This document shows positions 1 to 64,000 of a stretch of 64,000 bases of DNA, one piece after another. Both the position numbers and the translations under genes were made by a program. The notes below the pieces were generated by a model. The model was given only the letters and a program-made list of their open reading frames with translations. It did no database searches and was not told the DNA's origin. This stretch comes from an uncultured Opitutia bacterium. GTDB taxonomy: Bacteria; Verrucomicrobiota; Verrucomicrobiia; Opitutales; Opitutaceae. The stretch is taken from assembly GCA_903839035.1 (NCBI GenBank), contig CAIMAQ010000046.1, positions 1-64,000 of the forward strand, written 5' to 3'. Each line of letters starts with the position of its first letter. The stretch's first letter is position 1.

Positions 1-201
1 CGGATGGGCGCCTACGACTTTTCCAGCTGGGCGTTGCACATGATCATGCTCGTCGCGTTCAGCAACGTCCTCGGGCTCGGCCTCCGCGAGTGGCGCGGGT
101 GCCAGCCGCGGACACTGCGCGCGTTGGGTATCGCCCTCACCGTGCTCGTCGCCGCCGTGCTCTCCATCGCCTACGGCAACTACTTGGGCTCCGCCGCATG
201 A
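1..201 (+). CDS. L-rhamnose/proton symporter RhaT family, C-terminal part
   Basis: Only the last 66 codons are present; the reading frame is open to the left edge, so the gene starts outside the window. Two hydrophobic segments are visible (about ALHMIMLVAFSNVLGLGL and ALGIALTVLVAAVLSIAYG), separated by a short basic loop LREWRGCQPRT. This loop and the final YGNYL resemble the end of RhaT-type drug/metabolite-superfamily sugar importers of the inner membrane. The TGA stop overlaps the ATG of the arabinofuranosidase gene (ATGA at 198-201), so import and glycoside cleavage are probably co-translated. The transported sugar cannot be told from this fragment; rhamnose or another deoxy/pentose sugar is a family-based guess. 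Confidence 0.7.
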   Translation, partial: RMGAYDFSSWALHMIMLVAFSNVLGLGLREWRGCQPRTLRALGIALTVLVAAVLSIAYGNYLGSAA

Positions 202-1718
202 ACCCCGACCGCATCGTCCTCTCCGTCGCCGCCGACCAGCCGGGGCCGAAGATCAGCCGCCACATTTTCGGCCAGTTCGCCGAGCACCTCGGCCGCTGCG
301 TGTACGAGGGCATCTGGGTCGGCGAGGACTCGCCCATCCCCAACGTCCGCGGCCTCCGCTCCGACGTCGTCGCCGCCCTGCGCGCGATCAAGGTCCCGAA
401 TCTCCGCTGGCCCGGCGGCTGTTTCGCCGACGCCTACCACTGGCGCAACGGCATCGGTCCGCGCGCCAAGCGCCCGCGGATGCGCAACGACACCTGGGGC
501 CAGCTCGAGACCAATGCGTTCGGCACGCATGAGTTCCTCGATCTCTGCGAACAGGTCGGCTGCGAGCCCGTGATCAGCGGCAACCTCGGCAGCGGCACCG
601 TGCAGGAGATGCGCGACTGGGTGGAATATCTCAACGCCCCCGTCGGCACCGTCCTGTCCAACGAGCGCGCCGCCAACGGCCACCCCGCGCCCTACGGCGT
701 GCGCTTCTGGGGCGTCGGCAACGAGAGCTGGGGCTGCGGCGGCGTGATGCGCCCCGAATATTACGCCGACGAGTTCCGCCGCTACTCGAACTTCCTCGGC
801 AACTACGAAAAAACCCGGCTCTACCGCATCGCCACCGGCCCTGCCGTGGACGACTACGCCTGGACCGAGGTCATCATGCGCGAGTGCACGAACCCGCGCT
901 TCAACGGCGCCGTGATGGACGGGCTCTCGCTGCATTACTACATGAACGGCCTGACGCCGCCCGCCAAGGCCCCGCGGCTGATGCCGGCCACGAAGTTCGA
1001 CGCCGCCGACTGGAACCGCGTCATGGCCCACGGCTGGTTCCTCGACGAACTCCTCACCCGGCACACCGCGATCATGGACCGCCACGATCCCCAGCGCCGC
1101 ATCGGACTCGTCGTGGACGAATGGGGCGCGTGGTACGAAAACGACCCAAGCCATCCCGCCAACGAACTCTACCAGCAGCAGACCATCCGCGACGCCGTCC
1201 TCGCCGCACTGACCCTCAACCTCTTCATCGCCCACGCCGAGCGCGTGTCCATGGCCAACGTCGCGCAGGTCATCAACGTCCTCCACGCGATGATCCTCAC
1301 CTTCGGCGGCAAAATGGTCCGCACGCCCAGCTGGCACGTCTTCGACCTCTACACGCCCCACCAGGACGCCATCCGCCTGCCCGTCACCGGCGACCCCCAG
1401 ATGCGCACCCACGAGGACGGCGCCTACCCCCGCGTCTCCGCCACCGCCTCCCGCGCCGCCGACGGCTCCATCACCGTCACCCTCGCCCACACCGACCCGA
1501 CCAAGCCCGTCACCGTGGAACTCACATTCGCGGGCCTGCCCGCCGTAGGCTCGGCGAAGGCGGGCCGCATGCTCACCGCATCAGCGCTGACCGACATCAA
1601 CACCCCCGACGCTCCCAACCGCGTCACCTCGGTGCCGTGGACCGACTTCAGCTTCGACGGCGCAAAACTCATTGCGACCCTGCCGCCAGCTTGCATCGCG
1701 GTGATGAGTTTTGCGTGA
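198..1718 (+). CDS. alpha-L-arabinofuranosidase, GH51
   Basis: 506 residues, the usual GH51 size. The (beta/alpha)8 catalytic domain covers roughly residues 1-320 and a beta-sandwich follows to the end. The acid/base glutamate is E176 in WGVGNESWG and the nucleophile is probably E308 in VVDEWGAWYE, both typical of the family. The start at 198 is chosen because GH51 homology (ISRHIFGQFAEHLG) begins 20 residues later and the ATG overlaps the preceding stop; a longer upstream reading frame overlaps the symporter gene and has no family similarity. No signal peptide is seen, so the enzyme is likely intracellular. It would release terminal L-arabinofuranose from imported oligosaccharides. Confidence 0.9.
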   Translation: MNPDRIVLSVAADQPGPKISRHIFGQFAEHLGRCVYEGIWVGEDSPIPNVRGLRSDVVAALRAIKVPNLRWPGGCFADAYHWRNGIGPRAKRPRMRNDTWGQLETNAFGTHEFLDLCEQVGCEPVISGNLGSGTVQEMRDWVEYLNAPVGTVLSNERAANGHPAPYGVRFWGVGNESWGCGGVMRPEYYADEFRRYSNFLGNYEKTRLYRIATGPAVDDYAWTEVIMRECTNPRFNGAVMDGLSLHYYMNGLTPPAKAPRLMPATKFDAADWNRVMAHGWFLDELLTRHTAIMDRHDPQRRIGLVVDEWGAWYENDPSHPANELYQQQTIRDAVLAALTLNLFIAHAERVSMANVAQVINVLHAMILTFGGKMVRTPSWHVFDLYTPHQDAIRLPVTGDPQMRTHEDGAYPRVSATASRAADGSITVTLAHTDPTKPVTVELTFAGLPAVGSAKAGRMLTASALTDINTPDAPNRVTSVPWTDFSFDGAKLIATLPPACIAVMSFA

Positions 1719-1724
1719 TTTGCC

Positions 1725-2873
1725 TCAAATCGGCACCCGCAGCAGATCCAGGTACACCGCCGAAGCCTTGTTAAGCTGATCGAGCGCGACCCATTCGTCC
1801 TTCGTGTGCGCCTGGGATAGGTCACCCGGTCCAAAGACAATGCTCGGCGCACCCGCCGCCGCGTAGTGGCTCGCGTCGGTCACGTAGGCCGCCCCGCAGC
1901 CTGTCGCGTCGCAACCGTGGCGCGTGAGCACCGGGCTGATCCACTTATGGAAATCACGGCCCAGCGCATCGTCCATCGCGGGGACGACATAGAGTGAATC
2001 GTGTTCGACGGGTTGACCCGCCAGGACGTTGTCCCGCTCGCGGAGGATCATTTCCTCGGTCTCGCCCGGTACCGTGCGGCGGTCGCACTCGATCTCGCAG
2101 TAAGCGGGAATGATGTTCACCGCCGCGCCTCCGCGGATCACGTTCACGCTCGCCGCCGCGCTGCCGGTCAGCGGGTGGCTCCGGGTCACGGTCGGCACGT
2201 ACTTCGACTCGAGTGTCTCCACCACCTTGAGCATGGCGGAGATCGCGGAAACACCCTTGCTGGGAATCGAGGAATGCACCGCGCGCCCGCGCGTGATCGT
2301 CCGCCAGCGGATCACCCCGTTGTGCGCCACGATCGGCTTGAGCAGCGTCGGCTCACCGACGATCACTCCGCGCAACTTCGGCAGAAATTCCTTCAGCTCC
2401 TGCTTCGCAAACGCAATCGCGCCCGTCATCCGGACTTCCTCGTCCACGGCAAACACCAGCGCCGCATTCCGCGGCCGCCGCGCATCGCGCGCATACTCAC
2501 GCATTGCCCACAGCATCGCCGCGCCCGAGCCCTTCGTGTCGCAGGCGCCGCGGCCCCACAGCCGGCCGCCCTCGATCTTTCCGCCGTGCGGCGCGATCGT
2601 CATGCCCGCGACGCTCACGGTGTCCAGGTGACTCTCAAACATCAGCCACTCGCCACCCGGCACCGGCTCGCAGGTGATGATCAAATTGCGCGCCCCGCTG
2701 GCGTTACCCGGCACCGCCGCCCGCCGCGTCTGCAGCCCCCACCCGCGCGCGAGGGTCTCGAGGTGCGCCGCGAGCTTCTCCTCGCCCTCCGCCGGTCCGC
2801 CCACGAGCGGGTTCACGGTGTCAAACGACACCATCTGCGCGAGCAGCTCATCGAGTGATGTAGGGGTAGTCAT
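1725..2873 (-). CDS. M20 family metallopeptidase (ArgE/DapE type)
   Basis: 382-residue zinc-dependent amidohydrolase of the acetylornithine deacetylase/succinyl-diaminopimelate desuccinylase/carboxypeptidase G2 superfamily. Visible di-zinc motifs are FESHLDTV, GRGACDTKGS and AVDEEVRMTGA, with the dimerisation domain in the middle and a late histidine in TDASHYAAAG. The start at 2873 (MTTPTSLDELL) is preferred because a 14-residue upstream extension would be read from an intergenic palindrome. It converges tail-to-tail with the GH51 gene, 6 bp apart. The substrate is not evident: an arginine or lysine biosynthesis role is possible, but the neighbours are sugar genes, so peptide or N-acyl scavenging is equally likely. 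Confidence 0.8.
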   Translation of the reverse strand: MTTPTSLDELLAQMVSFDTVNPLVGGPAEGEEKLAAHLETLARGWGLQTRRAAVPGNASGARNLIITCEPVPGGEWLMFESHLDTVSVAGMTIAPHGGKIEGGRLWGRGACDTKGSGAAMLWAMREYARDARRPRNAALVFAVDEEVRMTGAIAFAKQELKEFLPKLRGVIVGEPTLLKPIVAHNGVIRWRTITRGRAVHSSIPSKGVSAISAMLKVVETLESKYVPTVTRSHPLTGSAAASVNVIRGGAAVNIIPAYCEIECDRRTVPGETEEMILRERDNVLAGQPVEHDSLYVVPAMDDALGRDFHKWISPVLTRHGCDATGCGAAYVTDASHYAAAGAPSIVFGPGDLSQAHTKDEWVALDQLNKASAVYLDLLRVPI

Positions 2874-2880
2874 GATGGTG

Positions 2881-2944
2881 GTAGGGCGGGTCTTTGACCC
2901 GCCCTTGCTGTGCACCCCGAGAGCGGGTCAAAGACCCGCCCTAC
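2881..2944. repeat. intergenic palindrome, GTAGGGC...GCCCTAC family
   Basis: Arms at 2881-2904 and 2921-2944 are inverted repeats with one mismatch over 24 positions. Each arm is itself partly palindromic (GGGTCTTTGACCC). It sits upstream of the M20 gene on the minus strand. A second copy with the same core lies at 57318-57394, so this is a dispersed element rather than a local operator. Confidence 0.85.
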
Positions 2945-2985
2945 CCCGGAGTCTGTCTGGAGAACACAATCCATGGTCACATCCC

Positions 2986-4032
2986 TCATGCGAGCCACTT
3001 GTCCCGGTTCGCCGCGACAAACGCGTCGTCCGTCAGCTCCGGATATGCCTTCGCCACGCGCGTGAGCTCCTCGGCTTGACCGGGTGAAAGCACCTCGTGC
3101 GGATTCAAACAGTTGAGCGTCGGCACCAGCCCGCCGCGCCGCAGCACTTCCAGAATGCCCGGGATGCAGCCGCGAAATCCGTTCGCCGAGTCAAAGAGCG
3201 CCGCATTCATGTCCGTCACGGCAATCGCCCGCTCCAGCCAGCGTTTCTCCAGCGTAGCCGAGCCGCGCGCCTGCTTGATCTCCTCCAGCAGCTGCACCGC
3301 GCGCTGCGTCCACACGCCCCAGTGGCCCAGTAGGCCACCGACGATCGTGCGCGTCACTTTTTTGCCATTCCGCTCGAAGGTGAATGGCGTGAAAAGGTCC
3401 ACCACGATGCTGTCGTCGTTGCCGGTGTAGAGTGCGATGTCGTCGCGGCCCGACTCCGCCAGCGCGCGCATCACGTCGATCGTCTGGTAGCGGTTGAACG
3501 GCGCGAGCTTGATCGCGATCACGTTCGGGATCTCCGCAAACTTCCGCCAGAACGAGTAACCCAGCAACCGCCCGCCCGCCGCCGGTTGCAGGTAAAAGCC
3601 GATCACGGGGATGATCGCCGCCACGGCCCGGCAGTGCGCGATCATCGCCTCCTCCGGGTCGTTCTTGAACGCCGCCATGCTCAGCAGGCCCGCCTGGTAG
3701 CCGAGCGACTTCGCCAGCTCCGCCTCCTTCACCGCCTGCTCCGTGCGGCCGCAAATGCCGGAAATCTTGATGAACGGGCGCGGCGCCTTCTTCAGCTCCT
3801 CGTCAATCGTGCGCGCCGCCAGCTCGAGCACCGGCTTGAACAGCCCGTGCTGCGGCTCGCGGATCTCGAACTGAGTCGAGTGCACGCCGACGGCGAGTCC
3901 GCCGACGCCCGCCGCCACGTAGTAGCGGGTGATGGCGCGCTGGTGGCGCTCGGAGAACTTTCGCGACACGTCGAGCGCGAGCGGCTGGGCCGGGATGACG
4001 TGGCCTTTGAGGAGGTGGGCGCGGAGGTCCAT
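2986..4032 (-). CDS. dihydrodipicolinate synthase/N-acetylneuraminate lyase family protein
   Basis: 348 residues, about 50 longer than typical DapA. The TIM-barrel family signature is present: the Schiff-base lysine is likely in NVIAIKLAPF, and the conserved tyrosine in VIGFYLQP. Members act as class I aldolases or dehydratases on pyruvate-derived or 2-keto-3-deoxy sugar acids. It is 2 bp from the following epimerase-like gene on the same strand, hence one operon. Lysine biosynthesis is unlikely given the size and context; a 2-keto-3-deoxy-acid lyase or dehydratase in sugar catabolism is a more natural inference. The C-terminal part (about 290-348) is a helical tail not found in short DapA proteins. 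Confidence 0.8.
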   Translation of the reverse strand: MDLRAHLLKGHVIPAQPLALDVSRKFSERHQRAITRYYVAAGVGGLAVGVHSTQFEIREPQHGLFKPVLELAARTIDEELKKAPRPFIKISGICGRTEQAVKEAELAKSLGYQAGLLSMAAFKNDPEEAMIAHCRAVAAIIPVIGFYLQPAAGGRLLGYSFWRKFAEIPNVIAIKLAPFNRYQTIDVMRALAESGRDDIALYTGNDDSIVVDLFTPFTFERNGKKVTRTIVGGLLGHWGVWTQRAVQLLEEIKQARGSATLEKRWLERAIAVTDMNAALFDSANGFRGCIPGILEVLRRGGLVPTLNCLNPHEVLSPGQAEELTRVAKAYPELTDDAFVAANRDKWLA

Positions 4033-4034
4033 GG

Positions 4035-5063
4035 TCAGAATTTGCCGTCGCGGGTTTCGAAGTGCGTGGGCTTGCCCAGCAGCTTGCCGCCGGCGCTCAG
4101 GTGATTCGCGATCATCGCGATCAGATTATCCAGCGACATGCTCGTCGGCCCGAAGAGCCGGACCGATTCGCTCGCATCGGAGTGCCAGGCTGCGTCCGCG
4201 GGGGTGCCAGTGATCACCGGCGTCTTGCCGAAAACCTTCCCGAAGCGCTCGGCCGCATCCCGCAGCGTGACTTTCTCCAGCCCCGTCACGTTCAGCAGCT
4301 TCGGCGGATTCGCCACGTGCAGCAGGCACTGGATCGCCCGCGCGCAGGCGTCGCCCTGCCAGATGAAATTGAAGACATTCATCGTGATGTCCACCGGCTC
4401 GCCCGCCAGCACCTTCTGCCCGATATCCACCAGCACGCCGTAGCGCAGTTCCGTCGAGTAATTGAGCCGGTACATCAGCTGCTTCGTGCCGTACTTGCGC
4501 GCGTAGTGCGTGAATACCCGCTCGCGGCCCACGCAGGTGCTCGCGTACTCACCCATGAACGCCACCGGCGTCGCCTCGGTCGCGCCGCGGCCGCTGACCG
4601 GCGTGAAGGGATACACGCAGCCAGTGGAAAAGACCACGATGCGCGAGGTGCGGAATTTCTTCGCCACGATGGACGGCACGATCGTGTTCTGGATCCAGGT
4701 CTCGTCCGGCGCCGAGTCGGTGCCGAATTTCTGGCCGGCGAGGTACTCCACGTTCGCCACCTCGGGCAGCTTCGCCACCTGCTCCGGGTCGGCCAGGTCG
4801 CACGACAGCGCCAGTACGCCGCAGCGCTCGAGCTCGGCCTTGGCCTCGGGCCGGCTGAACCGCGACACGCCGTAAACCTTCGCCTTCTTCCCCGCCGCGT
4901 CGAGCGCGCGTCGCAGCATCACCGCGGTGCTGGTGCCCATCTTGCCGCCGACGCCGAGCACCATGTAGTCACCGTCGAGCTGGCGGACCGCCTCGATCGC
5001 GCCGGCGGTCGGCTGCGAGAGGAGTTGTTCAATCCCGTGGTCGTCGAGCGGTGGCGTGGGCAT
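4035..5063 (-). CDS. NAD(P)-dependent epimerase/dehydrogenase family protein
   Basis: 342 residues with an N-terminal Rossmann fold: the glycine-rich loop is LGVGGKMGTS, after a beta-strand YMVL. The extended-SDR core continues through IVVFSTGCVYPF. The canonical catalytic YxxxK is not obvious; the matching region reads GEYASTCVGRE, with Tyr but no Lys at the expected spacing, so chemistry may differ from ordinary sugar epimerases. It lies directly upstream of the DapA-like gene and diverges from the amidohydrolase gene at 5152 across an 88 bp gap that may hold both promoters. Probable role: oxidation or epimerisation of a sugar or sugar acid that feeds the lyase. Confidence 0.7.
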   Translation of the reverse strand: MPTPPLDDHGIEQLLSQPTAGAIEAVRQLDGDYMVLGVGGKMGTSTAVMLRRALDAAGKKAKVYGVSRFSRPEAKAELERCGVLALSCDLADPEQVAKLPEVANVEYLAGQKFGTDSAPDETWIQNTIVPSIVAKKFRTSRIVVFSTGCVYPFTPVSGRGATEATPVAFMGEYASTCVGRERVFTHYARKYGTKQLMYRLNYSTELRYGVLVDIGQKVLAGEPVDITMNVFNFIWQGDACARAIQCLLHVANPPKLLNVTGLEKVTLRDAAERFGKVFGKTPVITGTPADAAWHSDASESVRLFGPTSMSLDNLIAMIANHLSAGGKLLGKPTHFETRDGKF

Positions 5064-5151
5064 GAAAAGGGACCCGGACTGTGCGAGCCGTGAACGGTCT
5101 TGTCACTCCGTTTTCTCTCCCGCAGCCTGCGTGCGACTCGGCCCGGACCCC

Positions 5152-5925
5152 ATGCGCATCATCGACGTTCACACCCACCCGGTTTTCGGCAACCCCGCCG
5201 ACCGGGTCCACCTGCAGCGCTGGGTCGACCACGGCCGGCGCCATGACATCGTGCACATGATCGTGCTCGGCGACGTGCTCCTCTACGGGGCGACGCCCAA
5301 CGCCGAGCAGTTGCGCAAGATCAATGACGACACCGCCACCGCCGCGCGGATGTTTCCCGACTACTTCACGGCGTTCTGCTACCTCAACCCGCTGCTCGGC
5401 GAGCGCGCCACGATGGCCGAGGCCGAGCGGTGCGCGGCGAAGCCCGGCTTCCGCGGCATCAAGCTCGAGATCGCCAACAACGCATCCCACTCCGCCATGC
5501 GCCACGTCGCCAAGGCCGCGCGCGCGTTCCACCTCCCCGTCCTCCAGCACAGTTGGAGCACCGTGAACATCAACGACCGGAAGCACCAGAGTGACCCCGA
5601 GGACACCGCCCTGTTCGCCCGGCGCTTCCCCGACGTGCAAATCATCATGGCCCACCTGACCGGCATCGGTTTCCGCGGCGTGCTCGAGGCCAAGGACTGC
5701 CCCAACCTCTTCGTCGACACCTCCGGCGGCTTCCCCGAGGAGGGCCTGATCGAGTTCGCCGTCGAGCACCTCGGCGCCGACCGCGTGCTCTACGGCTCCG
5801 ACCTGCCCATCCGGGAAAACAGCGTCACCATCGGCCGCATCCTCGGCGCGAACATCTCCGCCGCCGACCGGCGGAAACTGCTGTTCACAAACACCGCCCG
5901 GCTCCTGAAGCTCACCCTGAACTGA
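5152..5925 (+). CDS. amidohydrolase 2 family metal-dependent hydrolase
   Basis: 257 residues. The family motifs are complete: HxH in IDVHTHPVFG, histidines in LPVLQHSW and IIMAHLTG, and the late aspartate in LYGSDLPI. COG2159/COG3618-type enzymes include sugar-acid lactonases and decarboxylases, so in this setting a lactonase role is reasonable but unproven. The start at 5152 (MRIIDVHTH) is chosen because the HxH strand normally begins the protein; the 32 codons upstream overlap the start of the divergent gene. It is followed after 8 bp by a paralogous protein lacking the metal ligands. Confidence 0.8.
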   Translation: MRIIDVHTHPVFGNPADRVHLQRWVDHGRRHDIVHMIVLGDVLLYGATPNAEQLRKINDDTATAARMFPDYFTAFCYLNPLLGERATMAEAERCAAKPGFRGIKLEIANNASHSAMRHVAKAARAFHLPVLQHSWSTVNINDRKHQSDPEDTALFARRFPDVQIIMAHLTGIGFRGVLEAKDCPNLFVDTSGGFPEEGLIEFAVEHLGADRVLYGSDLPIRENSVTIGRILGANISAADRRKLLFTNTARLLKLTLN

Positions 5926-5933
5926 CCCGCGCC

Positions 5934-6689
5934 ATGCTGATCGACACCAACGTCAACCTGGGCCCGTGGCCGTTCACCCCCGTGCCGGACCGCACCGGCC
6001 CGGCACTCGCCGCCCACCTCGCCTCCAACGGCATCCGCCGCGCGCTCGTCTCCCACTTCGGCGCCGTCTTCCTGCCCGAGCCGATGCCCGCGAACCGGAA
6101 GCTCTTTGCCGCCGTCCGCCGGTCGCCCGCGCTGATCCCCGTGCCCGTGATCAACCCTGCGCTCCGCAACTGGCGCGAGCAGCTCGCCGAGTGCCGCGAC
6201 GCCGCCCCGCTCCGCGCGGTGAAGATCCTGCCGAACTACCACCGCTACAAGCTCGGCGCCGCCCACCTTGTGCCGTTCATGGCCGCGCTCGCCGACGCCA
6301 AGCTGAAGCTCATCCTCAACGTCCGCCTCGAGGACGAGCGCCACAAGTATTTCGCCCTGCGGATCAAGGGCGTGCCCGTGCCCGAGCTCGCCCGCTTCCT
6401 CGGGCGGTTCCCGCGGCACCACGTGCTCTTCGCCGGCATCTACAAGGGCGAGGTCGAGAAGCTCGCGCCCAACTTCACGAACTTTTCCGCCGAGATCTCC
6501 TTCTGCGAGACCACGAACTGCCTCGAGCTCATGCTCCCCAAGTTTCCCGCCCGCCGGCTCATGCTCGGCACGTGCACGCCCCTGCTCTCCACCCGCGGCG
6601 AGGCCGACAAACTCCGCGGCGCCCGCATCCCCGCCCGCGCCAAGACCCTCATCGGCGCCGCCAACGCCCGGCGCTTCTTCAATCTCTGA
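5934..6689 (+). CDS. amidohydrolase-fold protein lacking the HxH metal motif
   Basis: 251 residues, same fold and probable operon as the preceding amidohydrolase. The N-terminal strand reads LIDTNVNLGPWPF, so both histidines of HxH are asparagines, and the late motif normally containing Asp reads MLGTCTPLL. Only a few conserved features remain (RAVKILPNYH, VRLEDER). This suggests a non-catalytic partner or an enzyme with an altered metal site. Possible roles are regulatory subunit or substrate-binding protein of its neighbour. The following 215 bp holds a large nested palindrome. Confidence 0.65.
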   Translation: MLIDTNVNLGPWPFTPVPDRTGPALAAHLASNGIRRALVSHFGAVFLPEPMPANRKLFAAVRRSPALIPVPVINPALRNWREQLAECRDAAPLRAVKILPNYHRYKLGAAHLVPFMAALADAKLKLILNVRLEDERHKYFALRIKGVPVPELARFLGRFPRHHVLFAGIYKGEVEKLAPNFTNFSAEISFCETTNCLELMLPKFPARRLMLGTCTPLLSTRGEADKLRGARIPARAKTLIGAANARRFFNL

Positions 6690-6700
6690 GTTTTGTTTGC

Positions 6701-6893
6701 ACAGGAGGGAACGGAGAGAACGGAGCTAAGCCCCCATCTCCCGGAGTTTTTTTACCACGGAATACGCGGATGTTTACGGATCAGAATCCAATCCATGCCT
6801 CTCCGGATTGATCCGTGTCCTCCGTGTAATCCGTGGTAAAAAATCCGAAGCCTTATTGCCTCTCACCCCTCCGTTCTCTCCGTTCCCTCCTGT
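6701..6893. repeat. nested intergenic palindrome (two inverted repeats, one inside the other)
   Basis: Outer arms 6701-6725 and 6869-6893 are perfect 25-nt inverted repeats (core GGAACGGAGAGAACGG). Inside lies a second, imperfect inverted repeat, 6747-6794 against 6804-6843, with the ends TTTTTTACCACGGA and its complement. The right outer arm ends 11 bp before the ATG of the next gene. The inner part shares its ACCACGGA end with the element at 24913-24999, and the outer right arm resembles bases 7846-7863 before the next gene. In RNA it could form a long cruciform-like hairpin. Confidence 0.85.
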
Positions 6894-6904
6894 AAAATCG
6901 CCCC

Positions 6905-7753
6905 ATGCCTTCCGTAAGCTACGTCACCCATCCTCACCAGCGCATCACGGAGGCCCAGTTCCAGCAGTTGCTGGAGGAAAATTTCCTCATTCTTCCGCGC
7001 TTCATCCCCGACGACGAGCTGCCCGCCCTCCAGGCCGCCCAGCGCAACGCGCTCAAGCCTTGGGATGAGGTGAAGGCCAACCCGCCGCCCCACCGCGCGC
7101 TGATCATCCCCTTTCCCTACACGGACCTGCGCATGTCGCAGCTCTACCTGCACCCCGAGCTGATCAAGCTCGGCCGGCGATTCCTCAAAACCCCCGACGT
7201 CCACGCCCGCGTCGGCTGCCTGCTCGCCCGCTATCCCGGCTTCGTCTGCAACGACCCCGGCCACATCGACAACGGCAATAATTCCCTCCTGCCGATGTCC
7301 ACGAGTCACCGCGAATTCGGCCAGCTCGGCTTCTGGATCCACCTCGAGGAAGTGAAGGCCGACAACGCCCCCCTGCGCCTCGTGCGCACGCGCGACGGCA
7401 AGGACCTCTCCAAGGCCGTACCGCTCGTCTGCCCGCCCGGCACCGTCTGCATCTTCAACAACTACACGTTTCACGCCGCCAGCGACTTCACCGGCACCAC
7501 CGGCCAGCGTTTCACCTGGGGCTGGGGACTCGGCCGCGCTGATCACTCGTTCGAGGGCTTCGTCCATTACACCAACATCGGCACCGACCCGATGTGGAAG
7601 GCGGTCGTCGCCTCCTTCACCGCCGAGGAGCGTACCCTGTTCCGCTTCCCCCCGCCGAATCACCCCTACTACACCCGCCAGACCCTCGCCGCCCTCGAGG
7701 CCTGGTACCCCGGCTGGAACGCCCGCGGCGAATACCTGCCCTCCGATGGCTAA
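6905..7753 (+). CDS. phytanoyl-CoA dioxygenase (PhyH) family protein
   Basis: 282 residues. PhyH proteins are Fe(II)/2-oxoglutarate oxygenases with a 2-His-1-Asp triad; here HID in DPGHIDNGNN and the distal His in NYTFHAASDF are plausible ligands, followed by an Arg (TGQRFTW) for 2-oxoglutarate. No signal peptide, so cytoplasmic. The translation start is hemmed in by a palindrome arm and lacks a Shine-Dalgarno sequence. Neighbours are amidohydrolases and a DegT aminotransferase, suggesting hydroxylation of a small polar compound (sugar, cyclitol, quaternary amine or phosphonate) rather than a fatty acid. It is one of three PhyH genes in the window. Confidence 0.75.
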   Translation: MPSVSYVTHPHQRITEAQFQQLLEENFLILPRFIPDDELPALQAAQRNALKPWDEVKANPPPHRALIIPFPYTDLRMSQLYLHPELIKLGRRFLKTPDVHARVGCLLARYPGFVCNDPGHIDNGNNSLLPMSTSHREFGQLGFWIHLEEVKADNAPLRLVRTRDGKDLSKAVPLVCPPGTVCIFNNYTFHAASDFTGTTGQRFTWGWGLGRADHSFEGFVHYTNIGTDPMWKAVVASFTAEERTLFRFPPPNHPYYTRQTLAALEAWYPGWNARGEYLPSDG

Positions 7754-7759
7754 ATGGTG

Positions 7760-7827
7760 GCCCACGGAACACACAGAACACACGGAAGGGAGACCAATTC
7801 CGGATCGATTCCGTGTATTCCGTGGGC
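7760..7827. repeat. intergenic palindrome
   Basis: The arms GCCCACGGAA (7760-7769) and TTCCGTGGGC (7818-7827) are perfect, with a second pair CACGGAA/TTCCGTG (7781-7787, 7809-7815) inside. The motif CACGGAA is shared with the ACCACGGA-type inner repeats elsewhere. It lies between the PhyH and DegT genes and could act as a terminator-like hairpin. Confidence 0.75.
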
Positions 7828-7873
7828 AATATTCCGATCTCCCATTCTCCGTTCCGTCCTGTAAACTCCCCTC

Positions 7874-9097
7874 ATGAGCACCGTCGCCTCCCCCGCCGCC
7901 AAGCCGATCGTCGATGAGCCGCCGCCGCAGCCGCAGCGCTGGGGTGCCGCCGAACTGGAGCGCCTCACCGCGATGGTCCAGCAACCCTCTCTCTTTTACT
8001 GGAAGGGCCCTCAGACCACCGCGCTCATCGAGGAATTCCGCAAACTCTACCCGTTCAAGCACGTCTTCCCCTGCTCTTCCGGCACCGCCGCCCTGCACAT
8101 CGCCGTCGCCGCGCTGCGCCTGCGGCCGGGCGACGAGATCATCGTCCCGCCCATCACCGACATGGGTTCAGTCATCGGCATCCTCTACCAGCAGTGCGTG
8201 CCGGTGTTCGCCGATCTCGATCCGCGCACCTACAATCTGGACCCCGCCGCCGTGCGCAGCGCCATCACGTCGAAGACCCGCGCCATCATGGCCGTGCATC
8301 TCGCCGGCAACCCCGCGGACCTCACCGCCCTCTCCGCCATCGCGAAGGAGCACAAACTCATCCTCATCGAGGACTGCGCCCAGTCGTGGGGCGCCCAGCA
8401 CCGCGGCACTCCCGTGGGCCTCGTCGGCGATTTCGGCTGCTACTCACTCAACGATTTCAAGCACATCGCCTGCGGTGACGGCGGCATCGTCGCCACGAAT
8501 AGCGAAACTTACGGCCCCGGCCTCTCGAAGTGGGGCGACAAGTCCTACGATCGCGTCAACGGCGGACGCGAAGTCGAGGAACTCGCCCCCAACTACCGCA
8601 TCAGCGAGCCGCAATCCGCCGTCGCCGCCGCCCAGCTCACCAAGCTCCCCGACATCGTCACCCGCCGCCACCGCGCCGGCAGCCTGCTCACGTCGCTGCT
8701 CGAAGGTACGCCCGGCCTGCTCCTGCCCACCGTCGCGCCTGGCGACACCCACAGCTACTGGTTCTACATGCTGCGCCTCGAGTTGGCGCGCTTCTCAATC
8801 CCCCGCGCCGAGATCGCCGCCGCGCTCAACGCCGAGGGCGTTCCTTGCGGCGCCGGCTACATCCCGCGGCCCGTCTATCAGTACCCCGTTTTCCAACAGC
8901 ACAATTTCTTCGGCGGCGCCTGGCCCGTGCGCGACTTCGGCCTGACGCAGATGGATTACCGCGCCGTTTCCTGCCCGGTGTCCGAGGCCATCCTCCAGGA
9001 CTGCCTCACCATGCGGATCACCGAGGCCATGACCGACCGCTACATCGAGAAGGTCGCCCGCGCCATCACGACGGTGACCAAGCGGCTGGCGAGGTAG
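7874..9097 (+). CDS. DegT/DnrJ/EryC1/StrS family PLP-dependent aminotransferase
   Basis: 407 residues, fold type I. The PLP lysine is in NDFKHIACGDGG, the aspartate contacting the pyridine nitrogen in LIEDCAQSWGAQ, and the phosphate-binding region in PCSSGTAALH. Family members transfer amino groups onto keto sugars or keto-cyclitols. An isolated copy in a catabolic setting, without nucleotide-sugar genes beside it, leaves the substrate open. The last codon TAG is part of an intergenic repeat starting at 9094. The leader just upstream (TCCGTTC.GTCCTGTAAA) resembles that of the preceding PhyH gene, and no Shine-Dalgarno sequence is visible. Confidence 0.85.
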   Translation: MSTVASPAAKPIVDEPPPQPQRWGAAELERLTAMVQQPSLFYWKGPQTTALIEEFRKLYPFKHVFPCSSGTAALHIAVAALRLRPGDEIIVPPITDMGSVIGILYQQCVPVFADLDPRTYNLDPAAVRSAITSKTRAIMAVHLAGNPADLTALSAIAKEHKLILIEDCAQSWGAQHRGTPVGLVGDFGCYSLNDFKHIACGDGGIVATNSETYGPGLSKWGDKSYDRVNGGREVEELAPNYRISEPQSAVAAAQLTKLPDIVTRRHRAGSLLTSLLEGTPGLLLPTVAPGDTHSYWFYMLRLELARFSIPRAEIAAALNAEGVPCGAGYIPRPVYQYPVFQQHNFFGGAWPVRDFGLTQMDYRAVSCPVSEAILQDCLTMRITEAMTDRYIEKVARAITTVTKRLAR

Positions 9098-9256
9098 GGC
9101 GCGACCGCCGGGCGCGCTCCGGGGTGGAACGCGTTGTCCCTGACGCGTTTTCTGGCCACTTCCGCGATGCATGCCGTGCAAACCAACTCAGCGCGTTAGG
9201 GACAACGCGCTCCACCTGCCCAATCCAGGCTGGCGGGCCCAGCGGGCTCGCCCTAC
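9094..9256. repeat. nested intergenic palindrome overlapping a stop codon
   Basis: Outer arms 9094-9117 and 9233-9256 (GTAGGGCG... / ...CGCCCTAC) match at 20 of 24 positions; inner arms 9124-9147 and 9192-9215 (core GTGGA-CGCGTTGTCCCT) match at 22 of 24. The TAG inside the left end is the stop codon of the DegT gene. The inner core recurs at 23523-23548. Between the element and the next gene (9257-9377) is unremarkable C-rich sequence ending in a pyrimidine-rich stretch (9336-9377). Confidence 0.85.
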
Positions 9257-9377
9257 CCGAATCCAATCGCGTCATCCCCCGCAAGCGGCTTGCAGCCGCC
9301 CGCCCGTTTCTGCCAAGAGGTACCCGCCCCGTCTCTTCCCCCAGTCCCTCAGTCCCTTTCCCTCAGTCCCCGCCCCC

Positions 9378-11528
9378 ATGCGCACCGTCCACATCGTCTT
9401 CAATGCCCACATCGATCCCGTCTGGCTCTGGCCCTGGACGGCCGGCGTCGATGAGGCCCTCAACACGTGTTACACGATGTGCAACACGCTCGACCGCCAC
9501 CCCGACATCATCTTCACGCGGGGCGAGGCCTGGGTTTACGAGCAGGTCCGCCTCCACGATCCCGCCCTCTTCAAGCGCATCAAGGCCCACCTCCGCGCCG
9601 GGCGCTGGTCCGTCGTGGGCGGCTGGTGGATCCAGCCCGACTGCAACCTCCCGGGCGCCGAAAACATGGCCCGGCAAATCCAGATCGGACGCGACTGGTT
9701 CAAGCAGCACCTCGGGCTCTTCCCGAAGATCGGCTACAACGTGGATTCCTTCGGCCACACCGCCGCCCTCCCCGACATCCTGTCCGCCCACGGCCAGCAG
9801 AACTACGTGATGATGCGCCCCATGGCCCACGAGACAAAGCTGCCCGCCAACATCTTCCGCTGGCGCGGCCGCCCCGGCGGCAAGGTCGTGAACACCTTCC
9901 GCATCTCCCACGGCTACGCGACGATTTTTCCGCCCAACCTCGAGTGGGTCGAGTCCTCGCTCACGCCCCTTCCGAACAACGTAAATCACACGATGTGCTT
10001 CCTCGGCGTCGGTGACCACGGCGGCGGTCCCAACGAAGCCATGATCGAGTGGGTGCGCGCCAACCGCGACGCCATCCCCGGCGCCCGCCTGGAGTTCTCC
10101 TCGCCCGAGCGCTTCTTCCGCGCGCTGCAACCCGAGCTGAAGCACCTCCCGCTCGTCACCGGCGAACTCCAGATGCACGCCATCGGCTGCTACACCGGCC
10201 ACCGCCCCGTGAAACTCGGCGTCCGCCGCGCCGAGAACATGCTCGCCCTCGCCCAACGCGCCGTCGCGAAGGCCTCACCCGCCGACCGCCAGGCCGCCGC
10301 ACCCGCCCTCGCCGACGCCTGGCGCACGCTGTGTTTCAATTCCTTCCACGACACGCTCGGCGGCAGCTGCACGCCCAGCGCCGCCCACGCCGCCGATGAC
10401 CAGCTCGCCGGCGTGAAGGCCGACGCCGAGGTCGTGCTGAGCGAGTCCTTCCGCAAGAAGGCCCACGCCCTGCCCGCGGACCGGCGCCAGCGCATCGTGC
10501 TCGCGAATTACTCCGGCGAGAAATTCTCCGACTTCATCGAGCACGAGCCCTGGCTCGAGTGGACGCACTGGAAACCCGACTGGTGCCTGCTCAACGAGCG
10601 CAACCAACTCGTCCCGCACCAGATCATCGAGCCCGAGACGCTCATGCCCGATACGATGCGCCTCGTCTTCCCCGCCACGATCGACACCGGGAAATTCCAC
10701 ACCTTCCGCATCGCGCGCAATCTCTCCGGCAAAAAGCCGGTGCTCAAAGGCGCGTCGCCCGACTTCTCGCTGGCCGTCAACGCCGGCGGCCAGGGTTCAC
10801 TCACGCCCGTCGCCGGCACGGTCTGTCCGCTCCCCGAGCTGAAACTGATCGAGGAAAAATCCGACACATGGTCCCACGGACTCGACCGTTTCGCCGGTCC
10901 GCAGCTCGACCACGCCCACTGGAGCGCGCCCGTACAGGTCGAGCAAGGTCCCGTCCGCGCCGCGTGGCGCATGGACGGCACCATCGGCTCCAGCCGCATC
11001 TGCGCCGACTGGCGGCGCTACCTCGGCCAGGATTTCTTCGAGCTCCGCCTGCGCGTGACCTGGCACGAGCATCACAAGCTCCTCCGCCTCTCGTGGTCGC
11101 CCGGCGCCGCCATCGCCAGCCGCGACGACGGCATCTCCGGCGGCGGCCTGACACGTGCCAGCGATGGCCGCGAACTCCCCCTGCGCGACCGCTCGCTGCT
11201 CCTCCTCGAGGGCGGCGCCCGCGCCGGCATCGTCGCGCCCGAGATCTTCGCCCTCAGCGGCGACGCGTCCGCCGCGCACCTCACGCTGCTGCGCTCCTGT
11301 CCGTTTGCGCACCACGACCCGAAGATCCTCCCCGAGAAGCTCGAGCACTACGCCTGGGTGGACCAGGGCGAGCACGTCTTCACCTTCCGTTATTTCCCCG
11401 CCGGCAAGGTGACCGCCAAGGAACTCGACCGGCAGGCGCTGCTGCTCCAGCAACGCCCCGTCGTCGCCGACCTCACCCGCGGCATGCCCTACCGCCCCTA
11501 CAAGGACGACCCCGCCTGGCCGTCCTGA
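9378..11528 (+). CDS. alpha-mannosidase, GH38
   Basis: 716 residues. The N-terminal catalytic domain (about 1-260) has the zinc motif NAHIDPVWLWPW and the nucleophile aspartate in GYNVDSFGHTAALPD; the three-helix middle domain holds another conserved region (NSFHDTLGGSC), and a large beta-rich C-terminal domain follows. The start at 9378 is set by the family's N-terminal strand (MRTVHIVFNAHID); the upstream extension is read through the palindrome. There is no Shine-Dalgarno sequence and no signal peptide, implying cytoplasmic hydrolysis of alpha-mannosides. The gene is followed after 115 bp by a pentapeptide-repeat protein. Confidence 0.9.
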   Translation: MRTVHIVFNAHIDPVWLWPWTAGVDEALNTCYTMCNTLDRHPDIIFTRGEAWVYEQVRLHDPALFKRIKAHLRAGRWSVVGGWWIQPDCNLPGAENMARQIQIGRDWFKQHLGLFPKIGYNVDSFGHTAALPDILSAHGQQNYVMMRPMAHETKLPANIFRWRGRPGGKVVNTFRISHGYATIFPPNLEWVESSLTPLPNNVNHTMCFLGVGDHGGGPNEAMIEWVRANRDAIPGARLEFSSPERFFRALQPELKHLPLVTGELQMHAIGCYTGHRPVKLGVRRAENMLALAQRAVAKASPADRQAAAPALADAWRTLCFNSFHDTLGGSCTPSAAHAADDQLAGVKADAEVVLSESFRKKAHALPADRRQRIVLANYSGEKFSDFIEHEPWLEWTHWKPDWCLLNERNQLVPHQIIEPETLMPDTMRLVFPATIDTGKFHTFRIARNLSGKKPVLKGASPDFSLAVNAGGQGSLTPVAGTVCPLPELKLIEEKSDTWSHGLDRFAGPQLDHAHWSAPVQVEQGPVRAAWRMDGTIGSSRICADWRRYLGQDFFELRLRVTWHEHHKLLRLSWSPGAAIASRDDGISGGGLTRASDGRELPLRDRSLLLLEGGARAGIVAPEIFALSGDASAAHLTLLRSCPFAHHDPKILPEKLEHYAWVDQGEHVFTFRYFPAGKVTAKELDRQALLLQQRPVVADLTRGMPYRPYKDDPAWPS

Positions 11529-11552
11529 TCGCAAAGCTTCGAATCCAATCAG

Positions 11553-11630
11553 ATCGCAAAAACGCGAAAGTGATAAAATACGAAAACTGAATTGGTTTCT
11601 GCGCTTTCGCCCTTTCGCGCTTCAGCGATA
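11553..11630. repeat. imperfect intergenic palindrome
   Basis: The left part (ATCGCAAAAACGCGAAAG, from 11553) is an imperfect inverted repeat of the right part (CTTTCGCGCTTCAGCGAT, ending 11630). It fills most of the gap between GH38 and the pentapeptide-repeat gene and ends 13 bp before its ATG. It belongs to the CGCGAAAG/CACGAAAG class of repeats seen again near 24865-25052. Confidence 0.65.
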
Positions 11631-11643
11631 AAAATCCATCTCC

Positions 11644-11904
11644 ATGGACCTCACCCAAATCAGCGGCAAATTGACCCTCACCCAGTCGGACATCCCCGGT
11701 TCCGTGATCAAAAACGTGAACCTCGCCTCGGCCTCGTTCAGCGATGTCAACCTGGCCGGCGCCCGCTTTGACGACATCAATTTCGCCGGCACGAAGATCA
11801 CCAATGTGAACCTCAGCCACGTCGACATCCGCGACTGCAACATTGACGGCCTGCGCATCGACGGCCACCTCGTGACCGACCTGCTCAAAGCCAGCGGGAA
11901 ATAA
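11644..11904 (+). CDS. small pentapeptide-repeat protein
   Basis: 86 residues, with about eight consecutive A(D/N)LXX-like units (VNLAS ASFSD VNLAG ARFDD INFAG TKITN VNLSH), the hallmark of the right-handed quadrilateral beta-helix. No signal peptide or extra domain. Short pentapeptide proteins have scaffold or DNA-mimic functions, but no role can be assigned. It lies alone between the mannosidase and a PhyH gene on the same strand, separated by intergenic repeats on the left and a pyrimidine-rich leader on the right, so it may be its own transcription unit. Confidence 0.75.
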   Translation: MDLTQISGKLTLTQSDIPGSVIKNVNLASASFSDVNLAGARFDDINFAGTKITNVNLSHVDIRDCNIDGLRIDGHLVTDLLKASGK

Positions 11905-11964
11905 CCCCTCACTCCCCTATTCCCTTTCAGCCCCCTCATTCCCTGCCCCCTTCCCCCTCCCCCC

Positions 11965-12756
11965 ATGCCCGTCGTCGTCCCCACTCCCGAGCTGCTCGCG
12001 CAATTCAACCGCGACGGTTTCCTCGTCCTTCCCGATGTGCTCTCGCCCGCGGAGGTCACCACCCTGCGCAACGGCCTGGAGCGCGTCTTCAACCAGTTTT
12101 CCCCGGAGGCGGAGATCTACCACATGCAGGATATCTGGCGGCCCAAGATGTTTGAGCACGGGGAGGAGTTCGAGCAACTCATCGACCACCCCGGCATCGC
12201 CGATTTCGCCGAGACCGTTCTGGGCAAGGACTGCCACATGATTGCCGAGACCGGGCTCCGGACCTCGCCCGGCAAGACCATCACCTTCTGGCACGTGGAC
12301 GACACCGTGCGCTTCCCACTCGCCGACGGGCAGAAGCTCGACCCGGCCATCGTGATGCCGACGTTCGTCATCAACATGAATTACTACCTCTGCGACGTGG
12401 ACGAGGAGCTCGGACCGACGCAGTTCATCCCCGGCAGCCACCGCGCCGGCCGCTCCATGCGCCCCGAGGACAACGACGCGAGCGGCAACCCCACGTGGGA
12501 AGGCCGCGGCATGGTCAGCTCGACCGGCAAGGCCGGCACGCTCGTCCTCTGGAACGACCAGACCTGGCACCGCGGCGGCCCGAACGTTTCCAACGGCCGC
12601 ACGCGCTGGGTGATCCAGACGCCCTTCGCCCAGCGCTGGGTTTCGCTCCGCTACTGGCCGCATGTGAACTACCACATGCCCGAGGACGTCATCGCCCGCG
12701 CCACCCCGCGCCGCAAACGCCTCCTCGGCTTCCACCCCATCGGCGCCTACGGCTGA
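11965..12756 (+). CDS. phytanoyl-CoA dioxygenase (PhyH) family protein
   Basis: 263 residues, a full-length PhyH fold. The start region FNRDGFLVLPDVLSPAEV is typical of the family. Iron ligands are probably the HxD in FWHVDDTVRF and the histidine in QTWHRGGPN, with Arg in RTRWVIQTPF for 2-oxoglutarate. The HxD spacing and the PGSHRAG motif place it closer to ectoine-hydroxylase-like PhyH proteins than the 6905 paralogue. A C/T-only stretch (11905-11964) precedes the ATG with no Shine-Dalgarno sequence. It converges with the sialidase-like gene. Confidence 0.8.
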   Translation: MPVVVPTPELLAQFNRDGFLVLPDVLSPAEVTTLRNGLERVFNQFSPEAEIYHMQDIWRPKMFEHGEEFEQLIDHPGIADFAETVLGKDCHMIAETGLRTSPGKTITFWHVDDTVRFPLADGQKLDPAIVMPTFVINMNYYLCDVDEELGPTQFIPGSHRAGRSMRPEDNDASGNPTWEGRGMVSSTGKAGTLVLWNDQTWHRGGPNVSNGRTRWVIQTPFAQRWVSLRYWPHVNYHMPEDVIARATPRRKRLLGFHPIGAYG

Positions 12757-12766
12757 GCCAACGGCC

Positions 12767-13924
12767 TCACTTCTTTTCCGGCAGCGGTTTCCAGCGGACC
12801 ACGCCCACGTGGTACCGGTAGTGCGCCGGGATGCCGCGGGTGTAATACGCGGTGACCAGCGTGCCATCCGCCAAAGCCACCGTGGAGGGATACCCGCCGT
12901 CGCGCCGCGGTTCGGCGAGCCCCGGGTGATCGGACGAGGTTTCAAAATCCACCAACACCATCGGCGCAGACCAGTTGCGCCCCGTCGCATCACCGAACCG
13001 CACCGCTACACCCCACAGGCCGGGATTGCGCACGCCATACGTCAGCAGGATCCGCCCGTCCGGCAGCCGGGTCAGGTCGGCGGGATGCTGCCCGTTCAAC
13101 GTCAGGGGTCCCTCCGCTTTCCAGGTGACCCCACCATCGGTGGACCGGTACGCGTCGAGGCACGAGTTTTCGGCGCCGCGCGACGCCGCCAGCAGGTCGC
13201 CGTTCTCCAGCCGGATCCACGTGGTTTCATTGTGCGCGTGGTCGGTCGTCACCGGCCCGCGGCGCTGCCAGGTCCTGCCGTGGTCCGCGCTCGTGAAAAA
13301 CCACGCGTCGGAATAATACTGTATCACCCCGAGCTGCCCTCCGGGCAGTGAAGCGATCGCGCCAAACGGCACCAGCGCGTTGCCGCCGGACTCGGGCGGT
13401 TCGGTGAGGGCGGGATAACGCTGCCACGTGCGCCCGCCATCGGACGAAACTGCCGGGACCGCGGGCAGCGTGTGCGCGGCCTTGAACGCCGGCGTCTGCC
13501 CAAGCACCGCCTCATCCTCCAGCGTGCCCTTCCAGGGCGGCAGATAGGGTCGCGGCCAGCCCGACAGCAGCGCGACATAGCTGCCATCGGACGCCACTCC
13601 CGCCGCCGCGTTCATGCGGTTGAAGCCGGGATCGTTCGGCACCGGCACCCCGGTGCGCGACCAGGTGCGGCCCTGGTCCGCACTGTTCCAGACTTCGGCC
13701 GCACCCTGGACAAACCCATGATTCGGATATGGCCAGATCAGCGCGGAAATCTCGCCGTTCGGCAGCAACGACAGCCGCGGCCACGCACACGCGCCGTCGA
13801 TCGCGATATATCGTTCATACAGGGGCAGTGGCGGCAGGGTACTCGGCGCCGCGGTCACGGAAGCAAACGAGGCAGCCAGCCCGCCGGTGACCAACAGTGT
13901 CAAAAAGCGAAAGGAGGAGTTCAT
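12767..13924 (-). CDS. secreted sialidase-like (BNR/Asp-box) protein
   Basis: 385 residues. The start at 13924 gives a classic signal peptide (MNSSFRFLTLLVTGGLAASF, cleavage near ASVTAA). Four Asp-boxes are visible: SADQGRTW, SSDGGRTW, SADHGRTW and STDGGVTW, as in six-bladed sialidase propellers. Near the N-terminus ACAWPRLSLLPNG matches the region that carries the first catalytic arginine in bacterial sialidases. The family also includes rhamnosidases, ulvan-related and other glycosidases with the same fold, so sialic acid as substrate is not certain. Exported. It converges with the PhyH gene 10 bp away; its 5' side faces the divergent SDR gene across 155 bp. Confidence 0.8.
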   Translation of the reverse strand: MNSSFRFLTLLVTGGLAASFASVTAAPSTLPPLPLYERYIAIDGACAWPRLSLLPNGEISALIWPYPNHGFVQGAAEVWNSADQGRTWSRTGVPVPNDPGFNRMNAAAGVASDGSYVALLSGWPRPYLPPWKGTLEDEAVLGQTPAFKAAHTLPAVPAVSSDGGRTWQRYPALTEPPESGGNALVPFGAIASLPGGQLGVIQYYSDAWFFTSADHGRTWQRRGPVTTDHAHNETTWIRLENGDLLAASRGAENSCLDAYRSTDGGVTWKAEGPLTLNGQHPADLTRLPDGRILLTYGVRNPGLWGVAVRFGDATGRNWSAPMVLVDFETSSDHPGLAEPRRDGGYPSTVALADGTLVTAYYTRGIPAHYRYHVGVVRWKPLPEKK

Positions 13925-14079
13925 GGGGTAGGAATGCCCGATGGTCTTTGACCGCGGATTATTCAAGCCGGTTTTTTGTGTGCTGAAGGTTGCCAAACCC
14001 CCACGCGCGATCTTCTCATTCTGGCCCCCACGGATCTCCCCTCCGTCCCCTTAGTTCCTCCCCCTTAGTCCGCGCCCCC

Positions 14080-14850
14080 ATGACCCTGAAGAATCGCACG
14101 GCACTCATCATCGGCGGCGGCGCCGGACTCGGCCGCGCCATCGCCCTCGCCTACGCCCGCGCGGGCGCGAAGCTCGCCGTGGCCGATCTCACCGCCGTCA
14201 CCGCGCAGGAAACACTCGCCCTCGCCGGCGTCACCGATGGCCTCGCGCTCGCGATGAACATTGCGAAGCCCGCCGAGATCAGGACCGGCATCAAGGCCGT
14301 CACCGACCGCTTCGGCTCGCTCGACATCATGGTCAACTGCGCCGCGATCTGCCTCGTGGACCCGCTCCTCGAGGTCACGCCCGAGCGCTTCGACCAGGTG
14401 TTCGACGTCAACGCCCGCGGCGCCTTCTTCTGCATGACGGCCGCCGCCGAGGTCATGCTGCCGAAAAAGTTCGGCCGCATCATCACTATCTCTACGCCCG
14501 CCACCAAGCTCGCCGTCGCCAACTTCGCCACCTACGGCGCCAGCAAGGCGGCCGTGGACAGCTTCACCCGCTCCTGCGCCGTGGCGTGGGCGCCGCATGG
14601 CATCACCGTCAACTCCATCGTCCCCGGCCGCATGACCGGCGGCATGGTGGACGCCCTCGACCGCGACCTCGCCAAGCTCACCGGCCAGGACCTCGCCGCG
14701 CTCGCCGAGTCGCGCACCAAGAGCCTGCCCATGCAGCGCCGCGTGGACCCCGCCGAGGTCGCCAACGCCGCCATCTGGCTCGCCAGCGACGGCGCCGCCT
14801 ACGTCACCGCCGAGCGCTTCAATTTCACCGGCGGCATGGAGCTTGGTTAA
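14080..14850 (+). CDS. short-chain dehydrogenase/reductase (SDR)
   Basis: 256 residues, classical SDR. Cofactor loop GGGAGLGRA near residue 12; ADL at the end of the second strand favours NAD; catalytic YGASKAA with an upstream serine/threonine in IITISTPATK. The start at 14080 matches the usual SDR N-terminus (MTLKNRTALI). It is the first gene of a co-directional run 14080-20783 (gaps from 54 bp down to overlaps), so it is likely the first oxidoreductase of that pathway: oxidation of a sugar to a lactone or of a polyol to a ketose. A C/T-rich stretch precedes its ATG. Confidence 0.85.
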   Translation: MTLKNRTALIIGGGAGLGRAIALAYARAGAKLAVADLTAVTAQETLALAGVTDGLALAMNIAKPAEIRTGIKAVTDRFGSLDIMVNCAAICLVDPLLEVTPERFDQVFDVNARGAFFCMTAAAEVMLPKKFGRIITISTPATKLAVANFATYGASKAAVDSFTRSCAVAWAPHGITVNSIVPGRMTGGMVDALDRDLAKLTGQDLAALAESRTKSLPMQRRVDPAEVANAAIWLASDGAAYVTAERFNFTGGMELG

Positions 14851-14857
14851 AATTTCC

Positions 14858-15715
14858 ATGCCCGCCGCCGTGTCCGCTGCCGCTTCCCTTCCCCTCACGC
14901 GTGACGTGACCGCGCTGCGCGCCCGCGCCAAGGCCATGCGCCGCCACGTGCTCCGTATGGCCGAGATCGTCGGCCAGGGCTACGTCGGTCAGGGCCTCGG
15001 CATCGCCGATGGGCTCGCCGTGGTTTATTTTTCCGAGCTGCGCACGCGTCCGGCCGAGCCCACCTGGCCCGACCGTGATCGCTTCGTCCTCTCCATCGGC
15101 CACTACGCCATCGGCCTCTATGCCGCGCTCGCCGAGGCGGGCATCATTCCGGTCGAGGAACTCTCCACCTACGGCGCCGACGGTTCGCGCCTCGAAATGT
15201 CCGCGCCTGAAACCACCACCGGCGTCGAGATGACCGGCGGTTCGCTCGGCCACGGCCTCACCCAGTCCGTCGGCATGGCCCTCGGCCTGCGGCTGCAGGG
15301 CCGCGACGCGCGCGTGTTCAACCTCCTCTCCGACGGTGAATGCCAGGAGGGCTCCACGTGGGAGGCCGCTCTCGCCGGCGCACACCACCGGCTCGACCGC
15401 CTCATCGCCATTATCGACTGCAACAACCAGCAGGCCGACGGCGCGCCGTCCAAAGTCATGGGCATCGAGCCGCTGCATGAAAAATGGGCCGCATTCGGCT
15501 GGCACACCCAGCGCGTGAGCGGACACGACTTTCCCGCCCTGCTCGCCGCCTTCGCCCAGATCCGTGCCACCCCGGGCAAGCCCCACGCCATCGTGGTGGA
15601 CACACTCATGGGCCGGGGCGTGAAGGCCTTCGAGGAGCGCGAGAAAAACCATTTCATCCGCGTCGCCCCCGACGAGTGGGCCCTCGCCAACCGCCAGCTG
15701 GAGGAGACGACATGA
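14858..15715 (+). CDS. transketolase-like protein, N-terminal (TPP-binding) subunit
   Basis: 285 residues, equal to the pyrimidine-diphosphate half of a transketolase. Thiamine-diphosphate and metal motif: LLSDGECQEGSTWEA followed by IIDCNNQQADG; GGSLGHGLTQSVGMALG is also typical. The start at 14858 is used, 7 bp after the SDR stop; a TTG 15 nt earlier is an alternative. Its stop overlaps the start of the second half (ATGA, 15712-15715), so the two are co-translated. Split transketolases serve ordinary pentose-phosphate metabolism or dedicated sugar pathways such as apulose-4-phosphate cleavage; the context here favours a dedicated pathway. Confidence 0.85.
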   Translation: MPAAVSAAASLPLTRDVTALRARAKAMRRHVLRMAEIVGQGYVGQGLGIADGLAVVYFSELRTRPAEPTWPDRDRFVLSIGHYAIGLYAALAEAGIIPVEELSTYGADGSRLEMSAPETTTGVEMTGGSLGHGLTQSVGMALGLRLQGRDARVFNLLSDGECQEGSTWEAALAGAHHRLDRLIAIIDCNNQQADGAPSKVMGIEPLHEKWAAFGWHTQRVSGHDFPALLAAFAQIRATPGKPHAIVVDTLMGRGVKAFEEREKNHFIRVAPDEWALANRQLEETT

Positions 15716-16737
15716 GCAACACATCTCCGATCGCCCAGCGCCCAGCGCCCAGCGCCGCCACGCCGCCGCGCGGCGTGACCGGCAATATTCTCACCTCCGA
15801 CGCCGCCGGCGCCGCAAAAACCGAGACCGCGCCCTTCGGTCACGCCCTTGTGCGCGCCGGCGAGAAGGACCCTCGCATCGTCGGCCTGACCGCCGACCTC
15901 GGCAAATACACCGACATCCACGTCTTCGCCGACAAGTTCCCCACCCGTTTTTTCCAGATGGGCATGGCCGAGCAAAGTCTTATCGGCGCCGCCTGCGGCC
16001 TCGCCCGCACCGGCCTCGTGCCGTTCGCCACGACCTACTGCGTCTTCGCCACGCGCCGCGCCTACGACTTCATCGCCATCGGCGCCGCGCTCGGCCGGGC
16101 CAACGTGAAGATCATCGCCGGCCTCCCTGGCCTCACCACCGGCTATGGCGGCACCCACCAGGGGATCGAGGACCTCGCCCTGATGCGGAGCATCCCGGGT
16201 CTCACCGTGATCGATCCCTGCGACGCCACCGAGACCGCCCAGGCCACCGCCGCGATCGCGCAACACGACGGCCCGGTCTACATGCGCCTGCTCCGCGGCG
16301 TGGTGCCGGTCACCCTCGAGGCCGACTACAAATTTGAAATCGGCAAAGCCCGACTCCTCGTGGACGGCGCCGATGTCGCCTTCATCAGCACCGGCCTCAT
16401 GACCACCCGCGCGCTCGAAGCCGCCCGCGCCCTCGCCGCCACTGGCGTCAAAGCCGCCGTGCTGCACGTCAGTACGCTCAAACCCTTCGACCGGACCGCC
16501 GTCGCCGCCCTGCTAGCGCGCGTCCCGCGCATTGTCACCGCGGAGAACCACTTTATCACCGGCGGACTCGCCAGCGCCGTCGCCGATCTCGCCGTGGACG
16601 AGCGCCTGCCCATCCGCCTCAAGCGCGTCGGCATCCCCGACGTCTTCTGCGAGAGCGGTTCCCTGCCCTACCTCGCCGAACGCTATGGCCTGACCGCGGC
16701 CCACCTCGCGACCGCCGCCCAGGAAGTCCTGCGCTAG
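15712..16737 (+). CDS. transketolase-like protein, C-terminal subunit
   Basis: 341 residues. It contains the pyrimidine-binding domain with the activating glutamate in FFQMGMAEQSLIGAACGLA and the C-terminal domain with VTAENHFITGGLASAVADL. The first 40 residues are Ala/Pro-rich and probably disordered. Start chosen by the 4-nt overlap with the first subunit. Together the two halves make a complete transketolase (heterotetramer in known split cases) that moves a two-carbon ketol unit. The phosphate or acceptor specificity cannot be read from the sequence by eye. Confidence 0.85.
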   Translation: MSNTSPIAQRPAPSAATPPRGVTGNILTSDAAGAAKTETAPFGHALVRAGEKDPRIVGLTADLGKYTDIHVFADKFPTRFFQMGMAEQSLIGAACGLARTGLVPFATTYCVFATRRAYDFIAIGAALGRANVKIIAGLPGLTTGYGGTHQGIEDLALMRSIPGLTVIDPCDATETAQATAAIAQHDGPVYMRLLRGVVPVTLEADYKFEIGKARLLVDGADVAFISTGLMTTRALEAARALAATGVKAAVLHVSTLKPFDRTAVAALLARVPRIVTAENHFITGGLASAVADLAVDERLPIRLKRVGIPDVFCESGSLPYLAERYGLTAAHLATAAQEVLR

Positions 16738-16748
16738 TTGTTTCTCCC

Positions 16749-17936
16749 ATGAAAATCACCCGGATCGAAACCTTCACTGTCGGCGCCGGCTGGAAGAATT
16801 ACCTCTTCGTCCACGTCCACACCGACACCGGCCTCGTCGGCCTCGGCGAGGGCACGCTCAACGGTTTTATCAAGACCACCGAGGCCGCCGTGCGCGAACT
16901 CGAGCACCTCGTCATCGGCCAGGACCCGGCCAACATCCGCGCCCTTTCCAAGCGCCTGCTCGACAGCGTGTCGCTCGACGGCGGCCACATCCACCGCACC
17001 GCCATCGCCACCCTTGAGGTCGCCTGCTGGGATATCCTCGGCCAGCACCTCGGCGTGCCGATCTGGCAGCTGCTGGGCGGCAAGGTCCGCGACTCCATCC
17101 TCGCCTACGCCAACGGCTGGTACCGCACCGAGCGCACGCCGCAGCATTTTGTCGCCGCCGCCGCGAAGGTCGTCGCGATGGGCTTCCACGCGCTGAAGGT
17201 CGACCCGTTCGGCACCGCGCAGGGCTTCATCAGCGACGACGAACTCCAGTTGGCTTACGACATCCTGGCCGCAATGCGGAAAAAGTTTCCGAAGCTGCAC
17301 ATCCTGATTGATGTCCACGCGCGCTTCACCGAGGCCGACGCCCTCCGCGCCGCCGAAAAACTCGCCCCCATCGGGCTGTACTGGTGGGAGGAGCCGACCA
17401 CGCGCGAGCGCGAGGCCCCCGCCAACGCCGTCGGCCACCGCTCACCCATCCGCGTCGCGACCGGCGAGATGTACGACACGCTCGGCCAGTTCTACACTCT
17501 CGCCCACGGCGGCGGCGTGAACATCTTCCAGCCCGAGCCGATGTCGCTCGGCGGCATCATGCCCACTCTCGCCGTCGCCCATCTTGCCGAGGCCCACGGC
17601 TCCTATATTGCCCCGCACCAGAGCGGCGGACCCGTCGCCACCGCCGTCTGCCTCCAACTCGCCGCCTGCGTGCCGAATTTCCTCATCCAGGAAAACTTCG
17701 ACATGTTCAACGACGCCTGGACCCGCGAGCTCGTCAGCTGGACGCCAACCCTCGATCCCAAGAACGGCCATTTCAATTTCCCCACCACGCCCGGCCTCGG
17801 CTTGAAGCTCAACCTCGACATCGTCCGCGCCCATCCCTACGACCCGAAGGCCTACCTCAACGTCTACTCCGAGGGCTGGGAAAAACGTCTGGGCACCCAG
17901 GCCAAGCCCGCATCCAAATCGCGCCGGAAGAAATAG
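16749..17936 (+). CDS. enolase-superfamily sugar-acid dehydratase (mandelate racemase/galactonate dehydratase-like)
   Basis: 395 residues. Capping domain 1-110, then the barrel. Metal ligands: Asp in ILIDVHARF, Glu in YWWEEPTTRE, Glu in RVATGEMYD. The general-base/acid histidines are in DVHARF (like the D-galactonate dehydratase DFHGR) and APHQSGGPVATAV. KALKVDPFG-like sequence (HALKVDPFG) is also shared with D-galactonate dehydratase. It probably dehydrates an aldonate to a 2-keto-3-deoxy acid. The C-terminal 15 residues are Lys/Ser-rich. It is 11 bp downstream of the transketolase subunit and 33 bp upstream of a second, distinct enolase homologue. Confidence 0.85.
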   Translation: MKITRIETFTVGAGWKNYLFVHVHTDTGLVGLGEGTLNGFIKTTEAAVRELEHLVIGQDPANIRALSKRLLDSVSLDGGHIHRTAIATLEVACWDILGQHLGVPIWQLLGGKVRDSILAYANGWYRTERTPQHFVAAAAKVVAMGFHALKVDPFGTAQGFISDDELQLAYDILAAMRKKFPKLHILIDVHARFTEADALRAAEKLAPIGLYWWEEPTTREREAPANAVGHRSPIRVATGEMYDTLGQFYTLAHGGGVNIFQPEPMSLGGIMPTLAVAHLAEAHGSYIAPHQSGGPVATAVCLQLAACVPNFLIQENFDMFNDAWTRELVSWTPTLDPKNGHFNFPTTPGLGLKLNLDIVRAHPYDPKAYLNVYSEGWEKRLGTQAKPASKSRRKK

Positions 17937-17940
17937 CCAT

Positions 17941-17961
17941 GCGGGCACAGGATGTGCCCGC
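17941..17961 (+). terminator. short intergenic hairpin
   Basis: GCGGGCACA / TGTGCCCGC form a perfect 9-bp stem with a 3-nt loop in the 33-bp gap between the two enolase-superfamily genes. No T-run follows, so rather than ending transcription it may act as an mRNA stabiliser or attenuator, or belong to the palindrome families of this genome. Confidence 0.55.
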
Positions 17962-17969
17962 CCACCACC

Positions 17970-19163
17970 ATGAACCTCACACGCATCGAGACAATCCGCT
18001 CGCCGGATTTCCCCAATCTGCTCTGGGTGCACCTGCACACGGACGACGGGCTCGTGGGCCTCGGTGAGACGTTCTATATCCCCGCCGCCGTCGAGGCCGT
18101 CATCCACGATTTCGCCGCCCCGCTTCTGCTCGGCCAGTCGGCGTTCGACCGCGAGCGGCACTGGCAGGCACTGTTTTCCTACGCGAATTTCTTCGGCCAC
18201 GCCGGCGCCGAGATGCGCGCCATCTCCGCCCTCGATATCGCGCTCTGGGACCTGCTCGGCCAGCACACCGGCCAGCCCGTCCTCAACCTCCTCGGCGGGC
18301 AGACGCGCGACTCCATCCGCATCTACAACACCTGCGTGGATACGCCGCTGTACGCCGACCAGACCGGGTTCCTCAAGCACCCCGGCGAACTCGCGCGCTC
18401 GCTGCTGGCGCAGGGCATCACCGCGATGAAGGTCTGGCCGTGGGACCGCTTCGCCCCGCAGATGCAGGTCTCCGCCGTCACCGGCCCCGCCGGCTGGTCC
18501 GCCGTCGGTCCCGTCGGCCACGACTTGCTGCCCGAGCAGCTCGCGCAGGGCCTGTGGACCGTGCAGGAAATCCGCAAGGCGGTCGGCGACAAGATGCAGA
18601 TCGCGCTCGAGGGGCATTCGCGCTGGGACGTGAATTGCGCCCTCCGCATCGCCCGCGCGCTCGAGCCCTATGACGTGATGTGGATGGAGGATTTCCTCCA
18701 GCCCGACAGCGCACCCGACCTCGCCCGCCTCGTGAAGGAAACCCGGGTGCCGCAGACCGCGAGCGAGCGGCTCTTCACCCGCCACGCCTACCGCCGCATC
18801 CTCGACGCCGACGCCGCGCATGTCGTGATGACCGATGTCATCTGGACCGGCGGCCTGAGCGAGGCCCTGAAAATCGCGGCGCTCGCCGACACGCACCACC
18901 TCTCCATCGCGCCGCACGACTGCACCGGCCCGGTCAATCTCTTCGCCTGCCTCCACCTCTGCGCCGCCGTGCCCAACGCCCTCATCATGGAAACCGTGCG
19001 CGGCTTCTGCGAAGGCTACTACCGCGAGGTCGCGACCCCCGATGTGCCGGTGAAGAACGGTCACGCCCAGCTCGACCAGTTCAGCCCGGGTCTCGGCGTG
19101 AAGCTGCGCGACGAGTTCCTCGACCGGCCCAACCTGATCCGCCGCATCTCCTCCCACGCATGA
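17970..19163 (+). CDS. enolase-superfamily dehydratase/racemase, second type
   Basis: 397 residues. Metal ligands: Glu in IALEGHSRWD, Glu in MWMEDFLQP, Glu in TASERLFTRH; the late histidine in SIAPHDCTGPVN. The middle insertion (about 165-195, VSAVTGPAGWSAVGPVG) is longer than in the upstream paralogue. The KxW motif MKVWPWDRF replaces the KxK of racemases, leaving one Lys, so dehydration rather than racemisation is likely. The start at 17970 (MNLTRIETIRS) is at the normal family beginning, just after the hairpin. Its stop overlaps the start of the metallo-beta-lactamase-fold gene by 4 nt. Confidence 0.8.
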   Translation: MNLTRIETIRSPDFPNLLWVHLHTDDGLVGLGETFYIPAAVEAVIHDFAAPLLLGQSAFDRERHWQALFSYANFFGHAGAEMRAISALDIALWDLLGQHTGQPVLNLLGGQTRDSIRIYNTCVDTPLYADQTGFLKHPGELARSLLAQGITAMKVWPWDRFAPQMQVSAVTGPAGWSAVGPVGHDLLPEQLAQGLWTVQEIRKAVGDKMQIALEGHSRWDVNCALRIARALEPYDVMWMEDFLQPDSAPDLARLVKETRVPQTASERLFTRHAYRRILDADAAHVVMTDVIWTGGLSEALKIAALADTHHLSIAPHDCTGPVNLFACLHLCAAVPNALIMETVRGFCEGYYREVATPDVPVKNGHAQLDQFSPGLGVKLRDEFLDRPNLIRRISSHA

Positions 19164-19996
19164 GCCCAACCCCGCTCGCCGCCCGGATTGCCGCCGCCCG
19201 CCCCGCCGCCGGCTCGCTCGCCGCGTGGTGGCTCGGCGGCTCGGGCTTCATCTTCAAGACCCCCGCCGGCCGCCAGATCTGGATCGATCCTTATCTGTCC
19301 AACATCGTGCAGGCGATGTTCGGCGTCGCGCGTGCGTTCCCGCCGCCGATCACCGCCGCCGAAGCCGAGCCGGATTACGTCATCAGCACGCACTGGCACG
19401 AGGATCACCTCGACCCGGGCTGCATCCCCGAGCTGGCGCGCCGCCGGCCCCACGCAAAATTCATCATGTCCCCCGGCGCGATGGCCCACGCGCTGTCCTG
19501 GGGCCTGCCCGCCTCCCAGGTCGTCGCGCTCGCGCCCGGCCAGACGCTCGATCTCGGTGACGTGAAGCTCACCGCGGTCGTCGCTCGCCACGAGGCCGGC
19601 GTGCCGGGCTGGGAAGTGCCGGATGCGTTTGGCGTCATCCTCGATTTCAACGGCGTGCGCGTGTTCCACTCCGGCGACACCGACTACGACGCGCGCATCC
19701 ACCGCGCGCTTGCCGCGACGCCCCTCGCCCTCGCCACCCTCTGCATCAACGGCTCCGTCGGCAACATGAACGTCCACGAGGCCGCGCTCCTCGCATGGCA
19801 CCTCAACGCCCGTACGCTCATCCCGCACCACCACCTGCTCTGGGCGCGGCCACCGGATAAAATCCCGGCCTTCGAGACACTCGACCCCAACCTCTTGGCC
19901 ACCACCTACGCCAAACTCGGCGGCGCCGCGAAAGTGATCCTGCCTGTGGTCGGCGGTGGCTACACCCTCACGGCCGCCGGCGCCGTCCCCCACTGA
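19160..19996 (+). CDS. metallo-beta-lactamase-fold hydrolase (UlaG-like lactonase candidate)
   Basis: 278 residues. The metal motif is STHWHEDHLDPG, with further ligands in HSGDTDYDARIH and LIPHHHLLW. The N-terminal AWWLGGSGFIFKTPAG and the overall length match UlaG/RNase-Z-like lactonases, which hydrolyse L-ascorbate-6-phosphate or other sugar lactones. It overlaps the preceding dehydratase by 4 nt and is followed 7 bp later by an SDR, so opening of a sugar lactone between oxidation and dehydration is the simplest role. Cytoplasmic, no signal peptide. Confidence 0.75.
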   Translation: MSPTPLAARIAAARPAAGSLAAWWLGGSGFIFKTPAGRQIWIDPYLSNIVQAMFGVARAFPPPITAAEAEPDYVISTHWHEDHLDPGCIPELARRRPHAKFIMSPGAMAHALSWGLPASQVVALAPGQTLDLGDVKLTAVVARHEAGVPGWEVPDAFGVILDFNGVRVFHSGDTDYDARIHRALAATPLALATLCINGSVGNMNVHEAALLAWHLNARTLIPHHHLLWARPPDKIPAFETLDPNLLATTYAKLGGAAKVILPVVGGGYTLTAAGAVPH

Positions 19997-20003
19997 TCTT
20001 ACC

Positions 20004-20783
20004 ATGCAAGGCATCGCCAACACTGGAGTTTTCATCACCGGCGGCTGCGGCGACATCGGCCAGGCCGTCGCCAAGCGCTTTCTCGCCGCCGGCGCGCGCG
20101 TCGTGCTCGCCGACCTGCTGCCCGCCGCCACCGGCCGCGCCGCCGCCCAGGCCCTGCATCCGAAAAACGCCGCGTACGTCCGCTGCGACGTCACCCGCGC
20201 CGCGTCGGTGGACCGCGCCTTCGCCGCCGCCAAGAAATTCCTCGGCCGGCTCGACACCGCCATCTGCAACGCCGGCATGGTGGTCAACCAGCCTTTCGTG
20301 GACGTCACCGAGGCCGCCTGGGCGCGCACGCTTGAAGTGAATCTCACCGGCAGCTTCCTCACGGCGCAACGCGCTGCGCGCCTGATGCTCCGGAATCCGC
20401 GCCAGGGCTCGGCCCGCCGCGGCACAATCTTGTTCACCGGCTCCTGGGTGCAGGACACCCCCTGGCCACAGGGCGCGAGTTACTGCACCAGCAAGGGCGG
20501 CCAACAGATGCTCGCCAAGATCATCGCCCAGGAACTCGCGCCTCATGGCATCACCGCCGCGCTCGTCGCCCCCGGCTTGGTTTACGCCGGTCTGACCAAG
20601 AAAATCTACGACCGCGACAAGAGCTTCGCGCGGAAAGTGGACAAGGTCGTGCCCCTGCTGCGTATGAGCACCGCCGAGGAAGTCGCCGGCAGTTTCCTTT
20701 TCCTCGCGAGCGACGACGGCGCGTACATCACCGGGACCACCCTCCTCGTGGATGGCGGCGCCACCCTCGGCCGGCGCGAGTAA
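20004..20783 (+). CDS. short-chain dehydrogenase/reductase (SDR)
   Basis: 259 residues, classical SDR: cofactor loop TGGCGDIGQA, ADL after strand 2, NAG motif in AICNAGMVV, catalytic Ser in FTGSWVQD and YCTSKGG for Tyr and Lys. Start at 20004 (MQGIANTGVFITGG). Last gene of the 14080-20783 run. Two SDRs, two dehydratases, a lactonase candidate and a split transketolase form a plausible oxidative sugar-acid route; this enzyme may act on a 2-keto-3-deoxy acid or a ketose. Confidence 0.85.
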   Translation: MQGIANTGVFITGGCGDIGQAVAKRFLAAGARVVLADLLPAATGRAAAQALHPKNAAYVRCDVTRAASVDRAFAAAKKFLGRLDTAICNAGMVVNQPFVDVTEAAWARTLEVNLTGSFLTAQRAARLMLRNPRQGSARRGTILFTGSWVQDTPWPQGASYCTSKGGQQMLAKIIAQELAPHGITAALVAPGLVYAGLTKKIYDRDKSFARKVDKVVPLLRMSTAEEVAGSFLFLASDDGAYITGTTLLVDGGATLGRRE

Positions 20784-21110
20784 GCCGGTTGATGGGTCGG
20801 TTTTGCGGCGCTCGGGCTTCACCCCCGCCCGCCTCGATCGCCGGTCGGCGATGCCCCCCCACCCGCTCCCACCACCCGATCCCTTCAGGTCCAGGCGGTC
20901 TCAGCACCGCAACACCCCGGAAGAACAGATTCGGACCGTCCGCCCATCGGCCTCGTGCTACCCGCCCGCAAGGCACTCATAAGGAATAATTAGGCTTCAC
21001 CGCAGAATCGGCCATGGCTTATGCGTCAAATCCGCTCAAAATTGAGCAAAACCCCCTACGCCCAACCAATTTAATCGAATCTTCGGCAATAATTCTGCTA
21101 CTTTCGCGCC
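20784..21110. other. 327 bp intergenic region
   Basis: Between the SDR and receiver genes on the same strand. The first two-thirds is GC-rich and featureless; the last 110 bp becomes AT-richer (around AATAATTAGG at 20985 and ATTTAATCGAA at 21069), the likely promoter region for the receiver gene. I see no convincing -35/-10 pair, terminator or RNA gene. Confidence 0.4.
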
Positions 21111-21539
21111 ATGGCCACTCCTGACCAAAAATCACCCCCCACTTCCGCCTCCGCTTCCGCCGCAGCCGCGCGCTGGATTCTGCTCGTGGATGATGAGCCG
21201 GCCATGCGCCAATTGATTGAGACGGTCCTGGATACCCAGCATTGGACCGTGAAAGTCGCCGACGGGGCCACCGCCGCCATGGCCACGGTCAGTACCGCCG
21301 CCACCCCGCCCACGCTCATGATTTGCGACGTCCTGATGCCCGGCATTGACGGACTCGAACTCACCCGCCGGATGCTCGCGAAGCTGCCCAAGCTCAAGGT
21401 CATCCTCATCAGCGGCCACCTGATGGACCTTTCCTGGTGGCCGACCGACTTGCGCGAGATCTGCTTCCTGACCAAGCCGTTTTCGAACGACCAGTTGATC
21501 AGCGCCGTGCGGGAAGCGACCGACCCGAGCGCCGCCTAG
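21111..21539 (+). CDS. stand-alone response-regulator receiver protein
   Basis: 142 residues: an Ala/Ser-rich N-terminus (1-21) then one CheY-like domain. The acidic pocket is D27-D28, the phospho-acceptor D73 in MICDVLMPG, the switch Ser S101 in LISGH, and the conserved lysine K122 in FLTKPF. No output domain follows. No histidine kinase is near. The next gene starts 20 bp later and encodes a membrane protein with cNMP-binding domains, so the two may be co-expressed. A phospho-relay or protein-interaction role is likely. Confidence 0.88.
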   Translation: MATPDQKSPPTSASASAAAARWILLVDDEPAMRQLIETVLDTQHWTVKVADGATAAMATVSTAATPPTLMICDVLMPGIDGLELTRRMLAKLPKLKVILISGHLMDLSWWPTDLREICFLTKPFSNDQLISAVREATDPSAA

Positions 21540-21559
21540 GACGAAATATTTTTCCGGGC

Positions 21560-23512
21560 ATGGATACCAATCTCACACTTTCCGCCCAAATCCTGACGCT
21601 GGCCCCGAACCTCCAGCACAGCGAGGCCATCAACGGCCTGCTGGTCGTCAAAAACGTCTCGGCCAAAACCTATCTCAAGATCACGACGGCGCAGTGGCGC
21701 ATCCTCCGGCTGTTCGGCGAACCCCACTCCGTCCCCGCCGTGCTGGCCCAGGCGCTCGACGAGCGGCTGTGCCTCCCGCTCAACGAATTTTTTGAGCTGA
21801 TCCTGAAGGCCGTCCGGGCGCACATCCTGCTCGAACCCGGCATCGAGCCCGAGCTGGTCCAGGCCTTCAACTGGCGTGCCGGGGTGCGGCCCAAGGGCGT
21901 GGCCAAGCCGCTCGCCGCCATCTTCCTCGCGGGCCTCGCGCTCATGCTCGTCTATCGGCCGAGCCTCCCCCTCTCCGTCCAGGATGTCGGCGCCGGCCTG
22001 CTCGTCCTCAGCGTTGCCCTTACCTTCAGCGCCTTCCTCACCGGCTGCATGGTGCGCGGCGCCGGCGGCGAGGTTTACCGGCCGCGCTGGCAGTGGCTCC
22101 GTCTGCCGCCGTACTTCGAGTTGGACACGAGTGACGCGGTCATGCTCTCGACCCTCGACCAGCAGGCCGTCGCCATGGCGCGGCCCGCCGTGATCGCCGC
22201 TGCGGCCGGGCTCACCGCCTGGCTCCGCCCCGAGTGGAGTTGCTTTTCCCTGATCGCCCTCGCCGTCGTCCTCCGCCCTATCCTGGGCGGCCGCTTCGCC
22301 GCCCTCGTCCGGCTCGGCCACAAGGGCAGCCTGAGCGATTCCGAGCACGCCTACATTTTCCCACCCAACAACCGGCCCCAGACCCGCTGGCGGCTGCTGC
22401 GCCGCTCGCTGCGCCATGCGGACACATGGGCGCTCATTTCCTACGGCATCCTCTGGACGCTCGCCGTTGTTTCCATGGGCGCCTACATGACCCATACCCC
22501 GCCCTGGCCGCTGGCCACGTGGGAAGACAACAGCGTGCGCCTCGCCCTCGGTATCGTCGCCTCCCTGTTCGCCCTCGGCGCCGGTTATGCCCTGTGGGAG
22601 CTCTTCCACCTCGCCCGCGAGCGCGCCCGCGCCCGCCGCCACACCTACCGGCTGTGGAAGACCCGCTGGTTCACCGCCAAGAAGCTCGTCCTCCTCGAGG
22701 GCAACCGCCTCAAGGCCGTCACCGAGTCCCCGCTGTTTCGCACCCTCCAGCCGCCGGAGCGCCAGCAGCTCGCGCGGCTGATGCACACCTCCCGCCACGG
22801 CCCCTGGTCCGCCCTGCCCACGCACGGCCCGGTGCCCACCCAGGTCTCGCTCATCGTCAGCGGCACCGTCGGCCTCTACCGCCAGCTGCCCTCGGGCCGC
22901 TCCAGCCGTGTGCAGGTCCTCAGCGAGGGCGACGTCATCGGCCTCCATGACCTCGCGGATCCCAAGCAGCCCAGCTACGTCGTGCGTTCCCTTACGCCGG
23001 TGACCCTGCTCACGTTGGACCGCACCGCGGTCGAGGCGATCGCCATCCCGCGCATTCCCCGCACCACACTCACCGACACCATCCTCAAGCTGCCTTTCCT
23101 TCGGCGCATCTCGCTGTGCCAGAACTGGCATTTCCAGGCGATCGAGCGCTTCGCCCACCTCTCCAGCATCACCGACTATCCCGCGGGCGGCGTCATTTTC
23201 CTGGAGAACGAGTTCAACGAGAATTTCTTCATCATCTTCGAGCAGGACGCCATCGTCACCCGCAGCAACCGGCGCCTGGCCACGATCCATGCCGGCGACT
23301 TCTTCGGCGAGATCGGCCTGCTGCAGAACAGCGCGTCCAACGCCCTCGTCAGCGCCAAGCAGGACATGCGCTGCCTCGGCATCTCCCGCGTCGAGTTCCT
23401 CCGCTTTGTCACGCACAACCACACCGTCGCGCTGGAACTGGAGCGCGTGAGCTCGAAGCGCCTCGGCCGCCCCATCTTCCCCCTGAAGAAGGGCAACTTC
23501 CGCTCAACGTAG
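21560..23512 (+). CDS. membrane protein: PqqD-like domain, degenerate M50-like region, tandem cNMP-binding domains
   Basis: 650 residues. Residues about 20-95 look like a winged-helix/PqqD-type domain (LLVVKNVSAKTYLKITTAQW). Residues about 115-345 contain several hydrophobic segments; YFELDTSDAVM (about 185-195) and RGAGGEV (166-172) resemble peptide-zinc-metalloprotease (M50-like) proteins, but where HExxH is expected (157-161) the sequence is SAFLT, so it is probably not a protease. Residues about 385-500 and 515-635 look like two cyclic-nucleotide-binding domains; the second keeps FFGEIGLLQ, but the phosphate-binding arginine is missing (SASNALVSA). The first is weaker. Start at 21560 follows the receiver stop by 20 bp. 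Function unknown; probably a membrane sensor. Confidence 0.6.
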   Translation: MDTNLTLSAQILTLAPNLQHSEAINGLLVVKNVSAKTYLKITTAQWRILRLFGEPHSVPAVLAQALDERLCLPLNEFFELILKAVRAHILLEPGIEPELVQAFNWRAGVRPKGVAKPLAAIFLAGLALMLVYRPSLPLSVQDVGAGLLVLSVALTFSAFLTGCMVRGAGGEVYRPRWQWLRLPPYFELDTSDAVMLSTLDQQAVAMARPAVIAAAAGLTAWLRPEWSCFSLIALAVVLRPILGGRFAALVRLGHKGSLSDSEHAYIFPPNNRPQTRWRLLRRSLRHADTWALISYGILWTLAVVSMGAYMTHTPPWPLATWEDNSVRLALGIVASLFALGAGYALWELFHLARERARARRHTYRLWKTRWFTAKKLVLLEGNRLKAVTESPLFRTLQPPERQQLARLMHTSRHGPWSALPTHGPVPTQVSLIVSGTVGLYRQLPSGRSSRVQVLSEGDVIGLHDLADPKQPSYVVRSLTPVTLLTLDRTAVEAIAIPRIPRTTLTDTILKLPFLRRISLCQNWHFQAIERFAHLSSITDYPAGGVIFLENEFNENFFIIFEQDAIVTRSNRRLATIHAGDFFGEIGLLQNSASNALVSAKQDMRCLGISRVEFLRFVTHNHTVALELERVSSKRLGRPIFPLKKGNFRST

Positions 23513-23576
23513 GCCGCCCAAGGTGGAACGCGTTGTCCCCAACGCGTTGGTTTGAGTTGGAACCGCGGCGCCCTAC
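23509..23576. repeat. palindromic element supplying both stop codons of a convergent gene pair
   Basis: The 68-bp segment begins GTAGGCCGCCC and ends GCGGCGCCCTAC. The TAG at 23510-23512 ends the plus-strand cNMP gene and the CTA at 23573-23575 is the TAG stop of the minus-strand DegT gene. The inside carries GTGGAACGCGTTGTCCCCAA, matching the inner arm of the element at 9124-9147. Confidence 0.75.
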
Positions 23577-24826
23577 CCGCAGACCTCGCTGTGCACCGCG
23601 ACGAAGTTATCCGCGATGTAATCCGCGTCCGCCGCCGTGTAGAGCCACCCAATCGGCAGCGCGATGAAGCGTTTCGTCAAATCCTCCGTCCGGGGAAAAT
23701 CCTCCGCGCGGTAGCCCTGGGCCGGCCACGGCTTGAGGTCGCGGAACGGCGACGCCGCCGGCGCGTGCGCCAGGCCCGTCTTCACATAATCGCGGCCGTA
23801 CTGCGGGTACGTGCCCGTGCGCTGGCCGCAGTTCACGTTGCGGGCGTCGAGTTTTTCCCGGAACGGTGTCACCCGCTCCGCCCGCTCGAAGAAGACATAC
23901 GGCTCAAAGCCAAACCCGCCCGCCGGGTCCGGCTCACGCCGCAGCGTCACGCCCTTCAGGCCCGTAATCCGCGGCAGGATGCGCGCCTGTAGCGCGCGGC
24001 AGTGTTCGCGGATTTTGTCCACCTTGCGGAGCTGCGCCAGCGCCACGGCCGCGGTCAGCTCCGACATCCGGTATTGACCGCCTACAAACGCGGGCTCCTT
24101 CGACGGCACCAGCGCGGCGTGATACGGCCGATAGTTGCCGAGGTCGTGAAACCGGACCGCCCGCTCGTAAAGCCGCTGGTCCCGCGTCGCCACCATCCCG
24201 CCCTCGCCGGACGTCGCGACCTTGTTGTTCTGGAAACTGTAGGTACCGATGTCGGCCCACGTGCCGACGTGGCGTCCCCGGTAGCGGGTGCCGAGCGACT
24301 GCGCGCAATCCTCGATCACGTACAACCCGCGGCGGTGCGCCTCGAGCACGATGGGCTCCATGTCCGCCGCCACGCCCTGGTAATGCACCACGATCACCGC
24401 GCGGGTGCGCGGCGTGGTGAGCCGGGCGATTTCACCCGGGTCGAGATTCAGGGTGTCGTCAATTTCCGCCAACACCGGCCGGGCGCCCACGCGCACGATT
24501 GCCGTGAAGCACGAAATCCAGCTCCAGGCGTTGACGATGACCTCGTCCCCCGGACCGATCGCGGCGGCAGCCAGGGCGACCTCCAGTGCGGCCGTCCCGC
24601 TCGTCACCGCCAGCGCGTAGGTCGTGCCCAGATACGCGCAAAATTCCTTCTCCAGCTGCGCGGCCATCGGCGGCGGCTTGGCGGCGTCGGTGCCGTAATA
24701 GCGGAACGGCTCCTTGCGGCGCAGCACATCGAGGACGAGCGCCTCCTCCTCCGGGCCGATGGCTTGGTAACCGAGGCCGGAGGCCGGGCGGGGACGTAAA
24801 GCAGTCGCGGACATGGCCACAGTCAT
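23573..24826 (-). CDS. DegT/DnrJ/EryC1/StrS family PLP-dependent aminotransferase
   Basis: 417 residues. PLP lysine in SFQNNKVATSGEGG, aspartate in VIEDCAQSLGTR, and TSGTAALEVA at the phosphate end. It is clearly a different branch from the copy at 7874. The C-terminal part is long with an aromatic-rich end. Start at 24826 (MTVAMSATALRP) has GGGAG 4 nt upstream on the minus strand; ATG at 24814 is an alternative. The gene is alone on its strand, convergent with the cNMP gene and divergent from the propeller genes, so no pathway partner is visible. Confidence 0.85.
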   Translation of the reverse strand: MTVAMSATALRPRPASGLGYQAIGPEEEALVLDVLRRKEPFRYYGTDAAKPPPMAAQLEKEFCAYLGTTYALAVTSGTAALEVALAAAAIGPGDEVIVNAWSWISCFTAIVRVGARPVLAEIDDTLNLDPGEIARLTTPRTRAVIVVHYQGVAADMEPIVLEAHRRGLYVIEDCAQSLGTRYRGRHVGTWADIGTYSFQNNKVATSGEGGMVATRDQRLYERAVRFHDLGNYRPYHAALVPSKEPAFVGGQYRMSELTAAVALAQLRKVDKIREHCRALQARILPRITGLKGVTLRREPDPAGGFGFEPYVFFERAERVTPFREKLDARNVNCGQRTGTYPQYGRDYVKTGLAHAPAASPFRDLKPWPAQGYRAEDFPRTEDLTKRFIALPIGWLYTAADADYIADNFVAVHSEVCG

Positions 24827-24864
24827 TTTCTCCCGCGCCCCGAATGACAAATCAGAAGTTTAGG

Positions 24865-25052
24865 TAACCACGAAAGACCCGAAGCGCTCGAAAACCAATC
24901 TGTCGAAATTTTGACCACGGATTACACTGATTCTCCCGGATCAACCACGAGCTCAGCTTCCATGCTTCGGGGGCTTGATCCGGGTTATCCGGGGTTAAAT
25001 GGATCGGAAGTTCAGGAATTCGGCCTTTCGTATCTTTCGTGTTTTTCGTGGT
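24865..25052. repeat. nested intergenic palindrome
   Basis: Outer arms around 24865-24886 (TAACCACGAAAGACCCGAAG) and 25025-25052 (ending TTTTTCGTGGT) are imperfect inverted repeats; inner arms around 24913-24944 (ACCACGGATTACACTGAT) and 24974-24999 (ending ATCCGGGGTTAAA) form a second pair. The architecture equals that at 6701-6893 and the inner arms are of the same ACCACGGA class. It fills most of the 319-bp gap 24827-25145. Confidence 0.7.
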
Positions 25053-25089
25053 GAAAATCTGCTTCCGATGGGCCGTGGACCCTCACCGC

Positions 25090-25137
25090 CCGGCAGTTTT
25101 ACTTTGCCACCGGCGGTCGGCTGCGTGTCCTCAAACT
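25090..25137 (+). pseudogene. 3' relic of a third propeller-protein gene
   Basis: These 48 nt match 27174-27221, the last codons of the following gene, at 41 positions. Read in frame they give RQFYFATGGRLRVLKL, against RQFYFATGWRLRVLEL in the intact copy. No further upstream coding similarity is obvious, because a palindrome begins within 40 bp. The relic lies 8 bp before the ATG of the first intact gene, the same relation as between the two intact genes, so an array of at least three copies probably existed. Confidence 0.75.
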
Positions 25138-25145
25138 CTGCCCGC

Positions 25146-27230
25146 ATGAAACTGCTCCGCGTCCTCGGCTTCCTGCTGACCCTGACTCCTGCCATGTACG
25201 CCAGATCCGCCGCAGAACCCATCGTGCACGATCTCGGCATCCCGGTGAGGGGCGTCAGCTGGGTGCGGCTGCATCCCGGCCAAACCGCCGATGGCCAGGC
25301 CTCCCTCCTGGCCTCGATGAGCCAGAACAATGGCGGGCTCTTTGTCATCGAGATCAATCTCGAGACCGGCCACTGCCGCCAGTTCGCCGCGCATGATCCG
25401 GTCAACTCCACCTTCACCACCGCCGCCTACCGCTCGCTGCGCACCGGCATCCTCTATATCGGCTCCGCCTGGGATGCGCACTTGCACCGCTTCGATGCCA
25501 ACCACCCCGAGCGTGGCATCGAGGATCTCGGCCCGATCGACCCCGCCGGCGCGATCTTTCCCACCGGCCTGACGGAATCCACCGACGGGGCCATCTGGAT
25601 CGGCACCTGTAACGGCGCCCGCCTCGTCAAATTCGACCCGGCCACGGGCGCGTTCACGCGCTTCGGGCCGATGGATGACGTTGACCAATATCTCTACCCG
25701 CTGGCGGGCGACGATGGCTCGCTCGCGGCGCTCGTGAAGGTCGTGCGCCCGCACCTCATCCTCATCGACCCCGCCACGGGCGAACACCGCGAGGCCGGCC
25801 CCGCCATCGTCGATACGACCGACAAATCCCAGTTCCTCAAACTCGTCAAAGGCGTGGACCGCCGCCTCTACCTCGATTCCTCCAAGGGGAAATTCCGCGT
25901 CGACGGCATGACCCTCTCCCCCGTGGACGACATCCCCGCCCTCCTAGGCGGCATCCCGGTCGCCGGGCGGCATTTTTTCCAAGCCCCGCTCGCCATGCCC
26001 GGCGGCTGGACCGCGCAGTTTACGGATGACAACGAAGTCGGCGCCGGCACCCCGCGCCACGTCCTCCTGACCAACACGAATCCCCTTGTCCCCTCCCGCC
26101 AGCTGACCCTCGACTGGGTCGGCGGCGGCGCGAACCTGCACGTCATGGACGTCGGACCGGGCGGCGAACTTTACGGGTCGAGTTATATGCCGAATCACCT
26201 TTGGCGCGCCCAAGGTGATTCGCCCACCGAAGTCCCGGTCGGCGGGACGAAGGAGGGCCTTCCCGCCGCTCAGCCCTTGGCGTCAGTCCACGTGGAAGAT
26301 CTCGGCAAACACACCTTCGCCATGGGCGAAGCCTACTCCCTCGCGACCATTGGCGGAAAAGTCTACCTCGGCTCCTACCCCGAGGCCCGCCTTTCTGTCT
26401 ACGACCCGGCGCGGCCCACCCACTTCGGCACCGGCCCCAACGACAATCCCCGCGACCTCGGCCGGCTCGACGCCATCGGCTACCGCCCCAACGCCCTGAT
26501 CGCCGTAAACAACGTGCTGTGGATGGGCTCCGCGCCCGACTACGGCTTGGTCGGCGGCACCCTCGCGCGCTACGACCCCGCAACGGGCGAAAAGAAATCT
26601 TTCCGCGCCATCGTCTCCGACCTCTCCCCTGCCGCTCTACTGTATCTGCCGGAGCTCCACCAAATCCTCGTCGGCTTCAGCATCGAGGCGGGCACCGGCG
26701 CCAAACCGAAGCGCCTCGCCGGGGCCTTCGCCCTCTGGGACCCGGCCAAGGAACAGGTGGTGTGGTCCGGTGATCTCGGACTCGGCGATCTCGCCGACGT
26801 CAGCGCCCTCGCCCCCGCCGGCCACGGACTCGTCTACGGCCTCATCGGTCGTGGTGACCACGTCGTTTCCCAAGGCGTCCCTGCCGTCACTCCACGCCTC
26901 GTGCTCATTGATCCCGCCCGGCGCACAGTCATCACGAGCGCGTTCCTCCCCAAGGATTTCGGCCCCGTTTCCTGGCACGGCCTCTTCGCCCTCCGCCCCG
27001 GCCCCGGCGGGGCCGTGTATGGCGCCACGGCCTGCTGCGTCTTCCGGATCAAGCCGGGCACCTGCGCGGTCGAGCGCATCTGGCAGGAAGCCCAGCCGCC
27101 TCATCACGAGGGTACCGTCTGGCTCACCGCCTCCGATCCCAACGCCATCGACGTGGTCGGCCCGATCGTCGGCCGGCAATTTTACTTTGCCACCGGCTGG
27201 CGGCTGCGTGTGCTGGAACTTCCAGAATGA
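25146..27230 (+). CDS. secreted beta-propeller-like protein, paralogue 1
   Basis: 694 residues. N-terminal signal peptide (LRVLGFLLTLTPAMYA, cleavage near ARSAAEP). The rest is rich in repeated blades of the type LYIGSAWDAHLHRFD, IWIGTCNGARLVKFD and VYLGSYPEARLSVYD, each ending in a hydrophobic-x-D turn, typical of seven-bladed SMP-30/streptogramin-lyase-like propellers. No catalytic motif recognised. The start is fixed by the signal peptide. Its TGA overlaps the ATG of paralogue 2 (27227-27230). The two proteins are similar along their length. A role in binding or processing an extracellular or periplasmic carbohydrate is only a guess. Confidence 0.75.
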   Translation: MKLLRVLGFLLTLTPAMYARSAAEPIVHDLGIPVRGVSWVRLHPGQTADGQASLLASMSQNNGGLFVIEINLETGHCRQFAAHDPVNSTFTTAAYRSLRTGILYIGSAWDAHLHRFDANHPERGIEDLGPIDPAGAIFPTGLTESTDGAIWIGTCNGARLVKFDPATGAFTRFGPMDDVDQYLYPLAGDDGSLAALVKVVRPHLILIDPATGEHREAGPAIVDTTDKSQFLKLVKGVDRRLYLDSSKGKFRVDGMTLSPVDDIPALLGGIPVAGRHFFQAPLAMPGGWTAQFTDDNEVGAGTPRHVLLTNTNPLVPSRQLTLDWVGGGANLHVMDVGPGGELYGSSYMPNHLWRAQGDSPTEVPVGGTKEGLPAAQPLASVHVEDLGKHTFAMGEAYSLATIGGKVYLGSYPEARLSVYDPARPTHFGTGPNDNPRDLGRLDAIGYRPNALIAVNNVLWMGSAPDYGLVGGTLARYDPATGEKKSFRAIVSDLSPAALLYLPELHQILVGFSIEAGTGAKPKRLAGAFALWDPAKEQVVWSGDLGLGDLADVSALAPAGHGLVYGLIGRGDHVVSQGVPAVTPRLVLIDPARRTVITSAFLPKDFGPVSWHGLFALRPGPGGAVYGATACCVFRIKPGTCAVERIWQEAQPPHHEGTVWLTASDPNAIDVVGPIVGRQFYFATGWRLRVLELPE

Positions 27231-29251
27231 AACTGCCCGCCCTCCTCGTCACCCTGCTCATTGCCGCTTCCCCCATGCCCGCCGCCCCTGCCGCCCCTGC
27301 CGGAGAAATCATCGTGCGCGACCTCGGCGTGCCGATCAAAGCCGTCAACTGGGTGCGCCTCCACCCGGGCCGCGGTCCCGACGGCAAGGCGTCCCTGCTC
27401 GCCTCCATGGGCCAGAACAACGGCGGGCTCTTCGTCATCGATATCGACCTCGCCACCGGCCACTGCCGGCAGTTCAACGCGCCTCCGGGGCGCATGCAGT
27501 ACCCGACCGCCTCCTTCCGCAGCCCCCGCTCTGGCGCCCTCTACATCGGCGAACATCTCACCGGCCACCTGCTCCGTTATGACCCGGCGCGCCCCGAGCG
27601 CGGCCTCGAGGACCTCGGCGTGATTGACGGCGACCGCGCCACGTTCCCAACCGGGATCACCGAGTCGCCCGACGGCGCCCTCTGGATCGGCGCCTACCCC
27701 GACTGCACCCTCACCCGCTTCGAGCCTGCCACGGGCAAGTTCACGCGCTTCGGGATGATGGATGACACCGACAAGTACCTCTATCCCATCTGCGGTGCCG
27801 ACGGCACGCTCGCGGCCCTCACCAAGGTCGTCCACCCGCACCTCATCCTCATCGATCCCAAGACCGGCGCGAAAAAGACCATCGGTCCCGTGATCAACCC
27901 CGAGGACAAGTCCCAGCATGTGCTCTTCTACAAGGGCATCGACGGCCTGCTCTACGTCGAAACTCACTCCGGCACCTTCCGCCTCCGCGGCGACCAGCTC
28001 GAGCCCGCCGCCTACCTGCCGCCCCCGCTGCCGCCGTTCTTCTCAGCGGGCAGCGCCACCGTGCCTTTCCGCGACACCCTGCCCATGCCCGACGGCAGCA
28101 TCGCCACATGGGATGACGGCGATGAGGGCGGCGCCGGCACCTTCCGCCGGCTTCGCATTGCCAGCACCAATCCCACCGTCGCCCCGCGCCTGATCAACCT
28201 CGACTGGCACGGCGACGGTTCGAACCTCTTCGTGCTGCACCGCGGCCTGGACAACAACATCTACGGCTCGAGCTTCCTTCCCGAGCACATCTTCCGCTGC
28301 GCGCCCGACGGCTCGGGCATGATCAACCTCGGCCGCTGCAGCCTCATGCTCGGCGAGGCGTACACCATCGGTAATTTCAGCGACGGCACGATGTGCTTCG
28401 GCTCCTACCCGCACTCCAACATCTCGCTCTACGACCCGAAACGCCCGTGGCGCTTCGGCGCCGACTCCGACGGCAACCCGCGCGACATCGGCCGGCTCGA
28501 CGAGGTCGGCATCCGCCCGATCGGCATGGCCATCATCCCCGCGCTCACCAAGCCCGACGGCTCGCCCGTGCACGAGAAAATGTGGATCGGCAACCTGCCG
28601 GACTACGGCACCTGGGGCGGCACGCTCGCGTGGCTCGACCCCAAGTCCCTCGCCTCCGCCAGCCACCGCAATCTCGTGCCGGACTGCTCGCCCTTCGCCC
28701 TGCTCTGGCTGCCCGGGCCCAAGCAGTTGCTCGTCGGCATGAGCATCGAGGGTGGCACCGGCACCAAGCCGAAGGCCAAGAACGGCGCGTTCATCCTCTG
28801 GGACCCCATCGCGGACCAGGCCGTCTACACCGGTGACTTCGGCCTGAAGGACATGAGCGACGTCGTCGCCCTCGCCCCCGCGGAGAACGGTCTCGTCTAC
28901 GCCCTGCTCGGCCATACCCGCTATACCTACGAACTGCTCGGCGCCGAGGTCGCCGGCCCGACGCGCATCGCCCTGCTCGATCCCGTCGCCCGCAAGGTCC
29001 TTTCCATTGCCACGATCCCCGCCGAGTTCGGCCGGATGCCGGAGCAGATCCAGTTCACGCTCTTCCGCGGTCCCGATGCGGTCTATGGCATCACGGAGAA
29101 AACGCTCTACCGCGTGAAACCCGGCACCTGTGAAATGGAAGCTGTCTGGCGCGCCCCCGCCGGCGACCAACTCGACTGCCCCGGTCCGTGGATCGGCCAA
29201 ACCTTCTACTTCGCCACCGGCTGGCGCCTCCGTACGCTCACGCTGCCGTGA
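27227..29251 (+). CDS. secreted beta-propeller-like protein, paralogue 2
   Basis: 674 residues, the tandem duplicate of the previous gene: shared blocks include VRLHPG, QNNGGLFVI, PTGITESPDGALWIG, NPRDIGRLD and FYFATGWRLR. Signal peptide MKLPALLVTLLIAASPMPAA. Compared with paralogue 1 it lacks the insertion around residues 350-380 and has TWDDGDEGGAGTF where the other has TDDNEVGAGTP. It overlaps paralogue 1 by 4 nt, so it is translationally coupled. No known catalytic motif; exported, function unknown. Confidence 0.75.
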   Translation: MKLPALLVTLLIAASPMPAAPAAPAGEIIVRDLGVPIKAVNWVRLHPGRGPDGKASLLASMGQNNGGLFVIDIDLATGHCRQFNAPPGRMQYPTASFRSPRSGALYIGEHLTGHLLRYDPARPERGLEDLGVIDGDRATFPTGITESPDGALWIGAYPDCTLTRFEPATGKFTRFGMMDDTDKYLYPICGADGTLAALTKVVHPHLILIDPKTGAKKTIGPVINPEDKSQHVLFYKGIDGLLYVETHSGTFRLRGDQLEPAAYLPPPLPPFFSAGSATVPFRDTLPMPDGSIATWDDGDEGGAGTFRRLRIASTNPTVAPRLINLDWHGDGSNLFVLHRGLDNNIYGSSFLPEHIFRCAPDGSGMINLGRCSLMLGEAYTIGNFSDGTMCFGSYPHSNISLYDPKRPWRFGADSDGNPRDIGRLDEVGIRPIGMAIIPALTKPDGSPVHEKMWIGNLPDYGTWGGTLAWLDPKSLASASHRNLVPDCSPFALLWLPGPKQLLVGMSIEGGTGTKPKAKNGAFILWDPIADQAVYTGDFGLKDMSDVVALAPAENGLVYALLGHTRYTYELLGAEVAGPTRIALLDPVARKVLSIATIPAEFGRMPEQIQFTLFRGPDAVYGITEKTLYRVKPGTCEMEAVWRAPAGDQLDCPGPWIGQTFYFATGWRLRTLTLP

Positions 29252-29260
29252 CCCGATTCT

Positions 29261-29355
29261 GCCCGCTAACCACGCGAATGAACGCGAATGTCTGAGGTCT
29301 TGAGTCCGTCAGCGATTCTTCGGATATATTCGCGTCCATTCGCGTGATTCGCGGG
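29261..29355. repeat. intergenic palindrome, CGCGAATCACGCGAAT family
   Basis: Arms 29261-29292 and 29324-29355 pair with 5 mismatches in 32. The right arm TTCGCGTGATTCGCGGGC is identical to one at 53017-53034. It ends 13 bp before the desaturase ATG. Confidence 0.8.
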
Positions 29356-29368
29356 CAAACATCCCCCC

Positions 29369-30463
29369 ATGAACGAGCAGATCAAAATCAACTGGTACCG
29401 CTGCAAGATCGACAAGGCTGTCATGAGCCAGCTCATGAAGAAGAGTGACGCCCGTGGCTTCCTCCAAGCGGTGCCGCCGCTCCTGATCTTCGCCGTCACC
29501 GGCACCCTGTCGTGGTACGCGTACCGCAACGTCCACGCCGACAACTGGCCCTGGGCGCTGCCGCTGCTGCTGCTCGCGCTCTTCGCCCATGGCACCAACG
29601 CCAGCTTCTTCGGCGGCATCGCCTGCCACGAGCTCTGCCACAAGACGCCTTTTGCGACGCAGTTCTGGAACAGTTTCTTCCTGAAGCTCTACTCGTTCCT
29701 CGGCTGGTTTGATCCCATCGGCTACCGCGCCAGCCACATCCGCCACCACCAGGCGACGACGCACAAGGACTACGACGGCGAGGTCGTCCTCCCGACCGGC
29801 ATGGACTGGCACGGGCTGAAATTCTTCGTCAACATCTTCACCTTCAGTCCCACCGGGATTCTCAAGCAGCTCCGCTGGTGGGTCGCCGCGGCACTTGGCG
29901 ACTTCAGCCGGGACGGCTTTTTCAAGTCCAAGTGGCTCAATCAGGTCGTGCCGCCGGACAGCGAGCCGCGCCGCGATACGATCGCGTGGGCGCGCCTCGT
30001 CCTCCTGGGTCACCTCGCGCTCGCCACCGCCTTCGCCCTCACCGGACATTGGTTCCTAATCATCGTCGTCAATCTCGGCACGTTTTATTGCGTCTGGTTT
30101 GTGGTCGTCTGCGGCGCCGCCCAGCACGTCGGGCTCGCGCCCGACACCCCCGACTTCCGCCTCTGCTGCCGCACCTACACCTGCAGCTGGTTTCCGGCGC
30201 TGCTCTACTGGAACATGCAGTACCACGTGGAGCACCATATGTATCCCGCGGTGCCGCTCTACAATCTGCCGAAACTCCGTGCCGCCCTGATCCACGACCT
30301 GCCGCCCGCCCCGCACGGCCTCTGGGCCACGTGGCAAGAGCTGATTCCCATCATGCGCAGGCAGCAGCAGGACCCGACCTGGTTCTACGTCCCGCCCCTC
30401 CCCAAAAACGAAGGCGAGCGCGCCACCGCCGACACCGTGCTGCAGGAAGCTGCTGGTACTTGA
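29369..30463 (+). CDS. membrane fatty acid desaturase/hydroxylase family protein
   Basis: 364 residues. Three histidine boxes of the di-iron family are present: HELCH (around residue 87), HIRHH with a following HKDYD (around 125), and HVEHHMYP (around 290). Four hydrophobic segments (about 32-52, 62-80, 212-235, 240-255) fit an inner-membrane enzyme. The family includes acyl-lipid desaturases, ketolases, hydroxylases and alkane oxygenases. The preceding secreted propeller genes run the same way, separated by a palindrome, so it is likely its own unit. ATG without Shine-Dalgarno sequence. Substrate not predictable. Confidence 0.85.
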   Translation: MNEQIKINWYRCKIDKAVMSQLMKKSDARGFLQAVPPLLIFAVTGTLSWYAYRNVHADNWPWALPLLLLALFAHGTNASFFGGIACHELCHKTPFATQFWNSFFLKLYSFLGWFDPIGYRASHIRHHQATTHKDYDGEVVLPTGMDWHGLKFFVNIFTFSPTGILKQLRWWVAAALGDFSRDGFFKSKWLNQVVPPDSEPRRDTIAWARLVLLGHLALATAFALTGHWFLIIVVNLGTFYCVWFVVVCGAAQHVGLAPDTPDFRLCCRTYTCSWFPALLYWNMQYHVEHHMYPAVPLYNLPKLRAALIHDLPPAPHGLWATWQELIPIMRRQQQDPTWFYVPPLPKNEGERATADTVLQEAAGT

Positions 30464-30465
30464 GA

Positions 30466-30548
30466 TAACCACGAAGGACACGAAGCCGCCCCTGCGGACC
30501 TTCGGAGCGATGGCTCGAGTTTCGTGGGCTGCGTGACCTTGGTGGTAA
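30466..30548. repeat. imperfect intergenic palindrome, ACCACGAAGGACACGAAG type
   Basis: The left arm 30466-30487 (TAACCACGAAGGACACGAAG) is an imperfect inverted repeat of 30527-30548 (ending CTTGGTGGTAA). It lies between the convergent desaturase and PhyH genes and is of the same class as the outer arms at 24865-25052. Confidence 0.6.
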
Positions 30549-30552
30549 GAAA

Positions 30553-31395
30553 TCAGGCGCCACGCTTCGCGTGGCGCTCGAGCGAGGCCTCGCGGGGTTT
30601 CAACAGATGGCCGTATTTCGTCGCGAAAGCCCGGAACTCCGGCGTCATCGCGTGCGTGTGCAGCGTCAGCCGCTCGCGATACGGCACGTAGTTGCCGAGG
30701 TGCCATCCGAGGTTCCGGTAGAGCATGAAGTCGCCGGGGTTGAGCACCACCTGCACCGCCCCCGGCATCGCCTGGCAGTAGCGCAGGCAGTACAGTTCCA
30801 ACTCCTCGTTCGTGCGCGCGTGGCCCTCGTCGCGGAGCTCCTCCTGCGTGGACGACCGGAACACCGCCATTTCGGCCTCCGAATTCGCCACCCGCCGGTG
30901 GCTGCCCGGCACATACCACGTCGAGGTGTCCTCGAAGAGCGGGCAGTTCACCTGGTTGAAAAAGTCCGGGCGGTTGGCGATCTCCTGCCACCACGCCTCG
31001 CCGATCTCGGCCTGGAATTCCGCCTCGAGCACGTGGTCGCGCCAGTCGCGGTGCCACTCCGTGGACCACGGCCGGTCGCGGGGTTGGAACAGCACGGTGA
31101 TGTTCTCGGTGGAGCCCAGCTGGTGCCGCGGCGATGTGAATTGCCGGACCGCTTCGTTGAGGCCCGCGATCGCGTTGAAGTCCCGGAACGGCGCCAGGTC
31201 AACGGCCCCGGCATGGTCGCCGAGCGGCGAGAGCCGCTGCGACTGCGGGCCGTGGAGGCGGTAAGCCAGCTCCCGCGCCTTCCGCGCCTCGCGCCGGAGA
31301 TCGCCCAGCAGGCTCGCCGGAACCACGCCGCGCATGACGCAGAAACCCTGCTCCCGGTAATTCCGGACGTCCTCCTCAGTCACGCGAAAGTTCAT
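30553..31395 (-). CDS. phytanoyl-CoA dioxygenase (PhyH) family protein
   Basis: 280 residues. PhyH features: YREQGFCVMRGVVPASLL at the N-terminus, iron-binding HxD in EWHRDWRDHV, PGSHRRVANSE, and a distal histidine in LGWHLGNYVPYRERL that also provides the Arg. It is the most divergent of the three PhyH genes. Start at 31395 (MNFRVTEEDV). It follows the isochorismatase-like gene by 52 bp on the minus strand, and the symporter/lyase pair lies further upstream, so it may be the last gene of that set. Confidence 0.78.
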   Translation of the reverse strand: MNFRVTEEDVRNYREQGFCVMRGVVPASLLGDLRREARKARELAYRLHGPQSQRLSPLGDHAGAVDLAPFRDFNAIAGLNEAVRQFTSPRHQLGSTENITVLFQPRDRPWSTEWHRDWRDHVLEAEFQAEIGEAWWQEIANRPDFFNQVNCPLFEDTSTWYVPGSHRRVANSEAEMAVFRSSTQEELRDEGHARTNEELELYCLRYCQAMPGAVQVVLNPGDFMLYRNLGWHLGNYVPYRERLTLHTHAMTPEFRAFATKYGHLLKPREASLERHAKRGA

Positions 31396-31447
31396 AACCA
31401 GGCGCACCTATTTTCGCTTCCGTGTCGTCCGGGTGTTCCGTAGGCCG

Positions 31448-32266
31448 TCACTTCTTCGGCAATGACTTCACCATCTTCGTGAAGTCCTGGAGCCCGAACA
31501 CAAAGCCGAAATTCAGCGCTACGCGCCACAGCGCCTGCGCCTTCTCCCGCTCCGTCCGCGCCGTCTCGGCGTTTTCCACCGCCGTCACCGCCTCCGGGAT
31601 CGTGGAGCACAAAATCCCATGGCGGCCCATGTCCACCATGCCGCCCGGTGACATCAGCAGGCACCAGTTGATCGCAAAGCCCATGTAAACAAGGTGGTTG
31701 ATCCCGTGCGCGTGGCACAGCGCCGCCAGCTGGTGGCCATCCTCCGCAATCGGCTCGTCGCCGACCGGCCGCGCCTCGGGCGCGAAATCCAAAAACTTCC
31801 AACCGGCATCCACGTCCGCCCGGTTGCGCTTGCCGACAAACACATTGTCCGCGCGGAACCGCTCCTGCGCCTCATACGCCGCATCCTTCGGCACCCGTTT
31901 GTGCTCCGGCGAAGGCCCGGCGAGCTTCACCGTGTTTTGGTAGCCCGGGAGGTGGGAGTAATAATCGCGGCCGCCCACCACGTGAAACAGCTTCAGCGGC
32001 GACGCCCGCACCGCCGTCAGCAGCGGCGGGAAAACCTCGGCCAGGATCTTCAGCGCCCGCGGATGGTACTCCACGCTGCGCCGCCAGCCCGGCCATTGCT
32101 CCATCGTGCCGGCTTCCCATGCGTGCATCACCACCACCGCCGTGTGGTCCGGCGACAGCTCGATGTCGGCCTGCTTCCAGCCCGCATAGCCTTCGCCAGG
32201 CACGTCCCGCGTGTAGTCGGCGTCGAACTGCTGGTAATACGAAGCGGGGAGTTTGACCGGTTTCAT
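31448..32266 (-). CDS. isochorismatase-like (cysteine hydrolase family) protein with altered triad
   Basis: 272 residues. The fold is indicated by HTAVVVMHAWEAG, VFVGKRNRADVDAG and HLVYMGFAINWCLLMSPGGM. The catalytic Lys (K146) and Cys (C202) are present, but the usual Asp is replaced by His (H48). An N-terminal extension of about 40 residues precedes the domain. Cysteine hydrolases cleave amides, ureas or isochorismate; with the Asp missing, the reaction may differ. The start at 32266 is chosen because the upstream extension has no family similarity. The gap of 329 bp to the symporter suggests a separate promoter. Confidence 0.65.
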   Translation of the reverse strand: MKPVKLPASYYQQFDADYTRDVPGEGYAGWKQADIELSPDHTAVVVMHAWEAGTMEQWPGWRRSVEYHPRALKILAEVFPPLLTAVRASPLKLFHVVGGRDYYSHLPGYQNTVKLAGPSPEHKRVPKDAAYEAQERFRADNVFVGKRNRADVDAGWKFLDFAPEARPVGDEPIAEDGHQLAALCHAHGINHLVYMGFAINWCLLMSPGGMVDMGRHGILCSTIPEAVTAVENAETARTEREKAQALWRVALNFGFVFGLQDFTKMVKSLPKK

Positions 32267-32595
32267 GGAGGGAATGGCTTGGAAGGCCGGACGCGTTATC
32301 CTGAACACGCCGCAGCGCTTAGGGGTAACCCGGCCTGCCTTTCGGATTCAAAATGCGCTGGGGACTTCCCGACTTTACACCACGACCGAACGCCTGCAAG
32401 CCGCCTTCTCCCCGCGGACCGGCCGACCTTGGCCGCGCGCCGCCCGCGAACCGTGGCGTCAGACGCAAGGCCCCGAGCCCGTCGAGGCGAGGGGCGGGGC
32501 GGGTTCATCCCCTCAGGCAAAGTGTAACCTATTGGGTTACTTTATCCCGGGGCCGGCCGAGAAAAGGTCGGCGGGCCGGCGGCCTCCCCCGCGCA
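32267..32595. other. 329 bp intergenic region with a small palindrome
   Basis: Upstream of the isochorismatase-like gene and downstream of the symporter (both minus strand). GTAACC-TATTG-GGTTAC at 32524-32540 is a perfect 6-bp inverted repeat and could be an operator. A G/C-rich segment at 32550-32590 (CCGGCCGAGAAAAGGTCGGC plus flanks) can fold and may be the symporter terminator. No RNA gene or repeat family seen. Confidence 0.35.
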
Positions 32596-34374
32596 TCACG
32601 CGTCCGGCTTCGGGAGCGTCGGCCGGGCCACCCAGTGCAGCACAAGCCCGATCGCGATCAGGAGCCCGCCGCCGAGCACGTTGATCGAGGCCGGCGCGAT
32701 CCGGGTCGCGGGCACGAACACACAGGCCAGCAGCACGAGCCCGATGATGAGGCTAAGGTTGCCGATCACGGCATACACCTGCATCGCGCCGTGTCCGCCG
32801 GGCCGCTTGTCCTCCACCACCGGAGTGCGGAGGTCGCGGTCGAGCTGGATGGCGCTGGCGCTTTTGGGATCTTCTGGCCGCCAGAAGAACGCCGAGATGA
32901 CGAACACGACCGTCGAGCCGAGGGCGGCGCTGAGGACGTTGCGCGCGTAGGCCTGCTCAGGCCAGACGTTCAAGCCGAACAGCAGGAATGTCAGCACGAA
33001 CCCCGCGATGCAGGAAGCGATGCCCGACCACCAGGGCGTCTTGCGGTAGATGAGCCCGAGCGCGACCGGCGTCATGAAGCCCGGCCCGACCATGGAATAA
33101 TATTTCAGCCCGAAATCAAAGGCCCCGCCAAGCCGCGAGATCTCGAACGACAGCGCCACGCCGCCCACCCCGATCCAGAACATCGTCAACTGGGCCCTGC
33201 GCATCTGCTGGAGATCCGACCACGGCGCGAAGCCGAGCCGCTTCCGCAGGGGCACATACACATCCTTGGTGACCGCGGCCGAGAGCCAGTTAAGCGCGTC
33301 GTTGGCCTGACCGAGGGTCGCCGAGAGGATCGCCGCCACGACGAAGCCGATCATGCCGTGCGGCAGCAGCAGCATCGTGAGGCTGACGAACGACGCCTCC
33401 TCCGGCGCCTTCAGGTTGGGCCAGAGCGCGTGCATGTCCGGGAAGATCAGCCGTGCGCCCATCACCGGCAGCACCCACAACAGCGGCCCCAGCAGCGAGA
33501 GCCACGCGCCCAGCATCGCCATTTTCTTGGCATCGCGCTCGCTCGGCACGCTGTTGTAGCGCTGGGCGAAGTGCCACGCGACGTTGTAGCCGAGCATCAC
33601 GCTGAGCAGGTACGCCGAGAGGAACCACGGCTCGACCGGCTGCCCGCTCGGCACGAGGTAGTCGTGGGGCAGCTCGTTCAGCAGCCGCTTGATCCCCGCG
33701 ACGAAGCCGCCGCCCTGGCCGACGTACATCATCGAGAGCGGAAAAATAATCACGGACATCACGAGAATGATCACGCCCTGGATGGCGTCGGACAGGACCG
33801 CGGCCCACAGCCCGCCCACCACGCTGTAGAGGATCATCACCGTGCCGACGCTCAGCATCGTGACCTGCAGGCCGGTGAGCGACAGTCCGGCGAAGCCGAA
33901 CACCTGACGGTCGAAGCCCAGCGCCGCCGACACGAAAATGCAGAGGATGTAGAGACCCTGCGCGATGCCGATGATCTGCGGCACGATCGCCGTCACGGTG
34001 TAGAAGTAGGTCGTCGAGGGTGAATACCGCTTGGTCAGAAACTCGAGCGGTGCCGCGATGCGCGCCCGCCGCCACATCGGCGCAAAGTAGAAATACCCGG
34101 CGAGGTAAGCCCAGAACGCCGAGGTAAAGATCACCAGCGCCCCGGAACCGTGCGTATAGGTGTAGCCCGCCGCGGCCACGAACATGTACGCCGAAAACCC
34201 CGAGACCCAGCTCGAGACCCCGGCCATGAACCACGGCACCTGGCCGCTCGCCTTGAAAAAATCCGCCGTGCCCTTGTTCTTCCGCGCTGCGTAAAAACCG
34301 ACCCAGATGACGATCGCGAAATAAAGCGCGATCAGGACGTAGTCGAACGCGTTGACGGTGTTGAAATGGGGCAT
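32596..34374 (-). CDS. sodium:solute symporter (SSS) family transporter
   Basis: 592 residues with about 14 hydrophobic segments. The N-terminus (NAFDYVLIALYFAIVIWVGFYAARKNKGTADFF) and GQVPWFMAGVSSWVSGFSAYMFV are typical SSS/SGLT sequence. It is an inner-membrane sodium-coupled importer of sugars, sialic acid, proline or similar solutes. It starts 3 bp after the stop of the heparinase-like gene, so the two are one operon and the transporter probably takes up the lyase product. No soluble extra domain is present. Confidence 0.9.
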   Translation of the reverse strand: MPHFNTVNAFDYVLIALYFAIVIWVGFYAARKNKGTADFFKASGQVPWFMAGVSSWVSGFSAYMFVAAAGYTYTHGSGALVIFTSAFWAYLAGYFYFAPMWRRARIAAPLEFLTKRYSPSTTYFYTVTAIVPQIIGIAQGLYILCIFVSAALGFDRQVFGFAGLSLTGLQVTMLSVGTVMILYSVVGGLWAAVLSDAIQGVIILVMSVIIFPLSMMYVGQGGGFVAGIKRLLNELPHDYLVPSGQPVEPWFLSAYLLSVMLGYNVAWHFAQRYNSVPSERDAKKMAMLGAWLSLLGPLLWVLPVMGARLIFPDMHALWPNLKAPEEASFVSLTMLLLPHGMIGFVVAAILSATLGQANDALNWLSAAVTKDVYVPLRKRLGFAPWSDLQQMRRAQLTMFWIGVGGVALSFEISRLGGAFDFGLKYYSMVGPGFMTPVALGLIYRKTPWWSGIASCIAGFVLTFLLFGLNVWPEQAYARNVLSAALGSTVVFVISAFFWRPEDPKSASAIQLDRDLRTPVVEDKRPGGHGAMQVYAVIGNLSLIIGLVLLACVFVPATRIAPASINVLGGGLLIAIGLVLHWVARPTLPKPDA

Positions 34375-34377
34375 GGA

Positions 34378-36420
34378 TTAGATCGTCACCACCGGCGCCG
34401 CGTTGCCCGCACCCACCGCGATCCGAACGTTCACCCTGAGCCCGCCATGGGTGCCGGTGACCTGCCAGCCACCGGCCTTCGGGGTAATCTTCAGCTTCCC
34501 ATGCGTCTTCCCCGCAGGCCGGGCCGTGCCAACCGTGAGGATCTCGTGTTCCGCACCGTCCGGCGAGGCGATCTCGGCAAACTGGTACATCCCGGTCTCC
34601 TCCTCGAGCGCGAGCTTGCCGGCCCGCAGCACCGCTCCGTTGCGGCTCGCCATGCGGCCAACCAGCGAGGCATGCGGACGCGTGATCGTGAACTCGTCGC
34701 CGCCCACTTGGAGATTGGCGCGGAGGTCCTCGTTGAACATCTGGAAGCGCACCTGCACCGTCGCCGTCGCGTCCTTCAGCGCCACGCGATCGAGGATGAT
34801 CACGACGTCGGGCTTGAGGAACACGAGCGTGCGCTGCACGCGGGTCACCTGGTCGTTGACCAGTTGGTAGGCCTCGGCGGCCTCGCTGGTCACCGTCATC
34901 CAGCCCGCGCCGGTGCGGAAGTCGGTCACGTGCGCGAAGGCCCACGAGGCATTCGTGCCCTCGCTGCCGTTGTGGTACTGGTGGCCCTGGCCGTTAATCA
35001 GCACCGCCGTGTGCGCCTCCGTCTGGCGCAGCAGCCAGCGCGGCTGCTTCGCCACGTAGGCCGCGCGAAAGGGATCGTGGAAAAGGCGTTCGCCGTAGGC
35101 CTTGAAAATGACGCTATTGCGGTCCGCATGCTCGTGGTTGCCGGGGCCGCCGCTGCGCAGCGCCAAGACGGAATCCTCCGTCTTCCAGCCGGTGCGCGAG
35201 ATGACGATGTCATTGGACAGCCGGCAATCGAGCAGCGCCTTTTCCGGCGCCCGGACCTTCGCCTTGGGATCATACCAGATGAACCCGAAGAGCTGCTTCG
35301 CCTCGCCGATGTTGCGCGCGATGTACTGCGCGACGGGATCCTTTTTCGTCCGGGCAATCCACGAAGCAGCGGACACATCCACCGCGCCGTTGGAGTCGCC
35401 GTGGTTCACGATGTCGAAGCCGGGCTTCACCGTCGGCATCGTGAAGCCCTTGATGTGCTGGAAATCGATCAGCTTCACGTGGTCGTCGATCGTCGGCATC
35501 GTGTTCGCCAGCGCGTAGCGCACCGTGCCCGAATAGTTCACCAGGTCCCGGTCATCGATTCCCTGCGTCCGCCACAGCACCTCGGCAAACATCGCCATAT
35601 AGAGGGTCGTGTAACCCCAGTAGCTCACGCCCTCGTCGTAGGCGCCATCGCTGCCGTAGAACGTGGAAAACGCCTTCGCGCTCGAGCGCGCGAGCTCCAG
35701 CCAGCCGGCCGCCTCCGGCCGCTTGTGGAGGAAATAGCAGGCGGCGATGCCGAGCGACGCCGTCGGGATGATCTTCAGGTTCGTCGCGTTGATGATCAGC
35801 GGCCAGCGCTTGAGATCGAGGTGCCGGAAGTCATCCACCTCGCTGCGCGGGTTCCAGCCCCAGCCTTCCACGCGGTCCGGAAACTTCATGCCGTACACCG
35901 GCGCGTAGCACGCCGGCACGCCCTTCTTGAGCACGTTCTCCTCGATTGCCTCCACCTCGGCTGCGTTCAGGCCGTCCCCGAGGTAGTCGATCGCCATCAG
36001 CAGGGCGACGGTGCCTTCCGTGGCCCGCTGGAAGCCCAGGATCTGGCGGTTGCCCTCGATGAAGCTGTCCCACTCCGGATAATCCAGCATCCGGCGGATC
36101 GCGAGTTTCGCGAGCGCGAGCTGCGCGGGGTCGCGGTTGACGAGATAAATGAGGGACGTCCGGTCCAGGATTTTCTGCAGCCGCAGCAGGTGGGCGACGT
36201 GGTTCGTCAGGCTCAGCTCCGTCGTGAGAAAGCGGGTATCATCGGCCAGGTCCGCGGCGAGCAGCGTCTGCCAGAGTTCCGCGAAGCGCGGATCCTTCGT
36301 GTTGGCCCGGATGCGCGGCAGGTCGGACGCATCGAAGAGCAGGCCGCGCCGCGGCTTGGGCGTGGAGGACCGGGCGGGACGGGAGCTTTTCTTCGCGGGG
36401 GTGCGGCGGGAGGCTTTCAT
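34378..36420 (-). CDS. heparinase II/III-like polysaccharide lyase
   Basis: 680 residues. Helical toroid domain about 25-370, then the heparinase II/III beta-sandwich with its signature GPGNHEHADRNSVIF (about residue 425-440) that carries the conserved histidine. The N-terminus is Lys/Arg/Ser/Pro-rich (KASRRTPAKKSSRPARSS) and shows no signal peptide from this start, so export would need another start or the enzyme acts inside the cell. Such enzymes cleave uronate-containing glycans (heparin, alginate and others). Co-transcribed with the SSS transporter. Confidence 0.8.
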   Translation of the reverse strand: MKASRRTPAKKSSRPARSSTPKPRRGLLFDASDLPRIRANTKDPRFAELWQTLLAADLADDTRFLTTELSLTNHVAHLLRLQKILDRTSLIYLVNRDPAQLALAKLAIRRMLDYPEWDSFIEGNRQILGFQRATEGTVALLMAIDYLGDGLNAAEVEAIEENVLKKGVPACYAPVYGMKFPDRVEGWGWNPRSEVDDFRHLDLKRWPLIINATNLKIIPTASLGIAACYFLHKRPEAAGWLELARSSAKAFSTFYGSDGAYDEGVSYWGYTTLYMAMFAEVLWRTQGIDDRDLVNYSGTVRYALANTMPTIDDHVKLIDFQHIKGFTMPTVKPGFDIVNHGDSNGAVDVSAASWIARTKKDPVAQYIARNIGEAKQLFGFIWYDPKAKVRAPEKALLDCRLSNDIVISRTGWKTEDSVLALRSGGPGNHEHADRNSVIFKAYGERLFHDPFRAAYVAKQPRWLLRQTEAHTAVLINGQGHQYHNGSEGTNASWAFAHVTDFRTGAGWMTVTSEAAEAYQLVNDQVTRVQRTLVFLKPDVVIILDRVALKDATATVQVRFQMFNEDLRANLQVGGDEFTITRPHASLVGRMASRNGAVLRAGKLALEEETGMYQFAEIASPDGAEHEILTVGTARPAGKTHGKLKITPKAGGWQVTGTHGGLRVNVRIAVGAGNAAPVVTI

Positions 36421-36550
36421 GGTTGGGCTTAAATTTCCTGGGGAAAATCACCGGTGGCGGTGCCGGCGCATCGCAAACCGCCGAAGCTAGGCCCGCGCCA
36501 TGCGCTGTCATGGCCAAAAGCGTGGGCCGTCCCAAATTCTTGGGGAATAA

Positions 36551-37477
36551 TCACCTCCCGGCTTTGTAGCGCGCAATCGCCACCGCCGCACAGCTGCCGA
36601 GTTCGTCACCCAGCTGCGCCGGCACAATTTTGCAATCGCGCGCGCTGTCCGGCAGCGCCTCGCGCGCAATCACGGCCTGTGCCGCCGGTGCGATGAACCG
36701 CTCGCACCGCTGGTAAATGCTGCCGATCACGATGCGCTCGGGATTCAGCACATCAATGAAGAGCGCCAGGGCCTCGCCCAGCCGCGTCCCCACTTCCCGC
36801 CAGATCGCCAGCGCGAGCGCATCACCCGCCTCCGCCGCCGTGCCCACGTCCCGCGCATTGAGTTTGTCCGCCGGGATCTTTTGCAAGCTGCTCGCGCCCG
36901 GGAACTCCGCCACGCGCTGCCGCGCCACCTGCGCGATGCCGCCACCCGAGCAAAATCCCTCGAAGGAACCCGCCTTGCCAAACCCCACCGGTCCGGTTGC
37001 CGCCAGTCGCAGGTGCCCGACCTCGCCCGCGTTGCCCGTCACGCCTTCATAGAGGCGCCCGTCGAAAATCAGGCCCGCACCCATGCCGGTGCCCATCGTC
37101 AGAAACATCATACTCTGACACCCCCGCCCCGCCCCAAACTGCCACTCCGCGAGCGCACAGGCATTGGCGTCATTCATCAGGAAGGCCCGGCCGCCGAATT
37201 TTTCGGTAAGCAGTGTGCAGATGGCGATGCGGTCCCAGCCCGGCAGGTTCGGGGGCGACAAAATCAGGCCCTTCCCGCTGTCGAGCGGTCCGCCGCACGA
37301 GATGCCGAAGACCGTGTCCTTGCCTGGCTGCAGCTTCGCGATCTCCACCATCAGCCGGTCGAGCGTGCCGCGCACATCCGTCGTCGCGAACCGCACCACC
37401 TCGCGCACGCGGTCCGTGCCCTCCGGCACGCTGACCGCGCATTTGGTACCGCCGATATCGAGGCCAATGATGTTCAT
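36551..37477 (-). CDS. ROK family protein (sugar kinase)
   Basis: 308 residues. ATP-binding GLDIGGTKCAVSVPEG at the N-terminus, catalytic Asp in AFLMNDANACALAEW, and GTGMGAGLIFDG. The ROK zinc motif CxCGxxGCxE is not present: the equivalent region reads SFEGFCSGGGIAQVA. No N-terminal helix-turn-helix, so it is a kinase rather than a NagC-type repressor. It may phosphorylate glucose, fructose or N-acetylmannosamine. It diverges from the UroD-like gene at 37582 across 104 bp. A 130-bp gap separates it from the heparinase gene. Confidence 0.82.
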   Translation of the reverse strand: MNIIGLDIGGTKCAVSVPEGTDRVREVVRFATTDVRGTLDRLMVEIAKLQPGKDTVFGISCGGPLDSGKGLILSPPNLPGWDRIAICTLLTEKFGGRAFLMNDANACALAEWQFGAGRGCQSMMFLTMGTGMGAGLIFDGRLYEGVTGNAGEVGHLRLAATGPVGFGKAGSFEGFCSGGGIAQVARQRVAEFPGASSLQKIPADKLNARDVGTAAEAGDALALAIWREVGTRLGEALALFIDVLNPERIVIGSIYQRCERFIAPAAQAVIAREALPDSARDCKIVPAQLGDELGSCAAVAIARYKAGR

Positions 37478-37581
37478 CGTTGCGGGCTGACTGCGCGCGA
37501 TTCACGGCGCGATGCCAAGGCAAAATACGCGGAGCACGGGCGCTTGTGCAGGTCGCACCCGACCCCCAGCCTCAGCTCTCC

Positions 37582-38574
37582 ATGACCGCCCGCGACCGCT
37601 TCGTTCGGACCCTCAACTTTCAAAACTGCGAAGATCGCCTGCCGATGGTCGAGTGGGCCGCATGGTGGGACCTGACGATTGACCGGTGGAAGACCGAGGG
37701 GCTGCCCAAGGACATTTCCTGGGATGATTCCCTGGCCCACTTTGCCCTCGATCCGCTCGTGCTCATCGGCACCGGGGCCGGACCGGCGGGCGAGGTGCCG
37801 CCGGCCGTCTCCCGGATCGTGACGGACGAGGCGTCCTATGACGCGCTGCGGCCCTACCTGTTTTCGGACGCCGGCATCGCGGGCGCCGTCGAACACGCGC
37901 GACGGCTGAAGGCCGGCCACGACCGGGGCGACTTTTCCATCCGGCTCTGGCTCGACGGCTATTTCTGGTTCCCGCGCGCGCAGATGGGAATCGAGCAGCA
38001 CATGCTGGCCTTCTTCGACCAGCCCGAGTTGATGCACCGGATGAATCGCGACCTGGCCGACTACAACCTGAAGGTCATCGACGCCCTCTGCCGCGTGCTG
38101 ACCCCGGACATGGTCGGCTTCGCGGAGGACATGTCCTACAATCACGGGCCCATGCTGTCCCGCGGGTTTTTCGACGAGTTTCTCCGACCCTACTACGAGC
38201 GCACCGTGCCCGAGATGAAGCGCCGGGGCATCCGCGTGCTGGTGGATACAGATGGCGATGTCACCACGATGATTCCCTGGCTGCTCGCGGCCGGCATTGA
38301 GGGGGTGTATCCGCTGGAGCGCCAGGCCGGCGTCGACGTGGCGAAGCTGCGCGCGGAATTTCCCCGCCTGCTCATGATGGGGGGCTTCGACAAGATGGTG
38401 ATGTCCCAGGGCGAGGCGCGCATGCGGGCCGAGTTCGAACGCCTGCTCCCGGTGATGCGCACCGGTGGCTATGTCCCCTCGGTGGATCACCAGACCCCGC
38501 CCGAGGTGTCGCTCACGAATTACCAGATCTACGTCCGCCTGTTTCGGGAATACTGCGAACGCGCCGCGCACTAA
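37582..38574 (+). CDS. uroporphyrinogen decarboxylase-fold protein, copy 1
   Basis: 330 residues. Begins TARDRFVRTLNFQNCEDRLPMVEW, a typical UroD/MtaA-family N-terminus, and has the late barrel motifs (MGGFDKMVM, YVPSVDHQTPPEV). No other heme gene is near. In this context the family usually has unassigned function; some members are methyltransferases for methanol or other C1 compounds. The start at 37582 is chosen by homology of MTARDRF, with no evidence for the longer frame through the intergenic region. A second, diverged copy lies at 43934. Confidence 0.78.
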   Translation: MTARDRFVRTLNFQNCEDRLPMVEWAAWWDLTIDRWKTEGLPKDISWDDSLAHFALDPLVLIGTGAGPAGEVPPAVSRIVTDEASYDALRPYLFSDAGIAGAVEHARRLKAGHDRGDFSIRLWLDGYFWFPRAQMGIEQHMLAFFDQPELMHRMNRDLADYNLKVIDALCRVLTPDMVGFAEDMSYNHGPMLSRGFFDEFLRPYYERTVPEMKRRGIRVLVDTDGDVTTMIPWLLAAGIEGVYPLERQAGVDVAKLRAEFPRLLMMGGFDKMVMSQGEARMRAEFERLLPVMRTGGYVPSVDHQTPPEVSLTNYQIYVRLFREYCERAAH

Positions 38575-38586
38575 TGCGGCGGCGGC

Positions 38587-39771
38587 TTACTGGAGTAGCG
38601 GCAGGGTCTCCGGTGAAAACCTGACCTTCGCCGCCAGCCGCCGCAGCGCCGGCAGCGCTGACTTCCGCAGCAGCACCACGACCGTGCCCCCGCTGCCCCC
38701 GCCGCTCACCCGCGCCCCGTAAAAACCGCGCTGGGGCCCGAGGGCCCGCACCGCCGCGACCATCTGGTCCGTCTCCGGGCAGCCCAGGCCAATCGACGAA
38801 TAACCCGCATGGGACTGGTACAACAGGTCCCCCACCATGCGCAGCGTCGCCTCGCGCGATTTTACCGTGGCCCCGCGCAGCAGCGCCACCGCGGCCTCGG
38901 CGCGGAAATTCTCCTCCACCGGGAACGTCACCGCCGCGCGCACCGCGTAGGTCTTCCCCGGCTCGATCTTCGACAGCGGGTCGTCCACGCCACCGGCCCG
39001 CGCCAGGAACGTCCGTCCGCTGATCTTCACCGGCAGCGCCGTGCGGGTTAGCGCCCGCACCTCGGCCGGGGTCAGTTCGGTCGCATGCGTCAGCCGGCGG
39101 CCCGTCGCCCGCTCAATGAGCTTCCGGCCCATGAAAGCTCCGGCCCGCGCCGTGGCGTACGGCGAGGCGGTCACCGCGTGTTTCACCCCGCTCGGCCAGC
39201 CCACCGCCACCACCCCCGGCGGCAGCCGCACCGGCGCGCCGAGTAGGTCCGGCCGGCAGAGGATCGGCAGCAGCGCCCCGCGCACCCCATAGGCCGAAGC
39301 CAGCTGGTCCATCAGCCCGCAGGGCGCACCCACAATTTCGTTTTCCGCGCGCTGTGCGAGCCGCGCCAGCGCCGTGCCCGTGAATTTGCGGCCGGAAAAA
39401 ATCTCCAGCGCCCGCAGCGTCGCCACTTCCAGCGCCGCGCTGCTGCTCACCCCCATTGACGCCGGCACGCGCGACCGGATGGAAAACTTCAGCCCTGCCT
39501 TCGGTTGCCAGCGCTGCGCCTCGCAAAACAGCAAAAAGCAGCCGTACGCGTAACGCACCCACTTCGGCACCACCGCTGCCGGGGTGCCCGCCGCCACGAC
39601 CCAGCGGCCTTCCTGCGCGCTCACCAGGACAAACTCCTTGGCCGCATGCGCCGACACCGTCACCCGCGTGGTCAGCCGCAGTGGCATCTCCAACACGAGC
39701 GAACCGCTGTAGTCCGCCACTCCGCCCAGAAAATCCAGCCGCCCCGGGGCCTCGCCGATGACCGTCTTCAT
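38587..39771 (-). CDS. GHMP sugar kinase, L-arabinokinase-like
   Basis: 394 residues. GHMP ATP-binding motif in RSRVPASMGVSSSAALEVA (P-x3-G-x-SSSA); the N-terminal substrate motif GRLDFLGGVADYSGSLVLEM (10-29) and the C-terminal GARVSGGGSGGTVVVL. The first differs from galactokinase (GRVNLIGEHTDYN) and is much closer to my memory of plant L-arabinokinase (GRLDVMGGIADYSGS). It may therefore phosphorylate L-arabinose or galactose at C1. Start at 39771 overlaps the stop of the IMPase-like gene by 3-4 nt. GalT and a GH127-like enzyme lie within 4 kb. Confidence 0.75.
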   Translation of the reverse strand: MKTVIGEAPGRLDFLGGVADYSGSLVLEMPLRLTTRVTVSAHAAKEFVLVSAQEGRWVVAAGTPAAVVPKWVRYAYGCFLLFCEAQRWQPKAGLKFSIRSRVPASMGVSSSAALEVATLRALEIFSGRKFTGTALARLAQRAENEIVGAPCGLMDQLASAYGVRGALLPILCRPDLLGAPVRLPPGVVAVGWPSGVKHAVTASPYATARAGAFMGRKLIERATGRRLTHATELTPAEVRALTRTALPVKISGRTFLARAGGVDDPLSKIEPGKTYAVRAAVTFPVEENFRAEAAVALLRGATVKSREATLRMVGDLLYQSHAGYSSIGLGCPETDQMVAAVRALGPQRGFYGARVSGGGSGGTVVVLLRKSALPALRRLAAKVRFSPETLPLLQ

Positions 39772-40778
39772 CAGGCGCCGAGGTGCTTCCTGATCAACCG
39801 CCGCAACACCGGCCGCACGGTCCGCGCGAGCGTCGGGTTGGCATATCCCATCCACGCCACCGGCGACGTGGTATCGAGCCGCGTGCGCAGCGGCTTTCCA
39901 TCCGGCGCCTCCACGATCCCGCCCGCCTCCTGCAGAATGAGCGCCGTGCAGATGTCGTACGGGTGGCAGCACAGGGACGCGCTCCCGAGCTTCAGCTTCG
40001 CATACGCCGGCGGCCGCAGGTCGCCCAGCATCCGGTCATGTCCGATCACGAGCTCATAAATTTGCCCGCCCGTGGAAAGGTACTGGTCGTCAAACACCAG
40101 CTGCCCGCCGTTTTTACCGAGCACGCCGAGCTTCTTCCACAGCTCCTCCTCGAGCGTCGCCAGGAGCGCCTTGCCCTCGGGGAAGAACCGCGCGATTGAC
40201 GCAAAACCATGCTCAAAGTTTTTCGCCTTCGACGGCCGCAGCGGCAGGGACTGCCGCCGACCCGTGCGCAGGTCGTGCAGCTCCGCCACCACGCCGCGCC
40301 CGCGCACCGCGCTGAGCTGGTCGCCGCGCCACTGCTTGCTCGTGGGCAGTTCCGTCATCGCCGCGACCACGATGTCCCCGAGATGCGTCTGCGCCCCACG
40401 CTGCGGGGCCAGCGCCGCCAGCGCCCAGGCCGAGCGCTTGTCGTACATCAGGTTCCGCGTGCCATCAATTGGGTCGAGGATGCACTTGAAGATCGTCTGC
40501 GCCACCGGCGTGCCGCGCGGAAACGTCACCGTCTCGCCGTCCTCGACGCCCTCCATCACGAGTTCCACCGGCCACGGGCGCGGCCAGTGTTTTTCGAACC
40601 AGGCAAAAATCGCCGCCTCGGAGATCTTGTCGACCTGGTAGATTGTGTCGGCCGCGGTCACGGCCGCGATCTTCGCGAATGACTTTCCGCCCTTCGCCCG
40701 CGCCGCAATCAGCGTGTCGCGCAGGTCCACTTGCAGCGCGCAGAGCAGCCGCCGGGCGTAATCAAGATTTGTTTTCAT
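39771..40778 (-). CDS. inositol monophosphatase superfamily protein
   Basis: 335 residues, longer than typical SuhB (about 260). The metal site is visible as ILDPIDGTRNLMYDKRSAW and, less canonical, HPYDICTALILQEAGG in place of WDxAAG. The first acidic motif is weaker (VMEGVEDGE). Members are lithium-sensitive phosphatases of sugars, PAP or inositol. Sharing a 4-nt overlap with the GHMP kinase suggests action on a sugar phosphate in the same pathway. It diverges from the GH127-like gene, whose start is 18 bp away. Confidence 0.75.
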   Translation of the reverse strand: MKTNLDYARRLLCALQVDLRDTLIAARAKGGKSFAKIAAVTAADTIYQVDKISEAAIFAWFEKHWPRPWPVELVMEGVEDGETVTFPRGTPVAQTIFKCILDPIDGTRNLMYDKRSAWALAALAPQRGAQTHLGDIVVAAMTELPTSKQWRGDQLSAVRGRGVVAELHDLRTGRRQSLPLRPSKAKNFEHGFASIARFFPEGKALLATLEEELWKKLGVLGKNGGQLVFDDQYLSTGGQIYELVIGHDRMLGDLRPPAYAKLKLGSASLCCHPYDICTALILQEAGGIVEAPDGKPLRTRLDTTSPVAWMGYANPTLARTVRPVLRRLIRKHLGA

Positions 40779-40796
40779 TGTGGAGGTCAGTCAGTG

Positions 40797-42680
40797 ATGG
40801 GCCCCATGGCTGATGCAAAAAATGTGGTCCCGACCGGAAGTTTCTACGAGGCGGAAATTCCGGACACACTCGACCTCGCCGACCGCGCTCGCCTCGCGGT
40901 ACAGGGGATGCTCAACATCCTCGACCCGGCGCTGATGACAATGTTCGGGCTGGCCCATTTCAACACCCGCGCGCCGCTCCTCCGGCACTGGTCGGCCGAT
41001 ATCCCGCTCGACCCCAAGCTCGCCGAGTCGCTGCCCCTGATGCGCCTCATGTGCGGGACCACCTTCAAGGCGTCGCTAGAGCAGGACTACCGGGCGGAAC
41101 TCGTGAGTCGGATTGATGACGGGCTCTACTGGGACCGCTACACGCCCCAGCGCCCGTGGCGGAACATCTACAACGACAGCATCAAGTTCTACGGCGCAGG
41201 GCGGTCCGAGGATTTTGCCAGCGTCTGGGGTGTGGCGCGGATGATCCGCGCGCTCACGGCCTGGCAGGGCGCCAACGGTGCGGACACGGCGGAACTCGGC
41301 GCCAGCCTCGTCCGCGGCCTGCGCCGCATCGCCGTGGACCGCGACGACTACTCCTACTACCCGCACCGCGGCGGCTGGCACGACGGGTTCGTCTACCCGC
41401 GCTCGGGCTGGATCGACACGTCCGAGGCCGAGCGTGACCGGGAGGGCCCCGAGGGCTCCGTCACCTGCTTCCAGGGCCACCAGATCTACGCCGCGGCGCA
41501 GCACTACGTCCTCACCGGTGATCCCGTCGCCAAGGACCTGGCCGCCCGCCTGTCCCGGTACGTCATGAAGGCGAAATTCTGGGGCGGCACGCTCGCGCTC
41601 GATCCCGCGAAGCCGGGCGGCTTCGAGATCGTCCCCGACGCCCCCTTCCGTCACGGCGCGCAACTCGGCCATTGGCCGGTGCACTTCCACGCCCGCGCCA
41701 TCGCCCTGCGCGGCCTGCTCAAATACGCCATGGCCTGCGGGGACGACCGGACGCTCGAGTTCGTCCGGGCCGCGTACGACTTCACCATGTCGCAAGGCAT
41801 TCGACGCCTCGGGTGGATCAACACCCATCCGCCCGGGATCGGGTGCGAGGGCTGTGCGCTCGGCGACCTCATCGCGCTGGCCATCCGCCTGACCGAAGCC
41901 GGGGCCGGCGACTACTGGGACGACGTTGACGCCATTGTGCGCAACCAGCTCGCGGAGCAGCAGATCACCAACGGCCCGGCCCTCACGGCGTTCTGCGCGA
42001 CGCAGCCGGAGGGCCCGCCGCAAACCGAGGCTGCCACGGGCTTCGAAACGACCGACGACGCCGTAAACCGGAGCGTCGGCGTGTTCTTCGGCATCACGAA
42101 ACCCGACGCCGTCACCGACCCGTGGGTGATGCACTGCTGCACCGGCAACGCCAGCCAGGGCCTGTACTATGCATGGGAGGGCGCCCTGCGGGAGAGCGAC
42201 GGCGCAGCGGTTGTGAACCTCCTGCTCAACCGCGCCGGTCGCACCGTGGACGTTGACAGCCACCTGCCGCACGCCGGCCGCATCGACCTACGGGTGAAAC
42301 AAGCCTGCCGCGTGTCCGTCCGCATTCCGCACTGGGTGGACCTCGGCGCAGTTCAGGTCAGATCCCGCGGTGCGCTCGTCCCGGTGGAACGGCTTGGCCG
42401 TTATCTGACGGTCCGCGACCGGCCCGCCGGCGACGTCGTGACTTTCACCTTTCCCCTTCATGAGCGCACCGAGACCTACGTCGTCAACCAAGGGACGCCG
42501 GTCGAGGAGACCTACGAATGCGTGTTCCGCGGCAGCACCGCGGTTTCGGTGCGGGGCGGGGCCGGCCTCAAACCGAACGACTTTCCGCTCTACCGCAGCC
42601 GCGATTCCATGCGGACCAGTCAGGTGGCGATGAAAAAGGCTTCCTGCTTCGTCGCCGACCGGCGGTTCACGGAGTGGTGA
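40797..42680 (+). CDS. beta-L-arabinofuranosidase-like protein, GH127 family (DUF1680)
   Basis: 627 residues. Zinc-site signature of GH127: GCEGCALGD (E351, C353) and VMHCCTGNASQG (C447, C448), equivalent to the Glu/Cys/Cys/Cys set of HypBA1. A mainly helical (alpha/alpha)6 domain precedes two C-terminal beta-sandwiches. Start at 40797: GGAGG 10 nt upstream is one of the few clear Shine-Dalgarno sequences here. No signal peptide, so intracellular. It would release L-arabinose from beta-linked arabinofuranosides; GH146 or related DUF1680 activities are alternatives. It supports an L-arabinose theme with the kinase next door and GH51 at the left edge. Confidence 0.75.
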   Translation: MGPMADAKNVVPTGSFYEAEIPDTLDLADRARLAVQGMLNILDPALMTMFGLAHFNTRAPLLRHWSADIPLDPKLAESLPLMRLMCGTTFKASLEQDYRAELVSRIDDGLYWDRYTPQRPWRNIYNDSIKFYGAGRSEDFASVWGVARMIRALTAWQGANGADTAELGASLVRGLRRIAVDRDDYSYYPHRGGWHDGFVYPRSGWIDTSEAERDREGPEGSVTCFQGHQIYAAAQHYVLTGDPVAKDLAARLSRYVMKAKFWGGTLALDPAKPGGFEIVPDAPFRHGAQLGHWPVHFHARAIALRGLLKYAMACGDDRTLEFVRAAYDFTMSQGIRRLGWINTHPPGIGCEGCALGDLIALAIRLTEAGAGDYWDDVDAIVRNQLAEQQITNGPALTAFCATQPEGPPQTEAATGFETTDDAVNRSVGVFFGITKPDAVTDPWVMHCCTGNASQGLYYAWEGALRESDGAAVVNLLLNRAGRTVDVDSHLPHAGRIDLRVKQACRVSVRIPHWVDLGAVQVRSRGALVPVERLGRYLTVRDRPAGDVVTFTFPLHERTETYVVNQGTPVEETYECVFRGSTAVSVRGGAGLKPNDFPLYRSRDSMRTSQVAMKKASCFVADRRFTEW

Positions 42681-42704
42681 CCTTCGCCTTCGCGCTTTCC
42701 GCGC

Positions 42705-43736
42705 TTAGCCAAGTTTCTTGTAATGCACGGGCGGCACCGCGCGCAGTTCGGCTGCCTTGGCGTCGGGATCGGTCTCATTGGTCATCGAGCCGCCGCCGAT
42801 TTCCGGGCCGGCGAGATACTTCATGGTGTCGGGCAGGCGCAGCGGCGGGTGAAACTCGAGGTGAAACGGATAGCCCGGGTGATCCCGGCCAGCCCCCGGG
42901 GCCTGATGCACCGCCATGACGTACGGCATCGGCATCCGCCAGAGGTTGTCGTAGCGGATCGCGACCTCGCGGATCATCAGCCCAAGCGACGCCCGCTCCG
43001 CCAGCGTGAGCCCGGTCAGCGACGCCACCTGCCGCTTCGGCAGGATGTAGACCTCGTAGGCGTAGCGCGCGAACCACGGCACGCAGGCGAGCCAGTCGTC
43101 GTTCTGCGTAATCACCCGCGGGCCGGCGGATTCGCGCGCGAGGAGGTCCGGCCCGAGGTGACGGCCGGTGCGCTGGAAATATTTCCGCGAGCTCTCGACC
43201 TCACTCGCCGTGAAGCCGTAGACGAGATTGCCCGCATAGATCTGGCAGTGCGGATGCGGATTCGAGGTGCCGACGAGCGAACCCTTGTTCTCAAAAATCA
43301 GCACGTGTTCGACGTCCGGCCGCGCCGCCAGCGCCACCGTCCGCTCCGCCCAGAGGTCCACCACCGCACCGCACTCCGCGTCAGTCAGGTCCACAAACGT
43401 CTTCGCGTGGTCGGGGCTGTAGCACACGACTTCAGCCGTGCCCGTCGCCGGCCGGGTCCGGTAAAACTCATCACCCCCCGCCGGCGCGGGGGCGTCGGCC
43501 GAAAAACACGGCAGGTCGTTCGTGAAACCGTAAACCCCCGGATACTGCGGGTTTTCCCCCTGCAGCCGCTTCACCCCCGGGCATAGCGCGCAATTCGGGT
43601 CGAAGTGCGGCGGGGTCACCTCCGCCGGCTTGTGCGTGTCACCTACCCAGGGCCGGCCCCCGCGATGCGAGGTGTAGAGCACCCACTCCTCGCGGAGCGG
43701 ATGCCAGCGCTGCTGCCAGACGACGGGCGGGGGCAT
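42705..43736 (-). CDS. galT: galactose-1-phosphate uridylyltransferase
   Basis: 343 residues, histidine-triad fold. Active site NPHPHCQIYAG (usual NPHPHGQIWA; the Gly is Cys here), N-terminal zinc ligands NCALCPG, second half with HLEFHPPLR. The enzyme exchanges UMP between UDP-glucose and galactose-1-phosphate (Leloir pathway). No galE or galM is in the window. The neighbouring GHMP kinase could be its galactose-1-phosphate supplier, or both could act on another sugar-1-phosphate. It converges with GH127 (24 bp apart) and diverges from the second UroD-like gene over 197 bp. Confidence 0.88.
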   Translation of the reverse strand: MPPPVVWQQRWHPLREEWVLYTSHRGGRPWVGDTHKPAEVTPPHFDPNCALCPGVKRLQGENPQYPGVYGFTNDLPCFSADAPAPAGGDEFYRTRPATGTAEVVCYSPDHAKTFVDLTDAECGAVVDLWAERTVALAARPDVEHVLIFENKGSLVGTSNPHPHCQIYAGNLVYGFTASEVESSRKYFQRTGRHLGPDLLARESAGPRVITQNDDWLACVPWFARYAYEVYILPKRQVASLTGLTLAERASLGLMIREVAIRYDNLWRMPMPYVMAVHQAPGAGRDHPGYPFHLEFHPPLRLPDTMKYLAGPEIGGGSMTNETDPDAKAAELRAVPPVHYKKLG

Positions 43737-43933
43737 GGAGGGAGTGGGGAAACGACGTTAAATGACCGTCCGCATTTTTTGGGGCAACCGTTCGGGAAAT
43801 CCACCTAAATTCGGCGGCGCCGGAGGTGCGGAGCAAAATATCCACGCTTAAGGGACCGGATAGGCGGCCTTCATTCGCGTCGCGCCCGTCTCCCGGCAAT
43901 TGCCGCCGGCCCGGGGCGCTCTACGTCTCTGGC

Positions 43934-45040
43934 ATGCCCCTCTCCCCTCGTGACCGCGCGCTGGCAGTGCTGCACGGCCGGCGTCCCGACCGCGTGCCCT
44001 GGTTTGGCGACCTCGACTATCTCGCCACCGCCCAAATCGGACGCGGCCAGCGCCCCCCCGACTTCAAGCAGAGCGCCGCCTACCTCGACTGGCACCGGGA
44101 GCTGCGCCTCGGCTTTTACCTGCAGGGCTATTTCCCCTTCCGCACGGTCTTTAACCGCTGCCATGTCACGGAAACGCGCGAGGGCCAGACGCGGACCCGC
44201 CGCATCGAGACGCCGCACGGCACGCTGCAGGACCGCTGGACGTGGCTGCCGGAGTCATTCACGGAGGGCCCCGTCGAGCATCTCCTGAAGAGCGCGGCGG
44301 ACCTGCCAGCCTACCAGTTCATGCAGGCCGACATGCGCCACGAGCCCGACTATGCCTTTGGCGAAACCCGCGGGCCACAGATCGGCGACAGCGGGCTGCA
44401 TCTGGCCTACCTGCCGAAAAGCCCGTTCATGCAGATCGTCGCCCTCGACGCCGGCATCATCGCCACCGTGGACATGATCGAGGACGCCCCGGAGCTGTTC
44501 GCCGAAACGCTCGAGGTGGCCGGCCGCTCACACGATGCCGCCGCGGCGCTGGCCGTCGCCGGCCCCGCGGAGTTGCTCATGATTCCCGAAAACCTCTCGT
44601 CCGAGAGCGTGGGACCCGCGTTGTTCGAGAGGTACATGCGGCCGTACCAGGAGAAATGGACCGCGCGCATCCGGGCGGCGGGCAAGTTTTCCTGCATGCA
44701 CCTCGATGGCACGCTGCGGGGACTGATCCGCGAGGAATGCACCGCGGGCTTTGATTTTATCGAGAGCATGACCCCCGCTCCCGTCGGTGACCTCGCCGTC
44801 GAGGATTGGAAGTCCTTTGTCCCGGACACCAAAACCATCTTCTGGGGCGGGATTCCGGGAGCGTATTTTTCGCCGACCACGAGTGACGCCGAATTCGAGC
44901 GCCACGTGCGCGCGACCCTCGCGGTCATGCGCACCGAGCCGCGCTACGTGCTGGGTGTGGCGGACCAGGTGCCGCCGGACGGATTGGAAAGCCGCCTGCA
45001 CCGCGTCGCCGAACTGGTCGAGGAATGCGGCGCGTATTGA
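43934..45040 (+). CDS. uroporphyrinogen decarboxylase-fold protein, copy 2
   Basis: 368 residues. N-terminus PLSPRDRALAVLHGRRPDRVPWFG and C-terminal VADQVPPDGLESRLHRV are UroD/MtaA-family features. It differs strongly from copy 1 and lacks close similarity outside the barrel. The start at 43934 is at the family's N-terminus; 36 upstream codons in frame have no support. It is followed by a hairpin-rich 108-bp convergent gap. A role in sugar or methyl metabolism cannot be chosen. Confidence 0.78.
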   Translation: MPLSPRDRALAVLHGRRPDRVPWFGDLDYLATAQIGRGQRPPDFKQSAAYLDWHRELRLGFYLQGYFPFRTVFNRCHVTETREGQTRTRRIETPHGTLQDRWTWLPESFTEGPVEHLLKSAADLPAYQFMQADMRHEPDYAFGETRGPQIGDSGLHLAYLPKSPFMQIVALDAGIIATVDMIEDAPELFAETLEVAGRSHDAAAALAVAGPAELLMIPENLSSESVGPALFERYMRPYQEKWTARIRAAGKFSCMHLDGTLRGLIREECTAGFDFIESMTPAPVGDLAVEDWKSFVPDTKTIFWGGIPGAYFSPTTSDAEFERHVRATLAVMRTEPRYVLGVADQVPPDGLESRLHRVAELVEECGAY

Positions 45041-45062
45041 GCCGCCACCGCCGAGGGTGACC

Positions 45063-45122
45063 GAGGTTGGCCCCGGTGTCCCAACCTCAGCCCTTGCGCT
45101 ACGGGGGTAGCGGCAAGGGCTG
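45063..45122. terminator. two adjacent hairpins between convergent genes
   Basis: GAGGTTGG/CCAACCTC (45063-45070, 45081-45088) and CAGCCCTTG-CGCTA/TAGCG-GCAAGGGCTG (45088-45122) form two stems of 8 and about 14 bp between the UroD-like gene and the Ig/NHL gene. No clear T-run follows. Likely a bidirectional terminator. Confidence 0.65.
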
Positions 45123-45148
45123 GCGATTGGGCCGGGCGGAGTGGCCGT

Positions 45149-47953
45149 CTAATTTCTCCGGAAGCGCGGCCAACGGAGCAGGGCCAGCATGCCCAGCGCC
45201 GCTCCAAACCAGCCGCCCATGGAGCCCGCGCCGTTGCCATTCGGCGCGCTGCTCGAGCTGACGCCCGAGGGGGTGGACGTGCTGCCACTGCCGGTCGAAC
45301 CGCTGCTCGAACTGGAGCTCGTGGATCCCTGCCGGAGCGTGAGGGTCGTGACGACCCCCGCCGGCGTGACCTTGCGGATCGACGCGTTACCGGTGTCGGC
45401 CACGTAGAGATTGCCGGAGCCATCAATGGTCAGGGCCCGCGGCAGGTTGAACATGGCGCCGGAGCCCGTGCCATCCTGATTGCCACCAATCGCCGGCAGA
45501 CCTGCCAGCGTGGTCACCACGCCGGCCGGTGTGACCTTGCGAATCGTGCTGTTGCCGGTGTCGGCCACATAGAGGTTGCCGGCGCTGTCCAGCACGACGC
45601 CGTCCGGCTGGTTGAACAGGGCCAGGCTGCCGGCTCCGTCGGAAAACCCGCTGACGCCCTGCAAACCGGCCAGCGTCGTGACCACCCCCGCGGGCGTGAT
45701 CTTGCGGATGAGGTTGTTGGACTGGTCGGCAACATAGACGTTGCCCGCCGCGTCCACGGCCAGGCCAGCCGGATAATTGAACCGGGCAGCCGCGCCCGTG
45801 CCATCGGCAAAGCCCGACACTCCGGCCGAACCGGCCAGCGTGCTCACCGAGCCTGCCGACGTGATTTTGCGAATGGTGTGGTTCATGGCGTCGGCCACGT
45901 AGAGGTTGCCGGCGGAATCGATGGCGATGCCCAGCGGTCCCCCGAAGGTGGCCGCGGTTCCCACGCCATCGACGTTGCCCCGGATGGAGGAGGAGCCGGC
46001 AAACGTGGTCACGCTGCCGTCGGTGCCCACCCGCCGGATCATGGCATTGGCCGTGTCGGCGACATAGATGACTCCCGTCCCCGCTGCGACCACCCCGCCC
46101 GGTTGATTGAAGAGCGCGGCGGCGCCGGTGCCGTTACTCGTGCCCGCACTACCGCTGGTTCCGGCCAGCAGGGTGACGTCACCTGCGGTCGTGACCTTTT
46201 GCACGGTATCGCCCGAGGAATCACTCACGTACAACCCGTCGGGGCCCACAAACGTGATGCCCGAGGGATAGGAAAAGAAGGTCGACGCCGGCGGAGGAGG
46301 AGTCGGCGGTGGCGGCGCGGAGCCCACCACCAGCACCGCCGCCGAGGACGTGACGTTGCCGGCGCTGTTGCTGACCAGCACCGTGTAGTTGCCCGCGTCG
46401 CCGGTCGCGGCCGCCGCAATCGAATAGGACGCACTGGTTGCGCCGCCGATGGCCACGCCGCCCTTGCTCCACTGGTAGGTGGGCACGGGATTGCCGCTGG
46501 CCCCTACCGTGAAGATGACGGAGTCGCCCGCGGTGACCGTCTGGCTGACGGGCTGCATCGTGATGGAAGGAGCGGTATTGGCCGGCGGGGCCGGCTGCAC
46601 GGTGAGCGTGGCCGACGACGAAGTGGCCGAGCCGGCCACATTGGTGGCCGTGGCAGCGTAGGATCCGGCATCACCGCTGGCCGCCGCAGCGATCGTGTAC
46701 AAGGAGTTGGTGGCCCCGCCGATGGCCACGCCGCCCTTGCTCCATTGGTAGGTCGGAGTGGGTGTGCCGCTCGCCGCTACCGTGAAGGTGACCGAGCCAC
46801 CCGTCGTGACCGACTGGCTGGACGGTTGCGTCGTGATGGTGGGGGCCACGTTAGTCGGCGGCGCCGCCTGGACCGTCAGGGTCGCCCCGGACGAGGTGAC
46901 CGTGCCCGCGCTGTTGGTCGCGGTGGCCGTGTAGGTGCCGGCGTCGCCGCTGGCCACCGCGTTAATGGTGTAGGTCGTGCCCGTCGCCCCGCCGATGGCG
47001 ACGCCGCCCTTGTTCCACTGGTAGGTCGGCGTGGGATTGCCACTCGCCGCCACCGTGAAGGTGACCGGGTTGCCCGTCGTGATGGTCTGGCTGGACGGCT
47101 GCGTGGTGACGGCCGGGGCCGTGTTGGGCGGCGGCGCGGCCTGGACCGTCAGCGTGGCACCATTGGATGTGGCTGTACCCGCCACATTCGTCGCGGTGGC
47201 CGTGTAGGTGCCAGCATCGCCGTTGGCCACGGCGGCAATGGTGTAGGTCGTACCGGTCGCGCCGCCGATGGGCACGCCGCCCTTGTTCCACTGATAGGTC
47301 GGGGTCGGGGTGCCGCTCGCGGCCACGACGAAGGTGACGGAGCTGCCCACGGTGATGGTCTGGTTGCCGGGCTGCGTCGTGATCGACGGCGCCGTGTTGG
47401 CGGGTCCGCCGCTGCTGATGTTGAAGGTCACCGTGATCTTCGCGCTGTTACCGCCCGTGCCATTCAATCCATCCCAGGCTGTGACGGTGCAGGCCGTCGT
47501 GCCGACCGCGGTCGGAGTGCCGGCAATCGTCATCTTGTAGGGTGCGACGACGTTGACGGGATTACCGCCGGTGACACTCATGCCGGCCGGCAGTGGCGTG
47601 GTGCTCTTCACGCTCCAGGACTTGGGGTTGCCGGGCGCACCGCTCACCGAGATGCCGACGCTGAGGGCCGTGCCGGTCGTGCCCGTGACGGTGAAGGTCG
47701 AGTTGGCGGCGCCACTGGCCGGGGTGGCAGGGCTCACATTGAAGACGGTGGCACCCGCCACGGAATTGTACGCGCCCATGGCAGTGGCGACGAGGCTGGA
47801 GCGGAGAATCAGCGGCGCCCGTTCGAGCACGACGTTTTCCAGCAGATCCAGGACGCGCAGCACCGGGGCCGGCGTGCGCTGCAGCAGCATGATCAGCATG
47901 CCGGCGGGCAATTGCAGCCGATGCAAACGGCTGGAGAAAGCGGATGTTTTCAT
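45149..47953 (-). CDS. surface protein with Ig-like array, NHL propeller and C-terminal sorting tail
   Basis: 934 residues. N-terminus 1-70 is atypical, with a hydrophobic stretch about 48-67; then a putative Ig domain (about 70-180), four nearly identical Ig-like domains of 91 residues (about 187-550), a Pro-rich linker, an NHL propeller (about 563-870) with repeats of 55 residues (GNLYVADTGNSTIRKVTPAG), a Ser/Gly linker, and a tail with Gly, a hydrophobic helix (WFGAALGMLALL) and Arg-rich end, as in GlyGly-, PEP- or MYXO-CTERM sorting signals. It lies downstream of the DUF4266 gene by 55 bp on the same strand and is possibly co-transcribed. Likely cell-surface adhesion or binding protein. 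Confidence 0.85.
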   Translation of the reverse strand: MKTSAFSSRLHRLQLPAGMLIMLLQRTPAPVLRVLDLLENVVLERAPLILRSSLVATAMGAYNSVAGATVFNVSPATPASGAANSTFTVTGTTGTALSVGISVSGAPGNPKSWSVKSTTPLPAGMSVTGGNPVNVVAPYKMTIAGTPTAVGTTACTVTAWDGLNGTGGNSAKITVTFNISSGGPANTAPSITTQPGNQTITVGSSVTFVVAASGTPTPTYQWNKGGVPIGGATGTTYTIAAVANGDAGTYTATATNVAGTATSNGATLTVQAAPPPNTAPAVTTQPSSQTITTGNPVTFTVAASGNPTPTYQWNKGGVAIGGATGTTYTINAVASGDAGTYTATATNSAGTVTSSGATLTVQAAPPTNVAPTITTQPSSQSVTTGGSVTFTVAASGTPTPTYQWSKGGVAIGGATNSLYTIAAAASGDAGSYAATATNVAGSATSSSATLTVQPAPPANTAPSITMQPVSQTVTAGDSVIFTVGASGNPVPTYQWSKGGVAIGGATSASYSIAAAATGDAGNYTVLVSNSAGNVTSSAAVLVVGSAPPPPTPPPPASTFFSYPSGITFVGPDGLYVSDSSGDTVQKVTTAGDVTLLAGTSGSAGTSNGTGAAALFNQPGGVVAAGTGVIYVADTANAMIRRVGTDGSVTTFAGSSSIRGNVDGVGTAATFGGPLGIAIDSAGNLYVADAMNHTIRKITSAGSVSTLAGSAGVSGFADGTGAAARFNYPAGLAVDAAGNVYVADQSNNLIRKITPAGVVTTLAGLQGVSGFSDGAGSLALFNQPDGVVLDSAGNLYVADTGNSTIRKVTPAGVVTTLAGLPAIGGNQDGTGSGAMFNLPRALTIDGSGNLYVADTGNASIRKVTPAGVVTTLTLRQGSTSSSSSSGSTGSGSTSTPSGVSSSSAPNGNGAGSMGGWFGAALGMLALLRWPRFRRN
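45344..46267 (-). repeat. five NHL-type repeats of 165 bp
   Basis: The TCGGC in the antisense of VADT recurs at 45396, 45561, 45726, 45891 and 46056, an exact 165-bp (55-residue) period. Units encode a strand set ending in GNLYVADTGN..IRKVTPAG. A sixth, more divergent blade lies at the start of the domain. Confidence 0.85.
46304..47395 (-). repeat. four tandem Ig-domain repeats of 273 bp
   Basis: The motif beginning CCCTTG (inside the YQW(N/S)KGGV coding segment, antisense) recurs at 46461, 46734, 47007 and 47280, an exact period of 273 bp (91 residues). The units differ by scattered substitutions with no length change. Each encodes VTFTVAASGTPTPTYQW-type Ig strands. Confidence 0.85.
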
Positions 47954-48008
47954 AAGTCGACGGGGGTGCAGAAGTGAGAGTAGGTCAGGCAGAGGAACTT
48001 GGATTCAG

Positions 48009-48230
48009 TCAGTTGCAGCCGCAGCCGCTGCCACCGACCCCGCGGCCACCTGTGGCAGCCTCGCAGGAGAAATAGATATGCTCGAACATGGCGCTGTGCA
48101 GCGGGTCGCGATCCGGCCGCATCTTGGGGTCGGCCAGCGTGGCGCGTTCCCACGGCTGCACCGTGGTGCAGCCGGACAGCAGGGCGGTGAGGACCGCGAG
48201 GCCGAGGAGGAGGGTGAGTTTGGTCTTCAT
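48009..48230 (-). CDS. DUF4266 family mini-lipoprotein
   Basis: 73 residues. Signal peptide with a lipobox LLSGC (Cys21 would be lipidated). The mature part has VQPWERATLADPKM, the family core, and ends GGRGVGGSGCGCN, with Cys70 and Cys72. C-terminal Gly-Cys-Gly-Cys-Asn is, from memory, a constant feature of this family. Its ATG overlaps the stop of the TlpA gene (4 nt). Within an operon of DUF3570, ApbE and TlpA proteins it is likely a small redox-active or metal-binding lipoprotein; the function is not established. Only three non-lipobox cysteines are present (56, 70, 72). Confidence 0.85.
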   Translation of the reverse strand: MKTKLTLLLGLAVLTALLSGCTTVQPWERATLADPKMRPDRDPLHSAMFEHIYFSCEAATGGRGVGGSGCGCN

Positions 48231-48727
48231 GATTTTTCCTCCAGCAGGCGGGCGATTTCCTCGCGCAGGGCCTTCACGGTGGACTCGCCGTGGTAGCCGC
48301 TGTGCACCGAGCGCACGATGCCGTGGCGGTCAAGGAGGTAGGAGGTCGGCATCGCCGGTACCCGGACTTCCGAGATCAGCTTCTGGGCGCTGTCCCGCAC
48401 AGTGGAAAACGCCGGTTTGAACCGCTGCAGGAATTCCTCGTAGGGGCCCGCGGTCTTGTCGACGCTGACCGCCAGCAGGATGAAGCCGCGTGGGGCGAAC
48501 TCGCGCTGCAGTTCCGTGTAAGCCGGGAACGACGCCTTGCACGGGGCACACCAGGTGGCCCAGAAATCAACCAGCACCACCTGCCCGGCAAAATCGGGCA
48601 GCGTACCCTCCAAGGCATGGCCCGCGAGGGCGGGAAAGGGCTGGCCGGGCTTCACCTGGCCCGCGGCGGAGAGCGCGAGGACCAGGCCAAGGATGAGTCC
48701 TTGGATGAGTTTAGTTGTGTACGACAT
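48227..48727 (-). CDS. TlpA/ResA-like thioredoxin family protein
   Basis: 166 residues. N-terminal signal or anchor (LIQGLILGLVLALSAAGQ), then a TlpA-like thioredoxin fold: WCAPC (Cys60, Cys63) in FWATWCAPCK and the cis-proline in VPAMPTSYLLD (Pro127). Exported reductase that would keep periplasmic cysteines reduced. It overlaps ApbE by 17 nt and DUF4266 by 4 nt. The two cysteines of the DUF4266 tail are an obvious candidate substrate, by inference. No other cysteines, so no extra disulphide domain. Confidence 0.9.
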   Translation of the reverse strand: MSYTTKLIQGLILGLVLALSAAGQVKPGQPFPALAGHALEGTLPDFAGQVVLVDFWATWCAPCKASFPAYTELQREFAPRGFILLAVSVDKTAGPYEEFLQRFKPAFSTVRDSAQKLISEVRVPAMPTSYLLDRHGIVRSVHSGYHGESTVKALREEIARLLEEKS

Positions 48728-49682
48728 AATTGAAAAATCCCCGGGTTTGGTGGCGGGCGTCGGCGGTGAGGATGCAGCCTTCCGCGCCCATGGATTCCTG
48801 AATGAAACGGATGCCCTCGGCCGGCGGGAGGATGAAGGCCGTGGTGGACAGCACGCCGGCCTGCACGCAGGTCGGCGCGATGACCGTCACCTGGCGCGCC
48901 CCGTGGGCCACCGGGCGACCGGTGCGCGGATCCACAATGTGGCCATAGCGCACGCCCCCAATGGTGAACCCGCGCCGGTAGTCGCCGGACGAGGCCACCC
49001 CGCGATTGTTGATGGCGAGACTGCCCCAGCAGGCATCGCCGGGCCGCACCGGATCCTCGAGGCCGATGTGCCAGCCGGGCTTGCCCGGGGCCGCGCCCAC
49101 CGCCCGCAGATCATGGCCGAAATCCACCAGCACCTGGGACAGGCCGTGCTCCTTCGCGAGCCCGGCCACCATGTCCACGGCGTATTCTTTCCCCCACCCG
49201 CCCAGGTCCAGGGCCATGCCCGCCTTCGGCAGGCGAACCCGGCCGCGCTCGCGTTGCACCAGCGGCCATCCGACCAGCTGGCGGGCAGCCTGGATCTCCG
49301 CGGCCGAGGGGATCCGCGGCACGGCCGCCTTGTAGTCCCACAGCCGCATCAGCGGCAGGGCCGTGATGTCGAGCAGTCCCTTGGTGAGGGAATAAATGGA
49401 TCCGCTCAGGTCGAGGATGCGCTCCATCTCCTCGTCCACCTCCACCCAATCACGCCCGGCGGCGCCATTGATCCGGCTGATCAGGCTGTCCGGCCGGAAC
49501 CGCGAATACTTCGCCTCGAACGCCGCGACCCACGCCTGTGCCGCCGACGCAAAGGCGCGGGAGGCGGGGGCATTGTCACCCGCAGATTGGATGAAGCACT
49601 CGGTGCCGAGGGCGGTCCACCGCACCGACTGCAGTGGGGTGGAACGCGGAACCAGCGCGGGGGCGGTGGTGGTGGTGGTCAT
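48711..49682 (-). CDS. ApbE-like FAD:protein FMN transferase, divergent
   Basis: 323 residues. ApbE motifs: ALGTECF, YSRFRPDSLISRIN, LLDITALPLMRLW, ALDLGGWGKEYAVD, ASSGDYRR, GHIVDPRTGRP. Departures from the usual sequence: GKE instead of GKG (E166), FGHD instead of GGD (H190), and AGVLST where the metal-binding Asp is expected (Gly276). No signal peptide is visible, although most ApbE proteins act outside the cytoplasm. ApbE attaches FMN to Thr/Ser of extracytoplasmic redox proteins through a phosphodiester. It lies 7 bp after the DUF3570 gene and overlaps TlpA. Catalysis could still occur with an altered metal site; otherwise it may be a flavin-binding helper. Confidence 0.82.
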   Translation of the reverse strand: MTTTTTAPALVPRSTPLQSVRWTALGTECFIQSAGDNAPASRAFASAAQAWVAAFEAKYSRFRPDSLISRINGAAGRDWVEVDEEMERILDLSGSIYSLTKGLLDITALPLMRLWDYKAAVPRIPSAAEIQAARQLVGWPLVQRERGRVRLPKAGMALDLGGWGKEYAVDMVAGLAKEHGLSQVLVDFGHDLRAVGAAPGKPGWHIGLEDPVRPGDACWGSLAINNRGVASSGDYRRGFTIGGVRYGHIVDPRTGRPVAHGARQVTVIAPTCVQAGVLSTTAFILPPAEGIRFIQESMGAEGCILTADARHQTRGFFNYVVHN

Positions 49683-49689
49683 CCGGAGT

Positions 49690-50877
49690 TCAGTGGATAA
49701 ATTTCAGGCCAAACGTGAACACGTTCGCCTTGAAATACGCGCTCTGCGGCGTGGCGTGGTCGAGTCCGCGGTCGGCGTAACGGTCATAGGCCGCGCTCAC
49801 CTCAAGCCAGCGCCGGACCTGCCAGACCACCTTCAACCCGACGTCCACCGACTGCATGTAGGCGAGGCGGTAGTCCGAAGAGTAGAAGGGACCATGGCCC
49901 GTACCCGTCTCCCCGAGCGCGCCGTAACTCGTGATGACGCCCGACCGGTCCGGGTCGACGTAGTAAAAGTCCGCCGCCGACTGCCGGTAATAGCGGATCG
50001 ACGGTTGCACCGTCACATTCTCGCCCATCTTCTGCAGCCAGAGCAGCGTCAGCGTGCTGCTGTTGATGCCGTAGGTGTCGTGGTAATACCGGTACGAGGC
50101 CTCCAGCGCGCCATTCGCGGCCTCGAAATTCCGGTTCAGGCCCAGGAACACGCTGAGCTTGTTGCGCTCCATCGGCCGGTTCTCGGGCACCGTGTAATAA
50201 GTGCCCGGGTCCAGATCGAGCATGGTCGTGGAGACGATCTTGTAGGGATCGCTCATGTAACCCCGCGCCTGGCCATAGGAGATGTTCGCGCTCACCGAGG
50301 TGTTGGCGTCGATGATCTGGTTCACGCCCACCAGGAAGTCGTTGCTCGTCTTGGGCCGCGTGATGGTCCAGCCGAGCTTCTCCTCGTTGATCCGGTCATC
50401 CGCCCGGCCGTAGCCGAGCAGCAGGCTGGTGTTCTTTTCGTTGAAATCGATGACCCCGTTCAGCGAGTACCCATTGGAGAAATAATCGCTCTCGCGGCTG
50501 TTGGCGAAACCCGCCGTCAGGCTCACGCGCTCGAACTGGTGCGAGAGCTCGGCGTTCCACGCCTTGCGGCGGTCGTGCATGTGCGCCAGCGGCACCTGGC
50601 CGCCGGGCACCGCGGCTTTTTCGCCGGTGGGCGTCGAACCGGCAATCGCGTCGATCAGGCCCATCACCTTGAAATGCGTGCTGGTCGAGAGATCCGCGTC
50701 CAACTGCGAGTAGGTCGTGTCCACCCGGATGCGGTTGTCGCCCTCCTGGTAGGACTGGTCCTTCACCGCCAGCGTGTCCTCAGCCCGGCCGGAGCGGGAC
50801 GTAGCGAGGAGAAGCAGCAGGCTTAGGATATGTGTGCGGGCGGAACCTTGCGGGGGCAGGATTGGGCGGGATTTCAT
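49690..50877 (-). CDS. DUF3570 family outer-membrane protein
   Basis: 395 residues. Signal peptide about 1-32 (SLLLLLATSRSGRA). Mature part: many alternating aromatic/polar strands (KLSVFLGLNRNF, GALEASYRYYHDTYG, SVDVGLKVVWQV), ending in a strand terminating FTFGLKFIH, typical of an outer-membrane beta-barrel. A start at 50877 fits the signal peptide; a longer frame adds 22 residues without support. First gene of the run with ApbE, TlpA and DUF4266; family members recur with these partners. Possible roles are an outer-membrane channel, anchor or acceptor of electrons. The 230 bp upstream (50878-51107) shows no repeat family and no clear promoter. Confidence 0.82.
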   Translation of the reverse strand: MKSRPILPPQGSARTHILSLLLLLATSRSGRAEDTLAVKDQSYQEGDNRIRVDTTYSQLDADLSTSTHFKVMGLIDAIAGSTPTGEKAAVPGGQVPLAHMHDRRKAWNAELSHQFERVSLTAGFANSRESDYFSNGYSLNGVIDFNEKNTSLLLGYGRADDRINEEKLGWTITRPKTSNDFLVGVNQIIDANTSVSANISYGQARGYMSDPYKIVSTTMLDLDPGTYYTVPENRPMERNKLSVFLGLNRNFEAANGALEASYRYYHDTYGINSSTLTLLWLQKMGENVTVQPSIRYYRQSAADFYYVDPDRSGVITSYGALGETGTGHGPFYSSDYRLAYMQSVDVGLKVVWQVRRWLEVSAAYDRYADRGLDHATPQSAYFKANVFTFGLKFIH

Positions 50878-51107
50878 GCGGGCGCGTAGGAAGTGCGCAC
50901 TCTGACCGAGTCCTGCAAGTTCAGTTCTGCCGTTTTCCGTCAAAACCGTTTGAAAATGTTCGCGCTAATTGCGCAGGACAAAAAATGCGCAGGGCGGTCG
51001 TAATTTTTATCTCAAAAGACGGGTATTACCCCTACGTGCGGTGTAATTTTGTACCTCCGCACGCCCCGCGCAGTCGGTTCCACCGGCCGCCGCCTGGTTT
51101 TTCCGCC

Positions 51108-51194
51108 TGGTGCCCGGGGTGGGGGTCGAACCCACATGACCTTGCGGTCGGCAGATTTTGAGTCTGCAGCGTCTGCCAATTCCGCCACCCGGGC
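51108..51194 (-). tRNA. tRNA-Leu (CAA)
   Basis: On the minus strand the 87-nt segment folds as a class II tRNA: acceptor GCCCGGG paired with CCCGGGC, anticodon stem GCAGA/TCTGC with loop CTCAAAA giving anticodon CAA, a long variable arm (GACCGCAAGGTC), T-arm GGGTTCGACCC, discriminator A and encoded CCA. The codon read is TTG. No tRNA neighbour; it lies between the DUF3570 operon and rsmE. A small hairpin GTGCGG/CCGCAC (51036-51062) lies downstream of it on the same strand and may terminate it. Confidence 0.95.
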
Positions 51195-51558
51195 CACGAG
51201 ACGTGCGCGCAAGCTAGGAGCGCCTCCCCGGGTGTAAACTGCTTTTTTCTCCACCCGAGTGGGCGAAGATGATGCGGGCAAGTTGCTGGCGTCGGGCGCG
51301 GCGGGCTGCCGATCGGGAATTACACCCCCTGCGGCCGCCGGTCTTTCAACCTTCCGCCCCCACCTTCAACTCCCTCGGCCCGCCCGCCGGATAAGATTGA
51401 ACGTCCCGCCCCAGCCCCCGTCTTTCCCCGTAATTAGTTACCCGTCGGGTAAGTTCATCGTTTGTAGTCAATCGGGCGTCGGGCCAAACAGCCGGCGCCC
51501 TTTTGATTTTCCGGCCCCGGGCTTGTCTCCTGCCCGCCCCCGCCCTTCCCTTGCTTTC
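51195..51558. other. 364 bp intergenic region with a TTACCC palindrome
   Basis: Between tRNA-Leu (minus) and rsmE (plus). TTACCC-GTC-GGGTAA at 51438-51452 is a perfect 6-bp inverted repeat. The rest is C-rich and non-coding: a frame extending rsmE upstream to 51259 shows no protein-like composition. The rsmE promoter probably lies here. Confidence 0.4.
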
Positions 51559-52338
51559 ATGCCCGACTTTCGCGCCTTCTGCACGCCGCCGACCGCCGAA
51601 CCCGCCGAACTCACGCTCGACGCGGACGAGTCCCATCACCTCGTCGCCGTCAATCGCGCGCGCCCCGGCGACACCGTGGTGGCCTTTGACGGCCGCGGCA
51701 GCGAATGGATCTGCGAACTCACCAGTGACCGGAAAAACGCCGCGGTCTTGAAGGTCCGTTTCCGCCAGAAAGCCCGGCCCCTCCCCTACGAGATCACCCT
51801 CGGCCAGGCGCTGCCCAAGGGCCCGTCCATGGACGCCATCGTCCGCAAGGCGACCGAGATCGGCGCCGCCCAGATTGTGCCGCTGGAAAGCGAGCGCACG
51901 CAGGTGCACCTCGAGGGCGACCGCTCCGACCGGAAAATCGAAAAATGGCAGACCGCCGCCCTCGAAGCCGCGAAACAATGCGGCAACCCCTTTCTCCCCG
52001 TGATCGCCCCGGTGCAGAAGGCCGCGGCCTTCATGGAGTCCGCGCGCGGCTACGATCTTAAGCTCATTGCGAGTCTCCAGCCCGGGGCAAAGTCCTTGAA
52101 GGGCGTGCTCGCCGCCTATGCCGCGGTGCAGGGCCGCGCCCCGAAAAAAGTGCTCTGGCTCGTCGGCCCCGAGGGTGATTTCACCCCCGCGGAGATGAGT
52201 CAGGCGAAGTCATGCGGCTTCGAGCCGATCACGCTCGGCCCACTCGTGCTCCGCTGCGAAACCGCCGCGACCTACGCGCTCAGCGTGCTGAGCTACGAAC
52301 TGCAATCGCCCGAGGCGCAAATAACACGGGACAAGTAA
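51559..52338 (+). CDS. rsmE: 16S rRNA (uracil-1498-N3)-methyltransferase RsmE
   Basis: 259 residues, the normal size. SPOUT fold: VLWLVGPEGDFTPAE and LGPLVLRCETAATYAL (canonical LGxRILRxETA). An N-terminal PUA-like domain begins MPDFRAFCTPPT, and residues about 18-70 include DADESHHLVAVNRARPGD. It modifies U1498 of 16S rRNA using SAM. The start at 51559 gives the expected N-terminus. The TAA stop lies inside an intergenic repeat arm (52332-52340). Confidence 0.92.
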   Translation: MPDFRAFCTPPTAEPAELTLDADESHHLVAVNRARPGDTVVAFDGRGSEWICELTSDRKNAAVLKVRFRQKARPLPYEITLGQALPKGPSMDAIVRKATEIGAAQIVPLESERTQVHLEGDRSDRKIEKWQTAALEAAKQCGNPFLPVIAPVQKAAAFMESARGYDLKLIASLQPGAKSLKGVLAAYAAVQGRAPKKVLWLVGPEGDFTPAEMSQAKSCGFEPITLGPLVLRCETAATYALSVLSYELQSPEAQITRDK

Positions 52339-52396
52339 CAGGTAACAGGCAGCGGCCGGGGCGGCCCGGCTTGTTACTTGGTCCTTGGGACTTGAG
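52330..52396. repeat. intergenic repeat with CAAGTAACA/TGTTACTTG arms
   Basis: CAAGTAACA (52332-52340) and TGTTACTTG (52372-52380) are a perfect 9-bp inverted repeat, continued by TCCTTGGGACTTG (52382-52394), whose complement CAAGTCCCAAG recurs at 58149. The stop codon TAA of rsmE is in the left arm. Confidence 0.65.
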
Positions 52397-52415
52397 CCCC
52401 TCGCGGCGCGTTCGG

Positions 52416-52883
52416 CTACTTTCGCGCCGCGATATAGCGCTGCACATCGTCGCCGGACACGCGGTGACCGGGGCCGGTCGCCTCGATGTCCGTGATCTTT
52501 GCCGGATCCAGCCCGGCTTCCTGGGCGAGCTTCGTGGCGCGGGGCGTCCAGACCACCGCGGCCGCGGGCATGGCCGCCGCCGGGGCGGACGCCGCGCTCT
52601 TCGCGGTGCCCGACTTGAGGTGCCGCAGGCTTTCGTCCGAGGTCTCGATCTGCACAAACGGGTCGCCGGAATTCATCGTCGCACCCGGCTGGCCGATGAC
52701 GGCGTGGATCACGCCGTCACAGGGACTCTCGAACTCAAAGGCGGATTTATCGCTTTCCAGGTCAGCCAGGCGCTGGCCCTTGGTGACGCGGTCACCGGGC
52801 TGGACTTTGATGACGATGACGTTGAGTTCGCTGACGGTCGCGCCCATCGAGGGCACGGGAACGTCGATGATGAAGGTTTCCAT
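52416..52883 (-). CDS. lipoyl-domain plus E3-binding-domain mini-protein (no acyltransferase domain)
   Basis: 155 residues. Residues about 1-80 form a lipoyl domain with the lipoylation motif LESDKSAFEFES; an Ala-rich linker (about 90-112) is followed by a peripheral subunit-binding domain (TPRATKLAQEAGLDPAKI, then GPGHRVSGDDVQRYIA). The normal 2-oxoacid dehydrogenase E2 catalytic domain is missing: the protein ends right after the binding domain. It may be a swinging-arm adaptor for an E1/E3 complex encoded elsewhere, similar in idea to E3-binding protein. No E1, E3 or acyltransferase gene is nearby. Confidence 0.85.
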   Translation of the reverse strand: METFIIDVPVPSMGATVSELNVIVIKVQPGDRVTKGQRLADLESDKSAFEFESPCDGVIHAVIGQPGATMNSGDPFVQIETSDESLRHLKSGTAKSAASAPAAAMPAAAVVWTPRATKLAQEAGLDPAKITDIEATGPGHRVSGDDVQRYIAARK

Positions 52884-52954
52884 GGCGGTTTTTGTGCCCG
52901 AAGTGTGCGCGGTGCGCGGGCTTGGTCAAGGGAAGGCGCGACGATCCTGAGTCG

Positions 52955-53034
52955 CCCGCGAATCACGCGAATCGACGCGAAGCAGACAAGACCCTCACCC
53001 CATCACATTCGCGCCGATTCGCGTGATTCGCGGG
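52955..53034. repeat. intergenic palindrome, CGCGAATCACGCGAAT family
   Basis: Arms 52955-52980 and 53009-53034 match at 25 of 26 positions; 28-nt loop. The right arm TTCGCGTGATTCGCGGGC is the same as at 29338-29355. It lies between the lipoyl protein and kdsA, immediately after the kdsA stop on the minus strand. Confidence 0.85.
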
Positions 53035-53040
53035 CAAAAA

Positions 53041-53835
53041 TCAGGCCCGGACCGCTTGCCACACCGCGAGGCAGCTCGCGAGCAGCGCGGGCAGCTCGGC
53101 CAGCGGAATCATGTTCGGGCCATCCGAGATCGCCTTGGCGGGATTCGGATGTGTCTCGAGGAAAAGTCCGTCCGCCCCGGCCGCCAGCGCGGCCTTCGCC
53201 AGCGGCGCCACGAATTCGCGCTGCCCGCCGCTTTTGCCATTGGCGCCGCCCGGCAGCTGCACGCTGTGGGTTGCGTCCAGGATCGTCGGATAGCCGTTTT
53301 GCGCCATGATCGGGAACGAGCGCATGTCCACGACGAGGTTGTTGTAGCCAAACGTCGTGCCGCGCTCGGTCTGCCAGATTTCCTTCGCCCGGCCCTCGCG
53401 GAGCTTGCCGGTGACGTACACCATTTCCTGCGGGGAGAGAAACTGGCCCTTCTTCACGTTGACGATCCGCCCCGTCGCGGCGGCGGCAAGCAGCAGGTCG
53501 GTTTGGCGGCTGAGGAAGGCCGGGATCTGGATCACGTCGCAGACCTTCGCGACCGGCTTCATCTGCTCGCGCTCGTGCACGTCGGTCAGCACGGGAAACC
53601 CATAGTCGCGCTTCACCATCGCCAGCAGCGCGAGGCCTTCCTTGAGCCCGGTGCCGCGCGCGCCGGCGGCGGACGTGCGGTTGGCCTTGTCGAACGAGCC
53701 CTTGAAAACGAGGTTCAGCTCCGGGTGCTTCCGGCTGATTTTCACCAGGCCCTCGGCGACGGCGCGGCAGACGCGCTCGTTCTCGAGCGAGCACGGCCCG
53801 GCGATGATGAGGAGTTTCTTGGGGTCGAAGAGCAC
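53041..53835 (-). CDS. kdsA: 3-deoxy-D-manno-octulosonate 8-phosphate synthase
   Basis: 264 residues. KDO8P synthase: [46 protein letters not shown] and [14 protein letters not shown] motifs; condenses PEP with arabinose-5-phosphate for lipopolysaccharide Kdo. [12 protein letters not shown] contains the conserved histidine; metal dependence cannot be decided by eye. It implies a Gram-negative envelope. Start at 53835 is 4 bp after the pyrG stop, so kdsA and pyrG form an operon. Confidence 0.95.
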
Positions 53836-53839
53836 GGGA

Positions 53840-55477
<1,638 letters not shown>

Positions 55478-55609
55478 CTAAGTGCCGCCCGGAGCCGTGA
55501 CAAGAAAAAGCCTGCCACGGCCGTGCAATCGCACCGCAATTTTGGACCGGCGGTGCAAAGCCAAGAAATGCGCGGCGCGCGAGGGAGTCGCCCGCCCGGC
55601 GGAGAGCAA

Positions 55610-55813
55610 TCAGTGAAACACCAGCCAGATCGTCGTCCCCAGGCCGCCGACCAGCACGAGCGCGATCAGCAGGTACAGGCCCCACTTCAGCAGCTTCGCC
55701 AGCAGCCAGATCACGGCCGCCAGCACCAGCGTCACGCACGCCGCGACGAACCAGTGCGGATAGCTCGCAAGCGAGTCGAGCCACGAGGGCGGTGGTGGCG
55801 CGGGCATCGGCAT
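55610..55813 (-). CDS. small two-helix membrane protein
   Basis: 67 residues: a Pro-rich N-terminus (MPMPAPPPP), then two hydrophobic segments (WFVAACVTLVLAAVIWLLA and YLLIALVLVGGLGTTIWLVF) separated by KLLKWG. A single small inner-membrane protein. The start at 55813 or 55807 (both ATG). No known family recognised and no regulatory neighbour, so function unknown; the longer frame upstream runs opposite a conserved gene and is not used. Confidence 0.6.
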   Translation of the reverse strand: MPMPAPPPPSWLDSLASYPHWFVAACVTLVLAAVIWLLAKLLKWGLYLLIALVLVGGLGTTIWLVFH

Positions 55814-55897
55814 CACGCCTGTCGTTAAGCGCGCCCGGCGCCGCGGCTCCAAGCAAAATGATTTGCCCCTCCCCGCGCGCGCCTTCCCACTGGCCGG

Positions 55898-56284
55898 ATG
55901 CAATCGAAATCCCAGCTGCTCGCCTGGCTCACCTGCGACGGCGTCCACATCGACCCCAGCTCGGGCAAACACACGATCCTGGGCGTGTTTTCGAACATCA
56001 ACGCCCGCCATTTTCCCGTCACGCACCCGTTCATGGTCTGGTTCCTCACCCTCACCGACTGCGCGCCCGGCCCGCATTCGATGCGCCTCTCCATGGGCCT
56101 CGAGCCCACCGCGATGAAGGTCCTCCTCGACCGGCCGTTCGAGTCGCAGAGCCCCCTCCACCGCATCAATCTCATCAACGAAATCCGCAACCTGACCTTC
56201 GTCGAGCCGGGTGATTACGCGATCCTCGTCGAGGTGGATGATGAACCGATCCTCGCCACGAACATGACCGTCAGCGCCGCCTGA
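55898..56284 (+). CDS. conserved hypothetical protein (DUF6941-like)
   Basis: 128 residues, beta-rich. The pattern CDGVHIDPSSGKHTILGVF near the N-terminus, PVTHPFMVWFLTLTD in the middle and a strand-rich end (GDYAILVEVDDEPILATNM) resembles a family of small beta-sandwich proteins of unknown role; the name is from memory. No signal peptide. It precedes the PfkB kinase by 26 bp on the same strand, so they could share a transcript. A ligand-binding or immunity-type role is pure guess. Confidence 0.6.
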   Translation: MQSKSQLLAWLTCDGVHIDPSSGKHTILGVFSNINARHFPVTHPFMVWFLTLTDCAPGPHSMRLSMGLEPTAMKVLLDRPFESQSPLHRINLINEIRNLTFVEPGDYAILVEVDDEPILATNMTVSAA

Positions 56285-56310
56285 ACCCGCCCGACCCGTT
56301 CCCTCGCACC

Positions 56311-57321
56311 ATGGCCTCTCCTTCCTTTGATCTCATCGGCATCGGCAATCCCATCATGGATCTGCTCGCCCACGTGGATGACGCCTTCCTCGCCCGGCAC
56401 GTCGCCGGCGACAAGGGCGGCATGGTGCTGGTGGACGACGCCGACATCGCCGCGCTTGTCCAGAAGGTCCACGGCAACGTCGCCACCATGCCCGGCGGCG
56501 CCGTCGCCAACGCCACCCTCGGCGCCACGCGCCTCGGCCTGCGCACCACGTACCTGGGCAAGATCGGCGGCGACATTACCGCGGAGCATTATTTCGCCAA
56601 CTTCACCGCCGCCGGCGGCGATGGCTCGCGCTTCAAGCGCGCCACGCTCCCCAACGGCCGCTGCCTCTCCCTCGTCACGCCCGACGGCCAGCGCACGCTG
56701 CGCACCCACCTCGGCGCGGCCATGACGCTGTCACCGGACGAAATCTCCCCCGCCGACTTCCTCGGCGCCCGCCACGCCCTCATCGAGGGCTACCTGCTCT
56801 TCAATCCGGCCCTCGCAACCCAGGTCATCCGGACCGCCCGGGCCGCCGGCTGCACCATCAGCATCGACCTCGCCTCCTTCGAGGTGGTGAAGGCCGCGCG
56901 TGACTGGATTTTTGCGCAGCTGCGCGAGGGCGTGGACATCGTCTTCGCCAACGAGGACGAGGCCGCCGCGCTGTTCCAGCGCCAGGATACCTATGAGAAT
57001 TTCGCCCGGGAGATCGCCGGCTTTGGCGGCATCGCGGCGGTGAAGATGGGCAAGGACGGCGCGTGGGTCGCCCGGGGCAAGGAACTGCACCGCATCCACC
57101 CCGTTCACGCCGCGCGCGTCGTCGACACGACCGGAGCGGGCGACTCCTGGGCCGCGGGTTTTCTTTACGGCCACCTGCGCGGCGCCTCCCTGGCCGCGTC
57201 CGGCGCCATCGGCTCCATCCTCGGCGCCGAAACCGTCCAGCATCTCGGCGCCGCGATTCCGGATACCTTCTGGCCGCACATCCGCGCCCACGCCGAGGCG
57301 TTGGTGAAGCAGCCCAAGTAG
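56311..57321 (+). CDS. PfkB family carbohydrate/nucleoside kinase (adenosine kinase-like)
   Basis: 336 residues. PfkB signature 2 DTTGAGDSWAAGFLYG with the catalytic Asp; N-terminal GIGNPIMDLLAHVDD and GGAVANATLGATRLG match adenosine-kinase-like members. It would phosphorylate a nucleoside or sugar with ATP. The TAG stop is provided by the left end of an intergenic palindrome (57318-57342). Substrate remains open because the sugar loci are not adjacent. Confidence 0.85.
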   Translation: MASPSFDLIGIGNPIMDLLAHVDDAFLARHVAGDKGGMVLVDDADIAALVQKVHGNVATMPGGAVANATLGATRLGLRTTYLGKIGGDITAEHYFANFTAAGGDGSRFKRATLPNGRCLSLVTPDGQRTLRTHLGAAMTLSPDEISPADFLGARHALIEGYLLFNPALATQVIRTARAAGCTISIDLASFEVVKAARDWIFAQLREGVDIVFANEDEAAALFQRQDTYENFAREIAGFGGIAAVKMGKDGAWVARGKELHRIHPVHAARVVDTTGAGDSWAAGFLYGHLRGASLAASGAIGSILGAETVQHLGAAIPDTFWPHIRAHAEALVKQPK

Positions 57322-57394
57322 GGCGGAGTCTTTGACCCGCCCTCTCTGAGCACACCCTCGGCCAGGTCAGGGCAGGTCAAAGACCTTGCCCTAC
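57318..57394. repeat. intergenic palindrome, GTAGGGC...GCCCTAC family
   Basis: Arms 57318-57342 and 57371-57394 pair at about 20 of 24 positions (core GTCTTTGACC). The TAG in the left end is the stop of the PfkB gene; the right end lies 5 bp before the stop of the SGNH gene on the minus strand. The sequence is a clear relative of the element at 2881-2944. Confidence 0.85.
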
Positions 57395-57399
57395 TCCAG

Positions 57400-58077
57400 T
57401 CATCGCGCCGACGGAAACCACTTCAGCAATTCCGCCGCGACCAGCTGGTGGCCGGCGAAATTGGGATGGTTGCCCGACGACATGAGCGTCGGGAGCTTCA
57501 CGCCCGCCGACACCTGTTGCTGAAACATGGCGAAACTGTCCACCAGCCCGACGCCGTGCTCCGCGGCCAACGCCTTCACCTGCGCCGCATGTTGCACCAG
57601 CGGGTCCGCCGGATCCGTCAGTGAGGCGGACACATCCGGGGTCGGGGTCAGCAGCAGCACCGGGATTTTCGCCGCCTGGGCGGACGTGATCATCGCGGTC
57701 CAGGCGCGCCGGGCCCGCTCGAGGCCGTCCCCGCGGTCATTCAGCGCGTAGTCCAAAGTGATGACATCCGGCCGGTGCGTCAGTACGTCCGCGGCAAACC
57801 GCGCCGCACCCCTTTCCGCCGTCTCGCCGCCAATCGCCGTCACGATCACATTGATCACGGCGTGTGGAAAACGCCGCGCCAGCGCCCTATGCAGGAGGTG
57901 GGGATACGACTCAAACGTGCTGATCTCCGGCGTCAGAAAATACCCCGCCGGCACACTGTGCCCGTGGCAGACGACATTGAGCGTGCGGTTCTGGGGCCAG
58001 TCCACCCGGGCCAGCCGGCAAAATTCTGCGAGATAGGTGGCGGGATGCGCGGTGCGGGGGGTAGTCACGCGGGCCAC
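57400..58077 (-). CDS. SGNH/GDSL-type hydrolase with GHS motif
   Basis: 225 residues. The block I serine is in VVCHGHSVPAGY, where GDS is replaced by GHS; block III Asn in ALNDRGDG; the C-terminal block has GNHPNFAGHQLVA, so the D of DxxH is Asn but His is kept. The fold is that of lipases/acetylesterases such as rhamnogalacturonan acetylesterase. No signal peptide. Probably an esterase acting on acetylated sugars or glycans, with reduced or altered triad. It converges with the PfkB gene. Confidence 0.7.
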   Translation of the reverse strand: MARVTTPRTAHPATYLAEFCRLARVDWPQNRTLNVVCHGHSVPAGYFLTPEISTFESYPHLLHRALARRFPHAVINVIVTAIGGETAERGAARFAADVLTHRPDVITLDYALNDRGDGLERARRAWTAMITSAQAAKIPVLLLTPTPDVSASLTDPADPLVQHAAQVKALAAEHGVGLVDSFAMFQQQVSAGVKLPTLMSSGNHPNFAGHQLVAAELLKWFPSAR

Positions 58078-58144
58078 GGTAGTTGCCCGGCCGGCAAAAT
58101 CACGGAAAAACCCGCCGCCTCACCGGGGTGCGCGTCACGCGAAG

Positions 58145-58261
58145 CACCAAGTCCCAAGTATCAAGTGCCAAGGGACCGGTGTCTCGCAACCAGACGGTCG
58201 CTCCGGCGCAGCTGACAATCTTGTTACTTGCCCCTTGCCCCTTGTCACTTACCCCTTGGGT
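58145..58261. repeat. imperfect palindrome upstream of proA
   Basis: CACCAAGTCCCAAGTATCAA (58145 on) and the complement of 58231-58261 (CCCCTTGCCCCTTGTCACTT and following) pair imperfectly. The right end finishes 4 bp before the proA ATG. CAAGTCCCAAG recurs, inverted, at 52384-52394. Confidence 0.6.
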
Positions 58262-58265
58262 TCCC

Positions 58266-59540
58266 ATGTCCGCCGATCTCGTCCAGCTTGTCACCGCCCT
58301 CGCGTCGCGCGCCCGCGCCGCGTCGCTCGGGCTTGCGACCGCTCCGACCGCCGCGAAAAACTCCGCGCTGCGCCAGCTCGCCGACCTGATCGACGCCGCC
58401 CATCCCGCCCTCCTCGCGGCCAACGCCCAGGACCTCGCCTCCCCCGAGGCCGCCGCCCTCACCCCCGCCGCCCGCGACCGGCTCATCCTCACTTCCGCCC
58501 GCCTGCAGCACCTCGCCGAGTCCGTCCGCGAGGTCGCCGTCCTGCCCGACCCGGTCGGTGACGTCCTCGAGGACTTCACCCGGCCCAACGGTCTGCACAT
58601 CCGCAAGCTGCGCGTCCCGATCGGCGTCATCGGCATCATCTACGAGGCCCGCCCCAACGTCACCATCGACTGCGCCGTCCTCTGCCTGAAGAGCGGCAAC
58701 GCGTGCATTTTACGGGGCGGGAAGGAATGTTTTCACACGAACACCGCGCTGGTCGCGCTCATCGCGCAGGCCCTGTCTGCTTCCGGTCTCGCCGTCGACG
58801 CCGTCCAGCTCGTTCCCACCACTGACCGCGCCGCCCTGCTGACGCTGCTCAAGCTCGACTCGCTCATCCACTGCATCATCCCCCGCGGCGGCGAGAGCCT
58901 CATCCGGTTCGTCGCGGAAAACTCCACCATCCCCGTCATCAAGCACTACCGCGGGGTGTGCTTTGTCTATGTGGACGCCGCCGCCGACCTCGCGATGGCG
59001 GAGGCCATCACGGTCAATGCCAAGGCCTCCCGCCCGAGCGCCTGCAATGCCGCCGAGCAGCTGCTCGTGCACCAGAGCATCGCGGGGAAATTCCTCCCCG
59101 CCGTGGCCCGCGCGCTTGCCGCGCAAAAGGTCAGCCTCCGCTGCGACGCCGCCAGCGCCGCGATCCTCGCGCGCGAAAAACTCCCGCACAGCGCCGCGAC
59201 CGCCGCCGATTTCACCACCGAGTTCCTAGACTACGTCATCGCCGTCCGCGTCGTCGATTCCCTTGACGCCGCCATCGCGACCATCAATCGCGACAGCTCC
59301 AACCACAGCGACGCCATCGTGACGGCCAACGCGGCCGCCGCGCGCCGTTTCCTCGCCGAGGTGGACAGCGCCACGGTGTATTGGAACGCCAGCACGCGCT
59401 TCACCGACGGCTTTGAGTTTGGCTACGGCGCCGAGATCGGCATCAGCACCGACCGGCTCCACGCCCGCGGCCCGATGGGCCTGCGCGAACTCTGCACGCA
59501 CAAGTTTGTCATCGAGGGAACCGGACAGGTGCGCGGATGA
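58266..59540 (+). CDS. proA: gamma-glutamyl phosphate reductase
   Basis: 424 residues, normal length. Aldehyde-dehydrogenase fold with GVIGIIYEARPNVTIDCAV, catalytic Cys in KASRPSACNAAEQLLVH, and YGAEIGISTDRLHARGPMGL near the C-terminus. Second step of proline biosynthesis. The start at 58266 follows a repeat directly. proB is not in the window. The stop overlaps the start of a small lipoprotein gene. Confidence 0.95.
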   Translation: MSADLVQLVTALASRARAASLGLATAPTAAKNSALRQLADLIDAAHPALLAANAQDLASPEAAALTPAARDRLILTSARLQHLAESVREVAVLPDPVGDVLEDFTRPNGLHIRKLRVPIGVIGIIYEARPNVTIDCAVLCLKSGNACILRGGKECFHTNTALVALIAQALSASGLAVDAVQLVPTTDRAALLTLLKLDSLIHCIIPRGGESLIRFVAENSTIPVIKHYRGVCFVYVDAAADLAMAEAITVNAKASRPSACNAAEQLLVHQSIAGKFLPAVARALAAQKVSLRCDAASAAILAREKLPHSAATAADFTTEFLDYVIAVRVVDSLDAAIATINRDSSNHSDAIVTANAAAARRFLAEVDSATVYWNASTRFTDGFEFGYGAEIGISTDRLHARGPMGLRELCTHKFVIEGTGQVRG

Positions 59541-59704
59541 CTCCCCCCGGCATGCGCTTCCATGCCGTTTCGCGCTTCGCCCTCGCCGCGCTGCTGGCGC
59601 TCGCCGCCCTCACCGGATGCAGCTCCATCCACAGCTGGGCCCAGGCCAGCTCGGGCCATTCCCCCACGGCCGGCGCCAGTGTGAGCCTGCCCTTCGGCAA
59701 ATAA
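59537..59704 (+). CDS. very small lipoprotein
   Basis: 55 residues; too short for a family assignment. Basic N-terminus, hydrophobic stretch FALAALLALAAL and lipobox LTGC (Cys after residue 27), then SSIHSWAQASSGHSPTAGAS and SVSLPFGK. The ATG overlaps the proA stop (ATGA), so it is translationally coupled. Likely an anchored small lipoprotein of the outer or inner membrane with unknown role. Confidence 0.65.
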   Translation: MTPPGMRFHAVSRFALAALLALAALTGCSSIHSWAQASSGHSPTAGASVSLPFGK

Positions 59705-59784
59705 GACCACCCGGGGCGGGCGCTGTTTTTGCCTTTTCTGAGAGTTGCAGGGAACCCGCCCGCGGTCAAAGTGACCTGATAGCC

Positions 59785-60417
59785 ATGCCCACCGCCCTTC
59801 GCGCCCCCAGGTTGATCACAGCATTGGTTGCCCTTGCCCTTGCGTCCGCCAGCCGGGCCCAGACGGCCACCTCGCCGGCCGATGCGACCGCCCCGGCCCC
59901 GGTTGTGAAAACCGCCCAACCCGCCCCGGCCGCGCCCAAGCACGACCGCGTCATGTCGGACGAGGTGGCGTCCACGCTCGCCAGCGGGATGCCGAAATAC
60001 AATCCGCCGCCGAAACTGCCCGAACCCAAGCCCGAGGAGGAGCAGGCCGACCTCCGCGAAACCGACAAGCCGAAAAACAAGATCATCCGCCTGCAGAAGT
60101 TCATGGTGAAGGAGCCCAAGCCGCCCGTCTTCCGCGACCGCGACCTGGAGAGCAAATCGGGGCTGGCCAACCGTGGCCTGAAGAGCAATCCCGGCCTCGG
60201 GATCGGCAACTTTGGCGGCCTGAACCGACCCATCGGCCTGCTGATGTATGAGGAACAGGAGCGGCTCAGGAACATCGCCGACCTCAACAAGGACGCCAAG
60301 GATGCCAAGGCCAGCGGCGACGCCACCGCCGCCGATTACATTTTGAAGGAGAACAACCGGGCCAACTACCGCCCCTCCGACTTCGGCTGGAACAGCGACA
60401 ATCCGGCCGGCAAGTAG
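59785..60417 (+). CDS. exported Pro/Lys-rich hypothetical protein
   Basis: 210 residues. Signal peptide (LITALVALALASASRAQ); then an Ala/Pro segment, a Lys/Glu/Pro-rich region (PPKLPEPKPEEEQAD), and a conserved-looking end (GLGIGNFGGLNRPIG, ADYILKENNRANYRPSDFGW). Low-complexity linker suggests an elongated periplasmic protein. Start at 59785 is the first Met at the signal peptide. Its stop TAG is in the palindromic element at 60414. No known domain recognised. Confidence 0.65.
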   Translation: MPTALRAPRLITALVALALASASRAQTATSPADATAPAPVVKTAQPAPAAPKHDRVMSDEVASTLASGMPKYNPPPKLPEPKPEEEQADLRETDKPKNKIIRLQKFMVKEPKPPVFRDRDLESKSGLANRGLKSNPGLGIGNFGGLNRPIGLLMYEEQERLRNIADLNKDAKDAKASGDATAADYILKENNRANYRPSDFGWNSDNPAGK

Positions 60418-60457
60418 GCCGCGGCTGGCCCGGGCCGCAGGAGTCGACAACGACTAC
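60414..60457. repeat. short element between convergent stop codons
   Basis: 44 bp beginning GTAGGCCGCGG and ending GACAACGACTAC. The TAG (60415-60417) ends the exported-protein gene and CTA (60454-60456) is the TAG of the minus-strand gene. Same arrangement and same GTAGGCCGC start as at 23509-23576. Confidence 0.6.
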
Positions 60458-60741
60458 CCCTGCAGCAGCTCCCGCGCGATCGCTTCGCGCTCGGCGTCGA
60501 GCGTGACCGTCTTCGCCGGCGGCGTCCGGCCGGCCCGGGCGTACCAGTAGCGCGCATTGGCGAGGTCACCTTCCCGGCGATGCAGGTACGCGTGCACCCA
60601 GCTGCCGGCCGCGCTCTCGTCCTCCTGCGAAAGTCCGTGGGCCTTTGCCCAGTCGCCGTGCGCGTCGTGCCAGAGGGCGGCCAGCGCGGGACCGGCTCCC
60701 GCGGACGGCGTGGCGGCGGCGATAAATTCCTCAAATGACAT
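60454..60741 (-). CDS. small conserved hypothetical protein
   Basis: 95 residues, mostly helical: MSFEEFIAAATPSAGAGPAL, then WHDAHGDWAKAHGLSQ and HRREGDLANARYWYARAGR, the last reminiscent of a TPR-like helical hairpin. No signal peptide or metal motif. It diverges from birA with overlapping upstream regions (starts 10 bp apart if ATG 60751 is used). Cytoplasmic, unknown role. Confidence 0.6.
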   Translation of the reverse strand: MSFEEFIAAATPSAGAGPALAALWHDAHGDWAKAHGLSQEDESAAGSWVHAYLHRREGDLANARYWYARAGRTPPAKTVTLDAEREAIARELLQG

Positions 60742-60750
60742 TTGCCCACT

Positions 60751-61788
60751 ATGGGGGGACGCTCTCTAGTTTCAACCGTGGCCGCGCCCGCCCCTTCCCC
60801 CAGCACCCAACTCGTCATCCTGCGCGAACTGCTCGCCCGCGAGCCCGGCTTCATGTCCGGCGCCGCCCTGGCCGCCAAGCTCGGCCTCAGCCGGGTCGCC
60901 GTCTGGCAGCACATGGAGAAACTCCGGGCCCAAGGCTTCGCCTTCGAGGCCGCCCGCGCCCGTGGCTACCGGATCGCCACGCGCCCGGCCGGGCTGCACC
61001 TCGAGTTCATCCTCGCCCACCTCAAGGGCCGCGCCCGGGATTTTTCCCTCACGCTGCTCGACGAGGTGGACAGCACCAACGACGAGGCCGCCCGCCAGCT
61101 CGCCGCCGGCCGGCCCGCGCCGTTTGTCATCCTCGCCCGCCGGCAGACGCGCGGCCGCGGCCGGCTCGGCCGCGCCTGGCACAGCGAGGCCAACGGCAAC
61201 CTCTATGCCAGCTTCGCTTTCCGGCCCCGCCTCGCCCCCGCCGGCATGCCCACGTTCACGCTCTGGATGGGCGCCAGCGTCTGCGAGCTCATCGCGAATT
61301 TCTGCGGGGTCTCCCCCGGCATCAAGTGGCCCAACGACCTCCTCTTCGACGGGCGCAAGGCCGGCGGCATGCTCACCGAGGCCCGCATCGACGCCGACCA
61401 GATCCGCGACCTCGTTTTCGGCCTCGGCCTGAACCTCAACAGCCCCGCCGGCGCGTGGCCCGCCGACCTCGCCCGCCGCGCCACCTCCCTCGCCGAGCAG
61501 ACCGCCGCCCCGCTCGATCCCAACCGCTTCACCGCCGCCCTCATCGGCCGCGTGCTGCTCGCCTACACGCAGTTCGTGGACGGCGACTACCGGAAAACCT
61601 TCGCCGACCTGTGGAACCGCCACGATGTCCTCCGCGGCCAGCCCGTCACCGTGCTGCAGGCGGACAAGCGCTACGCGGGTACCGCCGCCGGCGTGGATGA
61701 CGCCGGCTCCCTGCTCGTGCGCCCCACCGCCGGCGGCCGGCCCCTGCGCTTCCAGGCCGGCGAGGTCACCCTCGAAAAAAGCGCCTGA
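60751..61788 (+). CDS. birA: biotin-protein ligase/biotin operon repressor
   Basis: 345 residues. N-terminal winged helix (about 20-75: LAAKLGLSRVAVWQHMEKL), then the ligase with biotin/ATP loop RGRGRLGRAWHS, and KWPNDLLFDGRKAGGML. C-terminal SH3-like domain. Joins biotin to acetyl-CoA carboxylase and, with the HTH, may repress biotin genes. Start uncertain: ATG 60751 is used; TTG 60742 and GTG 60778 are possible; no Shine-Dalgarno sequence decides it. Confidence 0.93.
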   Translation: MGGRSLVSTVAAPAPSPSTQLVILRELLAREPGFMSGAALAAKLGLSRVAVWQHMEKLRAQGFAFEAARARGYRIATRPAGLHLEFILAHLKGRARDFSLTLLDEVDSTNDEAARQLAAGRPAPFVILARRQTRGRGRLGRAWHSEANGNLYASFAFRPRLAPAGMPTFTLWMGASVCELIANFCGVSPGIKWPNDLLFDGRKAGGMLTEARIDADQIRDLVFGLGLNLNSPAGAWPADLARRATSLAEQTAAPLDPNRFTAALIGRVLLAYTQFVDGDYRKTFADLWNRHDVLRGQPVTVLQADKRYAGTAAGVDDAGSLLVRPTAGGRPLRFQAGEVTLEKSA

Positions 61789-61854
61789 AATCACCCGCCC
61801 GCGCCGAAACATTCGTGTTTATTCGTGTCCATCACTGATTCACCCTCATCCTTA

Positions 61855-62841
61855 ATGCCTGATACGCCCGCCATTGAAGTCTCCCACCTGGTGAAGGCCT
61901 ACGCCGGCGTGACGGCGGTCAATGACATCAACTTCAAGGTCGCGCGGGGCGAGATCCTCGGCTTCCTCGGCCCCAACGGCGCCGGCAAGTCCACCACCAT
62001 GCGCATCCTGACCGGCTACCAACCGGCCACCTCCGGCGAGGTCAAAGTCTGCGGCGTGTCCGTCGCTTTGCGCCCCGACGAGGTCAAGCGGCAGATCGGC
62101 TACATGCCGGAAAACAACCCGCTGCCCGAGGACATGCGCGTGTCGGAGTACCTTTATTTCCGCGGCCGGCTGAAGGAGATCAAGCGCCGCATGCTCGGCC
62201 CGCGCATCGACGAGGTGCTGGAGCTGTGCGACCTCAAGCGCGTCCGCCACAAGATCATCGGCCAGCTCTCCAAGGGCTACCGCCAGCGCGTCGGCATCGC
62301 CGAGGCCATCCTCGCCGAGCCGCCCGTCATCATCATGGACGAGCCCACCATCGGCCTCGACCCCCACCAGATCCTCATCGTCCGCGACCTCATCGCCAGC
62401 CTGCGCGGCCGCATGACCGTCATCATCTCCTCGCACATCCTGCCCGAGATCGAGATGACCTGCGACCGCGTCCTCATCATCAACCAGGGCCGCGTCGTCG
62501 CCCAGGGCACGCCCGCCGACCTGCGCCGCGACGTGCTCGGCCACTCCACCTACCAGCTCGAGGTCGCGGGGGACACCGCCTCCCTGCCGCTCCTGCTCGC
62601 CACGATTGATCCCACGCTCACGGTCACCGCCGAGGGCGAGCCGGATGGCGAGGGCTTCCGCCGGCTCACGCTCTCCACCGAGAACGACGGCGAGCTCGGC
62701 GAGTCGCTGCTGCGCACGCTCAGCTCGCAGTCGTACCGCCTCCGCGCCCTCAGCCGCACCAACCCAACGCTCGAGGATGTGTTCCTCGCCGCGACCCGCC
62801 GCAGCTGGGACGTGAAGTCCGGCGACCTGCGCAAGAAATAA
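61855..62841 (+). CDS. ABC transporter ATP-binding protein (GldA-like)
   Basis: 328 residues. Walker A GPNGAGKSTT, signature LSKGYRQRVGIA, Walker B VIIMDEPTIGLD, H-loop SSHILPEIE. The C-terminal 80-residue extension ends in helices typical of GldA/NatA-type proteins. It energises the permease starting 1 bp after its stop and the GldG-like protein beyond. Start at 61855 (MPDTPAIEVSHLVKAY) is the family start. Gliding or envelope-related transport is suggested only by the family. Confidence 0.9.
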   Translation: MPDTPAIEVSHLVKAYAGVTAVNDINFKVARGEILGFLGPNGAGKSTTMRILTGYQPATSGEVKVCGVSVALRPDEVKRQIGYMPENNPLPEDMRVSEYLYFRGRLKEIKRRMLGPRIDEVLELCDLKRVRHKIIGQLSKGYRQRVGIAEAILAEPPVIIMDEPTIGLDPHQILIVRDLIASLRGRMTVIISSHILPEIEMTCDRVLIINQGRVVAQGTPADLRRDVLGHSTYQLEVAGDTASLPLLLATIDPTLTVTAEGEPDGEGFRRLTLSTENDGELGESLLRTLSSQSYRLRALSRTNPTLEDVFLAATRRSWDVKSGDLRKK

Positions 62842-62842
62842 C

Positions 62843-63604
62843 ATGAAGCATTTCTTCACCCTCCTCAGCCACGAGATCCGCATGCTGCTCGTCAGCCCGA
62901 GCACCTACCTCGCCGCGCTGCTGTTCCTCTCGTTCATGGGCTTCATCTTCACCACCATCCTCGAGAGCTACAGCAAGGCGCCGCTGGAGCTGTCGCCCGC
63001 CCAGGTGTTCTTCCAGCTGTTCTGGCTGCCCGTGCTCTTCATGGTGCCGATGCTGACGATGAAGTGCCTCGCGGAGGAGCGCCGCCTCGGCACGATCGAG
63101 ACGCTGCTGACCACGCCCGTGACGACTACCGAGGTGGTGCTGGGTAAATACGGCGCCGCCTACCTGCTTTATCTCGCGCTCTGGGGCTCGACCGCCGGGT
63201 TCTTCCTCATCCTGCGGAAATTCTCCGGCGACGTGCGTTTCATGGATCCCGGTCCGCTCCTCGGCGGCTACCTCTTCATCGCCGTCTCCGGCCTGCTGTT
63301 CGTCGCCCTCGGCGTGTTTGCCAGCTCGCTGTCCCGCAACCAGGCCGTCGCCGGCATCCTCTGCTTCACGATGATCTTCGGGCTTATCTTCGGCCTGAGC
63401 TTCCTCGCCGGCTCGTCCATCCTCCACCGCGAGGCGCTGCAGCCCGCCCGGCAGGCCGTGGAATACGCGCAGGTGCTTACCCACCGCGACGACTTCACCC
63501 GTGGCGTCATCGATACGCGCCAGCTGCTGTTCTACCTCAGCGGCACCGTCCTCGCCCTCATCTTCAGCATCCTCGGCGTCGAGGCGAAGCTGCTGCATTC
63601 ATGA
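62843..63604 (+). CDS. ABC transporter permease (GldF/NosY-like)
   Basis: 253 residues with six transmembrane helices (e.g. SPSTYLAALLFLSFMGFIF, LLFVALGVFASSL, MIFGLIFGLSFLAG). The cytoplasmic loop ERRLGTIETLLTTPVTTTE is the characteristic ABC-2 permease motif. It starts 1 bp after the ATPase gene and is followed by a GldG-like gene, giving a GldA-F-G type order. Inner membrane. Confidence 0.9.
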   Translation: MKHFFTLLSHEIRMLLVSPSTYLAALLFLSFMGFIFTTILESYSKAPLELSPAQVFFQLFWLPVLFMVPMLTMKCLAEERRLGTIETLLTTPVTTTEVVLGKYGAAYLLYLALWGSTAGFFLILRKFSGDVRFMDPGPLLGGYLFIAVSGLLFVALGVFASSLSRNQAVAGILCFTMIFGLIFGLSFLAGSSILHREALQPARQAVEYAQVLTHRDDFTRGVIDTRQLLFYLSGTVLALIFSILGVEAKLLHS

Positions 63605-63628
63605 AGACCCGGACAAATCCATCTGAGG

Positions 63629-63709
63629 TCATGGGCCATTGGTCATCGGTCATGGGGAATCAGTCCTGCCCGACTCGTCACTCGTCACCCGTCACTCGTC
63701 ACTTCTGAG
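63629..63709. repeat. tandem short-repeat leader (TCATxGG and ACTCGTC)
   Basis: 63629-63660 has repeated GGTCATGGG/CCATTGGTCATCGG motifs and 63673-63703 has ACTCGTC repeated four times with single changes. It ends 8 bp before the next ATG. Similar short-period leaders precede proA. Confidence 0.55.
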
Positions 63710-63710
63710 C

Positions 63711-64000
63711 ATGCCTTCCTTCGACAGCTTCCGCACCGCCCGCTGGATCCGCACGCTCAACCTCGTGCTGCAGGCCGTGCTGTTCATCACGCTCTTCGGC
63801 GGGCTCAACTACCTCGCGCGCAACCATTCCCTGCGCTACGACCTCACCCAGCAGCGCCGCTATGCGCTCTCGCCCGAGACCCTCGCCTACCTGCGCACGC
63901 TGGCGACGCCGGTCCGGATCGTGGTGACGCTCACCCCGGGCTCCGAAAACGCCGACATCGCCCAGGCCTACCGCGATATCAGTGCCCTCCTGCGCGAGTA
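63711..64000 (+). CDS. GldG-like ABC-type transport protein, N-terminal part
   Basis: Reads off the right edge: 96 codons visible. N-terminal transmembrane helix (LVLQAVLFITLFGGLNYLA) followed by RYDLTQQRRYALSPETLAYL and the beginning of a periplasmic domain (PVRIVVTLTPGSENAD), typical of GldG/DUF4350-like proteins that follow GldA and GldF. The third gene of the ABC unit. The ATG follows a repeat leader with no Shine-Dalgarno sequence. Confidence 0.8.
   Translation, partial: MPSFDSFRTARWIRTLNLVLQAVLFITLFGGLNYLARNHSLRYDLTQQRRYALSPETLAYLRTLATPVRIVVTLTPGSENADIAQAYRDISALLRE

Follow-up and report, generated by a model that had tools for sequence, protein, structure and literature searches.

How did two inverted repeats come to lie one inside the other in a short gap between two genes, and what kind of element are they? 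This question is raised by positions 6701-6893 of a 64,000-nucleotide stretch of DNA from an uncultured Opitutia bacterium, which was analyzed as a whole and which we refer to as the window. The original prediction described a nested palindrome with perfect 25-bp outer arms in a 215-bp gap, its right arm ending 11 bp before an ATG, and our analysis confirmed these points: the gap separates two protein-coding ORFs, the outer arms are complementary at 25 of 25 positions across a spacer of 143 nt, and the inner arms (23 nt each, 91% complementary, spacer of 50 nt) lie inside them. On base composition alone, perfect 25-bp arms no more than 250 bp apart are expected 1.7e-7 times per 64-kb window, so the structure is not a product of chance. 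The locus is not in a 23S rRNA gene, and an Rfam search of the window returned a tRNA at 51111-51194 as its sole match, the palindromes matching no known RNA family. The outer pair consists of ACAGGAGGGAACGGAGAGAACGGAG and a perfectly complementary arm, the inner pair of TTTTTTACCACGGAATACGCGGA and TCCGTGTAATCCGTGGTAAAAAA, and both can be read as degenerate 9-bp tandem units. We assigned the outer pair to a repeat family termed F4 and the inner pair to another, F1; the features of the locus and of related elements in the window are as follows.

6690-6904, no strand: intergenic gap holding both elements; one flanking ORF ends at 6689, the other begins at 6905
6701-6725, minus strand: left arm of the outer (F4) element, 9-bp units, from repeat finding and family matches
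6748-6770, minus strand: left arm of the inner (F1) element, ACCACGG subfamily, from repeat finding and family matches
6771-6820, no strand: loop between the inner arms as delimited by the repeat tool; the 9-bp units run on into its edges
6821-6843, plus strand: right arm of the inner (F1) element, from repeat finding and best outside matches
6869-6893, plus strand: right arm of the outer (F4) element, perfect complement of the left arm, from repeat finding
7760-7827, no strand: further F1 palindrome, located in the following gap (arms at 7760-7778 and 7809-7827)
7847-7864, plus strand: lone F4 half-site ahead of the next gene (ATG at 7874)
29260-29357, no strand: palindrome of the related CGCGAAT (F2) family
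52954-53035, no strand: F2 palindrome, missing from the orthologous place in the relative G002

The window also holds another nested pair of inverted repeats, of a different kind, at 9093-9257 (9123-9147/9192-9216 inside 9093-9117/9233-9257), and REP-like palindromes with GTAGGGCGG starts at 2880-2945 and 57317-57395, which are perhaps GTAG-type REPs.

It had also been proposed that the start region of any transcript would fall within a hairpin, and the computed fold of the RNA 6690-6930 (-108.3 kcal/mol, where shuffled sequences average -56.4; z -11.8) is compatible with this. Alternatively, the -10-like TAAAAT at 6893-6898, 6 bp ahead of the ATG, could give a leaderless start outside the hairpin. 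TAAAAT or TAAACT at the tip of an F4 arm stands exactly 6 bp before the ATGs at both 6905 and 7874 (window 6893-6904 and 7862-7873), and from these two instances in the window it is possible that the F4 repeat carries a leaderless promoter.

Copy number and anatomy of the two families

Neither sequence is unique in its own genome (3.39 Mb in 126 contigs): allowing up to two mismatches, the outer half-site CTCCGTTNNCTCCTGTAA has 51 matches against 2 for a reversed control pattern, and the inner half-site TTCCGTGTNNTCCGTGGG has 114 against 0, counts that include overlapping 9-bp registers within single arms. Among the own-genome loci that were read, 20 inverted pairs of F4 and 24 of F1 are listed. 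The 19 F4 pairs other than that of the window measure 62-107 bp, and the window's pair 197 bp; its loop contains an F1 pair of 84 bp, the remaining 23 F1 pairs measuring 56-139 bp. The window's F4 element is thus unusually long because an F1 element sits in its loop, and since the two families are separate, each is found alone elsewhere and the excess length of F4 is close to the length of F1, the earlier idea of one element inside another gains support. The common anatomy consists of inverted arms of degenerate 9-bp tandem units around a usually unique loop, the window's inner copy belonging to an ACCACGG subfamily (TCCGTGTAATCCGTGGT) that is sister to the GCCCACGG copies. Both families are multi-copy extragenic palindromes, with 19 of 21 sampled F1, F4 and F2 pairs lying between predicted genes.

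A 261-bp query covering the locus matched no other site across the loops, and few pairs match among 123 loops compared. The main exception is a set of eight F4 copies whose full-element matches, when complete, show 94-97% identity; the copies have some 100 bp of flank in common and vary in the number of 9-bp units, and five of them are in the listed records of one Opitutaceae MAG (JAUSID01). These near-identical copies are L132, L152, L153, L163, L170, L217, L231 and L233. Copying of whole elements was considered and rejected, given that simple copying does not predict mostly unrelated loops and that the eight exceptional copies share their flanks as well.

In the predicted intergenic DNA from 461 kb of the same genome there are 16 runs with a 9-bp period against 0.4 in shuffles, and 13 with a 7-bp period against 0.6; the split into intergenic and coding DNA rests on gene calls from a simple codon-score script. 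Coding DNA in the sample has 38 and 20 such runs, respectively, and because it too contains 9-bp-periodic runs, the 16 intergenic ones are not all of F1/F4-type families. In G017, numerous F4 half-sites of either orientation form arrays that extend for about 1 kb at L351 and about 0.7 kb at L352.

The two arms of an F4 element match each other less than shuffled pairs do (0.401 against 0.468 in 119 elements) and are of the same type in 2 of 119 elements, against 8.1 expected. The idea that the F4 hairpin is kept by pairing is not supported, as the arms do not co-vary as stems; such divergence would be expected of two different ends, or of a stem in which mismatches are needed, more than of a perfect hairpin, and the perfect F4 arms of the window are unusual in their family. 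For F1 the arm match is 0.462 against 0.341 in shuffled pairs (44 elements), a comparison confounded by subfamilies.

Paired F4 arms occur in at least 116 stretches of named genomes. Of the 80 listed, 55 have titles naming Opitutaceae, Opitutae, Opitutia, Opitutales, Opitutus or Lacunisphaera, and the rest are mostly Verrucomicrobia, with one Planctomycetota. Across 12 genomes of the genus, half-site numbers are 88, 71, 58, 44, 30, 18, 6, 1, 1, 0, 0 and 0 for F4 and 51, 50, 39, 32, 23, 15, 14, 8, 1, 1, 1 and 0 for F1. The literature searched, which did not extend to subscription papers and preprints, contains no description of these arm sequences or of such repeats in Verrucomicrobia.

Nesting and turnover between relatives

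The close relative G002, mostly 92-96% identical in aligned pieces, has the same nested element in the same place, differing over the 215 bp by 4 substitutions and 2 indels of one base each, as counted by eye. Since the nested element is common to both genomes, the nesting predates their split, and G002 offers no empty site for comparison at this locus. Among the 57 relatives searched, only G002 has the flanking gene in recognisable orthologous form, with one distant match of 52% in G049.

Elements of these families turn over between the two genomes. Of 49 F1, F4, F2 and F3 elements in the window's genome, 11 could be placed in 1.03 Mb of G002, which has 6 of them, lacks 4 and carries a palindrome of another family in place of the eleventh. 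The missing ones are an F4 element with its compound (L059), two F1 elements (L014 and L021) and the F2 element at window position 52964; in place of the F4 element L051, G002 has a palindrome with GGGGGAAGCCAGGAA arms. In the orthologous gaps of G002, which are diverged or occupied, neither a target-site duplication nor a fully clean empty site was found, and exact junctions of the missing elements are not given because the surrounding gaps themselves have diverged. Separately, the window has a palindrome of 7-bp units at 52307-52405, and the same gap of G002 (L111, 461-539) has one of 9-bp units, of CACGAAAAACACGAAACCCACGAAA type.

Nesting also recurs at other loci. In L350, an F4 pair lies inside an F1 pair, both found de novo; the same arrangement is probable in L348, where the right outer arm is short; and in L059, from the window's genome, an F4 pair is combined with a CCACGGAT arm on its left and a CGCGG arm on its right. 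It is important to note that these cases were chosen for closely spaced half-sites, so they demonstrate recurrence and not its rate.

Linkage of the arms to a GxxExxY gene

Some pairs of arms lie 400-500 bp apart, and in L343 and L344 (F4 arms, ACAGGAGG in L344) and L345 (CCACGGAG arms) each encloses one ORF of 127-133 aa. These ORFs match TIGR04256 (GxxExxY) and PF13366 (PDDEXK_3) far above cut-off, the TIGR04256 scores of the gene-bearing partners being 127.7, 118.8 and 153 bits against a curated cut-off of 35. The gene is present in 53 of 76 genomes of relatives, and it is linked to inverted arms: a repeat of score 13 or more lies within 250 bp in 72 of 90 GxxExxY loci (30 picked by a tool, 23 of them with arms, and 60 picked by us, 49 with arms), compared with none of 108 control positions in the same loci. 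Scores of at least 18 are reached by 45 of the 90 loci and 12 at most by the controls; with 350-bp flanks, one of 78 size-matched genes of the window's genome reaches 13. The best arm period is 8-10 bp in 70 of the 72 arm-bearing loci, a signal that is weak in some short arms. The remaining 18 loci have no inverted repeat of score 13, two of them showing a one-sided periodic tract, and the repeat of L411, 165-192 nt away, looks like chance.

The ends of the gene-less elements are shared with gene-bearing ones, as in MITEs, and the gene found is not a transposase but a member of the PD-(D/E)XK superfamily. F4 arms surround a GxxExxY gene at seven loci in other genomes (L343, L344, L409, L437, L438, L119 and L134); in L119, 6 and 3 nt separate the arms from the two ends of the ORF, and L437 and L438 have a gene-less F4 palindrome between left arm and gene. 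For F1, a GxxExxY gene of the window's own genome (L427, G000:C125:50907-51251) lies inside GCCCACGGAACACACGGAAAACACGGAAG / GCCCACGGAATACACGGAACACACGGAAG, arms of the GCCCACGG type that also flank the gene in L407 and L431, and ACCACGG-type arms like the window's inner ones flank it in L439, from another genus. The own genome has four GxxExxY genes, of which the two examined lack F4 arms.

Arm sequence co-varies with protein sequence (Mantel r 0.453, P 0.0005, for 61 loci, in which the sequence taken for L369 is in a wrong frame), including among protein pairs under 60% identity (r 0.305, P 0.001). Arm families correspond to nuclease clades, and the proteins found with F4 arms and those found with CCCACGG arms form separate clades. 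In a clade of eight proteins that are 53-81% identical, seven have F4-type arms; the L427, L407 and L431 proteins, 68-74% identical, all have CCCACGGA arms; and identity between the two clades is about 30-35%. The active-site residues are conserved among 82 GxxExxY proteins (D 100%, E 99%, K 99%), L343 having EAN instead of EAK. The orthologous place of G000:C125 in G002, between flanks that are 93-95% identical, is occupied by a GxxExxY element whose arms are of the CCCGCGAA (F2) type and whose protein is 57% identical. In 49 genomes of the family, F1 plus F4 counts rise with the number of GxxExxY genes (Spearman 0.47, P 0.0006, ignoring kinship); G031 has no GxxExxY match, yet 8 half-sites.

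Outside these genomes, 4 of 8 GxxExxY records from a plasmid collection have inverted periodic arms of score 16-32 (Bacteroides, Bernardetia, Sphingomonas and Gemmatirosa), and the other four score 9-11 (Treponema, Persicobacter, Fusobacteria bacterium and Prevotella). No GxxExxY gene was confirmed in viral contigs. A PDB sequence search with the A2 sequence gave one match (E 0.86), PADLOC gave weak Cas4 matches for GxxExxY (best E 0.0016), and a structure model of L119 built on 4 alignment rows was uninformative (mean pLDDT 33.8). In the accessible text of PMC8934634, GxxExxY is mentioned once, in a passage on reverse transcriptases, and it is mentioned once in that of PMC12085832; the literature searched, again apart from subscription papers and preprints, has no printed link of GxxExxY to inverted periodic arms.

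A different gene, encoding an S23/four-helix-bundle protein (TIGR02436), occurs in 52 of 76 genomes. Inverted arms of score 13 or more are present in 16 of 30 S23 loci (L447-L476), with a best period of 7 bp in 14 of the 16, and S23 genes within 7-bp-unit arms may form a class parallel to the nuclease-bearing elements. The 7-bp direct repeats described in the available text on Beggiatoaceae and cyanobacteria (PMC4679880) offer a comparison for these arms.

Candidate movers and comparison with known systems

The explanation that we favor, with a probability of about 0.58, is that the locus comprises two gene-less, MITE-like members of an element class with a nuclease in its stem, that an F1 element inserted in the loop of F4, and that the nuclease mobilises the arms. 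The fuller form of such an element would have two inverted arms of a few degenerate 8-10-bp units enclosing one GxxExxY (PD-(D/E)XK) gene of about 130 aa. The nuclease would recognise its own arms, as duplex repeats or as an extruded hairpin or cruciform, and would cut at them; repair or integration would then spread the arm pair together with the content of the loop, whether gene, short filler or another palindrome. Copy number, structure, turnover, nesting, the linkage of arms to the gene and the co-variation of arms with protein are directly observed in the sequences, and it is from these that we infer an action of the nuclease on its arms and a resulting spread of gene-less pairs. The 18 GxxExxY loci without an inverted repeat of score 13, the mostly unrelated loops and the half-sites of G031 count against this explanation.

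The possibility raised by the search for a RAYT transposase that the original prediction recommended, REPINs moved by a RAYT, is not supported and appears to us very improbable. Inverted pairs with variable spacers do resemble REPINs as described in the consulted part of PMC3116915, the window's genome has two RAYT genes, and genomes without RAYT have fewer half-sites (P 0.041, ignoring kinship). Nevertheless, none of the 19 RAYT loci of the genus carries F1 or F4 half-sites in flanks of up to 1.5 kb, and in 49 genomes of the family there is no rise of half-site counts with the number of RAYT genes (Spearman 0.15, P 0.31, kinship again ignored). A link of the long RAYT to repeat-rich genomes, suggested by a first look in the genus, was rejected: relatives of this 328-aa protein occur in repeat-poor G003 and G006, and no match occurs in repeat-rich G007 and G027, with 72 and 21 F1 plus F4 half-sites. 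REPs are recognised by a GTAG or CGTC tag beside a 5-13 bp stem, according to the available text of PMC3733652, and the arm consensus contains neither tag. A different repeat, GGGGTCAGCCCC, bounds 6 of the 19 RAYT loci, and in L245 an F2 half-site lies at a distance of about 0.9 kb. The RAYT L010 is flanked by a GTGGGTGGGG repeat; such repeats look like the REPs of Opitutus terrae, in which, according to the same source, GTAG-20 REPs are abundant and in most cases have GTGG as a mutated form of the tag.

Host function offers another account, in which the palindromes are hairpins kept by selection on the host as terminators, protectors of mRNA ends or sites for a nucleoid protein or regulator, and GxxExxY is a domesticated processing enzyme beside some of them. 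The strong RNA fold agrees with it, as do the few changes with which the nested element has been kept in G002 and the three places where the same gap of the two species holds differing palindromes or elements, as if a hairpin were needed there; we nonetheless consider it unlikely, because elements are wholly missing from orthologous gaps, F4 copy numbers range from 88 to 0 inside one genus, and F4 arms lack co-variation as stems. The elements might instead be MITEs of the usual kind that depend on a conventional DDE or HUH transposase, with the nuclease gene as a passenger that tends to sit between arms. Gene-less elements with inverted ends, presence/absence differences and nesting agree with this, but GxxExxY is the only gene found between the arms (searches covered GxxExxY, S23 and RAYT genes, and no transposase was found there) and the arms track its clades, which makes a passenger role less likely still.

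Mobilisation by the nuclease, if correct, would have wider consequences. We propose tentatively, and at somewhat less than even odds, a new class of selfish DNA in several phyla, in which a PD-(D/E)XK gene between arms of 8-10-bp units spreads both its own element and large numbers of gene-less palindromes through cuts in arm repeats or hairpins, with a parallel S23 class with 7-bp-unit arms, and in which nesting followed by decay of the outer arms replaces one family by another at a site. To our knowledge, wherever a mover has been proposed for small bacterial palindromic repeats, it is an HUH (RAYT) or DDE enzyme; the sequence evidence presented here links palindromes in several phyla to a PD-(D/E)XK family known in databases only as 'GxxExxY protein'. 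The selfish-class reading would explain scattered repeats of CCACAGAG, CCACGAAT and CCACGGA type and give two abundant protein families a role. If the nuclease acts on the arms, GxxExxY would gain a testable function and orphan repeats a mover, and nested palindromes would be steps of turnover.

Among known systems, REPINs and their RAYTs, as presented in the available parts of PMC3116915, PMC2817692 and PMC3733652, are similar in being multi-copy intergenic inverted pairs with variable spacers, in having a gene-bearing partner with matching ends, in the pairing of enzyme and repeat families and in uneven copy numbers. They differ in that their partner is a Y1 HUH transposase and ours a PD-(D/E)XK-superfamily protein whose gene lies between the arms of one palindrome, in that our arms are 8-10-bp tandem units without a GTAG/CGTC tag, and in that F4 arms mismatch where compensatory changes are seen in REPIN arms. 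The MITEs that derive from bacterial insertion sequences (reviewed in PMC10969869) are likewise short, lack a gene, have the same ends as an element that carries one, differ in presence between relatives and nest in one another; in our case no DDE transposase or target duplication was found and most loops are unrelated. The intervening sequence of the Coxiella 23S rRNA, termed selfish by its authors in the portion of PMC4990558 available, likewise has one small ORF, S23, in the loop of a long terminal-inverted-repeat stem, but the elements described here lie between protein genes, encode a nuclease-fold protein rather than S23 and have tandem-unit arms. Finally, the gene-bearing partners match both models of the GxxExxY family, TIGR04256 and PF13366, but stand between inverted periodic arms, for which the literature searched gave no printed link to that family.

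Follow-up and report, generated by a model that had tools for sequence, protein, structure and literature searches.

The window, a 64,000-nucleotide stretch of DNA from an uncultured Opitutia bacterium, carries an operon that we are somewhat inclined to read as a flavinylated outer-membrane electron-transfer unit, in which a cytosolic ApbE would place FMN on Thr82 of a DUF3570 barrel, electrons would flow from thiols to this flavin, and a leader-bearing protein would act as partner. Three of its features seem to be new: an ApbE clade that we label E/G, a predicted DUF3570 barrel with a relaxed motif and Thr82 near its rim, and a fifth component bearing the leader.

The order DUF3570, ApbE, TlpA-like thioredoxin, DUF4266 forms a single tight operon on the minus strand, with 7 bp between DUF3570 and ApbE and overlaps of 17 bp (ApbE/TlpA) and 4 bp (TlpA/DUF4266); coordinates and Pfam matches confirm the four genes, order and spacing given by the first-pass annotation. 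That annotation also mentioned, briefly, a surface protein as likely co-transcribed. Its gene begins 55 bp past DUF4266 with no minus-strand terminator-like site found between the two, which is consistent with co-transcription, and the co-occurrence of its leader with DUF4266 makes it a conserved component. DUF4266 is present in 45 of the 286 genomes of the class, with the same neighbours in nearly all, so the arrangement is not a chance one; the pattern that had been named as telling against the proposal, most DUF4266 genomes lacking ApbE and TlpA, failed to materialise. Of the gammaproteobacterial clusters examined, about half have no adjacent ApbE. Genomes with an ApbE-less cluster retain an E/G ApbE elsewhere, in line with the proposed unit. 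The window genome encodes one ApbE, one DUF3570 and one DsbD_TM protein, the last on another contig with none in the cluster; no FMN_bind protein was found in this genome. In one alignment the first query row was a composed consensus, which served for searching only.

Table 1 Features of the operon, with positions in the window
Feature	Position	Strand	Details
DUF3570 protein	49690..50877	-	395 aa; PF12094, 212 bits; signal peptide; predicted ApbE substrate
DUF3570 flavinylation-like motif D76-A-I-A-G-S-T82-P83	50629..50652	-	from alignments; variant of D-x-x-[S/T]-G-A-[S/T]
ApbE FMN transferase	48711..49682	-	323 aa; PF02424, 247 bits; E/G subfamily; no signal peptide
ApbE Glu166	49185..49187	-	replaces conserved Gly (E. 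coli Ftp G170)
ApbE Gly276	48855..48857	-	replaces conserved metal-ligand Asp (E. coli Ftp D280)
TlpA/ResA-like exported thioredoxin	48227..48727	-	166 aa; Pfam/NCBIfam matches, AhpC-TSA/Thioredoxin_8
DUF4266 lipoprotein	48009..48230	-	73 aa; PF14086, 76 bits; lipobox LSGC
Fifth component, leader-bearing secreted protein	45149..47953	-	Ig-like and NHL repeats; hydrophobic, Arg-rich C-terminus
Unannotated leader domain LLQRTP...GAYNSVAGAT	47735..47953	-	residues 1-73; HMM of relatives
Leader-end flavinylation-like motif N63-S-V-A-G-A-T69	47747..47767	-	also fits a signal-peptidase site, [SA]-G-A|T

AlphaFold2 predicted a 16-strand beta-barrel for DUF3570 (pLDDT 90, pTM 0.84) in which the even-numbered turns have four residues or fewer. 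The even number of strands, the short periplasmic turns and the signal peptide are those of an outer-membrane beta-barrel, and the Foldseek matches of the model were outer-membrane barrels, which backs the earlier assignment. We take DUF3570 to be the flavin carrier because the C. luteolum DUF3570 has been flavinylated experimentally by its cognate ApbE, as reported by Meheust et al. 2021 eLife (PMC8238504). The strict [S/T]GA[S/T] motif is absent from the window protein, whose AGST differs from it at two positions; the acceptor Thr82 is retained within the relaxed DAIAGSTP, and close relatives read DxIAGATP in alignments. All 117 of the DUF3570s that neighbour an E/G ApbE retain the Ser/Thr acceptor, with 111 fitting [DSE]xx[STAV]G[ASM][ST] and the other six being close variants. 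In the model, Thr82 stands at the end of strand 3, where a long odd-numbered (extracellular) loop starts, and points away from the hydrophobic face of the strand; the predicted structure places the acceptor near the extracellular rim of the barrel.

The ApbE model (pLDDT 94.4) superposes on FmnB and Ftp structures with a TM of about 0.88, and both the ApbE fold and the Pfam match are present in the window protein. With the metal ligands taken from PMC4767422, the canonical Ser/His/Asp active-site set is incomplete: the His is kept and the Asp has become Gly276. A 2025 review counts this Asp among three conserved catalytic residues of ApbE, and the activity of the E/G proteins, lacking it, would not be assured. 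Changes of the Glu166 and Gly276 types co-occur in 125 of 175 ApbEs with no mixed combinations, and the E/G proteins form their own clade on one branch (SH-aLRT 98). Neither a signal peptide nor a lipobox was found in the window ApbE by a hydrophobicity test and the limits of the reading frame. By the same hydrophobicity rule, used for these calls instead of SignalP, an N-terminal hydrophobic stretch is present in 6 of 125 E/G ApbEs, compared with 108 of 142 DUF3570s and 37 of 43 TlpAs, and the frames of 49 E/G ApbEs allow at most 45 upstream residues. The clade is apparently almost never secreted although its substrate is exported, and the sequence points to a cytosolic enzyme instead of the extracytoplasmic one first assumed.

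The TlpA-like thioredoxin has the active site W-C60-A-P-C63 at 48539-48553 (minus strand). DUF4266 ends in SGCGCN, containing the CxC within a conserved tail GGxGC70GC72N (48015-48023), and has an additional Cys at FSCEA.

The protein encoded downstream of DUF4266 is a real fifth component of the operon. We found no Pfam or NCBIfam model covering its leader; in a class-wide search, the leader HMM matched the window at 47738-47944 (E 4e-19). The family is present in 40 of the 45 DUF4266-positive genomes of the class and in none of the 241 DUF4266-negative ones (Fisher 1e-43), and this strict co-occurrence supports the leader-bearing protein as a functional partner of the unit. Outside the class, there were no matches in 42 DUF4266-positive gammaproteobacterial genomes; likewise, none were found in five genomes of a divergent, partly Kiritimatiellae-labelled clade. 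We also considered covariation between DUF3570 and the leader at motif residue 4 (Ser/Ala/Val), where 74 of 103 pairs matched (shuffle mean 50, maximum 65) before sister loci were compared; the signal was lost in that comparison (Fisher p 0.21) and the candidate was rejected.

In the mechanism that we favour, the signal-less ApbE of a dedicated subfamily would use FAD as the donor of an FMN for Thr82 of the precursor of DUF3570, most probably while this is still in the cytosol, ahead of Sec export, and the barrel would then enter the outer membrane with the FMN predicted to lie in its lumen near the outer rim. Reducing power may pass from a DsbD-type thiol carrier to the exported TlpA-like thioredoxin and on to the CxC tail of DUF4266, which would hand electrons to the barrel FMN. 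The leader-bearing protein would probably serve the unit as its client at the cell surface or else be another substrate of ApbE. We know of no precedent for an FMN-bearing polypeptide crossing SecYEG, as a cytosolic ApbE would require, and the single motif in the window DUF3570, as against two in C. luteolum, also counts against the proposed unit, as does the departure of AGST from the strict motif. A bolder form of the scheme, in which a specialised cytosolic ApbE (Asp-to-Gly with a compensating Gly-to-Glu) flavinylates both DUF3570 and the leaders of secreted surface proteins before export, creating a haem-free, all-flavin route by which electrons of periplasmic thiols would cross the outer membrane and reach extracellular proteins, is speculative and in our estimate unlikely.

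Gene content agreeing with the set described in PMC8238504 might suggest an ordinary system of the published type, with a periplasmic ApbE exported by an unrecognised signal, a residue swap due to neutral drift and an unrelated fifth gene. The Ala/Pro-rich N-terminal tails of 20-60 residues that are frequent in E/G ApbEs fit such a reading, as do the signal-like N-termini of four canonical-type ApbEs linked to DUF3570. We nevertheless hold it to be improbable: in this sample the two substitutions never occur apart and have a single origin, 119 of the 125 E/G ApbEs have no hydrophobic run and many frames are too short for one, and the leader follows DUF4266 across genomes too strictly for an unrelated neighbour. 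That the E/G ApbE has ceased to be a flavin transferase and serves, for example, in FAD binding or as a barrel chaperone is very unlikely; the missing Asp speaks for it, but the His (general base) and metal-site Thr are retained in nearly all members, the SGDY loop is kept, Glu166 has been gained and the substrate Ser/Thr persists throughout.

The fifth protein may itself be flavinylated; it is nonetheless quite possible, if short of an even chance, that [SATV]-G-A|[TS] at the leader end is the signal peptidase I site of an unusually long signal peptide, the leader then serving, unflavinylated, to target a group of surface proteins. The motif follows a hydrophobic stretch and fits the A-x-A rule, the strict Dxx[ST]GA[ST] form occurs in only 17 of 133 leaders, the residue match with DUF3570 disappears in sister loci, and the bodies are variable and frequently in trans, resembling those of sorting-tag proteins. 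Positions -2 and +1 of signal-peptidase sites are normally free, whereas in the leaders -2 is Gly in 116 of 133 and +1 is Thr or Ser in all 133; moreover, leader genes adjoin an E/G ApbE even where DUF3570 lies elsewhere (three loci, L328-L330). For the unit as a whole, the first-pass annotation had offered either flavin/thiol electron transfer or metal handling. The former is the better reading. PMC8238504 reports a VIT1 iron transporter in 25 clusters. Together with the CGCN tail, which is invariant in relatives, these would suit metal binding by the Gly-rich CxC tail and a role in, for instance, ferric reduction or copper/zinc capture. We consider this doubtful, as the recurrent neighbours of 158 loci, judged by eye from representatives, included no conspicuous family of metal transporters.

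Flavinylation of exported proteins by ApbE has been thought to be periplasmic, and a signal-less ApbE clade coupled to an outer-membrane barrel makes passage of an FMN-bearing chain through SecYEG testable. The leader family adds a protein domain that is new and, in its phylogenetic distribution, almost perfectly linked to this flavinylation machinery, and its Thr offers a one-residue test. With the flavin located close to the outer face in the barrel model, the published DUF3570 system becomes a candidate for cytochrome-free outer-membrane electron transfer.

The DUF3570/ApbE/thioredoxin/DUF4266 gene set was described in 2021 in PMC8238504, with hundreds of clusters counted, so that the system is not undescribed as first supposed, and the view that DUF3570 and DUF4266 lack an established function is out of date. 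The window operon shares with those clusters the four families, DUF3570 as ApbE substrate and the CxC tail of DUF4266; it has no DsbD gene, which the published clusters contain only in part. It differs from them in having one relaxed DUF3570 motif instead of two [S/T]GA[S/T], a thioredoxin of TlpA/AhpC-TSA type and not PF13899, an E/G ApbE without signal peptide, and a leader-bearing fifth component that we did not find described in the passages of PMC8238504 consulted. The cytosolic ApbE of the Klebsiella pneumoniae fumarate reductase likewise has no signal peptide, but its substrate is cytosolic whereas that of the window enzyme is an exported barrel (the Klebsiella enzyme as cited in PMC12052999). 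Compared with the canonical periplasmic ApbE/Ftp proteins of E. coli, T. pallidum and V. cholerae, the fold is alike (TM about 0.8-0.88) and the active-site His and Thr are common to both, whereas the window ApbE has the Asp metal ligand changed to Gly, a Gly changed to Glu and no signal or lipobox. In outer-membrane electron conduits of the MtrCAB type, a barrel is coupled to redox proteins on either side of the membrane; by analogy, the window operon would combine a barrel with redox proteins in which flavin and thiols take the place of haems.

The spacing and overlaps stated for the four genes in the first-pass annotation were confirmed on the minus strand of the window (see table). The surface protein that it had placed after DUF4266 starts 55 bp on, and no minus-strand terminator-like site was found in the gap. 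It had also proposed an undescribed system; this does not stand, because Meheust et al. (2021; PMC8238504) already report such clusters, in which ApbE and DUF3570 are joined by a thioredoxin-like protein and DUF4266, and DsbD is present in some but not in others (DsbD clusters, 227 and 221 with DUF3570 and DUF4266; without DsbD, 316). They also point out the CxC tail of DUF4266 and describe the experimental flavinylation of C. luteolum DUF3570 at two [S/T]GA[S/T] sites by its own ApbE. A literature search for DUF3570 or DUF4266 by name found only this paper. The operon itself is the ordinary part, and the interest lies in an ApbE subfamily and a family of leader-bearing secreted proteins.

Features of the operon region in the window
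Feature	Position	Strand	Remarks
DUF3570	49690-50877	minus	
ApbE	48711-49682	minus	
TlpA/ResA-like thioredoxin	48227-48727	minus	
DUF4266 lipoprotein	48009-48230	minus	lipobox LSGC; C-terminus SGCGCN
Secreted protein, 934 residues	45149-47953	minus	four Ig-like domains and NHL repeats
tRNA-Leu (CAA)	51108-51194	minus	same strand as operon, directly upstream of it

Within the window's class, 45 of the 286 genomes searched encode a DUF4266 protein, and in the flanking sequences examined the order DUF3570-ApbE-TlpA-DUF4266 is nearly constant, as it is in most of 80 loci from named genomes. The expected company of DUF4266 held within the class, but only in part in gammaproteobacteria: there the order is TlpA-DUF4266-DUF3570-ApbE, DUF3570 accompanies DUF4266 in 40/40 loci, and about half of the loci lack a neighbouring ApbE. 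Where clusters have no ApbE, one of the subfamily described below sits elsewhere in the same genome. Two cluster copies share one locus at L049/L050 and at L052/L053; both copies at the latter lack ApbE, which is encoded at another site, next to TlpA and a leader gene. Gammaproteobacterial loci L229-L251 carry a DUF3570 class with SSAS in place of SGAS, mostly without ApbE, and recurrent neighbours common to 15-17 loci (an SH3-like protein, a large lipoprotein and a small secreted protein); they seem to be a different cluster type. The DUF4266 of the window and of its congener L034 carries a further Cys (YFSCEA) at a position that is Arg in nearly all relatives (YFSREA).

We compared 175 non-identical ApbEs, drawn from the clusters, from sites elsewhere in the genomes and from genomes that lack DUF4266. 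Glu166 and Gly276 (window numbering) were present in 125 (E/G type) and the canonical Gly and Asp in 46, never mixed; the other four comprised two truncated sequences, one K/G and one L/N. In a tree built without columns 166 and 276, a branch with SH-aLRT 98 sets the E/G ApbEs apart from the rest, and no E/G type was found among the ApbEs of 32 DUF4266-negative genomes. In E. coli Ftp the residue aligned to Gly276 is Asp280, which contributes two ligands to metal 1; Thr166 O, Thr284 and Asp283 also coordinate this metal (PMC4767422). A review lists the equivalent Asp as one of three conserved catalytic residues (PMC12052999). Our guess is that Glu166 may take over its role. The AlphaFold2 model of the window ApbE is of high confidence (pLDDT 94.4) and matches FmnB and Ftp with TM of about 0.88. 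Scored as a 10-residue hydrophobic stretch N-terminal to the domain, a signal peptide appeared in 6/125 E/G ApbEs, several of them doubtful, and by the same rule in 108/142 DUF3570s and 37/43 TlpAs. In 49 E/G ApbEs the position of the upstream stop allows no more than 45 residues, and only seven codons separate start and upstream in-frame stop in that of the window; canonical ApbEs linked to DUF3570 (loci L238, L244, L265 and L266) have a signal-like hydrophobic stretch. Given the missing signal peptide, the simplest inference is that E/G ApbE would act in the cytosol on the DUF3570 precursor.

The acceptor Ser/Thr is kept in 117/117 DUF3570s neighbouring an E/G ApbE, within [DSE]xx[STAV]G[ASM][ST] in 111 and close variants in six; the window has DAIAGSTP and close relatives DxIAGATP. 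In flavinylation-motif mutants cited in PMC12052999, the acceptor is essential, Asp is dispensable and substitutions at Gly/Ala reduce the yield. A second class, Dxx[ST]SA[ST], comprises 12 gammaproteobacterial sequences whose adjacent ApbE is absent or canonical. The window genome has one DUF3570 and one ApbE, and no FMN_bind protein was found there, so of the two known ApbE substrate types searched for, DUF3570 and FMN_bind, only DUF3570 was detected in it. The barrel assignment was supported by a predicted 16-strand model (pLDDT 90), which Foldseek matched to outer-membrane barrels at a general level only. Since its even-numbered turns all have four residues or fewer and every long turn is odd-numbered, the usual rule for outer-membrane proteins would place Thr82, the predicted flavin acceptor where strand 3 ends, close to the extracellular rim; by the alternation along strand 3, Asp76 and Thr82 face away from the lipid in the model. 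Some DUF3570 proteins are giant, at 904-920 residues, and have at least two SGAT motifs (L255, 6082-8841; L263, 3366-6077); these are possibly barrels with several flavins.

The protein 3' of DUF4266 belongs to one family in 86/158 loci by clustering of neighbouring ORFs, a count that single-linkage on Ig repeats may inflate. Its members share, at the N-terminus, a leader about 75 residues long (consensus ...LLQR(T/S)P(V)LR ... LGAxxSVSGAT), over which no Pfam or NCBIfam model was found; after the leader come an Ig-like domain and bodies that vary. A leader-only model detected it in 68/86 Verrucomicrobia-set loci with enough downstream sequence. Strong leaders (E below 1e-6) occur in 40/286 class genomes, all DUF4266-positive, hence 40/45 positive versus 0/241 negative genomes (Fisher 1e-43), two weak matches at 4e-4 being discounted. 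In many genomes there are between one and four leader genes. Some lie outside the cluster, and three of these (L328, L329 and L330) adjoin a displaced E/G ApbE. Because the leader is absent from 42 DUF4266-positive gammaproteobacterial genomes and five genomes of a divergent clade, the protein is a lineage-specific partner. The motif [HDN]-x-[VL]-[SATV]-G-A-[TS] is found in 111/133 leaders (E allowed at the first position, any residue at the third), with a final Ser/Thr in 133/133. Judged by sequence, it is close to the flavinylation motif, but [SATV]-G-A|T also reads as a signal-peptidase I consensus, and it may be either. A residue match with the DUF3570 motif was rejected as apparent only, kinship explaining it.

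Computation supports the gene set, its co-occurrence, the motifs, the ApbE subfamily and the barrel model. In the mechanism we propose, E/G ApbE would flavinylate DUF3570 in the cytosol before export, and thiol electrons would pass from DsbD, encoded by one gene elsewhere in the window genome, through TlpA and the DUF4266 CxC to the barrel FMN, with the leader-bearing surface protein as a putative partner of the unit.

Some leader proteins (window 45149-45240; L034, L049 and L057) end in a Gly-rich stretch, a hydrophobic helix and an Arg cluster, resembling GlyGly-CTERM-type sorting tails, whereas others have no such tail. At L045 (7828-12519) and L125 (5997-11063) the leader protein is replaced by a large secreted protein with a cytochrome-c-like CxxCH in its N-terminus, and the swap at L045 recalls the flavin/cytochrome exchange described in PMC8238504.
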